A stretch of DNA of 35,919 nucleotides. Source: Candidatus Omnitrophota bacterium. Lineage in GTDB: Bacteria; Omnitrophota; Gorgyraeia; Gygaellales; Profunditerraquicolaceae. The notes beneath the pieces were generated by a model, which was given only the letters and a program-made list of their open reading frames with translations, was not told where the DNA came from and did not search any database. The DNA lies in assembly GCA_028712255.1 (NCBI GenBank), contig JAQTQJ010000004.1, positions 83,956-119,874 of the forward strand, read 5' to 3'. The position numbers and the translations under genes were made by a program. This document shows, one piece after another, positions 1 through 35,919 of this stretch; positions within the stretch are counted from its first letter, which is position 1, and the number at the start of each line of letters is the position of its first letter.

Positions 1-1788
1 AATCATAGAATCCGGATCTACGATATTACCTTTGGATTTTGACATAACCTCGCCGTCCTTTAAAACCATGCCTTGAGTGAGCAACTTATCAAAAGGTTCA
101 GCAAAATCTATCATCTTTAAATCTTGAAAAAATTTAGTAAAGAAGCGCGAATACAATAAATGCAGGATTGCATGTTCAATACCACCAATATATTGATCAA
201 CGCTCATCCAATATTTGGCTTCCTGCTCGTCAAACGGGCCATCCTTGAACTTAGGCGAGCAGAATCTTAAGAAATACCAAGAGGAATCAAAGAAGGTAGC
301 CATAGTGTCGGTTTCCCTCCTGGCTTTACCTTTGCATTTAGGGCATTTTACCTCTACAAACTTTTTCACCTTACTTAAAGGACTTCCCCCTTCTCCGGTA
401 AAAGGCGCGCTAGTAGGTAATTCTACAGGCAAATCTCTATAAGGAACAGAGACAATGCCACAAGCAGGACAATAAATCATCGGTATCGGAGTTCCCCAAT
501 AACGCTGCCGGGAAATCAACCAATCGCGTAAACGAAAGTGTGTCTGAATCTTACCGATACCTTTAGACTCCATCCATTGCGCAATTTTTATTTTTGCGTC
601 CTGGTTATTCAATCCATTAAATTCTGCAGAATTTATCTGTACACCATCGCCTTCATATGCTTGGGTTAACTTATCCACAGAATCTATTGATTTATCTTCG
701 GGACTAATTACCAGGCGCATCGGAAGTTTATGCTCCTTTGCAAAAAGAAAATCACGCTGGTCGTGCGTAGGCACAGCCATAATTGCACCTGTGCCATATT
801 CCATTAAGACATAATCGGCAATCCAAATGGGAACCAATTCATTATTTACCGGATTAACGGCAAAACTCCCGGTAAATACCCCTTCCTTCTTAACATCAGA
901 AGCAGCGCGTATTACCTTACTTTCAGTGGCAACCTTCTTAATAAACTCTAAAGCATCATTTTCCTGAGGCTTGCCTTTAATTAATTCTAAGACTAAAGGA
1001 TGTTCCGGAGCCAACACTATATAAGTTGCCCCGAAAATTGTATCCACCCGGGTAGTAAACACTGAAATCAGCTTATCGCTGTTTTCCAGGCGAAAATAAA
1101 TATCCACCCCGCTACTCTTTCCAATCCAGTTATTCTGCATCGCCAAAACTCTAGGTGGCCAATTTTTAAGCTGGTCCAAATCTTCCAGCAATCTCTCTTT
1201 ATATTCAGTAATTTTTAAATACCATTGCTCTAAATCCTTCTGCTGGACTTTTGTATGACAACGCCAACATCCCCCTTCGATTACTTCTTCATTAGCCAGA
1301 GTTGTTTGGCAGCTTGGGCACCAGTTAACTTGTGAAGCCTTCTTATAGGCCAGGCCGCGTTCAAACATTTTTAAGAAGACCCACTGGTTCCATTTATAAT
1401 AATCACTTTCACATGTAGCAATTTCCCGTTCCCAGTCATAAGAAAAGCCCATTTTCTTTAACTCTGTTTCCATCTCTTTAATACATTTATGTGTCCAACT
1501 GTTAGGACGGGTCTTATTCTTTATCGCCGCATTTTCCGCAGGTTGTCCAAAGGCATCAAAACCCATAGGATGCATCACATTATAACCTTCTAGGGTTTTA
1601 AAACGGCTGGCTACATCGCCAATAGTGTAATTACGCACATGGCCCATGTGGATTTTTCCGCTTGGGTAAGGAAACATTTCCAGTAAATAATATTTTTTGC
1701 GCTTAGGATCAGTTTGCGCGCGGAAGGCATGAGTCTTCTGCCAAATCTTTTGCCATTTTTCTTCAATCTTTTTAAAATCGTAATGCAT
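1..1788 (-). CDS. leuS: Leucyl-tRNA synthetase, N-terminal ~596 residues (3' end outside window)
   Basis: Class I aminoacyl-tRNA synthetase that charges tRNA-Leu in the cytoplasm. The frame is open from an ATG at 1786-1788 to the window edge, so the C-terminal part is missing. Translation gives the HIGH-type motif HMGH near residue 48 ([15 protein letters not shown]), the bacterial LeuS signature [11 protein letters not shown], two zinc-ribbon-like Cys pairs (CPSC and CWRC), editing-domain sequence ([13 protein letters not shown]), DSSWYFLRF, and the KMSKS loop as MSKSKGN just before the edge. The canonical DAFGLPAENAA carries Q here in place of L. The start lies 5 nt after the nfo stop codon, so the two genes are co-transcribed from the nfo promoter. 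Identity is secure; full length cannot be judged. Confidence 0.97.
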
Positions 1789-1793
1789 TTTAT

Positions 1794-2639
1794 CTACGCC
1801 CGGAGCTTTCTAACTAAAGCCAGGTTCTCCCTATCGCTGTTTTTGGTGCTTTTAGGTGTCTCTAAAATCATCGGGATATTCTTTAACTTGGAATGGTTAA
1901 TAATTCTTTTCATCCCGGCTAGGCCAATGTGGCCCAAACCAATATGGTCATGACGGTCATGATGACAACCCAGCTCTCCGGCTGCATCATTGAGATGAAT
2001 TAACTTAATTAACTTTGCCCCCACCATCTCATCGATTTCATCGATCATTTTTTCAAAGCCGGCTTTAGTCTTAAGATTATAACCGGCCAAATATGCATGC
2101 GCGGTATCAAGGCATAAGCCCACGCGCGACTTTTCTTTTATTCCCTTTATAATTTTGTGCTGATGATAAAATCTATAGCCCAGCCAGGAGCCGCTGCCTG
2201 AGGTATTTTCCAATAATATACCGACCTTGGAATCCTTGGTCTTCTCAATTATTTTATTTAGCGCCTCAACCAACCTCTTAATCCCGGCATCCTCAGTGGT
2301 TTCCTTATGGCTACCCATATGCGTAACAATATAATCAGCGCCTAGTTTATCCGCTTCCTGAATATCCTCAATATAAGCCTGAATAGAACCATGATACAGA
2401 CGCACATCCGGAGAAGCCAGATTAATCAGGTAGGATATATGGATAAAAACCGGATCGATTTTATATTTCTTACGCCGGGCAATGAATTCCTTAATATCTT
2501 CAGGAGCAATTTGGCTACCATTACGCCAGGATTGCGGGGAACGGCTGAATATTTGCATAGTATCGCAGCCTAAGCTATGCGCGATATCCAACGTCTGGTA
2601 AATTTTATCCGCCCCGGAAACATGCACACCTAGTATCAT
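1794..2639 (-). CDS. nfo: Deoxyribonuclease IV (AP endonuclease IV)
   Basis: Base-excision-repair enzyme that cuts DNA 5' of abasic sites with three metal ions in a TIM barrel. The 281-residue product has the family's usual length and starts [12 protein letters not shown]. The metal-ligand blocks known for Nfo are all visible: [41 protein letters not shown] and ILETPK. It is the first gene of an nfo-leuS unit. The ATG at 2637-2639 has no Shine-Dalgarno sequence, but a near-consensus promoter ends 9 nt upstream (separate entry), which suggests a leaderless mRNA. Confidence 0.97.
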
Positions 2640-2648
2640 AATCTTTAA

Positions 2649-2677
2649 ATTATACTCCTGCTCTAAATCAGCGTCAA
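2649..2677 (-). promoter_or_regulatory. Sigma70-type promoter of nfo-leuS
   Basis: On the minus strand, TTGACG (2672-2677), a 17-nt spacer and TATAAT (2649-2654). The expected transcription start, about 7 nt past the -10 box, falls at about 2642, only 2-3 nt before the nfo ATG. Confidence 0.85.
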
Positions 2678-2694
2678 TAACTTATAAAATGGGA

Positions 2695-2858
2695 TTCCCT
2701 AAAATTTCCCAAAGTGTCATTGCGAGGAGGACGAATCCAGACGAAGCAATCCTGTTTTTTAGATTGCTTCGTCTGGCTGGCGCTCGCTCGCAATGACACT
2801 TTGGATAACATTCGTAAAATCAATACGTTACAAAACATACTCAATAAATTTTAGGGAA
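2695..2858. repeat. Nested inverted repeats: family A palindrome inside an outer 13-bp inverted pair
   Basis: The core 2711-2802 is a family A element: 16-nt ends AAAGTGTCATTGCGAG and CTCGCAATGACACTTT around an inner GAAGCAATC...GATTGCTTC pair. It is flanked by a second perfect pair, TTCCCTAAAATTT (2695-2707) and AAATTTTAGGGAA (2846-2858). The arrangement looks like a repeat inserted in the loop of an older hairpin, or one composite element of about 164 bp. It fills most of the nfo to tRNA-Ala gap. Confidence 0.85.
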
Positions 2859-2872
2859 ACTACTCCTTATAA

Positions 2873-2903
2873 AATAAAGGGCGGAGATTATCCGCCCTTT
2901 ATT
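2873..2903 (-). terminator. Terminator of tRNA-Ala
   Basis: Perfect 13-bp hairpin (arms 2873-2885 and 2891-2903, loop GATTA) with a GC core GGGCGGA. On the minus strand it follows the tRNA-Ala 3' end and is trailed by T-rich sequence (TTTAT). The plus-strand side is A-rich, so it acts mainly on the minus strand. Confidence 0.8.
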
Positions 2904-2915
2904 AAAAAAATTAAG

Positions 2916-2988
2916 TGGAGCTGAGGAGGATCGAACTCCTGACCCCTTGCATGCCATGCAAGTGCTCTCCCAGCTGAGCTACAGCCCC
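2916..2988 (-). tRNA. tRNA-Ala (anticodon GGC)
   Basis: A 73-nt cloverleaf. The acceptor stem GGGGCTG/CAGCTCC has one G-U pair; the D arm is GCTC...GAGC; the anticodon stem CTTGC/GCAAG encloses the loop ATGGCAT, giving GGC; the T arm is AGGAG TTCGATC CTCCT; discriminator A. CCA is not encoded. Its promoter overlaps that of the divergent tRNA-Leu. Confidence 0.97.
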
Positions 2989-3001
2989 AAAAATTTATCT
3001 G

Positions 3002-3030
3002 TTGACCTTTGCTATTTTAGAATATAAAAT
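3002..3030 (+). promoter_or_regulatory. Promoter of tRNA-Leu
   Basis: Plus strand: TTGACC (3002-3007), 17-nt spacer, TAAAAT (3025-3030). The predicted start near 3037 lies about 19 nt before the tRNA 5' end. It interlocks with the tRNA-Ala promoter, with each -10 box inside the other's spacer. Confidence 0.8.
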
Positions 3031-3042
3031 GCTTAGCGTCAA
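3014..3042 (-). promoter_or_regulatory. Promoter of tRNA-Ala
   Basis: Minus strand: TTGACG (3037-3042), 17-nt spacer, TAAAAT (3014-3019). The predicted start is about 20 nt before the tRNA. It occupies the same bases as the opposite-facing tRNA-Leu promoter. Confidence 0.8.
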
Positions 3043-3055
3043 CCTAAAAATATAT

Positions 3056-3138
3056 GCCGGGATGGCGAAATGGCAGACGCGGCAGCCTCAAAAGCTGTTG
3101 AGGGCAACCTCATGTGGGTTCAAGTCCCTCTCCCGGTA
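3056..3138 (+). tRNA. tRNA-Leu (anticodon CAA)
   Basis: An 83-nt tRNA with the long variable arm of class II tRNAs (TGAGGGCAACCTCA). Acceptor stem GCCGGGA/TCCCGGT with a G-U first pair; D arm GCG...CGC; anticodon stem GCAGC/GCTGT around CTCAAAA, giving CAA, which reads TTG. The T stem GTGGG/CCCTC has one U-U mismatch. No CCA is encoded and there is no intron. A run of seven T follows the 3' end and leads directly into a homing-endonuclease gene. Confidence 0.95.
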
Positions 3139-3146
3139 TTTTTTTA

Positions 3147-3836
3147 ATGAAACATGACATTAATTACAAATGGAATTCAAATCTAGCGTACGCTATCGGC
3201 CTCATAGCGACTGATGGAAACCTATCCAAAGATAGAAGGCACATCCTCTTCACAACAACTGACCACCAGTTAGCAAATACATTCAAAGAGTGTCTTGGTA
3301 TCAAAAATAAAACAATGACCACGCTTCCACGTGGATTTGGCAAGAAAAACGTTTATAGAATAAATTTTGGAAATGTAAAATTTTACCAATGGCTACAAAA
3401 AATTGGGTTGATGCCTAAGAAAACGATGTTGATGGGTAAATTGGATATCCCAAATCAATATTTCATTGATTTCTTACGTGGCCATCTTGATGGTGATGGT
3501 TCTGTTTTTACTTATACCGATAGATACATGAAATATAAAGGAAAAACATATACTTATCATAGATTATATACTAAGTTTATCTCAACTAATTTTAATCAGA
3601 TTAAATGGATAAGAGACGAAATAAAAAATAGACTAGACATTGTTGGGTCATTAACCCACTATCTTAAAATAAATAGAGAATTCCCTATTTGGCAACTTCG
3701 TTTTGCTAAAAATGACTCTTTAAAACTTCTATCCTGGATCTACTACAAGCCTAACCTGCCCTGTCTAAATCGTAAAAGAAAGATTGCTGAAGAATTTCTT
3801 TTGCCTTTTAGTTATTCCTCAAAGGAAGAACGCTAA
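3147..3836 (+). CDS. LAGLIDADG-family homing endonuclease, free-standing
   Basis: A 229-residue protein with two LAGLIDADG-type helices: LAYAIGLIATDGN (residues about 13-25) and FLRGHLDGDGSVF (about 109-121). Each ends in the metal-binding Asp (D23, D117), as expected for a monomeric two-motif enzyme that cuts a long asymmetric DNA site. The frame is open from 3114, but that start lies inside the tRNA, so I chose the ATG at 3147. No Shine-Dalgarno sequence is present; only T's and two A's separate it from the tRNA-Leu 3' end. With that tRNA it is the only plus-strand unit in the window, and it looks AT-richer than its neighbours. No intron or interrupted gene surrounds it. Its natural target is unknown. 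Confidence 0.88.
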   Translation: MKHDINYKWNSNLAYAIGLIATDGNLSKDRRHILFTTTDHQLANTFKECLGIKNKTMTTLPRGFGKKNVYRINFGNVKFYQWLQKIGLMPKKTMLMGKLDIPNQYFIDFLRGHLDGDGSVFTYTDRYMKYKGKTYTYHRLYTKFISTNFNQIKWIRDEIKNRLDIVGSLTHYLKINREFPIWQLRFAKNDSLKLLSWIYYKPNLPCLNRKRKIAEEFLLPFSYSSKEER

Positions 3837-3847
3837 AGCTAATATAA

Positions 3848-3877
3848 AATAGGGGCAGGATTAATCCTGCCCCTATT
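3848..3877. terminator. Bidirectional terminator between convergent genes
   Basis: A 30-nt near-perfect palindrome: 13-bp arms 3848-3860 and 3865-3877 around TTAA, with a GGGGCAGGA core. It lies 11 nt after the endonuclease stop and 19 nt after the stop of the minus-strand gene. The minus-strand side continues into a T-rich tail (TATTTTATATT). Confidence 0.8.
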
Positions 3878-3896
3878 CATGTTAATGACTAATAAA

Positions 3897-4799
3897 TTAG
3901 CGTGGCCTGCCGCCTCCTGCACCTCTTGGCCCTGGCGCGCCGCCACTACGGCGGGCACCCTGAACATCCTGACGCCTGTCTCTCTTATCTTGATTAAGCT
4001 GACGCACATCCTGCCTTTTCTTACCGATATCTTGCCGTAATTCTTTTCTTTCCTGGCGTATAGCGGAATTATCACCAGATTTTACTGCTTCTCTTAAATC
4101 ACGGCGATCCTGATTTATTTCTTTATTATCCTGGCGTATATCCTTACGGTCGCCTCTTATTTCCTGATTATCTTGACGTATACCTCTTGCTTCATCCCTT
4201 GCCCTAGGCGACATTGGCCCTGCTCCTGGTGGATTATATCCAGGCGGATTACCAATCCCTACTCCAGGCGGATTATATCCTGGAGGATTTCCAGCACGGC
4301 CAACTCCTGGAGGATTACCGGGACCAGTACCTGGAGGATTATATCCCGGTGGATTGCCAGCTCCTACTCCAGGCGGATTATATCCTGGAGGATTAAAACC
4401 CGGACGGCCCTGTTTTACATCTTGCCTCAAATCCTGCTTTGCCTGCTTTAACACCTGAGCATCCTGCTGCATCTGTTGCCTATTCTCTTGGTGCATTGCC
4501 TTCAATTTTCCCCTAAGCTGTTGCGCAGTTTTATAATCACCTGCTTGCATGGCTGAATGAATCTGATCTTGTAAAGCTTTTTCTTCTCCTCTTGCCTCTT
4601 GAGCATTAGACTTCAATTGCTGTTGCTGTTCTTTTATCGCTTGCACATCGTTAGCAACTTCCTGTTTCAGATCTTGGGCACTCTCAGCAGAAGGCTGATC
4701 CCCAGACACATCCCCCTCTGTCTGCGCTGCTACTTTATTTAATGGTAAATATAAACAGAAACTAACTACAGCCGCAAATAAAAACAATTTTCTCGCCAT
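3897..4799 (-). CDS. Secreted NPPG-repeat, Gln/Arg/Asp-rich protein of unknown function
   Basis: I do not recognise a family. The start is ATG 4797-4799, 4 nt after a strong GGAGG; an upstream in-frame ATG at 4826 lacks this support and precedes the signal peptide poorly. The 300-residue product begins with a clear signal peptide (MARKLFLFAAVVSFCLYLPL, likely cleaved after VAAQ). Three zones follow: a Gln/Lys/Glu-rich helical zone (about 40-133, with EQQQQLK and QQMQQDAQVLKQ), a Pro/Gly zone of NPPGYNPPG units (about 135-195), and a charged zone of repeating RQDNKEI/RQDRRDLR phrases (about 205-285). The end is Gly/Pro/Arg-rich (GGAPGPRGAGGGRPR). It is probably periplasmic or envelope-associated and elongated. 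It has its own promoter and terminator. Confidence 0.75.
   Translation of the reverse strand: MARKLFLFAAVVSFCLYLPLNKVAAQTEGDVSGDQPSAESAQDLKQEVANDVQAIKEQQQQLKSNAQEARGEEKALQDQIHSAMQAGDYKTAQQLRGKLKAMHQENRQQMQQDAQVLKQAKQDLRQDVKQGRPGFNPPGYNPPGVGAGNPPGYNPPGTGPGNPPGVGRAGNPPGYNPPGVGIGNPPGYNPPGAGPMSPRARDEARGIRQDNQEIRGDRKDIRQDNKEINQDRRDLREAVKSGDNSAIRQERKELRQDIGKKRQDVRQLNQDKRDRRQDVQGARRSGGAPGPRGAGGGRPR
4215..4397 (-). repeat. In-frame tandem repeat encoding NPPGYNPPG units
   Basis: The central part of the secreted protein gene holds tandem copies of a GGATTATATCC-type module (plus strand) that encode NPPGYNPPG plus a variable GVGA/GTGP/GVGI/GAGP linker. Four copies carry the full nine-residue phrase, one is shortened to NPPGVGRA. 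Copies differ at third positions, so the array is not freshly expanded. Confidence 0.85.
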
Positions 4800-4842
4800 C
4801 CATCCTCCTCTCCTGCTTCTTATCAATTAAATTATTAAGCTA

Positions 4843-4871
4843 AAAATACTACAATAATAACCTCAAGTCAA
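4843..4871 (-). promoter_or_regulatory. Promoter of the NPPG-repeat protein gene
   Basis: Minus strand: TTGACT (4866-4871), 17-nt spacer, TATTTT (4843-4848), about 45 nt before the start codon. The -10 box is weak, so confidence is moderate. Confidence 0.6.
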
Positions 4872-4890
4872 TAAAAAACAGTCTGCTTAA

Positions 4891-6618
4891 TTAATGGATA
4901 ACAAAATTAAGCAACGAGCCAGTAACTAGGGCGACAAAAAACATGATTAGAGTGGCTTTTATCAAATCCTTTAATCCTAACTCTTTAAAAAATACAATGA
5001 AGGTTGCTACACAGGGAAAAGATATTGCTAAAAGTACGGCGGTAATAAATAACTGCTTAACAGTTAATGCTAGCGGCATAAGCATACCTACTGCCACGTC
5101 CTTCCTGAATAATCCCATAACTAGTGAAACAATGGTTTCTTTAGGCAGCCCGAATAAACCTTTGACTACAGGAGCAAAAATACCGGTAAAGAAATCAAAC
5201 AGTTTAAAATACAAAAGAATATTTACCACTAAAACTCCTAACAAGACAAGCGGGGCAGCTTCAATTAAAAAACCCTTAATGCGCAAGAATAATTTTTTCC
5301 ACAATGTTGCTAGCGACGGAAGCCGATACGGAGGAATCTCAATCAAAAGTTCGGGGCTGTAGCCTTTGGCCGTACGATTAAGGATAATCCCCAATATCAA
5401 CCAGATAGCCAAAAGCACAAGGTACACTCCGGCAACATACCACCCGGAAAATTTACCTAATAAACCAAAGATCATTGCTTGTAATGCCACACAAGGTACC
5501 CCAATAGAAATTAAAGTTGCGGCGATAAAACGCTCGCGCCTGGATTCAAGATTGCGTGTAGCTAAGATTCCAGGAACATTACAACCTAACCCCAGAAGCA
5601 CCGGAATAATCGCAAAACCGTGTAAGCCCAAATGATGTAGAAGATTATCCAGAAGCATAGCTAACCTCGGTAAGATCCCGATATCCTCCAACAATCCCAA
5701 GACGGAATAAAATGAAATAATATACGGCAACACCATAGCAAACTCAATATAAGGAGCAGTCGTTAGTAATCCCAAAGACTGTTTAAAATCAATGTGGCCG
5801 TTAATCAGATCTCCAATTAATAAATGATGAATAAAACTTTCTTCTCCTAGAAAAGAACTCAGCTTTACCAAGAGAGGCTGATAGAGATTGAGGAATATCG
5901 GATCGGCAATCTTACTAATTAAATTTTCACCGATAAATCGCACAATTTCAAATGAAACAAATATAACTGCAATAGCAATTAATGCGCCGCTAAAAGGCCT
6001 TACCGAAGCATCCTCTAAAATTTCCCGTAAGGTATGATGGCGGTGAGTCAACTGCTGTACCTGCTCAATAATGTTGCCGATCTCCTGCCAACGCTGTCGA
6101 TGTAAAAATCTTTGGCGTTCTACCGGTTTTGTTTCACTGATTCTCTCTAAGAGCCTCTTCATGCCTAAACCAGTAATGGCGCAAGTCGGTATTACCGGCA
6201 CTGCCAGAATTTTCTCCAACTTATCCACCTCAATGCTTACCCCATGATGTTGAGCCTCATCACACATATTCAAAGCTACAATTACCGGCAAGCCTTCTTC
6301 AATAAGCTGCAGAGTTAAATAAAGATTGCGCTCAAGGTTTGTAGAATCAACGATATTTACAACAACGCAATCTTCTTTAGGGCACTCTTTTAATAAAGCT
6401 ACGGCAACCTCCTCGGATTTAGAGCTTGCCTCAAGCGAATAAGTACCCGGTAAATCCACCACCTCAATCTCTTTATCCCCAAGCATTAGCAACCCACGCA
6501 TAATCTCGACGGTTGTACCGGCATAGTTAGAAGAAATAACTTCTACCCCGGTAAGGCGTGAGAAAACTACGCTTTTACCGACATTAGGATTACCTATGAG
6601 GAATATTTTTTTAATCAT
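4891..6618 (-). CDS. feoB: Ferrous iron transport GTPase/permease FeoB
   Basis: Inner-membrane Fe(II) importer with an N-terminal G domain. G1 is GNPNVGKS (residues 9-16), G2 is the AGTT region (33-36), G3 is DLPG (55-58), G4 is NMCD (117-120) and a G5-like TCAITGLG follows (about 145-152). The C-terminal part has the two Gate regions with the FeoB phrase GLGCNVPGI and a matching second half (LFRKDVAVGMLMPLAL). At 575 residues it is shorter than most FeoB proteins (about 650-770) but keeps both Gates. It overlaps feoA by 4 nt (ATGA) and is the last gene of rlmN-SGNH-feoA-feoB. No iron-dependent operator was recognised. Confidence 0.96.
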   Translation of the reverse strand: MIKKIFLIGNPNVGKSVVFSRLTGVEVISSNYAGTTVEIMRGLLMLGDKEIEVVDLPGTYSLEASSKSEEVAVALLKECPKEDCVVVNIVDSTNLERNLYLTLQLIEEGLPVIVALNMCDEAQHHGVSIEVDKLEKILAVPVIPTCAITGLGMKRLLERISETKPVERQRFLHRQRWQEIGNIIEQVQQLTHRHHTLREILEDASVRPFSGALIAIAVIFVSFEIVRFIGENLISKIADPIFLNLYQPLLVKLSSFLGEESFIHHLLIGDLINGHIDFKQSLGLLTTAPYIEFAMVLPYIISFYSVLGLLEDIGILPRLAMLLDNLLHHLGLHGFAIIPVLLGLGCNVPGILATRNLESRRERFIAATLISIGVPCVALQAMIFGLLGKFSGWYVAGVYLVLLAIWLILGIILNRTAKGYSPELLIEIPPYRLPSLATLWKKLFLRIKGFLIEAAPLVLLGVLVVNILLYFKLFDFFTGIFAPVVKGLFGLPKETIVSLVMGLFRKDVAVGMLMPLALTVKQLFITAVLLAISFPCVATFIVFFKELGLKDLIKATLIMFFVALVTGSLLNFVIH

Positions 6619-6848
6619 TGAATTTCCATTTCAATTTTATTAGCTACACCATGCCCTAAGACTAAAACGCTCCTGCCTACTTTGATGGCAACCGGCCCTT
6701 TTAAACCGATATGGCTGATTTTAGTAATCTCCCTGCCTTTATAAATTCCCATACTCATAAATTTATTCTGTAAAGCTAGGCCCGCAGAAATATCGCAAAC
6801 AACCCCTTTTTGTTTGGCCTTCATTTGCTTTAAACTTATTTTTTTCAT
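6615..6848 (-). CDS. feoA: FeoA, SH3-like partner of FeoB
   Basis: A small cytosolic beta-barrel protein of 77 residues, the usual FeoA size. It has family phrases such as KFMSMGIYKGREI and GPVAIKVGRSVLVLGHGVANKI. FeoA is needed with FeoB for Fe(II) uptake. It is translationally coupled to feoB by an ATGA overlap and starts 1 nt after the stop of the SGNH gene. Confidence 0.95.
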   Translation of the reverse strand: MKKISLKQMKAKQKGVVCDISAGLALQNKFMSMGIYKGREITKISHIGLKGPVAIKVGRSVLVLGHGVANKIEMEIQ

Positions 6849-6849
6849 T

Positions 6850-7458
6850 TTATTTTATATAGCGGCTTATTACCTTATAAACCCGGTTAGCAACAATCTT
6901 ATATCCGCGCGCATTAGGATGCAGAAAATCACTTTTCATCGCAGGATTAGTAATAATTTTACTCAAAACTACCGGAATAAATATTGCTCCTTTCTCAATA
7001 GCTAGCTTTTTAAAAGCCTGGCGGTATTCTTGAAAGAACATCCCAGAGCTAATATCCACCAAGGCGACCATCGCGCCCTTCTCTTGGATGCGGTCGATAA
7101 TTTTGCTTAAATTCTTCAAAGTATCTTCTTTGGGAATCTTTTTAATAAAATCATTCCCGCAAAATTCCACAATCACCAGGCGCGGATTTTTAGACAAGAC
7201 ATCGCTATCTAGGCGGTCCAGCGCAAGAAAAGTAGTATCTCCATCAATTCCGGCATTAATCACCGGAAGTTTTAATAATTTTGCCAATCCGGCTGGATAA
7301 TCTTGTCCCACAGCGGCGCCGTAACCACAGGTAATACTATCTCCGAAACAAATAATATTTTGCCCTTTAGTTCCGGAATTTTTAATCTCATGTTTTAGAC
7401 AACCGGTTAAAATAATACCTAGAATAATTACGATTATCTCTAATCTATTTCTGCTCAT
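6850..7458 (-). CDS. SGNH/GDSL-family lipoprotein hydrolase
   Basis: Predicted envelope lipoprotein esterase or lysophospholipase of 202 residues. A hydrophobic leader ends in a lipobox (ILTGC, C20). SGNH blocks follow in order: block I FGDSIT with nucleophile Ser41, the block II region (NAGIDGDTT), block III GND in EFCGNDF, and block V DFLHP near residue 180 with the catalytic Asp and His. It resembles the TesA/arylesterase branch. It overlaps rlmN by 14 nt and precedes feoA by 1 nt, so it is expressed with them; a functional link to iron uptake is not obvious. Confidence 0.88.
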   Translation of the reverse strand: MSRNRLEIIVIILGIILTGCLKHEIKNSGTKGQNIICFGDSITCGYGAAVGQDYPAGLAKLLKLPVINAGIDGDTTFLALDRLDSDVLSKNPRLVIVEFCGNDFIKKIPKEDTLKNLSKIIDRIQEKGAMVALVDISSGMFFQEYRQAFKKLAIEKGAIFIPVVLSKIITNPAMKSDFLHPNARGYKIVANRVYKVISRYIK

Positions 7459-8476
7459 GTCTTAGCCTCAATTGCCCGCATGCTGCATCGATATCCTGCC
7501 CGCGCGCTTGCCTTAATGTAACATTAATTGCGCTTTTAAACAAATACTCTTTAAACGCCTCTATCTCTGGCTTTGAAGGAGGCATAATTTTTAATTCCGG
7601 AACCGGGTTTGCCGGAATCAGGTTTACTTTGGCCAACCTTAAATCTTTTAGGAGACAGGCTAAATCCTGAGCATCCTTTAATCCGCAATTTAACCCCTTA
7701 ATCAAAATATATTCAAAGGTAATCTGCCGGTTAGTCTTTGCAATATATTCATGGCAACATTTGATTAAATCTTCCAGCGGGTATTTCTTATTTACCGGCA
7801 TAATTTGTGAACGCATTTTGTCGCTTGAAGCATGCAAAGATATGGAAAGCTCAACCTGCAAACCCTCTAATGCTAACTTTTCTATTGCCGGGATAATCCC
7901 GCTTGTCGAAATAGTAATCCGCCTGGCGCCGATATTAAAAGCATCCGGAGAATTAATTATGCGGATAGCTTGGAGCACATTTTCGTAATTATCCAATGGT
8001 TCGCCGGTTCCCATAAAAACAATATGCGTCAGCTCTACTCCTTGTGTATTGTTTTTTAAATAAAGCACCTCATCTAAAATTTCACCCACCGTTAAATTGC
8101 GTTTGAATCCTTTTGCACCACTTGCGCAAAATTGACAACTAAATTTGCAGCCTACCTGGGAAGAGATACAGCCAGTGGCCCGACGAGCCGCCGGAATATT
8201 CACTGCTTCAACCAGGTTTTTGTCGGTTAATTCAAAAAGAAATTTACTTGTTCCATCGCTGGAAATTTGTAGATCCGCAAGTGCAAGGCCAAGGATATAA
8301 AATTCACCTGCCAACTTCTTCCTTAAGGCTTGCGGAAGATTACTCATACTGTTAAAATCAAAAGCTCCTTTTTGATAGATCCAGCTGAGTATTTGTTTGG
8401 CGTGGTATTTAGGCAGACCCCAGGAAAGTAATTTATCTTGTAGCTCTGTTAAAGCTAATTCCTTGATATCTTGCAT
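7445..8476 (-). CDS. rlmN: RlmN, dual-specificity rRNA/tRNA adenine C2 methyltransferase
   Basis: Radical SAM enzyme that methylates A2503 of 23S rRNA and A37 of some tRNAs. At 343 residues it has the typical length. The 4Fe-4S motif is C110-x3-C114-x2-C117 (CKFSCQFC), FMGTGEPLDNY follows, and the methyl-carrying/resolving cysteines are expected near the C-terminus (C333 in AACGQLR). The ATG at 8476 has no convincing Shine-Dalgarno sequence; a family B repeat ends 8 nt upstream. It heads the rlmN-SGNH-feoA-feoB unit and may also be reached by read-through from the acyl-CoA ligase gene. Confidence 0.96.
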   Translation of the reverse strand: MQDIKELALTELQDKLLSWGLPKYHAKQILSWIYQKGAFDFNSMSNLPQALRKKLAGEFYILGLALADLQISSDGTSKFLFELTDKNLVEAVNIPAARRATGCISSQVGCKFSCQFCASGAKGFKRNLTVGEILDEVLYLKNNTQGVELTHIVFMGTGEPLDNYENVLQAIRIINSPDAFNIGARRITISTSGIIPAIEKLALEGLQVELSISLHASSDKMRSQIMPVNKKYPLEDLIKCCHEYIAKTNRQITFEYILIKGLNCGLKDAQDLACLLKDLRLAKVNLIPANPVPELKIMPPSKPEIEAFKEYLFKSAINVTLRQARGQDIDAACGQLRLRHEQK

Positions 8477-8484
8477 GATCTCTA

Positions 8485-8542
8485 GTCATTCCCGTGGAAA
8501 CGGGAATCTATTCCTTTGGATCTCCGCTTTCGCGAGGATGAC
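8485..8542. repeat. Family B palindromic repeat overlapping the end of the acyl-CoA ligase gene
   Basis: A 58-bp element with ends GTCATTCC and GGATGAC, and an internal CCCGTGGAAACGGG hairpin. The ligase stop codon (8508-8510) lies inside it, and its bases encode the last 11 residues of the ligase. Related copies are at 29548-29614, 31586-31677 and 31727-31750. Confidence 0.85.
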
Positions 8543-10049
8543 AAAAGCCATCTCTTAGTTGTGCCTTGTCGATTTTACCTGTACGATTCTTCGGAAGTGT
8601 GGCGCGAAATTCAAAGTAATGCGGAATCTTGTAATGTGCCAAATGCTGGCGTAAAAAATAACGTAAGTCTTCTTCAGAGAGGCTCTTGCCAACTTTTGCC
8701 ACCAAAAATGCCTTAGGCACCTCTCCTCTTAATTTATCAGCCACCCCGATTACCGCAGCCTCGGCAATATCCGGGTGTTTCTGCAGGCTTGCTTCAACTT
8801 CCGGCTCAAAAACAATTTCTCCCCCAACCTTAATCATCTCTTTTTTTCTTCCGACAATGTAAAGAAAACCCTTTTCATCAAACCTGCCCAGATCACCTGT
8901 GTAAAACCAGCCATCGCGAATAGTCGACCGCGTTAATTTTTCGTCCTTAAAATACCCGTCGCAAACTACCCAGCTTTTCACTGCTACTTCACCTACCTGG
9001 CCACAAGGCGCCTCTTGAGCATTTTCTGAAAATACCCTAACTGCAATCCAAGGCGCAGGCCGGCCTACGCTTTCGATATTCTCTGAACCCATAGGTAAAA
9101 CCACCGTCGGAGCATTGGTTTCTGTCAGTCCCCAGCCGTTTAGAAGGCTAGCCTTAGGGCAAAACTGATGAAACCTGCGTAATGCATCCGGAGAATTGCT
9201 TGCTCCAAAAGTTACCAACCAACGCAAGCTCGATAAATTAAATGTCTCAAACTCCTTTAATTGCAAAAGGGCATAATACATCGACGGAACAATCCAGAAA
9301 AAATTAACTTTGTAGTTTTGCACGTTTTTTAAAAAATCTAACGGGCTAAAACGCTCCATCAACACCATTGTCAGGCCAAAGATAATTGTATTCTGAATAT
9401 AAATCAAACCTCCTAAATGTGAAAATGGCAAAGCACATAATGTGACATCCCCTGCGCTTAAATCTGAATCTACAAAAAAGGACATAGATTTTGGCGGAGC
9501 ATCCAACTGGGCATAATTAATCAGAACACCTTTGGGTTTACCGGTTGTGCCCGAAGTATAAAAAATGATGGCGTAATCTTTTTCATTAATTTTTATTTCA
9601 GGAGCACAACTTTTATTCTCTACCAAAAGAGTATCAAAATCTAAATTTTCTTTTTCTGTTGATTGGCAACAAATGATATTTTTTAAAGCAGGCAGCTTTG
9701 CCTTAAGATCAGCAAACGAAATATTGGCCTTGTGTTTAGTAATCAGGAGTTTTGTTTCAGAGTGATCCAGGCAGGAAATTATTTCATCCTCAGTGAGCAT
9801 AAAATCTAAAGGCACACAGCAGGCGCCAATAGACCAGATAGCCAGATAACTAATGATATATTCCGGCCAACTGGGAAGATAAATTGCTACTTTATCGTGC
9901 GGTTTTATCCCAAGCGCAAGTAATCCCTGGCTAAAGGAAAATACTTTATCCCGCAGCTGAGTAAAAGTCAGCTCCTGCTGACGGAAAATAACTGCAGGCC
10001 TATCCCCATATTCTTTTACACACCGCTCTAAAACACTGGCGACATTCAT
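8508..10049 (-). CDS. Acyl-CoA synthetase (AMP-binding, ANL superfamily)
   Basis: Activates a carboxylic acid through an acyl-AMP to an acyl-CoA. The 513-residue protein has the A3 P-loop YTSGTTGKPKG (164-174), the A5 phrase NGWGLTET, YTGDLG, the hinge GRKKEMIKVGGE and the A10 lysine phrase PKNRTGKIDK near the end. Sequence alone does not fix the acid; it resembles long/medium-chain and general acid ligases. It starts immediately after the aldehyde dehydrogenase stop (0 nt), so it probably takes that enzyme's acid product. After the normal family end (KAQLRD) the tail CHPRESGDPKE is encoded by an inserted repeat. Confidence 0.92.
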   Translation of the reverse strand: MNVASVLERCVKEYGDRPAVIFRQQELTFTQLRDKVFSFSQGLLALGIKPHDKVAIYLPSWPEYIISYLAIWSIGACCVPLDFMLTEDEIISCLDHSETKLLITKHKANISFADLKAKLPALKNIICCQSTEKENLDFDTLLVENKSCAPEIKINEKDYAIIFYTSGTTGKPKGVLINYAQLDAPPKSMSFFVDSDLSAGDVTLCALPFSHLGGLIYIQNTIIFGLTMVLMERFSPLDFLKNVQNYKVNFFWIVPSMYYALLQLKEFETFNLSSLRWLVTFGASNSPDALRRFHQFCPKASLLNGWGLTETNAPTVVLPMGSENIESVGRPAPWIAVRVFSENAQEAPCGQVGEVAVKSWVVCDGYFKDEKLTRSTIRDGWFYTGDLGRFDEKGFLYIVGRKKEMIKVGGEIVFEPEVEASLQKHPDIAEAAVIGVADKLRGEVPKAFLVAKVGKSLSEEDLRYFLRQHLAHYKIPHYFEFRATLPKNRTGKIDKAQLRDGFCHPRESGDPKE

Positions 10050-11537
10050 TTAGAACCCATACCAGTAATTAACCAAAGGTTTGCCATCGGAAGATTTATC
10101 TATAATTATATTTTTTAAACGGGTATATTCTAAGAACCCTTCTCGGCCAAGTTCTTTGCCAAATCCGCTCTGTTTGAAACCGCCGTAAGGAAGCTGATTA
10201 TAGAACATACCATAAGTATTAATCCAGACAGTCCCGGCATTTATTTTTCTGGCAAGATCCTGAGCTAGAAATAAATCTTTAGTCCAAATACAGGCAGCCA
10301 AACCAAAATCCACGTTATTTGCCAAAGTGGCCGCTTCATCCGGCCCGGAAAATTTATGAATCAGGACTACCGGCCCGAAAACCTCTTCTTTAAATATGTG
10401 CGAATGTGCCCCTACATCCACTAAAACCGTAGGCTCAAAAAAATAACCGTTCTTCAATTCGTGATTTTCAGGAATTTTCCCTCCGCAGGCAACTTTACCT
10501 CCTTCAGCTTTTGCCTTGTCAATATAGGCAATCACTTTTTTGCGCTGCGCGTCGCTGATTAAAGGGCCCATTTGAGTTTCAAACTCCTGCGCTAATCCTA
10601 ACTTTATACGCTTGGCTTTCTCTACGAAACTGGCTAAAAACTTATCATAAATTGCTTCCTGCACAAAGATGCGCGACATAGCTGTACACATCTGTCCCTG
10701 ATTGAGAAAAATAGAAGTAAGCGAACTATTTACCGCAACATCTAAATCCACATCATTAAATATTAAGCTAGCTGACTTACCTCCTAACTCCATGAGCAGC
10801 TTCTTCACATTTTTAGAGGAATATTGCAAAATCTGCTTTCCCGTATCATTGCTGCCAGTGAATGAAATCATATCCAGGCGTTTATCTGCGCAAAGTTCCT
10901 CTCCAATCTTTGTACCGCTGCCATTAATTATGTTAACCACTCCGGAGGGAAGTCCGGCATTATGAATAATTTTTGCTAGCTCCAGAGCAGTAAGCGGAGT
11001 AAGGCTGGAAGGTTTTAATATAACCGTATTACCCGCAGCCAAAGCAGAAGCCAATTTCCAACAGGTAATTAAAAGCGGATAATTCCAGGGCACAATCAAC
11101 GCTACTACGCCAATTGGTTCAGGAACGCAAATAGCTTTTGCGTCTTCTAAAACAGTAAGCTTTTCATTCCCGAGATAATCAATAAAATTATTGGCCATAA
11201 ACTCAAAAGTCTTAGCGCTGGATGGAATATCCATAAAGGTAGTTTCTTTGATTGGCTTACCGGTATTTTGCATCTCAAGCTGCGCAAGTTCAGCGGCTTG
11301 CTCTTTAATACCCTGAGCTATCTTGGAGATAAACTCCTTGCGCTGAAGTAAAGAAAATTGCGGCCAGGCACCTTGATCAAATGCCTCTCTTGCGCAAGAT
11401 ACAGCTAGCTCCACTTCTTTTTTTGTGGCAAGAGAGACCTCGGCTATTACCTTGCCGGCGGAAGGATTAAGAATATTCTGTTTTTCGGCGGTCTCAATAA
11501 ATTGTCCGTTGATATAAAGCGGGTATTTCAAATTCAT
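10050..11537 (-). CDS. NAD(P)-dependent aldehyde dehydrogenase
   Basis: Oxidises an aldehyde to the acid in the cytoplasm. The 495-residue length is standard. Catalytic residues are visible: N152 in PWNYP, E250 in MELGGK and C284 in GQMCTA; FTGSNDTGK (226-234) is the cofactor-binding loop and GPVV follows the EEVFG motif. It resembles the betaine-aldehyde dehydrogenase group (EFMANNFIDY, LPYGGFKQSGFGKELG), but the substrate cannot be read from sequence. It overlaps the upstream aldolase gene by 4 nt (ATGA) and abuts the ligase, placing it between an aldehyde-releasing lyase and an acid-activating enzyme. Confidence 0.94.
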   Translation of the reverse strand: MNLKYPLYINGQFIETAEKQNILNPSAGKVIAEVSLATKKEVELAVSCAREAFDQGAWPQFSLLQRKEFISKIAQGIKEQAAELAQLEMQNTGKPIKETTFMDIPSSAKTFEFMANNFIDYLGNEKLTVLEDAKAICVPEPIGVVALIVPWNYPLLITCWKLASALAAGNTVILKPSSLTPLTALELAKIIHNAGLPSGVVNIINGSGTKIGEELCADKRLDMISFTGSNDTGKQILQYSSKNVKKLLMELGGKSASLIFNDVDLDVAVNSSLTSIFLNQGQMCTAMSRIFVQEAIYDKFLASFVEKAKRIKLGLAQEFETQMGPLISDAQRKKVIAYIDKAKAEGGKVACGGKIPENHELKNGYFFEPTVLVDVGAHSHIFKEEVFGPVVLIHKFSGPDEAATLANNVDFGLAACIWTKDLFLAQDLARKINAGTVWINTYGMFYNQLPYGGFKQSGFGKELGREGFLEYTRLKNIIIDKSSDGKPLVNYWYGF

Positions 11538-12529
11538 TTAATCTTTACCTCTTTAAATAGGGCAAACAAGCGGCTAAATGGTACATACCATTTAGATAGC
11601 TGGCCTAATTGGCCGCTTAATTTCATCTTCCCTTGTGTTACTGCCACAAAAGAGTCGAGCTTACCCAAAAATACCTGTTCCCAAACCACAGCCGGCGCAG
11701 AAATTACAAAAGGAGCTTCGCTATCAACGTCTAGCTTTACAATTTTACCTTGCTGGAAATTAAATTTATAAACACAGTCGCTATCATCAAGCTTAATTGC
11801 TAATTTTACAGTCAGGTCCAGTTCTTTACCTTTTTGGGCGATAAATTCATCTTTATTAACTAAATCCACGATTGCCTGAATATGCTCCCGGCTAAACATA
11901 GTACAGGCCAGCTCATTGCGCTTTAAATCATCTTTTAGGGCAATATCCAAATCATCCAAAATATCTTTATCAAATAGGCGAGCGACTGCCACACTTTTAA
12001 CTGCTTCCTCTAATGCTTCAGTAATACTTAAAGCAACCTCGAATTTATCCGCAATCGCTACTGTCCCGTGATTCTTTAAAACAACCAGACTATTTGTTTT
12101 TAAAGCGGCGATAACCGGCGCAGGGTCTGTAACTGTAGGCGTTTCCTGAGGAATTACCGGGATATCTCCAAGATAAAATTTTGTTTCAAAGCTCATGGCT
12201 TTAAGTATTTTAGCTACTGCGAAATATCCGTTGATTAAAGGCGGGTGGCAATGGATAACAAAATTTGCCGAAAAATTTTTGTAGACTAGACTGTGTAATG
12301 GCAGCTCTGAACTGGGATTTACCTCTCCTTGTGGCTTACCGCTTGATAAATTAACTTTAACGATATCGCTTTCTTTTAACTGGCCTAAAGCTGTACCAGT
12401 TGCGGTAATCAGGATATTTTCATGATCAATACGCGCGCTTAAATTTCCAGAGTTGGCTACTGCAAGCCCCGCAGCATAAAGCCTCTTGCCTACATTAATG
12501 ATCTCTGATCTTAACTGCTGCTCTAACAT
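11534..12529 (-). CDS. Class II aldolase (fuculose-P aldolase/MtnB family) fused to an SCP2-like domain
   Basis: Two-domain protein of 331 residues. Residues 1-215 are a zinc-dependent class II aldolase: NSGNLSARI (26-34), catalytic-type Glu75 in SSELPLH, zinc ligands H93 and H95 (HCHP) and H154 (KNHGTV). Relatives cleave sugar 1-phosphates to DHAP plus an aldehyde, or dehydrate methylthioribulose-1-phosphate (MtnB). Residues about 225-325 resemble a sterol-carrier (SCP2) fold, with the typical order VWEQVFLGKLDSF, then a GKMKLSGQL strand, then a C-terminal helix. SCP2 domains bind hydrophobic ligands; the fusion is unusual. The start overlaps the mtnA-like gene by 35 nt and has a GGGG ribosome site. 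Confidence 0.88.
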   Translation of the reverse strand: MLEQQLRSEIINVGKRLYAAGLAVANSGNLSARIDHENILITATGTALGQLKESDIVKVNLSSGKPQGEVNPSSELPLHSLVYKNFSANFVIHCHPPLINGYFAVAKILKAMSFETKFYLGDIPVIPQETPTVTDPAPVIAALKTNSLVVLKNHGTVAIADKFEVALSITEALEEAVKSVAVARLFDKDILDDLDIALKDDLKRNELACTMFSREHIQAIVDLVNKDEFIAQKGKELDLTVKLAIKLDDSDCVYKFNFQQGKIVKLDVDSEAPFVISAPAVVWEQVFLGKLDSFVAVTQGKMKLSGQLGQLSKWYVPFSRLFALFKEVKIK

Positions 12530-13445
12530 CTAAACCCCCCAGATAAATATGCTTGGTAATTAATTCTGCTGGCGTAACATCAAAAGCCGGATAATACGCT
12601 TTAACCTCTTTTGGCGCCAGATGCAAACCCTGATAAATTTTTAATTCATCTTGCGGCCTGATTTCAATTTTAATTTCTTTGCCGCTCTTTAATCTTGAAG
12701 CCGGCGGGCAGATTACATAAAAAGGAATCTTAAAATACTTGGCCACTACCGCAATCTGATAAGTACCAATCTTATTGGCAATATCACCGTTTAAAGTTAG
12801 GTGGTCGGCTCCCACGATAACTTTAGTCACTTTACTCAATGATAATAAATAAGCCACCATATTATCGGTAATAATCGTTACATCGCATCCTGCGCGCATC
12901 AACTCCCAGGCAGTGAGGCGAGAACCCTGTAAATACGGCCGGGTTTCCGTAACATAAAAGCTTACTCTCTTGCCCTCTTCTTTGGCAAACTCAGCAATTA
13001 AAGGCATCAATCCGCTGATATTGCAATGAGTTAGAATTACATCGCCATCTTTAAGAAGATTGGCCGTCTCCCTTGCCTGCTCGATGCGCTTAGCTTTAAG
13101 CATCTCTAAAAATCCTAAAATGCTTTTTTCAAGCGGAGCGCCACTTTTCTCCCAACCTAACACCATATCTGTTAAAAATTTAAATGATAAAGTCGGCCGG
13201 GTTGCGTTAATCGCTTGGGCAACTTTAGCCAAATTTTTATTTTGCCGTTTGCTTAAAAGAAAAGTATACATTACAAGCAGCACCTGCCCTACGGCGCGGG
13301 TCTTCATCTGCTTAATTGCCCTGCACGCCTCCAGGTAATTTTTTGCTTTTATATAAACTAACCTTTGCGGCAGGCGAGTTTCATCCAAAATATAGATTAG
13401 ATTACCTTTTAATTGTATCGGCCAGAATAATGGTGAAAATTTCAT
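12495..13445 (-). CDS. mtnA: Methylthioribose-1-phosphate isomerase-like protein (MtnA/eIF2B-alpha family)
   Basis: Predicted aldose-1-phosphate to ketose-1-phosphate isomerase, as in methionine or 5-deoxyribose salvage. The 316-residue protein keeps the two residues essential in MtnA: Cys141 in ILTHCN and Asp214 in VGADH. Other conserved phrases are TETRPYLQGSRLTAWEL and NGDIANKIGTY. It is about 30 residues shorter than typical MtnA, has TRAVGQ for the usual RGAPAIG block and GADH for GADR, so a related isomerase (such as a ribose-1,5-bisphosphate isomerase) remains possible. The ATG at 13445 has no ribosome binding site; a family A repeat ends 10 nt upstream. Confidence 0.78.
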   Translation of the reverse strand: MKFSPLFWPIQLKGNLIYILDETRLPQRLVYIKAKNYLEACRAIKQMKTRAVGQVLLVMYTFLLSKRQNKNLAKVAQAINATRPTLSFKFLTDMVLGWEKSGAPLEKSILGFLEMLKAKRIEQARETANLLKDGDVILTHCNISGLMPLIAEFAKEEGKRVSFYVTETRPYLQGSRLTAWELMRAGCDVTIITDNMVAYLLSLSKVTKVIVGADHLTLNGDIANKIGTYQIAVVAKYFKIPFYVICPPASRLKSGKEIKIEIRPQDELKIYQGLHLAPKEVKAYYPAFDVTPAELITKHIYLGGLDVRAAVKIRDH

Positions 13446-13455
13446 AGTTTTTATG

Positions 13456-13558
13456 TGTCATTGCGAGTCCGCCATTGGTTCAGTGGCGGACGAAGCAATC
13501 TCGTTTTAGATTGCCGCGTCGTCCGCCAAAGTTCTGTGGCGGACTCCTCGACATGATA
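13456..13558. repeat. Family A palindromic repeat
   Basis: Starts TGTCATTGCGAG, contains two inner palindromes with CCGCCA...TGGCGG arms and the GAAGCAATC...GATTGC pair, and ends in a degenerate form (CTCGACATGATA). It fills the gap between the phosphorylase stop and the mtnA-like start and takes the place where a ribosome binding site would lie. Confidence 0.85.
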
Positions 13559-13561
13559 AAT

Positions 13562-14311
13562 TCACTTGCCTTCTAGTTTTTTAACCAATTCCAATGCAAT
13601 TTTGATTAAATTACTTTCCGCCATATAATAAAGTGGATTCATAAAGCCCATTTCTCCGGTAACCACATTATCACTGACAGCTAAAATAGAGCCGGCTTTA
13701 ATATTATAAGTTTGACAGATTGTCAGTAGCGTTGAAGAAACCATATCCACTGCTTTTGCCCCTTCTTTGCGTTTTGCTTCCACAATTTCGCGGGTTTCGC
13801 GCAAAAGCGCATCCGTTGTCCAGGCTTTCCCGCGATGCACATTCAAACCCATGCCTTTGGCAATCTCAAAAAGCAGGTCAGAGATTTTTTTATCGCTAAC
13901 TGTCTTAAAATCTTTATCCACATAATAAGGAGTTACCCCGTCCCCGCGGATAACCTCATCTACCACGAATATATCTCCGACTTTAATATTTTCATCTAGG
14001 GCTCCACATGTTCCGATGCGGATAATGTTTTGTATTCCAGCGTTACACATTACTTCGGTGGTAATGGAAGTATCAGTAGAAAATCTTCCGCCGTTAATTC
14101 CAGTAACTTTAATCCCTTCATAGGTGCCGGTATACATCGTATATTCCATAAATGAAAAATTACGTACCGGGTTCTCTATTTTCTTCATTAAAACATCAAG
14201 GCGATCACGCGGCCCAGGCACAATCGCGTATTTTCCCACATCTTGGGCCCTAAGCTGCACCATTTCAGTTAAATCCCTGCCGGTCAAATGAACATTCTTC
14301 TGCATCTGCAT
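13562..14311 (-). CDS. Nucleoside phosphorylase (PNP/UDP family, variant active site)
   Basis: Phosphorolytic cleavage of a nucleoside to base plus sugar 1-phosphate. At 249 residues it matches the uridine phosphorylase/DeoD type. Phosphate-site residues are kept: IVPGPRDR (G33, R37), RIGTCGA (R98), and the catalytic-type Asp214 in AVSDN. Two positions are unusual: the M-E pair that holds the ribose hydroxyls in Udp (MESAT) reads MVSST (M190-V191), and the neighbouring-subunit Arg of the REF/RGM block reads SFMEYTM. The substrate may therefore not be a standard ribonucleoside; methylthioadenosine or 5'-deoxyadenosine fits the downstream genes. The gene has an AAGGAG site and follows the DUF190 gene by 19 nt. 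Confidence 0.87.
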   Translation of the reverse strand: MQMQKNVHLTGRDLTEMVQLRAQDVGKYAIVPGPRDRLDVLMKKIENPVRNFSFMEYTMYTGTYEGIKVTGINGGRFSTDTSITTEVMCNAGIQNIIRIGTCGALDENIKVGDIFVVDEVIRGDGVTPYYVDKDFKTVSDKKISDLLFEIAKGMGLNVHRGKAWTTDALLRETREIVEAKRKEGAKAVDMVSSTLLTICQTYNIKAGSILAVSDNVVTGEMGFMNPLYYMAESNLIKIALELVKKLEGK

Positions 14312-14330
14312 ATCATTACTCTCCTTTTAG

Positions 14331-14660
14331 TTACGCCCGATACATAATTACGTTTGCTTTTTCAAGAGTAATCAACCCTTCCTTAACCATATTATCAAGT
14401 AACGGGATAAACTGATTAATTTTATCTTCACTATCTACAATTTCGATAATAATCGGCAGGTCTTCAGAAAGCCGCAATAAATTTGCGGTATGCATATGGC
14501 TTTTACAGCCAAATCCCATAAACCCCTTAATCGCGGTTGCTCCGGCTAAACCATTTTTCTTAGCCAAAAATATAATCTCTTCATAAAGCGGCTTACCATT
14601 CCATTTATCCGCTTCACCGATAAAAACCCTCAAAAGCTTTCCATCCGCGGGAATTTTCAT
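14331..14660 (-). CDS. DUF190 (PII-like) protein beside FluC
   Basis: A 109-residue cytosolic protein of the DUF190 family (KLLRVFIGEADKWNGKPLYE, IKGFMGFG, LPIIIEIVDSEDKI). DUF190 proteins have a PII-like ferredoxin fold and are often encoded next to crcB/fluC; their role is thought to be regulatory. Here it overlaps fluC by 4 nt (ATGA), which supports a joint function. It is followed closely by the nucleoside phosphorylase gene. Confidence 0.9.
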   Translation of the reverse strand: MKIPADGKLLRVFIGEADKWNGKPLYEEIIFLAKKNGLAGATAIKGFMGFGCKSHMHTANLLRLSEDLPIIIEIVDSEDKINQFIPLLDNMVKEGLITLEKANVIMYRA

Positions 14661-15031
14661 ATTATCTCTCCTAATAGACTGCCTACCCTGAATAATATAA
14701 AACCTAAAATTACGCTGGCAAATATATTGGTAAAAGCGCGAATTGCCTGGCCATTTCTAACCAGGTTATCGCTCTCAAATATCAAGGTTGAGAAAGTAGT
14801 AAACGCCCCGCAAAACCCAATCATTAACAACAAACGCGCGTCCGGCCCAAGAATGAATTTCTTATCCGCTAAAGAAGCCAAAACTCCAAGAATAAAACAA
14901 CCGCTGACATTTACAATTAATGTGCCATAAGGAAAAGCGGTTCCCATCAATCTATAGACTGCTCCAGCCAAAAAATACCGAGCAATCGTCCCCGCCACTC
15001 CACCAATAATCAAGTTAAATAATTTTGTCAT
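14657..15031 (-). CDS. crcB: Fluoride channel FluC (CrcB)
   Basis: A small inner-membrane fluoride exporter acting as a dual-topology dimer. Starting at the ATG 15029-15031 gives 124 residues, the family norm; the longer frame to 15079 adds 16 polar residues that fit nothing. The phrases GGVAGTIARYFL, GTLIVNVSGCFILG (with the conserved Asn) and GFCGAFTTFSTLIFE (the FTTFS Phe/Thr track) are present, with four membrane helices. No clear ribosome binding site is seen upstream, where a 13-bp palindrome lies. I found no match to the fluoride riboswitch core in the leader. Confidence 0.94.
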   Translation of the reverse strand: MTKLFNLIIGGVAGTIARYFLAGAVYRLMGTAFPYGTLIVNVSGCFILGVLASLADKKFILGPDARLLLMIGFCGAFTTFSTLIFESDNLVRNGQAIRAFTNIFASVILGFILFRVGSLLGEII

Positions 15032-15048
15032 AATAATTACGCGGGTCC

Positions 15049-15061
15049 TGCCACTGTGGCA
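15049..15061. repeat. 13-bp perfect palindrome TGCCACTGTGGCA upstream of fluC
   Basis: A dyad centred on a single T, 17 nt before the fluC start codon. A one-nt loop makes it a poor RNA hairpin, so it is better read as a protein site or as the eroded core of a family A repeat, whose inner arms (CCGCCATTGG...CAGTGGCGG) look similar. Confidence 0.6.
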
Positions 15062-15070
15062 CCCACTAAA

Positions 15071-15121
15071 GTTATCCACAGCGTAGGAGACGTTTAAACG
15101 GTACCTACGATTGTGGATAAC
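15071..15121. promoter_or_regulatory. 51-bp dyad with two inverted perfect DnaA boxes
   Basis: Left arm GTTATCCACAGCGTAGG (15071-15087) and right arm CCTACGATTGTGGATAAC (15104-15121) are inverted copies, around a second perfect palindrome CGTTTAAACG (15091-15100). Each arm holds an exact consensus DnaA box TTATCCACA (15072-15080 on plus, 15112-15120 on minus). It lies between the amidohydrolase stop (15134) and fluC. Confidence 0.75.
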
Positions 15122-15133
15122 TCTTTTCCATTA

Positions 15134-16045
15134 TTAAAGAACTAAAATCTTGCTTAAATTACTACCCAAGATATCTTCTTTATCGCTTTCAGAAATATCT
15201 AAGTCTTTAACCGCCTTGATACCGCCGGCAACATCCTGTTTGGCTGGCCAATCGCTGCCCCATAAAATATGCTTAGGGCCCATTAATTCCAGGCTCAGTA
15301 GGAAATTGGCTTTGGTGGTATCGCCGCTGGTATCTACATAAATGTTCTTAAAATATTCAGAAGGTAACGCTTGCAGGTCTTTGACAAAATTCATTCCGCG
15401 CAGCATCTGGTAAGTGGTGTCAAAGCGCTGCTTAAGATAGCAGATTGCTCCGCCAAAATGGGCAAAGACAAATTTTACTTTAGGGTATTTCCTAAAAATA
15501 TCCGACATTAGAAGCTTGCCGATTGAAACCGTCGTATCAAAAACATATTCAATTACCGGAGTAAGCAGCGGATCCTTAACTCGCTCAAAACCTATCGGAT
15601 TAACAATCTGCGAATGCACAAAAATGGGGATATTCTTCTCTTGAGCCTCTTTATATATAGACAGAAACATTTTATCGTCCAGGTAAATACCATTATAACT
15701 TGAAGCCAAAGAAACAGCTTTAAATCCAAGCTCACTGGTTGCCCGTTTTAATTCTTCAAGCATGTCAATAGAGTTATCTACCGGCAAAACCGCCGCCCCT
15801 ATAAACCTTTTAGGATAGGCTTTTAGAATCCTAGCCACATTATCATTATAAATATGCCCCACCTGGCTAATGCTGCCTAATTTTAAATGCGCATCCGTTG
15901 TAGGATAACTTAATACAGCCGTATCAATACCAGTGGCGTCCATAATTTTTAGCTGCCCCTCAATATCCCCCCAGCCCTTATGAAAAAAATGGGCATTGGA
16001 AATTATCTCAAGCGGCAGCCAATGGCTATGCGCGTCAATTAACAT
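15134..16045 (-). CDS. Amidohydrolase-2 family metal-dependent hydrolase/decarboxylase
   Basis: TIM-barrel enzyme of the ACMSD/amidohydrolase-2 group, 303 residues. Metal and catalytic positions are recognisable: DAHSH at the N-terminus (H6, H8), H144 in FVHSQ, H196 in AHFGGA and D265 in WGSDWP. Members hydrolyse or decarboxylate small acids and lactones; the substrate is not predictable here. It follows the 138-residue helical protein by 28 nt, suggesting co-transcription. A DnaA-box dyad lies 12 nt after its stop. Confidence 0.9.
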   Translation of the reverse strand: MLIDAHSHWLPLEIISNAHFFHKGWGDIEGQLKIMDATGIDTAVLSYPTTDAHLKLGSISQVGHIYNDNVARILKAYPKRFIGAAVLPVDNSIDMLEELKRATSELGFKAVSLASSYNGIYLDDKMFLSIYKEAQEKNIPIFVHSQIVNPIGFERVKDPLLTPVIEYVFDTTVSIGKLLMSDIFRKYPKVKFVFAHFGGAICYLKQRFDTTYQMLRGMNFVKDLQALPSEYFKNIYVDTSGDTTKANFLLSLELMGPKHILWGSDWPAKQDVAGGIKAVKDLDISESDKEDILGSNLSKILVL

Positions 16046-16073
16046 AAATTTCTATCCTATTTATAAAATAACT

Positions 16074-16490
16074 CTAATGAAGCTCAGTATTCTTTAAGAT
16101 ACGCTCAGTCATTTCTTTCTCATAAAGGGCTTTTATCTCTTCTAAGCCTCTTCTGCCTAACTCCTTAACAATTATTTTCTCAACAGCATTCAATTTTATT
16201 TCTGAGTAAATAAAATCCGGATTAATCTTCCTATGCTGATCCCTTAATTCTGAGCAGGCCTTTTCTTTATTTTCGATATACTTATGAAAATCATCAATAT
16301 GCTTCTGTAAAGCATCTTTTTCATGAGGCAGATACGATCCTAAAAGCTCCTTTTCCATTTCATCCAGGATATCCTTATCGATATCTACTTGGGTAAACTT
16401 ACGTTCGTATTTGTCAAAGGTTTCTTTGGCACCCTTATAGAGCCAGATAAAATAACGCTTCTTTAGGTTCTTGATATCCTGATTATTCAT
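16074..16490 (-). CDS. Hypothetical helical, charged 138-residue protein
   Basis: I do not recognise a family. The product is cytosolic (no signal or membrane segment) and rich in Lys/Glu, with long predicted helices (for example KYERKFTQVDIDKDILDEME and HKYIENKEKACSELRDQHRK). It has an AAGGTGGG ribosome site and sits 28 nt before the amidohydrolase gene in the same direction, so the two are probably one unit. A repeat cluster separates it from the upstream gene. Confidence 0.7.
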   Translation of the reverse strand: MNNQDIKNLKKRYFIWLYKGAKETFDKYERKFTQVDIDKDILDEMEKELLGSYLPHEKDALQKHIDDFHKYIENKEKACSELRDQHRKINPDFIYSEIKLNAVEKIIVKELGRRGLEEIKALYEKEMTERILKNTELH

Positions 16491-16514
16491 AATCCCACCT
16501 TTCTCATTTTTTGT

Positions 16515-16645
16515 AACAGTTCAACTCTTATAAGTAACTGTGTCATTGCGAGGAGCGCCAGCGACGAAGCAATCTTCTAAAAGATTGCTTCGCCCTTCGG
16601 GCTCGCAATGACACTTCGTCAATGACTTACGAAAGCTGAACTGTT
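16515..16645. repeat. Family A repeat inside an outer 9-bp inverted pair
   Basis: Core 16541-16613 runs TGTCATTGCGAG to CTCGCAATGACA with inner AAGCAATCTT/AAGATTGCTT arms. The outer pair AACAGTTCA (16515-16523) and TGAACTGTT (16637-16645) brackets it. On the minus strand the outer hairpin is followed by ACAAAAAATGAG, so it may be a terminator of the CIA30-like gene into whose loop the repeat was inserted. Confidence 0.8.
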
Positions 16646-16646
16646 A

Positions 16647-17258
16647 TCATTTTTTCACTAATTCTACAGTATCAAAATAAAACGTCCCCTTTGATCCAGG
16701 AAGCGGCTCGAATTGGAAAATCTTAATCGGGAAATCAAGTTGGCCGTTTTTATCCGCATCGTTTGGCTGCCAATCATCGCGCACGGCGAATTTATCAAAA
16801 CTTACAACCACCTTCTTCCATCCTTTAAAATCATCCGCAGTTATAAAACGCCAAATCTCACCGCCGCTATCTTTTATATCAAAAGCAATTTGTGCTTTAG
16901 AATCCGTTCCGTAAACATAGAATGATATTGCCTTATACTCCTCCCATTTTATATCCGATGGCTTAAGCGCCCAGTTAGCATTCTTGGCATCAAGCCCTGT
17001 GCCGCGGGATACATAAATATACCCGCCCGGGACAGCATCATAAACTACCTTTAACGCCTGATTACCGCTATTCTTGATATCATTAGCTGCTGTTACCATA
17101 ACCGTTGAGCCGTTACCAGCACCAAAATCAACCGTGCCATTAGTCCCGCCGCTAACTGTAATTTCAAAATCATCAAGTAATAAGTTATTGCCTTCGGCTA
17201 AACAAACTCCTGTTACCAATAAAATCAATGCTGTTGTCAAAAATCCTATTTTTTTCAA
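16647..17258 (-). CDS. Secreted CIA30/CBM11-like beta-sandwich protein
   Basis: A 203-residue exported protein. The start is TTG at 17256-17258, 8 nt after GGGG; the next residues form a signal peptide ending LVTGVCLAEG. The mature part is a single jelly-roll of the CIA30/carbohydrate-binding type: LLLDDFE near the start, KALKVVYDA-like NQALKVVYDAVPGGYIYV, YKAISFYVYG, IAFDIKDSGGEIWRF, WKKVVVSFDKF, and YFDTVELVKK at the end. Such domains bind glycans or act as protein-assembly modules; no catalytic domain is attached. It lies 64 nt beyond the SDR gene and may be transcribed from the same direction. Confidence 0.8.
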   Translation of the reverse strand: MKKIGFLTTALILLVTGVCLAEGNNLLLDDFEITVSGGTNGTVDFGAGNGSTVMVTAANDIKNSGNQALKVVYDAVPGGYIYVSRGTGLDAKNANWALKPSDIKWEEYKAISFYVYGTDSKAQIAFDIKDSGGEIWRFITADDFKGWKKVVVSFDKFAVRDDWQPNDADKNGQLDFPIKIFQFEPLPGSKGTFYFDTVELVKK

Positions 17259-17294
17259 TTTATTTTCCCCTTTCTTCTAATGTTTTGTTTCCCG

Positions 17295-17325
17295 CTTACA
17301 GCTTATAACTTACAACTTACAGCTA
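17295..17325. repeat. Family D heptamer array over the SDR stop codon
   Basis: Tandem 7-bp units of the form CTTAYAR: CTTACAG, CTTATAA, CTTACAA, CTTACAG, then CTA. The SDR stop codon (17323-17325) is the last triplet. A second array lies at 19690-19737. Confidence 0.75.
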
Positions 17326-18099
17326 CTTTTCCGGATGCTGCTGCTTAAACGGTATTACCGAAGCAGTCCAGGGTGTTTGTTGATTAATTACAGAAATCTC
17401 TAGAGGACAAACATTTACCGGCACAGTCAGGGCAAAACGCACCGCATCTTCGATTGCCTGTGTACTCATTAAACGCGAAGTATCGTTGGTTACCTCTTTG
17501 AGTTTTCCGGTTAAATCTGTATCGGTAACCCCAGGTAAAATAGATGTTACTTTAATGCCATGATCACGCAACTCCCAGAAAAGGCCCTTAGAGAAAGCGC
17601 GTAGGCCGACTTTAAGCGAGCTGTAAACTATAAAATTTCTCGGGACCGGGTCTACCAGGGTTGAACCGGAAACTATATTAATAATCGCACCGTACTTCTG
17701 CTTCATCATATCATTGATTACCAGGCGAATTAGCCGCACATAACCTAAATAATTTGTATGCGCTAACTTTTCAAAATCCTCAATTGGCTGCTGATTAAAA
17801 GGATACTGTGATGAAACTCCGGCGCAATTAATCAAAATATCCACCTTGCCAAATTTTTCCTTGGCTTTATTTACCAGATTTTCCAAGTCTTCCAATTTTA
17901 TAACGTCACATGGTACCGCCAATACCTCAACCTTATATTTCTTGGCAATTTCATCGGCAACTTCCTTTAAAGGGCCTTCTCCGCGTGCAGCAATAGCTAA
18001 ATTAATACCCAAACTTGCTGCCGTAGAAGCCATCGCCTTTCCAATGCCCCGGCTGGCCCCGGTAACAATAGCAACTTTTCCTTTTAAATCTGTACCCAT
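17323..18099 (-). CDS. Short-chain dehydrogenase/reductase, candidate ketoreductase of the polyketide cluster
   Basis: NAD(P)-dependent SDR of 258 residues. The cofactor motif TGASRGIG is at residues 14-21, NCAGV near 91-95, the catalytic Ser in IVSGST and the YxxxK pair in YSSLK. It is FabG-like, and in this setting the best candidate for reducing a keto group of the polyketide chain; a general dehydrogenase role cannot be excluded. It starts 10 nt after the MFS stop with a GGGGG site and is the last gene of the 26968-17323 operon. Its stop codon lies in a heptamer repeat. Confidence 0.85.
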   Translation of the reverse strand: MGTDLKGKVAIVTGASRGIGKAMASTAASLGINLAIAARGEGPLKEVADEIAKKYKVEVLAVPCDVIKLEDLENLVNKAKEKFGKVDILINCAGVSSQYPFNQQPIEDFEKLAHTNYLGYVRLIRLVINDMMKQKYGAIINIVSGSTLVDPVPRNFIVYSSLKVGLRAFSKGLFWELRDHGIKVTSILPGVTDTDLTGKLKEVTNDTSRLMSTQAIEDAVRFALTVPVNVCPLEISVINQQTPWTASVIPFKQQHPEK

Positions 18100-18109
18100 G
18101 GTATACCCC

Positions 18110-19231
18110 CTATTGTTTAAACTTAAAAATTTTTTCTGAAAATAATATTAATACAAGCGCACTGCCAAAAATTATAAAACCTAAATTAAAACTCTTATGC
18201 ATAATCAATCCACCCAAACCAACCCCGATACCGCCTGAAATAAAACGTATTGCGCTATTTAGGCTGGCGGCTTCATTTAAAAACTCGCCGGGTAAATCTG
18301 TAAGTGCTGTGGACAGGCCGATGTGATTGAAAGTCCAGCCTAAACCCCAGATAATCATAATCAAACTAAGCACAATTACAGGTAATTTTAATAACAACAT
18401 AAAAATACAAATAATCATACCCGCTATTCCTAAGTTTATCACCTTCTGCCTACTGAACTTATCCGCAAGATGCCCTCCCCAAAGCTCTCCGAATATCCCG
18501 CTGAAGCTAGTTAAGGTAATCAACATACTGATAGTAAATTGGTTTAAGAAAAGCTGGGTGGAAAAATAAACACTCAGCCACTGTTGTACAGCATGATAAA
18601 TCAAACTTATGAGAAAAATATAAGCAAAGATACTGGCTGCTTTGCCGTTTCTAAATGCAGTTAAATATCCAAACCTAAAGTGGCTTAAATCTTCCTTGAA
18701 ACTCGGCAGATAAATATACATAAAAACCCAAAGGATTAAACCTGAAATTGCCGGAATAATAAATATCAGGCGCCAATGAATTAATCCGCTTAAAAATAAA
18801 CCTAACAAAGAAGCAATGAAGGTTGCCCCGAAAAATACCCCAAGAAATCGCCCGCGCTTATTTTGTTCTATATGTTTGGCAATAAGAATCAGGCCCAGTG
18901 GAATCACCGAAGCCCCAAAAAGCCCCATCAAAAATCGGCTAATAAAGAGTGTCGTAATATTCTGCGACAGGCCGGCCAAAAGATTAGCTAAGGAAAATAA
19001 TAATATACAAAATAACTCTATTTTACGGGCATCAAAAGCGCGCACCAGCGGGCCATAAAAAAGTGCTGCCAAGCCATATGGAAGCATATACAACCAAATC
19101 ATCTTACCCACGATAAATTGAGAAAGAACAAAATCAGCGGCAATTGAGGGAACTAATGCGCTGCTGGCTGCCACATTAAATGATAAAACCACCCCCTCCA
19201 AACAAAGGATAAAAAATGTAGTTTTTCTCAC
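18110..19231 (-). CDS. MFS transporter, probable product exporter
   Basis: Inner-membrane major facilitator of 373 residues with about 12 hydrophobic helices, similar to the AraJ/drug-efflux group. The loop 2-3 region shows YGPLVRAFDARKIELF, a variant of motif A, and the second-half equivalent is GGHLADKFSRQKVI. The start is GTG at 19229-19231, directly after the aromatase/cyclase stop (0 nt), with no ribosome site, so it depends on translational coupling. Within a polyketide operon, export of the product is the likely role. Confidence 0.87.
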   Translation of the reverse strand: MRKTTFFILCLEGVVLSFNVAASSALVPSIAADFVLSQFIVGKMIWLYMLPYGLAALFYGPLVRAFDARKIELFCILLFSLANLLAGLSQNITTLFISRFLMGLFGASVIPLGLILIAKHIEQNKRGRFLGVFFGATFIASLLGLFLSGLIHWRLIFIIPAISGLILWVFMYIYLPSFKEDLSHFRFGYLTAFRNGKAASIFAYIFLISLIYHAVQQWLSVYFSTQLFLNQFTISMLITLTSFSGIFGELWGGHLADKFSRQKVINLGIAGMIICIFMLLLKLPVIVLSLIMIIWGLGWTFNHIGLSTALTDLPGEFLNEAASLNSAIRFISGGIGVGLGGLIMHKSFNLGFIIFGSALVLILFSEKIFKFKQ

Positions 19232-19669
19232 TTAAGCAGCTGCTTGTTCAATAACTTTCTTAAAGATCAATAAATTATCTTTAGAATGTTTATTAATAAA
19301 ACCCTCTACCTGCTCATCGCTAAACTTAGCCTTAGCATCCATCTGAAAATGCTGGATCCAGGTTAATTCTACCCCTTCGGGCTTTTGTGTATAGAGCCAG
19401 ATAATTTTCATAAAATTAAAAGGGAATTTTGGTTCATGGCGTTCAGAATAAGTAAAAAAATTATCCTTGAACAATAATCTCCAAGAAACCCATGACTTAT
19501 CCTCATCATCGGTAAGGCGAAAGGTGATTTTGTTTACTTCTTTCTTTAGAATTTCGGCTCCTTTATATTCAGTACCGAACAACTGCGTCCAACGCGGGAT
19601 ATCATTAGAGATATCAAAGACTAAATCATAAGGTGCACTAATGATTATGGAATTACAAGTATGTCCCAT
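19232..19669 (-). CDS. Aromatase/cyclase of the TcmN/SRPBCC type
   Basis: A 145-residue START-like (SRPBCC) single domain. The N-terminus MGHTCNSIIISAPYDLVFDI, then PRWTQLFGTEYKGAEIL, FRLTDDEDKSWVSWRL and LTWIQHFQM follow the pattern of single-domain aromatase/cyclases of aromatic type II polyketide pathways (TcmN, WhiE-ORFVI). Those proteins fold the poly-beta-keto chain and form the first aromatic rings. It has an AGGAGG site, abuts the MFS gene and lies near ACP and KS genes, which supports this reading over a generic lipid-binding role. Confidence 0.85.
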   Translation of the reverse strand: MGHTCNSIIISAPYDLVFDISNDIPRWTQLFGTEYKGAEILKKEVNKITFRLTDDEDKSWVSWRLLFKDNFFTYSERHEPKFPFNFMKIIWLYTQKPEGVELTWIQHFQMDAKAKFSDEQVEGFINKHSKDNLLIFKKVIEQAAA

Positions 19670-19689
19670 GTTTGCCTCCTAAAAATTAG

Positions 19690-19737
19690 TTGTAAGTTTT
19701 AAGTTATAAGCTGCAAGCTTACGGCTTATAGCTTATA
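19690..19737. repeat. Family D heptamer array
   Basis: Seven degenerate 7-bp units in a row: TTGTAAG, TTTTAAG, TTATAAG, CTGCAAG, CTTACGG, CTTATAG, CTTATA. The first three are the reverse complement of the CTTAYAR unit, so the array is partly inverted. The stop codon of the cyclase-family gene (19733-19735) lies within it. Confidence 0.75.
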
Positions 19738-20530
19738 CAAACGCCACTACCCTGGACCAAGCGGCCCCGGTATTTTTTATGCGTATAGGAAAACAGATAA
19801 TTTTAAATCCTAAATCCGGTAAATTTTCTAAATTCGCCAAGCGCTCGATATGAATAAACTCTCTAAGGCGGCCATAAAAATGCGCCGGATAAAATGTTTT
19901 GGGGTCACCGGTATCCATAAATTCTTTAAGCATAAATCTATACGGCCGGTCAATGCCCATAGTATCTACCCCAAATATTTTGATCCCTTTATCTAATAGA
20001 TAATCAATCGTCGAAGTATCCACTCCGGGATAATCCGAAAAATATTTTGGCCCGCCATAAAGCTTATCCGCACCAGTATGCAACAGGACGATATCTAAAG
20101 GTTTAAGCTGATAATTTATTTTTTTAAGAGCGCTTTCTATATCCAAAGCTTTAATTACTTCATTGGGTTTTTTATGCCTTAAGTCTAGCTTAACCCCATC
20201 CTGGTAACAATATTCTAAAGGAATCTGGTCGGCAGTTTTAGACGGACGATTCTCTGATTTTGAACCGTAATGAAAGGAATAATCCAGGTGAGTGCCGATA
20301 TGCACCGGAGCATGGACGATTTCTAAAGATAAAAACTCTTCATCCGGCAGCTGCTCTTTTTTAATAATACGTTTGCCTAAAGCGTATTTTATTTTACCCA
20401 AGAACGTCTTGCCCATAATCACGCGGTTGAATTTTTCCACACCTGTTTTATGTGTTATCCGTTCGATATCAACCTTGTGCACCTCAAAGGCTTTCTCATC
20501 GATAGGCAAACTTAAATCAATAATTCTCAT
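19733..20530 (-). CDS. Cyclase-family metal-dependent hydrolase (KynB-like)
   Basis: A 265-residue member of the PF04199 cyclase family (kynurenine formamidase and polyketide cyclase-like proteins). The metal-binding signature HxGTHxD is present as H77-I-G-T-H81-L-D83 with H87 following; IDLSLPI opens the protein. In type II polyketide pathways some members close later rings, so this is a second cyclase candidate next to the TcmN-type protein. It overlaps the ACP gene by 4 nt (ATGA), tying its translation to the ACP. The exact reaction is unknown. Confidence 0.87.
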   Translation of the reverse strand: MRIIDLSLPIDEKAFEVHKVDIERITHKTGVEKFNRVIMGKTFLGKIKYALGKRIIKKEQLPDEEFLSLEIVHAPVHIGTHLDYSFHYGSKSENRPSKTADQIPLEYCYQDGVKLDLRHKKPNEVIKALDIESALKKINYQLKPLDIVLLHTGADKLYGGPKYFSDYPGVDTSTIDYLLDKGIKIFGVDTMGIDRPYRFMLKEFMDTGDPKTFYPAHFYGRLREFIHIERLANLENLPDLGFKIICFPIRIKNTGAAWSRVVAFV

Positions 20531-20766
20531 TTTGTATTGAGTTTTGACTGGATATTATTTACGATATCATTGATCGTCGAATTCTTGGTAATCTCCTTGG
20601 GGCTAAGCTTAACCCCAAATGACTTTTCCAGGGCAATTACCGATTCCACCATCTCAGTAGAATCTACGCCGATACTATTAATTAAAGAAATATCATCCTT
20701 TAATTCGTCAATTTTAACTTTTAATAAGTCTGCTAGCACTTCTTTGATTTTAATTTTTATATCCAT
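20527..20766 (-). CDS. Acyl carrier protein of the polyketide cluster
   Basis: A 79-residue carrier protein. The phosphopantetheine site is Ser36 in GVDSTEM, between helix I (VLADLLKVKIDEL) and helix III (SPKEITKNSTINDIVNNIQ). It would carry the growing chain for the KS-alpha/KS-beta pair. A GGAGGG site precedes the ATG. No phosphopantetheinyl transferase or malonyl transferase is in the window; those would be borrowed from primary metabolism. Confidence 0.93.
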   Translation of the reverse strand: MDIKIKIKEVLADLLKVKIDELKDDISLINSIGVDSTEMVESVIALEKSFGVKLSPKEITKNSTINDIVNNIQSKLNTK

Positions 20767-20790
20767 TTTCCCTCCGTTTTAAAACACGGT

Positions 20791-20818
20791 GACGGTTCTC
20801 TTAAGAAAGAGAACAGTC
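20791..20818. repeat. Family C hairpin between ACP and radical SAM genes
   Basis: Arms GACGGTTCTCTT (20791-20802) and AAGAGAACAGTC (20807-20818), 11 of 12 positions complementary, 4-nt loop, followed by CCC. Shares the GGGAC-GTTC ends of the family C elements. Confidence 0.7.
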
Positions 20819-20828
20819 CCCTTTATTT

Positions 20829-22289
20829 CTAAATCTGCACTTCGCCTTTTGTCGCGGCGGCTTCCCATTTACCTACTCCGTCCATGACATCTTTAAAGCA
20901 AAGCTTGGCCAGTGGATCGAAATCGCTTTCCATAATTCTATTTATACGGCCAGGCTTAGAGAAAAATTCACGCATACACCAGGAACCCAAACGGCCAAGG
21001 TCTTCCGTAGATAAATGATCCGTAGGAATTACCGGATGAAGGAAATCCCATTGGCTAAAATCCACCTTTTTAGGATCAATCCAGTTTTTCTTTAAAGCAA
21101 TCCTCCACATTGGTGAATTTGGGGCAGGAGTAACATAGCCTACCCAGAGAATATCCGGATCAACCTGATCCGTAAACTCAAACCGCTGCTTGATAATCTC
21201 TTCGGTGTCATAGTCAAAACCCATCATAATGTCGGCGACAATGGCAATATCGTTTCTGCGGAACATAGCTATAGTCTGCTTGATCTGGTCAATGGTAATA
21301 CCTTTGGCGATTTTTTTAAGCTCTGATTGCGTGGTAACCTCGATGCCAAAAACTCCCATAATCAAACCGTTTTCTTTCATCATTGGTAAAATTGATTCGC
21401 AATTAACCCAATCAGTAGCCCGGCCTAAAGAAACCCATTTAATCGGGTTATTCGAAGCTTTTTTAAGTTCACAGAACTTACGCACTCTTTCAGGATCAAC
21501 ATTAAAATTATCATCTTGGATAACCACAACCTTGACTCCGTATTTTCGGTGCAGAAGATTTAACTCCTCCATAACTCTTTCCGGAGACTTAGCCCTCCAT
21601 TTCAAAAAATCCGAAGGAGAACGCGGATCAAACTGATCCCATTCATAACAGAAGGTACATGCTGAAGGGCATCCGCGTGAAGTAACCATATCCACAAATG
21701 GTTTCCAATAGGTATGGCCTACATATTTATCCATTGGAAATAAATCATAAGCTGGTAAAGGAAGTTTGTCTAAATCTTCCATCAGCGGCTTATGCGGGCC
21801 CATGACAATTTGTCCGTCAATACGAGAAGTAACACCCCCAACATCTTTAAACGGCTTATTTTTATCTATTGCCTCAATCAAATCTCCGAAAGACTCCTCT
21901 TCTCCCATAACCACAAAGTCAACTGCGGGAATCTCCTCCAATGTCGGTACCGGCATCGCCGAATACCATAATCCACCGAGAATTATTTTTGTTTTAGGTA
22001 GTGCTTTTTTAATTCCAATAGCCGCATCTTTAAAATGCCGTAAAACCCCGTATCCGCCATAACCGTGCAGTTGCTCACCCATGACCACAATATCAGGCGC
22101 TTTGAGCTTAACCTGTTCAATCAATTGTTCCATGGGTATCTGATCTGCCTTGCCATCAATAACCGCCACATCTGCATAGCCTTTCTCCCGAATATAAGCC
22201 GCCCAATGCGCATATAACTGATTTGGAGACCGATGTATCCCATGCGTTGCCCATGCACCGACTTTTGGCATAACAAATAAAATTTTCAT
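20829..22289 (-). CDS. B12-binding-type radical SAM enzyme (BchE-like architecture)
   Basis: A 486-residue protein with an N-terminal cobalamin-binding-like Rossmann domain (about 1-150) and a radical SAM core (about 195-400). The cluster motif is C207-x3-C211-x2-C214 in SRGCPSACTFCYEW; VVIQDDNFN and MMGFDYDTEE are typical core strands. The classical DxHxxG cobalamin loop is not evident. Relatives methylate unactivated carbons or, like BchE, carry out anaerobic oxidative ring closure. Inside the polyketide operon it is a tailoring candidate. It has an AAGGAG site and family C hairpins on both sides. Confidence 0.9.
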   Translation of the reverse strand: MKILFVMPKVGAWATHGIHRSPNQLYAHWAAYIREKGYADVAVIDGKADQIPMEQLIEQVKLKAPDIVVMGEQLHGYGGYGVLRHFKDAAIGIKKALPKTKIILGGLWYSAMPVPTLEEIPAVDFVVMGEEESFGDLIEAIDKNKPFKDVGGVTSRIDGQIVMGPHKPLMEDLDKLPLPAYDLFPMDKYVGHTYWKPFVDMVTSRGCPSACTFCYEWDQFDPRSPSDFLKWRAKSPERVMEELNLLHRKYGVKVVVIQDDNFNVDPERVRKFCELKKASNNPIKWVSLGRATDWVNCESILPMMKENGLIMGVFGIEVTTQSELKKIAKGITIDQIKQTIAMFRRNDIAIVADIMMGFDYDTEEIIKQRFEFTDQVDPDILWVGYVTPAPNSPMWRIALKKNWIDPKKVDFSQWDFLHPVIPTDHLSTEDLGRLGSWCMREFFSKPGRINRIMESDFDPLAKLCFKDVMDGVGKWEAAATKGEVQI

Positions 22290-22308
22290 TTTATTCTCCT
22301 TGATTAAT

Positions 22309-22363
22309 GGGGACAGTTCCGTCAGAACTTATTGTAGAATATAGAGTTAGAAGGAAACGGTCC
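22309..22363. repeat. Family C imperfect inverted repeat between radical SAM and KS-beta genes
   Basis: Left GGGGACAGTTCC (22309-22320) and right GGAAACGGTCC (22353-22363) are imperfect inverted copies of the family C ends. The downstream bases repeat TGATACT twice. Confidence 0.65.
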
Positions 22364-22386
22364 TGATACTTCTGATACTGATATTC

Positions 22387-23616
22387 CTAAACTTTCTCAA
22401 CTACTAAAACTGAATTAATCCCACCTCTACCCCGGGAAATAATTAAAGATTTATTTACCTTATATTCCCGGGATTCTTTAGCTATATAATTTAAATTATT
22501 TAAAGCGGGCTTATCTAAATTTACTGTCGGGGCAATTAAACTGTGCTCCATAGTTAAAAGCGCAATAATCATATCCAAGACGCCTGATGCTCCAAGCAAA
22601 TTTCCAAACATAGATTTGGGACAGCTGAGCGCAATATTTTTTAAATTATCCCCAAAAACTAATTTTAAAGCCTTAATTTCCGAATCATCCCAGAGATCAA
22701 CTGCCAAACCATCTAAACTAATATAGCCGATTTCTTCAGGATTTACTTTTGCATCATCTAAAGCTATTTTAATTGCACGCGCCAGCTCTTTTCCGTCGGC
22801 AGCGCAATTAATCCTATCTACTCCATCGCAACTTGCGCCGTATCCGCTGATTACCCCTAAAATATTTGCCCCTCTCTTCTGGGCACGCTGGATACTTTCC
22901 ATTACTACAATTCCTGCGCCTTCACCAATAACAAATCCACTCCTGTCTTTATCAAATGGTCGGTATGCAACAGCAGGAATATCGTTATTTTTGGAGAGAG
23001 CTCCATAAGTATTACAGCACAATAAGGCATAAGGAGTAACCGGAGCTTCCATCCCTCCTGCCAAAATCATATTTAGTTTATTTTTAGCTAAAATCTTTCT
23101 GGCATAACCAAGTGCCATTAGAGAACTGGCCCTGTCGCTAACAACAGTCTTGCTAAAACCTTTTATTCCATAATAAATAGAAACCTGCCCCTGAGGCGCC
23201 GCAGGAAACCAGGCGCTTGCCATGTAAGGAGAGACCCCTTCCCTGCCTTCTAGATATAAATCCCTTAACTCAGTTTCGGCATAGAGCCAACCGCCGATAG
23301 CATTACCTAGAAAAATTCCCACAAGATTGGGATCTTCATTTTTAATATCAATTCCGGCATCCTGCAGAGCCATCTCTGAAGCAACCAGCGCCATGTGCGA
23401 AAAGGCATCGATTTTTTTTAAGAGGCGTTCAGAGATATGGCTATATTTTTCCAAATCATCGATTTGTCCGGCGATACGCGAAGGATATAACGAAGCATCA
23501 AAACGCGTAATCTCTTTAATAAAGGAGCGGCCGCTTTTGATATTTGCCCAAAACTGCCGTTTTCCAATCCCTGAGGGGCTGACTACACCAATTCCTGTAA
23601 TTGCAATTTTTTCCAT
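22387..23616 (-). CDS. Ketosynthase-like chain-length factor (KS-beta)
   Basis: A 409-residue thiolase-fold protein paralogous to the preceding KS-alpha. All three catalytic positions are replaced: active Cys by Arg162 (VVSDRASS against ISTGCTAG), first His by Asp302 (SLDGL against NAHGS), second His by Asn339 (FGNLL against IGHPL). This is the mark of a KS-beta/chain-length factor, which pairs with KS-alpha to set chain length and often to decarboxylate malonyl-ACP. Actinobacterial factors usually have Gln at the Cys position; Arg is unusual. The ATG 23614-23616 has no ribosome site and lies 7 nt from a family C hairpin. Confidence 0.9.
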   Translation of the reverse strand: MEKIAITGIGVVSPSGIGKRQFWANIKSGRSFIKEITRFDASLYPSRIAGQIDDLEKYSHISERLLKKIDAFSHMALVASEMALQDAGIDIKNEDPNLVGIFLGNAIGGWLYAETELRDLYLEGREGVSPYMASAWFPAAPQGQVSIYYGIKGFSKTVVSDRASSLMALGYARKILAKNKLNMILAGGMEAPVTPYALLCCNTYGALSKNNDIPAVAYRPFDKDRSGFVIGEGAGIVVMESIQRAQKRGANILGVISGYGASCDGVDRINCAADGKELARAIKIALDDAKVNPEEIGYISLDGLAVDLWDDSEIKALKLVFGDNLKNIALSCPKSMFGNLLGASGVLDMIIALLTMEHSLIAPTVNLDKPALNNLNYIAKESREYKVNKSLIISRGRGGINSVLVVEKV

Positions 23617-23623
23617 AGTTTTG

Positions 23624-23701
23624 AATAAAGGGACCGTTTCTATTTTTTTACTATTTTTTTATTGGACAGGTTCTATAAAAAATAGAAACGGTCCCTTTAT
23701 T
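23624..23701. repeat. Family C hairpin between KS-alpha and KS-beta
   Basis: Perfect 25-bp arms (23624-23648 and 23677-23701, beginning AATAAAGGGACCGTTTC) around a 28-nt loop. It fills most of the 94-nt gap between the two ketosynthase genes. Near-identical arms recur at 27087-27155. Confidence 0.9.
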
Positions 23702-23710
23702 TCCTGTGAA

Positions 23711-24973
23711 TTATTCTCTATATCGTTTTAAAACTAATGACGAATGTATCCCTGAAAAACCGCTTGAGGTTTTTATAATTGTATTAACTTTCTTCTGTAT
23801 TGCCTGATTCGGAATATAATATAAATCGCACTGCGGGTCTTTTTCCTCCTGATTTATCGTCGGAGGAAGAATGTCCTTCTCAAAGATCATCGAAACAATG
23901 GTTAATTCAATGGCGTTAGCCGCGGCCAACGGATGGCCAATCATGGACTTAAATGAGCTAATAGGTAATTTATAGGCGCTCTCGCCAAAAATAGCTTTAT
24001 AAGCATTGCTCTCAAAAATATCATTCATGCGCGTGCTTGAGCCGTGCGCGTTAATGTAATCAATCTCATTAGGTTTGACCCCTGCATCTTGCAAGCCTAA
24101 ACTGATACAAGTCTCCATAGCCCGGCCATCAGAAGGAAGATCGGTCATATGAAAAGCATTACAACTGGTACCAAAGCCTAAAACTTCGCAATAAATCGGC
24201 GCGTTACGTTTTAAAGCATGATTTAATTCTTCCAAAACCAGAATCCCTGCCCCTTCTCCCAACACAAACCCATCACGTTTATTATCAAACGGCCGCGATG
24301 CTTTTTGCGGCTCATCATTATGCACCGACAAAACATTTACCACATCAAAAGCTCCAAAAGTAATCGGGGTAAGTGGGGCTTCTGCGGCTCCGCAAATCAT
24401 TATATCCTGCTCTCCATCCTGAATACTCTCTAAACCAAAACCTAGTGAATCTGTACCAGCGGTACATCCTGTAGAAATTGTATTACAAATCCCTTTTAAG
24501 CCGTAACGGGCGCTGATTTCGATTGAAGGGGTATTAAACATCGCCGCATCATATAAATCGGGCCGCGCCAAAGCAGGATTAATCGGTTTTTTACCGTCCT
24601 CGGTAACCAGCGCAAACTCCTCCTCCATATATTTTGTCCCGCATATGGCATTAGCCAAACAAACTCCTATACGCGCAAGGTCTTCTTTGGAAAAATCCAA
24701 TTTACTATCTTCAATTGCCATTTTTCCGGCAGTTACGCCGAACTGCACATAGCGGTCCATGCGCATTGCCTCCTGATGATTTAATCCTAATTTAAAAGGA
24801 TCAAAATCTCTTACTTCGGCGGCAATCTTAGTATTAAAAACCGACACATCAAAGTCGGAAACTTTACGTACTCCGGATCTACCGCTTGAAAAACCTTCCC
24901 AAGCATTCTTTTTACCGATTCCGTTTGGCGAAATTACGCCGATTCCGGTTATCACTACCCTGCGTTTAACCAT
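23711..24973 (-). CDS. Ketosynthase alpha of a type II polyketide synthase
   Basis: A 420-residue condensing enzyme of the FabF/KS-alpha type. Catalytic Cys170 (ISTGCTAGTDS), His310 (INAHGSSTRMND) and His347 (MIGHPLAAANA) are all present at positions nearly identical to actinobacterial KS-alpha, with the conserved Lys342 (SFKS). It should catalyse chain elongation on the ACP as a heterodimer with the KS-beta encoded next. An AAAGGAA site precedes the ATG. A FabF paralog of fatty acid synthesis was considered, but the adjacent catalytically dead partner and aromatase/cyclase argue for polyketide synthesis. Confidence 0.92.
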   Translation of the reverse strand: MVKRRVVITGIGVISPNGIGKKNAWEGFSSGRSGVRKVSDFDVSVFNTKIAAEVRDFDPFKLGLNHQEAMRMDRYVQFGVTAGKMAIEDSKLDFSKEDLARIGVCLANAICGTKYMEEEFALVTEDGKKPINPALARPDLYDAAMFNTPSIEISARYGLKGICNTISTGCTAGTDSLGFGLESIQDGEQDIMICGAAEAPLTPITFGAFDVVNVLSVHNDEPQKASRPFDNKRDGFVLGEGAGILVLEELNHALKRNAPIYCEVLGFGTSCNAFHMTDLPSDGRAMETCISLGLQDAGVKPNEIDYINAHGSSTRMNDIFESNAYKAIFGESAYKLPISSFKSMIGHPLAAANAIELTIVSMIFEKDILPPTINQEEKDPQCDLYYIPNQAIQKKVNTIIKTSSGFSGIHSSLVLKRYRE

Positions 24974-24989
24974 ATAATATTCCTTTTCG

Positions 24990-25120
24990 TGTCATTGCGA
25001 GCCCGCCATTGGTTCAGTAGCGAGCGAAGCAATCTTTCATGTAGAGATTGCCGCGTCGCCTGCGGCTCCTCGCAATGACAAGAGTCGTATGATTACTTTA
25101 ATAGCTAATCGACTCTTGTC
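24990..25120. repeat. Family A repeat plus an 11-bp inverted pair reaching the next gene
   Basis: The element 24990-25080 begins TGTCATTGCGAG and ends CTCGCAATGACA with inner GCCATTGG/CAGTAGCG and GCAATC/GATTGC pairs. Its last bases also form a perfect pair GACAAGAGTCG (25077-25087) with CGACTCTTGTC (25110-25120), the latter inside the 3' end of the TIGR04076-like gene. The second pair is a possible hairpin after that gene's stop. Confidence 0.8.
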
Positions 25121-25692
25121 ACTTTAAAAACAATATTTCCACCATCCGGACAGGTAACCGTATCAATTGAATCCGGGTTAGGCATAAAGAAAAATTTGGC
25201 TCCGAAATTCAAAGCAAACAAAGCCGGAAAAGCGGTATGAAATGCCGCTCCGCAAAAACCTGGGATACATTTTAAACCTTGAGTCTCCCATTTATCACCG
25301 ACCTTATATCCAAAGGTACATTTTCCTTTTGCCTGGACTACCTCAATAACCATTTTTTTAGGATTTGGCCCTTTGTGCTGGGAGTCACGCGGAATAACTT
25401 CAAGATTACCCTGTTTATCTAAAATCTCGGCTTTAAACTCAAGTTTCCCTCCGTCGGGACAAGTAACCAGCAAAGAACGCTGATTATCACGAAATCCAAA
25501 CTTTGCGCCGAAACTCAAAGCATAGATTACTGGAAAAAGGGCATGCGCCAGCCCTAAACAAAAGTGTTTTGGCGCATGAGTAAAATCTTCTAGAATAATC
25601 TCATCGCCAATCTTATAGCCATGATAGCATTCTCCCATAACAAGCGAAACTGTAAGTTTTAAACGCGGAAAAGGAGTTTTCACGTCTTCCAT
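25105..25692 (-). CDS. Tandemly duplicated TIGR04076-like cysteine protein
   Basis: A 195-residue cytosolic protein made of two similar halves (about 11-95 and 112-195). Each half has the same order: K-V-x-G-x-C (GECYHGYKIGDE; GKCTFGYKVGDKW), an FC/GFCG segment with a hydrophobic helix ending F(G)AKF, and a terminal VTCPDGG strand. This matches the TIGR04076 pattern, normally a single domain of about 90 residues. The function of that family is not known to me; the paired cysteines suggest metal or redox binding. It starts 1 nt after the PanE-like gene and belongs to the polyketide operon. Confidence 0.75.
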   Translation of the reverse strand: MEDVKTPFPRLKLTVSLVMGECYHGYKIGDEIILEDFTHAPKHFCLGLAHALFPVIYALSFGAKFGFRDNQRSLLVTCPDGGKLEFKAEILDKQGNLEVIPRDSQHKGPNPKKMVIEVVQAKGKCTFGYKVGDKWETQGLKCIPGFCGAAFHTAFPALFALNFGAKFFFMPNPDSIDTVTCPDGGNIVFKVTRVD

Positions 25693-25693
25693 T

Positions 25694-26698
25694 TTAAATC
25701 AAATCCTTGGTTTTCTGAATCAGATCATCTTTGCTAAAAAACCTGCCATTTTTCTCTACAGCATGCACCATATCCACCAAGGCCCTGTTTAATGGCGCCG
25801 GCATATTATTCTCCTCTGCCAAGCGCACGAACTCTCCGTTAATATAATCGATTTCAGATAGGCTGCCGCGCATTATGCTCTGTAATATCGAGCCATATAA
25901 TGGTTCTTTGCTTAAGCTACTCATCTGTTGCGAAAAAACTTGGGCCGCCAATCCATCAGGCATAGAAGTAAGTTTAGTAAGATTTTCTACCGGAAACCCA
26001 GGAAGGGAAACCAGTCCTATCCCAACCCTATCAATAATCTTAAAGGCTTCCTTCCAGATGGCAATGCTAATCCGGCTAATAATCAGGTCGCTAAAAACCT
26101 CCTGCATGCTTTTACCAATGATAGCCGGAAGGCAGTTATTGGCATTAACAAAAATCTTTAGGTATTTGGCCCCTTTTATATCTTCACTTATTACAGTAGG
26201 AAACGCCTTATCTAAAATCAAACTTACAGAAAGCATTGATTCACTGAGTTTATGGTTAAAAAAGTTACCTAATACCCAGCTACCTTCAAAATTATGTACC
26301 ACCTTACCCGGCGCAAGGCTTGTTGCCCCAAACATAACGATACTAGAAATGATATTTTGTGCGCTCAAGTATCTGGCAACCAAATTATCAGCCTGTACAC
26401 CATTCTGAATAGTCAGTAACAGTGAATTCTGCATCAGATGAGAATTATTTTGCATAGCAGAATTGATATCTTGAGTTTTAGTAGCTAAAATTACTAAATC
26501 CGGGATATAATTTAAAGTATCGGATATGCCAATGTAGACTAGAAAATTCCCTCTAACCCCGGATACAAAAACACCTTTGTCCTTGATCGCTTTAACTGCG
26601 CTGTTATGGCCAATTAAAGTTACTTCTTGGCCTTTTTCTTTAAGATAAGCAGCAACTAGGCAACCTATAGCTCCGGAACCGATAACGGCAATACGCAT
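25694..26698 (-). CDS. PanE/ApbA-family NADPH reductase
   Basis: A 334-residue ketopantoate-reductase-like enzyme. It has the N-terminal dinucleotide motif GSGAIG (7-12), the conserved Lys in AKYLKIFVNANN, and the C-terminal domain with SEIDYINGEFVRLAEENN, which supplies the substrate-binding Ser/Glu. True PanE makes pantoate for CoA. Here it abuts its neighbours (0 nt after the PCP_red-like gene, 1 nt before TIGR04076) inside a polyketide operon, so reduction of a 2-oxo or keto intermediate, or local supply of phosphopantetheine precursor, are both possible. Confidence 0.82.
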   Translation of the reverse strand: MRIAVIGSGAIGCLVAAYLKEKGQEVTLIGHNSAVKAIKDKGVFVSGVRGNFLVYIGISDTLNYIPDLVILATKTQDINSAMQNNSHLMQNSLLLTIQNGVQADNLVARYLSAQNIISSIVMFGATSLAPGKVVHNFEGSWVLGNFFNHKLSESMLSVSLILDKAFPTVISEDIKGAKYLKIFVNANNCLPAIIGKSMQEVFSDLIISRISIAIWKEAFKIIDRVGIGLVSLPGFPVENLTKLTSMPDGLAAQVFSQQMSSLSKEPLYGSILQSIMRGSLSEIDYINGEFVRLAEENNMPAPLNRALVDMVHAVEKNGRFFSKDDLIQKTKDLI

Positions 26699-26968
26699 TT
26701 AACCTCTTGCCTCCCTAGGGAAACCGTACTTTTTGTAATCAAAACCATTCTGCCCAAGAAGGCGAACCATCATACTGTAGAATGGAGAAGGAACATCAGA
26801 AAAAAAAGCGGCAATTACATCCTGTTCTTCTACCTGGCTGCAATTACGGCAGGCGGCAATTTTTTCTGCTTGTTGCCTAACTACGGATTCAGTAATACGT
26901 CGATGAAATACTGGTATTTTAGAAATCAAAATCTTAAACTTACTTTCTGTCTGGTTTTCCCAGTTCAT
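26699..26968 (-). CDS. Small PCP_red-like protein
   Basis: An 89-residue protein, first gene of the operon. Residues about 12-50 (ISKIPVFHRRITESVVRQQA and a downstream EEQDVIAAF) resemble the short PCP_red domain found at the C-terminus of the protochlorophyllide reductase B subunit and in free small proteins. The C-terminal part (PSPFYSMMVRLLGQNGFDYKKYG) has no motif I know. A GAGG site lies 7 nt before the ATG. Its role is unknown; the presence of a BchE-like radical SAM gene in the same operon makes the resemblance worth noting. Confidence 0.6.
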   Translation of the reverse strand: MNWENQTESKFKILISKIPVFHRRITESVVRQQAEKIAACRNCSQVEEQDVIAAFFSDVPSPFYSMMVRLLGQNGFDYKKYGFPREARG

Positions 26969-27027
26969 AACCTAACCTCATTAGAATTAAGAAGTTTAGC
27001 TCCAAAACAAGCGTAACTTCTTTCATA

Positions 27028-27076
27028 TAGTAAAATTTTACTATTTAATTTTAGTAAAACTAGGCTTTCTTGTCAA
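27028..27076 (-). promoter_or_regulatory. Operon promoter with overlapping palindromic operator
   Basis: Minus strand: TTGACA (27071-27076), exactly 17 nt, TAAAAT (27048-27053); predicted start near 27041, 72 nt before the first gene of the polyketide operon. A perfect 16-bp palindrome TAGTAAAATTTTACTA (27028-27043) covers the start region, and a second copy of the half site, TAGTAAAACTA (27052-27062), lies between -35 and -10. The placement fits repression by a dimeric regulator. No regulator gene is adjacent. Confidence 0.8.
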
Positions 27077-27086
27077 GAAAAATAAA

Positions 27087-27155
27087 GGAATAAAGGGACC
27101 GTTTCTATTTTTCTGGCATTAAACTCGAGAAAAATAGAAACGGTCCCTTTATTCC
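27087..27155. repeat. Family C hairpin at the gspK stop codon
   Basis: Perfect 28-bp arms (27087-27114 and 27128-27155) around a 13-nt loop. The gspK stop codon (27149-27151) lies in the right arm, so the repeat encodes the end of GspK. As RNA it would be a very stable hairpin and could end the secretion operon just before the polyketide promoter, though no long T tract follows. Confidence 0.9.
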
Positions 27156-28105
27156 TCATTCCAAGAAAGGATCTTTTTACTTACAGAATGTATAACAATA
27201 CTATAATGTAGCCCTTTTTTACCACCAGAAACAGGAACAATATTAAAACGTAGGTATTCGCTCTTTACATCGAACACCGAAAGCAACGACAAAATATCCT
27301 GCTCCTGCCTTAAACCCAAAGAAATAGAACTCCTCAAATCATCAAGTATCTCAGATGTACTGGAGAAACCATAACCAAGGTCGCTGGAAGATGCCGGATC
27401 AGTATTCTCAATCTTATGTTTTTTTCGAAAACGTAAAATTCCTTCCGCCACTTCATTATCTAATCCTAAGGCTAAGAGCACTCCCTTGCTTGCGGTATTG
27501 ATATTTATTTTTCCTGATCCATACACAGTAACTAAATCTTTAAAAAGTATAAAATTATCTTTAGTCATACCTTCAACTAAAAACACTTCATTGATCGAAC
27601 TAAAAGGGCGCAAACCCCCAGTAACTATCTTATCCGCCAAATCTTCATTTAATCCCGGCAGCCTCATAAGCACTTCCTTAGAAGCAGTGTTTAAATTAAT
27701 CAGGGCGCCCTCGTCAACAACCTCCATTTTGTCAGTCGATTCATTTTTATCGGCAAAGTAGTATTTGTAAGAATTACCCCCGCATAGAACCATCTCATCT
27801 TCTTTGGTTAGCTCATCAAGGGTATCAAAAGCAGGAGTAGTATCTTTTTCCCTTAAATAAAACACTGCTTTTAGCGCTCCCCTGGCAACAGGTAAAGAAA
27901 AAACTAATCGTTGATACGTCTTAGCAAACTTTATCTCTTGAAAAACTAAACCAGCCAAACCCATGCCCAAGATAGAAAGAATCATTACTACCCAAAGGCA
28001 AACAACCAGAATACTGGCCCTATTCTTTGGTTTATGGCGCAAGCTAGTAAAAGCCAAACAATGGCCATTAGGCCTATGTTTTAGGTAAAAATATTGTCGA
28101 AACAT
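27149..28105 (-). CDS. gspK: Type II secretion minor pseudopilin GspK
   Basis: The tip pseudopilin of the type II secretion system. It has a prepilin-like hydrophobic helix (ASILVVCLWVVMILSILGMG) preceded by basic KPKNR, then two helix-hairpin-helix-like GspK repeats: INLNTASKEVLMRLPGLNED and INTASKGVLLALGLDNE. The frame is open to an ATG at 28195, far inside gspJ; I place the start at ATG 28103-28105 (318 residues, 32-nt overlap), but no ribosome site supports it, and ATG 28117 or internal TTG codons are alternatives. The last residues come from a family C repeat. Last gene of the secretion operon. Confidence 0.82.
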   Translation of the reverse strand: MFRQYFYLKHRPNGHCLAFTSLRHKPKNRASILVVCLWVVMILSILGMGLAGLVFQEIKFAKTYQRLVFSLPVARGALKAVFYLREKDTTPAFDTLDELTKEDEMVLCGGNSYKYYFADKNESTDKMEVVDEGALINLNTASKEVLMRLPGLNEDLADKIVTGGLRPFSSINEVFLVEGMTKDNFILFKDLVTVYGSGKININTASKGVLLALGLDNEVAEGILRFRKKHKIENTDPASSSDLGYGFSSTSEILDDLRSSISLGLRQEQDILSLLSVFDVKSEYLRFNIVPVSGGKKGLHYSIVIHSVSKKILSWNEE

Positions 28106-28754
28106 ATTCTTGGTCATCAGTGTTAATAGTAAGCTCAATGGCGCCGGGCATCGGTAGGTAATTCTGATTCCACTCATCCATCCAGATATATTCATTTTTA
28201 TTTATATCAGGCTTCTTAAAGTATCTAAGTTTTATGCCCTTAACATTGGATAAAAAAACTTCTGGCTTTGATTTAAATTCAGCTTCAACCTTACCCTCTG
28301 AAGTGATAATCTCACTTAACTTATCCACCACGCGCATAAGACAAAGAGCAGAACTATCAAAATAATAAGTTATTCGGCAGGGAATATAATCCACATTACC
28401 AGGAAAACTAATTTTTGTTTTGGCGCCTAAAAATAGGTGCTTCCTGCAATCGGGTAATATTCTTAATTCCCTAGAAAATCTCTCGATTTTAAGCAAAGTT
28501 TTTTGCCGGCTAAAATCAATGGTTTTTACCCGGCGCAAAACAGCGGCTCCGGAACTAAAAGTCGAAAAAATCGCGATACTTACGACGGAGAATATAGCAA
28601 CCGCAATAAGCAGCTCAACCAGCGTAAACCCCGTTAGAAACAGGTTGCTGGAGGCTCCCGTAGAGCGCCTCTGTTGTCTTGTTTCTAACGGGGTAAATAC
28701 GCCTAGATTAAATTTATTGTTTTTGTTTGGCCAGATATGTAGAAAAAGTGGCAT
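28074..28754 (-). CDS. gspJ: Type II secretion minor pseudopilin GspJ
   Basis: A 226-residue prepilin with the cleavage site G42|F43 in LTGFTLVELLIAVAIFS, followed by a globular domain (ILPDCRKHLF, YYFDSSALCLMRVV). The leader before the site is 42 residues, against 5-15 in most pseudopilins, because an inverted repeat (28629-28693) lies within it in frame. The ATG at 28754 overlaps gspI by 41 nt; an AGGAG lies about 15 nt upstream, farther than ideal. No ATG, GTG or TTG lies between it and the cleavage site. Confidence 0.85.
   Translation of the reverse strand: MPLFLHIWPNKNNKFNLGVFTPLETRQQRRSTGASSNLFLTGFTLVELLIAVAIFSVVSIAIFSTFSSGAAVLRRVKTIDFSRQKTLLKIERFSRELRILPDCRKHLFLGAKTKISFPGNVDYIPCRITYYFDSSALCLMRVVDKLSEIITSEGKVEAEFKSKPEVFLSNVKGIKLRYFKKPDINKNEYIWMDEWNQNYLPMPGAIELTINTDDQEYVSTIFLPKT
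28629..28693. repeat. In-frame palindrome within the GspJ leader
   Basis: Perfect 14-bp arms CCCCGTTAGAAACA (28629-28642) and TGTTTCTAACGGGG (28680-28693), with a smaller GAGGC/GCCTC pair in the 37-nt loop. It is translated as the segment from TPLETRQQ to LFLTG, just before the prepilin cleavage site. Confidence 0.88.
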
Positions 28755-29097
28755 TTTTTATGATATTTTGCTCCTGCCAACTAAGTGTCAAACAGACTTG
28801 CTCCAGAGACTTAGCTAATTCTTCTGGATAGGGTATCTCGGCTGTTGCCTGCGCATAATCATAATTTTTATTGGAAAATTTTAAAACACCCTGTTCAGGA
28901 TAAACAGGTAAATTATCCTTTAAAGTAGAAACTTCCAGGTCTTCCAGCTTCTCTTTGGCTAATTTCATTGCTCCGATACTATTTGCAGCAGTATTGGCCC
29001 CCCTCAAAGCAACAATATAAGAATTGGCCACTGAGGTCAATCCTACTCCCAATATAAGCACGCAAATCATTATTTCAACTAACGTAAACCCCCGCAA
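28714..29097 (-). CDS. gspI: Type II secretion minor pseudopilin GspI
   Basis: A 127-residue prepilin with a minimal leader, MRG|FTLVEIMICVLILGVG. The start is TTG at 29095-29097, five nt after GGGGAGG; no ATG is available before the cleavage site, so TTG is decided by the ribosome site. The body (AMKLAKEKLEDLEVSTLKD) fits GspI, which builds the tip complex with GspJ and GspK. It begins 1 nt after the gspG stop. Confidence 0.87.
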   Translation of the reverse strand: MRGFTLVEIMICVLILGVGLTSVANSYIVALRGANTAANSIGAMKLAKEKLEDLEVSTLKDNLPVYPEQGVLKFSNKNYDYAQATAEIPYPEELAKSLEQVCLTLSWQEQNIIKNATFSTYLAKQKQ

Positions 29098-29098
29098 A

Positions 29099-29497
29099 TT
29101 AACCTCCCCAATTTACAACATCATCGGCAGTATCAGGTTGCCCATCCTTACCCGCAGAATAAAGATCATAACTACCCTGATTATGTTCACCTGGAGATTT
29201 ATATATGTATGGTTTACCCCAAGGGTCCAAGGGCTTCTTCTTTAAATATGGCCCATGCCAATTTTCACCACCTGCTCCCGGACGCGTTCTTAAATAATCG
29301 AGAGACTCAGGATAATTGCCCATATCCATTTCATAAAGATCCAGTGCCAGGGGAATACTAGAGTTAATATCTGTTTTTGCTGCTTGATCGCGGGCCTGCT
29401 CGGAGCGGCCAGCAAGACGAGGCACAACCATTGCCGCTAGGATTCCAATAATAATTACTACCAACATTAGTTCAATCAAAGTAAAAGCTCTCTTCAT
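29099..29497 (-). CDS. gspG: Type II secretion major pseudopilin GspG
   Basis: A 132-residue major pseudopilin: MKRA|FTLIELMLVVIIIGILAAM at the N-terminus (cleavage after Ala4), then the GspG-specific body with YLKKKPLDPWGKPYIYKSPG and the calcium-loop end YDLYSAGKDGQPDTADDV-NW. It forms the periplasmic pseudopilus. A strong AGGAGG precedes the ATG. It is separated from gspM by 136 nt that hold a family B repeat. Confidence 0.96.
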   Translation of the reverse strand: MKRAFTLIELMLVVIIIGILAAMVVPRLAGRSEQARDQAAKTDINSSIPLALDLYEMDMGNYPESLDYLRTRPGAGGENWHGPYLKKKPLDPWGKPYIYKSPGEHNQGSYDLYSAGKDGQPDTADDVVNWGG

Positions 29498-29547
29498 TTA
29501 ATCCTCCTGGGAATTATGAATAAATACTAGTATCCAAATTAATTTAT

Positions 29548-29614
29548 GTCATTCCCGCGCAAGCGGGAATCTCGGTACGAACCGTCTCTGGATGCCCGCT
29601 TCCGCGGGCATGAC
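29548..29614. repeat. Family B palindromic repeat
   Basis: Begins GTCATTCCCGCGCAAGCGGG and ends CCCGCTTCCGCGGGCATGAC, two GC-rich hairpins in one inverted element. Lies between gspM and gspG. Confidence 0.88.
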
Positions 29615-29633
29615 GGTTTAGATATTTATTCTG

Positions 29634-30167
29634 CTAAGAAAACGAAACTCCTGATATTGTTGCATCTATCTTCAATATAGTACCCATGTCATCTTTTGCA
29701 GACAAAGTAATTTTCTCAACCTGCAACAAGATGTTGGCTCCTTCAATACCAGAGATAAAATCCAAAACATTTTTTAGTTGCCCCTCGGCACGTAAAGAAA
29801 CGCTGTAAAGATTAACTACTCCGCCTTTGACCTTGCTTGAGCCAACGAAATTCATGTCTAATATTTGCAGTTTAGACTTTCTTGCTTCAGCCTCAACTTT
29901 ACTCATTACCATAGCTGATTGTTCTTCATCGGAACCGCGAAGGCTAGAATATCCTTCAATCTGTTTCTGCGCTTTAAGAATTTCCGTACGGTTAGCTTCC
30001 AGGGCCACATACTTACGTATAGCCATTTTAGATTGTTCTATTTCTTCGGTAAAAACAGCGGTTTTCTCGTATATCGGGCCAAGGACAAAAGTTTTTATCA
30101 CAAATAATCCTAATAATAAACCAATGCATATTGATAGTAGCTTTTCCTTGGTGTTAAGTTTTCTCAT
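29634..30167 (-). CDS. gspM: Type II secretion assembly protein GspM (PilO-like)
   Basis: A 177-residue bitopic protein: a short cytosolic start, one membrane helix (LLSICIGLLLGLFVIKTFVL), a coiled coil (EEIEQSKMAIRKYVALEANR) and a ferredoxin-like periplasmic domain (NLYSVSLRAEGQLKNVLDFI). This is the GspM/PilO layout. It overlaps gspL by 4 nt (ATGA), as expected for partners in the inner-membrane platform. Assignment rests on topology and context more than on motifs. Confidence 0.75.
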   Translation of the reverse strand: MRKLNTKEKLLSICIGLLLGLFVIKTFVLGPIYEKTAVFTEEIEQSKMAIRKYVALEANRTEILKAQKQIEGYSSLRGSDEEQSAMVMSKVEAEARKSKLQILDMNFVGSSKVKGGVVNLYSVSLRAEGQLKNVLDFISGIEGANILLQVEKITLSAKDDMGTILKIDATISGVSFS

Positions 30168-31537
30168 TTTACGACAACCTCAAAATCAACCACATCCTTA
30201 TCTTTTAATTTACGCCTGCGAGTATAACGGTTCTGTGCACCCTTAAAAGATTCAGAGTTACTAAGGGTATTGGTAAAATTTAAAATATCAGGTATCTGCT
30301 GGGCATAACCTCTAAAAGAAAAACTCTTTTGCTGTTCCCAGCTAAAGTTAGTAATAGTTATACTGCTAGGGCAAAGCCGATCCAATGCATACAAAGATGG
30401 CAATACCGAAGCCTTAGGATCTACATATTGTTTAGCTATTTTTAATTTATTAGCAATATCGTCTAACTCTTTGGCATCTTTACTTAAAGAAATAACCTTG
30501 GCCTTAAGGCTTGCGGAATAAGATTGCTGCTGAAGAAGCCTTACTAAAGCGATACCGCCCAGGCAAATCAATATGTAGACCAAAACAACTCCTAGAATCA
30601 TTAACTGCTGCACCTTGGACTTCATCTCTTTCTTTATCTGGAGCTCAGGGAGAACGAATTGAATATCGTCTTTGGATATCTGTGAACTAAATCCCAACAC
30701 TGCCGACAAAGAGATGTCTTTTAGTCCACTTGCAACAAAATTATCATACTCTTTGGAAGAAAGATACTGGGCCTTCAGATTAAAATCCTTAACCAAAATG
30801 CCCTCAATAAGTATAAGGTGCTCTCTGGATGCGCCGGTTAAGAATATTCTATCGCATTTAACATCAGGAAGTTCACTACTCAAAGCAACCAGAGCCTGTT
30901 TCAATTCAATAGTAAATTTTTCTTTTTCATCATCGCTTTTCAACCCAGAAGCACCCTGGGGGACAACAACGCTTGAGCCCAGTTTATGATTATGCACTAA
31001 CACAAGATCGCTATAGCTTGAGTCAATATCCAAGATAAAATACGGCCCTTGTAAGAGCGCCTTGTCTTTACATGTCTCAGCCACATAATGCAGGAGGCCC
31101 TGGGAACTCATCAGTATTGATTCCGGAAGGATGTTAACGGGGACAAAAGAACTAACGGTACTCTTGAAAATATTTTTTAAAGCAATAGCTAAAATCAAAT
31201 GGCTATTGCCTATACCATCAAACCCTAAATTCTGATATGCCCAACAAACCTCCTCTTTGTGATAAGGAATCTGCCGCATAAGATAGAGCCCGAGCATCTG
31301 TTCAATTTCTTTTGGATCTTGTGAAGGCAGGTCGACGCGGCGCACAGTTATTTTATTGCGGTTAAGCACTACAAAAGCATCAATATTCTTACCGCATTTA
31401 TTCTGTTTCAATATCGAGCTCAGGGCTGCAGAGATAGCCGCACTTTCGATATTGGCCAAAGACTCAACCACAACTTTGTGGCCTATACAAACCTTGAGCC
31501 AACGTTCAGCAAGTTCTATAATTACTTTAGTCCGCAT
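30164..31537 (-). CDS. gspL: Type II secretion platform protein GspL (PilM-PilN-like fusion)
   Basis: A 457-residue protein with an actin-like cytosolic domain (about 1-300; YFILDIDSSYSDLVLVH and FLTGASREHL), one membrane helix (MILGVVLVYILICLGGIALV), a coiled coil and a small periplasmic domain (ITITNFSWEQQKSFSFRGYA). This corresponds to PilM plus PilN in one chain, that is GspL. It recruits GspE to the membrane. I use the ATG at 31535-31537, which has AAGG 6 nt upstream, rather than the frame's first start at 31573. Confidence 0.82.
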   Translation of the reverse strand: MRTKVIIELAERWLKVCIGHKVVVESLANIESAAISAALSSILKQNKCGKNIDAFVVLNRNKITVRRVDLPSQDPKEIEQMLGLYLMRQIPYHKEEVCWAYQNLGFDGIGNSHLILAIALKNIFKSTVSSFVPVNILPESILMSSQGLLHYVAETCKDKALLQGPYFILDIDSSYSDLVLVHNHKLGSSVVVPQGASGLKSDDEKEKFTIELKQALVALSSELPDVKCDRIFLTGASREHLILIEGILVKDFNLKAQYLSSKEYDNFVASGLKDISLSAVLGFSSQISKDDIQFVLPELQIKKEMKSKVQQLMILGVVLVYILICLGGIALVRLLQQQSYSASLKAKVISLSKDAKELDDIANKLKIAKQYVDPKASVLPSLYALDRLCPSSITITNFSWEQQKSFSFRGYAQQIPDILNFTNTLSNSESFKGAQNRYTRRRKLKDKDVVDFEVVVK

Positions 31538-31585
31538 AATTGCCTTCTCATCCCCGCGAACAGACTGTGTCAAAAGTACATTTTT

Positions 31586-31677
31586 GTCATCCTGAGCGTA
31601 GCGAAGGATCTCTTTTATCGTCGAGATTCTTCGTCCGGAGCCTGCACTGAGCGAAGCGAATATGGCCTCAGAATGAC
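31586..31677. repeat. Family B-related repeat
   Basis: Begins GTCATCCTGAGCGTAGCGAA and ends in CAGAATGAC, with inner GAGCG/CGAAGC-type hairpins. Lies in the gspF to gspL gap upstream of gspL. Confidence 0.8.
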
Positions 31678-31726
31678 GGACTTTTACGATTTATACACAG
31701 CCTAGAAAGCGGTGATCTATTTTTTA

Positions 31727-31750
31727 GATTCCCACTTGCGTGGGAATGAC
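31727..31750. repeat. Half-length family B repeat
   Basis: GATTCCCACTTGCGTGGGAATGAC: a single hairpin equal to one end of the longer family B elements. It lies 11 nt after the gspF stop. Confidence 0.75.
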
Positions 31751-31761
31751 GTTAAAAGTTA

Positions 31762-33009
31762 TTAGCCCATGAGGGTATTCATATTAAATATTGGCAGGAG
31801 CATAGCAATTACCATCGCCCCGATAACCAAACCTAAAGCCAGAATTATTGCCGGCTCAATAAGGGAACTAACGGTTTTTAAATCACCCTCAATTTCTTTT
31901 TCATAAGAAACAGCAATATCCGCAAGCACGCTGTCAAGCCTGCCTCCCTCTTCGCCAACGCGGATCATCTGTACAAAAAAATCCGGAAATATCTTGAATT
32001 TTCCCAGTGAATCTGAAAAAGGCACGCCTTCGCTTATATCATGGCGCACCTGTTCTAGCTGGGCGACATAAACAGGATTTCCCATCAATGGCCCGGCGCT
32101 AGTTAAAGCAGAAAGCAGATTTACTCCGCTTTGTAAAAGCAAAGACAGGCTTCTAGAGAAATTCGCCACAGATTGTTTATAAATAATATCTTTAACCAGG
32201 GGAATATGATATTTCAGGCGGCTAAAAGCATTTTCCTGCCCCCGCATCTTCATTTTAAATACGGAAACCAAAACAATGATGAATATAATTATAAATATCC
32301 AGTAGGCTTTAAGAAAATTTGAGATATTCATTAAAATAAGGGTGGGTAAAGGAAGCTGGGCCTTAAAATCATCGAACATCCCGGCTATGCGCGGCAAGAC
32401 AAAAGTAAGCATTACGAATATTGTGCCTATGCCAACTAAGGTCATAAATATAGGATAAGCAAGCGCCTGCTTAACTTTGCTCTTTAAATCTTCAATCCGG
32501 CGCAGATAATCCAACAGTTGAATAAGTGCATCTTTGAGTTTTCCTGTTGCTTCTCCGGTATGAATTATATTGATATAAAGCTGCGGAAAATACTGGGGAT
32601 AGCGGCTAAGGCAGCCGGAGAACGAAATACCGTCTTTAATATTCTTTATAATATCACCCAGCAATGCTTTTTCTGTATGATTTTGGCAATTCTTTTCCAG
32701 AAGCCTTAAAGCGCTAAGCAGCTCTACACGCGAATTAACCAAGTTATAGAGCTTCTGGGTAAACAAAACCAGCTGTTTTAAACCCCATTTCCCGGTTGGC
32801 CGCAAAACAGTTTTAGGTTTAGCCTTGGTTGATGCTGAGGTTGCAGGCGATAATGATGCAAGGCCAGGTATGCCGTTTGATGGCTCAACAGAGATCGGTA
32901 CAAGGCCCTTTGCCTGCAATACTTCAAGTACCTGCTCAATACTCTCCCCCTCAATCTTGTCTTGAACAACCTCATTCAGGTTTTTCTTAGCCTTATAAAT
33001 AAATTGCAA
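31762..33009 (-). CDS. gspF: Type II secretion inner-membrane protein GspF
   Basis: A 415-residue platform protein with the N-terminal YKAKK...G segment, a Pro/Ser/Thr linker, and two T2SSF repeats with paired membrane helices (YPIFMTLVGIGTIFVMLTFV; FIIIFIIVLVSVF; ILALGLVIGAMVIAMLLPIF). The repeats show IIHTGEATGKL and MIRVGEEGGRLD at equivalent places. The start is TTG 33007-33009, 7 nt after AGGAGG, so a TTG start is well supported. Confidence 0.95.
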   Translation of the reverse strand: MQFIYKAKKNLNEVVQDKIEGESIEQVLEVLQAKGLVPISVEPSNGIPGLASLSPATSASTKAKPKTVLRPTGKWGLKQLVLFTQKLYNLVNSRVELLSALRLLEKNCQNHTEKALLGDIIKNIKDGISFSGCLSRYPQYFPQLYINIIHTGEATGKLKDALIQLLDYLRRIEDLKSKVKQALAYPIFMTLVGIGTIFVMLTFVLPRIAGMFDDFKAQLPLPTLILMNISNFLKAYWIFIIIFIIVLVSVFKMKMRGQENAFSRLKYHIPLVKDIIYKQSVANFSRSLSLLLQSGVNLLSALTSAGPLMGNPVYVAQLEQVRHDISEGVPFSDSLGKFKIFPDFFVQMIRVGEEGGRLDSVLADIAVSYEKEIEGDLKTVSSLIEPAIILALGLVIGAMVIAMLLPIFNMNTLMG

Positions 33010-33038
33010 CTTAATGCCTCCTGCTTCTTAAAAACTCA

Positions 33039-33139
33039 GTCATTGCGAGGGCACGAAGTGCCCGAAGCAATCTCGGTTTGGATTGCTGCCCGCCACTAAA
33101 CCGTTGGCGGGCAGGCGTCGCTGCGCTCCCCGCAATGAC
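33039..33139. repeat. Family A palindromic repeat
   Basis: Runs from GTCATTGCGAGGGCAC to CCCCGCAATGAC with inner GCACGAAGTGC, CCCGCCA...TGGCGGG and GAAGCAATC/GATTGC hairpins. Lies between gspE and gspF. Confidence 0.88.
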
Positions 33140-33144
33140 GAATA

Positions 33145-34761
33145 TTATTCCAGTTCCACCACGCGCATAATTTCTTCTTTAGTAGTCAGGCCCTGCTCAA
33201 CCAAAAACATGCCATTTTCCATAAGTGTGCGCATACCTTTTTTTCTGGCGGCAGACTTAATCTCCTGAGCATTTTTATGCTCGCCAATCATTGCGCGGAT
33301 ATCGTCATCAATAAGCATAATCTCATATATTGGCCTTCTGCCTTTAAAGCCGGTTTCACTGCAAGATTCGCAGCCTTTGCCTTTGCACAATGGGCAAAGC
33401 AGGCGAACTAGGCGTTGGGCAATAATTACCTCAACCGAAGAAGCCAATAAATACGGCTCAATCCCCATATCCATAAGCCGGGCAACACCGCTTGCGGAAT
33501 CATTGGTGTGCAAAGTTGAAAAAACCAAATGGCCTGTAAGCGACGAACGAATTGCAAGATCCGCGGTTTCAGAATCACGAATCTCGCCAATCATCATTAT
33601 ATCCGGGTCATGCCTTAAGACACTTCTTAAAGCGCTGGCAAAAGTCAGCCCCACTTTAGGATTAACATGAATCTGAGTTATACCTTCAATTGCATATTCT
33701 ACCGGGTCTTCAATACTAATAATTTTTACCTCTTTACGATTCAGGCGGCTTAAGCAAGTATAAAGCGTGGTCGTCTTACCGCTACCGGTAGGGCCGGTAA
33801 TTAAAATAATCCCATGCGGTTTTTGCAGAAGCCTTTCGATTGTTTTTAAATCTTCCGGCATAAATCCTATCTTATTCAAATCCAACAACACCTGAGATGG
33901 CAGAATACGAATAACTACATTCTCGCCAAAATAACCCTGCAATATGGAAACTCTTAAGTCCACTTCTGTGCCATCAAGCAGGCGTACCTTTGCCCGGCCG
34001 TCCTGCGGAATGCGATGCTCCACCACATCCAAATGGCACATAATCTTAATACGCGAAACGATTGCCGGTTCAATATAATAGGCGTCCTGCGGCATTTTCA
34101 TCTCACGCAATACTCCATCAATACGATAACGTAAAACTATTTTATCCACGTATATTTCGATATGGATATCGGTAGCGCGCATCTTAATTGCCTCTGTAAT
34201 TATCTGATTAACCAACTTAATTACCGAAGCCTCATCGGCATTTTTCTCAATATCCTCAACACTTTGGTCTTTGGTTAATTTAGTACCCTGGCTGATCTTA
34301 CCTTCCATAATCTTGTCTACTGTGCCAGCCACCGAACCATAATATTTCTGTATCGCTTCCTCCACTTCATGGCGGCTGGTTAGAATCCTGCTTGTCCTGA
34401 AACCTAAATTTAATTTAATATTTTCCGCCAGCCAAACATCCATGGGATTATACACTGCTACTGTTAAAACAGGCCCCTCCAGGCTAATTGGCATAAAACC
34501 ATAATGCTGCACCAGTTTTGCCGGCACAGCCTTAACCGCATCAAGAGAGATACTGACATCTTTTAAATGCGCAAAAAACGGCAAATTAAACTGCTCAGAA
34601 AGCACCTTCTGCAACTGCTCTTCTTCCAATAAGCCTCTACTAACCAGAATATTACCGATCATATCTTCCTGAATAGTTGAATCTTTCAGTGCCTGATCAA
34701 GCTGCTCCTGAGTAATTAAACCTTTTTTTAACAACATCTCTCCTAATAATTTATTCGACAT
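33145..34761 (-). CDS. gspE: Type II secretion ATPase GspE
   Basis: A 538-residue assembly ATPase. The N-terminal MshEN-type region (about 1-140) is followed by the ATPase core: Walker A GPTGSGKT (323-330), Asp box/EDPVEY (351-356), Walker B IMMIGEIRDSET (388-399) and the His box STLHTND (415-421). A four-Cys zinc motif CPLCKGKGCESC (456-467) is typical of GspE/PilB. A GGAG site lies 8 nt before the ATG. It powers pseudopilus assembly through GspL and GspF. Confidence 0.96.
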   Translation of the reverse strand: MSNKLLGEMLLKKGLITQEQLDQALKDSTIQEDMIGNILVSRGLLEEEQLQKVLSEQFNLPFFAHLKDVSISLDAVKAVPAKLVQHYGFMPISLEGPVLTVAVYNPMDVWLAENIKLNLGFRTSRILTSRHEVEEAIQKYYGSVAGTVDKIMEGKISQGTKLTKDQSVEDIEKNADEASVIKLVNQIITEAIKMRATDIHIEIYVDKIVLRYRIDGVLREMKMPQDAYYIEPAIVSRIKIMCHLDVVEHRIPQDGRAKVRLLDGTEVDLRVSILQGYFGENVVIRILPSQVLLDLNKIGFMPEDLKTIERLLQKPHGIILITGPTGSGKTTTLYTCLSRLNRKEVKIISIEDPVEYAIEGITQIHVNPKVGLTFASALRSVLRHDPDIMMIGEIRDSETADLAIRSSLTGHLVFSTLHTNDSASGVARLMDMGIEPYLLASSVEVIIAQRLVRLLCPLCKGKGCESCSETGFKGRRPIYEIMLIDDDIRAMIGEHKNAQEIKSAARKKGMRTLMENGMFLVEQGLTTKEEIMRVVELE

Positions 34762-34784
34762 ATTTAATTCTCCAATTTATTAAC

Positions 34785-34823
34785 TGTCATTGCGAGGCTG
34801 CCTATGGTAGCCTCGCAATGACA
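34785..34823. repeat. Minimal family A palindrome
   Basis: Only the two 15-bp ends remain, TGTCATTGCGAGGCT and AGCCTCGCAATGACA, around a 9-nt loop; the inner GAAGCAATC part is missing. Lies between the ATPase-beta-like gene and gspE. Confidence 0.9.
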
Positions 34824-34834
34824 ATACGAACATC

Positions 34835-35919
<1,085 letters not shown>

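Follow-up and report, generated by a model that had tools for sequence, protein, structure and literature searches.

The stretch of DNA analyzed here, 35,919 nucleotides from a Candidatus Omnitrophota bacterium and referred to below as the window, contains a homing endonuclease gene (HEG) directly downstream of an intact tRNA-Leu gene. The arrangement of an HEG beside a tRNA is not a single case and represents a family that crosses phyla. We consider it quite probable that the members of this family are LAGLIDADG homing endonucleases that do not depend on introns and that enter tRNA genes, in almost all cases those of tRNA-Leu, near the anticodon loop, bringing a replacement piece of the tRNA with them.

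ARAGORN and Rfam agree on a tRNA-Leu(CAA) gene with boundaries at 3055/3056 and 3138/3139 of the plus strand. The gene (3056 to 3138; RF00005, 52.2 bits) is intact and intron-free, has its anticodon at 3089 to 3091, and does not encode CCA. It is followed on the same strand by a T-rich spacer of 8 nt (TTTTTTTA, 3139 to 3146) without a Shine-Dalgarno site and then by the HEG (3147 to 3836, plus strand), which starts with an ATG at 3147, ends with a TAA stop codon at 3834 to 3836, and encodes 229 amino acids. The first-pass annotation had delimited the endonuclease gene at 3056 and 3836; the end agrees with the HEG stop, whereas 3056 is the start of the tRNA. The energy of the anti-Shine-Dalgarno duplex at the HEG start is −1.3 kcal/mol, compared with a median of −5.3 kcal/mol across the window's 25 other gene starts; 19 of these reach −4 kcal/mol or lower. 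The only strong promoter-like match upstream of the HEG on the plus strand is a sigma-70-like sequence ahead of the tRNA, TTGACC-17-TAAAAT (3002 to 3030, plus strand, 10 of 12 matches), which on direct reading is identical in the HEG-free relative G020 (locus L075) and is probably the sole promoter for the tRNA-HEG unit. The initial description of an intact, intron-free tRNA followed after 8 nt by an ATG with neither a ribosome site nor a promoter of its own is borne out in all respects by ARAGORN, Rfam, the duplex energies, and the promoter scan. A terminator-like hairpin (ATAGGGGCAGGATTAATCCTGCCCCTAT, 3849 to 3876) lies 3′ of the HEG; its U-rich side faces a convergent gene, and it may therefore mainly serve that gene. 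An imperfect inverted repeat of approximately 100 nt (cccaaagtgtcattgcgagg...caatgacactttgg, 2708 to 2806), similar to a repeat element, is located upstream of a tRNA-Ala gene in the window.

The window HEG product matches LAGLIDADG_3 (PF14528; E = 3e-7, 31.0 bits against a cut-off of 22.5) and no other Pfam family, with no GIY-YIG domain, and NCBIfam holds no model for the HEG family. The protein has two LAGLIDADG motifs, GLIATDG with Asp23 and FLRGHLDGDG with Asp117, and both catalytic aspartates are invariant across 14 divergent members (alignment A1). The AlphaFold model has a pLDDT of 89.3, and the predicted fold has as its best Foldseek match in the PDB the archaeal endonuclease I-Tsp061I (E = 4.2e-11, TM 0.61/0.68). 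The dN/dS ratio is 0.17 between the window HEG and that of genome G019 and ranges from 0.11 to 0.35 in the HEG pairs where it is measurable, which indicates that the protein is under purifying selection.

Among 128 distinct bacterial members retrieved through protein similarity alone (E ≤ 1e-40), 118 have a tRNA within 150 nt, and in all 118 the HEG and the tRNA are on the same strand. The adjoining tRNA is tRNA-Leu in 112 of these; in a 119th case (L139), the tRNA is cut by the contig end. The tRNA-linked relatives are found in Omnitrophota, many Patescibacteria groups, Chloroflexota, Rokubacteria, and Myxococcota. Searching named genomes with a profile yielded 80 loci, again beside tRNA-Leu, in Omnitrophota, many Patescibacteria groups, Chloroflexota, Rokubacteria, Methylomirabilota, and "Deltaproteobacteria"; these loci came from an alignment-based scan, and a single-protein scan gave nothing. 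HEG relatives are carried by 33 of 97 near genomes, where the tRNA scan places them beside tRNAs, and the genome of the window carries another copy, located between tRNA-Cys and tRNA-Leu(TAA). None of eight viral relatives has a tRNA within 150 nt, and the relatives from viruses, phages, and plasmids have low identity (≤38%, <27%, and ≤33%, respectively) and are not tRNA linked where checked.

The HEG clades are each restricted to a single isoacceptor and a single side of the tRNA, i.e., Leu-CAA 3′, Leu-CAA 5′, Leu-GAG 5′, Leu-CAG 5′, Leu-TAA 5′, or Asp-GTC 5′, and these site labels change 11 times on the HEG tree, compared with 64.5 times in shuffles. Such fidelity is what a sequence-specific enzyme predicts and passive settling does not. 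One branch of the family, whose members carry a helix-turn-helix-like extension at the N terminus (L065, L066, L068, L069, L030, and L071), has no tRNA or known RNA nearby and was excluded from the analysis. A distant relative in G020 (L072) lies between two tRNA-Ser genes, with tRNA-Ser(CGA) starting 5 nt after it, and other long-arm tRNAs may thus be targets as well. A further LAGLIDADG match, in G016 (L073), is inside an intein-like insert of the gene for a DNA gyrase/topoisomerase subunit A.

To look for relics, the sequence on the opposite side of each HEG from its tRNA was aligned with probes of full-length tRNA-Leu. Relics with a score of at least 13 were found in 10 of 47 3′-side loci (HEG after the tRNA) and 19 of 65 5′-side loci (HEG before the tRNA), compared with 3 and 2 in controls; the other 37 3′-side loci are relic-free. 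All 10 relics of the 3′-side loci, which lie beyond the HEG, are tRNA 3′ halves, and 18 of the 19 relics of the 5′-side loci, which lie ahead of the HEG, are tRNA 5′ halves. Relative to the first nucleotide of the anticodon, the clearest 3′-side relics (L009, L109, and L100) start at −9 to −3, and most of the Leu-GAG relics on the 5′ side end at +2 to +4. This polarity, together with the boundaries, points to a break near the anticodon loop and the restoration of a complete tRNA on one side. The tRNA 3′ end, which had been put forward as the insertion site, is probably not the place of entry, as judged from these relics in relatives; the position of the HEG after the 3′ end would be a consequence of the rebuilding of the whole tRNA from a half that arrived with the HEG. 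A tandem tRNA duplication with subsequent insertion was rejected as the source of the relics because the gap of approximately 0 to 37 nt between the tRNA and the ORF holds no second half.

We propose that, in a genome whose site is still unoccupied, the enzyme cuts at the anticodon loop of the tRNA-Leu gene, or close to it, and that donor-templated repair inserts the HEG plus a replacement tRNA half, or a whole tRNA. A complete tRNA would be regenerated on one side, and the relic of the native half would stay on the other, which would give the order whole tRNA, HEG, 3′-half relic in the 3′-side type, including the window, and 5′-half relic, HEG, whole tRNA in the 5′-side type. The DNA cleavage, its exact position, the repair route, and the expression route in this scheme are those that the compared sequences suggest. 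Since the rebuilt tRNA retains the anticodon loop, self-cleavage must somehow be avoided.

The 3′-side locus L009 has a relic (TCTCAAAAACCGATGAGG) within which the HEG stop codon falls. The acceptor strand of the relic (CTTCTTCGGC) agrees with those of HEG-free family alleles, unlike that of the tRNA of the locus itself (CTTCCTCGGC). The anticodon arm is identical in the intact tRNA and the relic; the closest positions at which the two differ lie in the variable loop and the acceptor. In L091, L088, and L009, the 5′ acceptor strand of the tRNA also pairs with the new 3′ half, which suggests an exchange of the entire tRNA rather than of one half. A palindromic insert of approximately 65 nt (approximately 1397 to 1463, minus strand) splits the relic 3′ half of L009 after GGGTTC. 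No relic is detectable in the copy of the window or in that of G019, and the tRNA-rebuilding history of the window copy is therefore deduced from its relatives. Four of 33 empty Leu-CAA loci, i.e., L059 (G022), L080 (G012), L058 (G001), and L047 (G055), carry tRNA 3′-half scars without an HEG, in the form of a second tRNA 3′ end 19 to 124 nt downstream, and these scars read as past occupation followed by loss. The acceptor stem of the functional tRNA differs from that of the scar in L059 and L080. By reading, the relic of L009 and the scars of L059 and L080 are closer to the native allele than the functional tRNA is, in a comparison that covers these hosts.

An ordinary free-standing endonuclease gene that settled after a safe and conserved tRNA neighbor, the tRNA being neither its target nor rebuilt, would account for the window copy alone, which is a clean insertion between the tRNA and the downstream hairpin with no relic, and T4 SegB, an HEG between tRNA genes, provides a precedent (PMC2988022). 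This explanation is nevertheless unlikely, as it leads one to expect neither the near-perfect polarity of the relic halves, nor the fidelity of the HEG clades to one isoacceptor and side, nor the same-strand adjacency in 118 of 118 cases. The relic boundaries also bear on a former group I intron, in which the HEG would once have resided in the anticodon loop until recombination with an intronless copy gave a whole tRNA and the ribozyme was lost. The break points coincide with intron positions in bacterial tRNAs (group I, tRNA-Leu(UAA); PMC3984707), and LAGLIDADG enzymes are typical intron riders. However, no group I intron match was found in the window or in 14 relic-bearing loci, so that the homologs are not located in introns (the first-pass annotation had named homologs always inside introns as contrary to its reading); moreover, no intron-containing relative was seen, and the ORF is so tight to the tRNA (median gap, 7.5 nt) that no room is left for a ribozyme. 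An intron origin is thus slightly less likely still than a free-standing settler.

The same tRNA locus in the HEG-free relative G020 is collinear with the window on both sides of the HEG: the match runs as far as the end of the tRNA and starts again at the hairpin, which in G020 is directly 3′ of the tRNA. Accordingly, either the HEG was inserted within the tRNA unit or G020 lost it precisely, and the claim of a mobile-type endonuclease gene within a tRNA transcription unit holds. In the genus, 4 of the 17 genomes in which a Leu-CAA gene was found carry the HEG (G000, G019, G002, and G018, the last with a broken copy). The HEGs of other genera (G056 and G047) are 73 to 75% identical to that of the window, compared with 57% for G002 of the same genus. 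The host markers show a different pattern, with 60 to 62% identity for RlmN in G056 and G047, and 88% identity for a GspE-like protein in G002 versus 46 to 57% in G056 and G047; the identity pattern of the HEG is thus incongruent with those of RlmN and the GspE-like protein. Broken HEG copies (L013, L105, and L031) and empty sites fit the usual cycle of gain, decay, and loss. G018 has two tRNA-Leu(CAA) genes, one with the broken HEG (L013) and the other a different allele without an HEG (L074). A domesticated protein (a tRNA maturase or regulator) with a cellular role beside tRNA-Leu rather than selfish homing is the least likely alternative of all, because the purifying selection, the close tRNA linkage, the ability of LAGLIDADG proteins to serve as maturases (PMC3984707), and the example of WhiA, a domesticated LAGLIDADG protein, are set against patchy presence (33 of 97 relatives), the three broken copies, the incongruence with host markers, the catalytic aspartates invariant in 14 divergent members, and the loss scars at empty sites.

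The HEG start could be assigned for 42 Leu-CAA loci of several phyla. The gap from the tRNA to the ATG in these loci has a median of 7.5 nt (range, 0 to 37 nt) and falls in all three frames, for which reason an ORF start inside the tRNA was rejected, and a Shine-Dalgarno site at −4 or better is present in one locus. The 8-nt spacer of the window leaves no room for a separate promoter. Together with the collinearity of G020 and the presence of homologs outside introns, this fits expression via the tRNA transcript and 3′ processing, and the HEG is likely to be expressed from that transcript, as far as the sequence indicates. In the 3′-side type, joint transcription from the tRNA promoter and release by tRNA 3′ processing, which would leave an almost leaderless HEG mRNA, would be the simplest route for a gene inside the tRNA unit with neither a promoter nor a Shine-Dalgarno site. 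Such release resembles tRNA punctuation in mitochondria. Against this, the T-run after the tRNA could itself lower read-through.

The 5′-side loci have features of their own. In 8 of 27 Leu-GAG loci (L137, L150, L136, L152, L161, L153, L138, and L160), the relic D-loop sequence TTGGTA is located upstream of the HEG 18 to 20 nt before a TATAAT-like box (18 nt in seven of the eight), a spacing by which the relic half-tRNA may have become an HEG promoter, possibly a self-regulated one. The HEG frame extends 15 to 37 nt into the downstream tRNA in L133, L130, L122, L145, L158, and L154 (Leu-GAG), L012 (Leu-TAG), and L026 and L029 (Asp-GTC), and in L133 the TGA of the anticodon loop (GAG) serves as the HEG stop codon. 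Processing of the tRNA 5′ end would sever such a message ahead of its stop codon.

Integrative elements with tRNA attachment sites likewise bring along one end of the tRNA, which is restored in this way. They rely on integrases and typically on the 3′ end of the tRNA, whereas here there is no integrase, only an endonuclease gene, and the break appears to be near the anticodon loop. The mORFs of fungal mitochondria (atp6 of Allomyces macrogynus; atp6, atp9, cox2, and nad3 of Glomus) carry a duplicated gene end and are similar in that an intronless LAGLIDADG (or GIY-YIG) gene brings a foreign end that rebuilds the host gene, while the native end remains as a relic past the ORF (PMC3630166). A corresponding native-end relic is present in 10 3′-side and 18 5′-side relatives and absent from the window copy. 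The hosts of mORFs are mitochondrial protein genes, in contrast to the bacterial chromosomal tRNA genes described here, and only the tRNA family has mirror-image 5′-side forms, several isoacceptor-specific clades, and a distribution over many phyla. T4 SegB and other free-standing phage endonucleases are likewise intronless HEGs among tRNA genes whose homing drives the inheritance of the region (PMC2988022), and the window HEG shares its intergenic, intron-free position with the Seg type; however, SegB is a GIY-YIG enzyme, is phage encoded, and has its own predicted promoter, and the free-standing enzymes of T4 cleave at a distance without leaving a rebuilt half of a gene (PMC2988022). Group I introns with endonuclease genes in the anticodon regions of tRNAs also target the anticodon arm, including that of tRNA-Leu (PMC3984707), but in the present family there is no intron, and the tRNA is continuous and would be restored at the DNA level, not through splicing. 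HNH endonuclease genes in horizontally transferred tRNA arrays of mycobacteria are also HEGs between bacterial tRNA genes; they differ in nuclease family and in their setting in large phage-like arrays, and the portion of the report consulted describes no relic halves (PMC6582537). A paper on rRNA insertions in the CPR with LAGLIDADG enzymes does not mention tRNA. No report of a tRNA-Leu-linked HEG family was found in the open-licence papers examined, and its novelty is provisional; neither the mORFs nor T4 SegB covers tRNA rebuilding in bacteria.

On balance, we lean toward the broader view that a large class of selfish elements across many bacterial phyla homes into tRNA-Leu genes at the anticodon loop and carries the rebuilding half, so that it moves tRNA alleles between species, and that its 3′-side form relies on tRNA transcription and processing for its promoter and the 5′ end of its mRNA. 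This would be a third way for a homing endonuclease to occupy an essential gene, in which the host gene is rebuilt at the DNA level, as opposed to splicing (introns and inteins) or the use of spacers only (T4 Seg/Mob). If this is true, it explains foreign-looking tRNA-Leu alleles and half-tRNA scars, provides natural enzymes with predicted specificity for the anticodon arm, and opens expression through tRNA processing in bacteria to testing, and the mitochondrial mORF precedent would become one case of a wider strategy.
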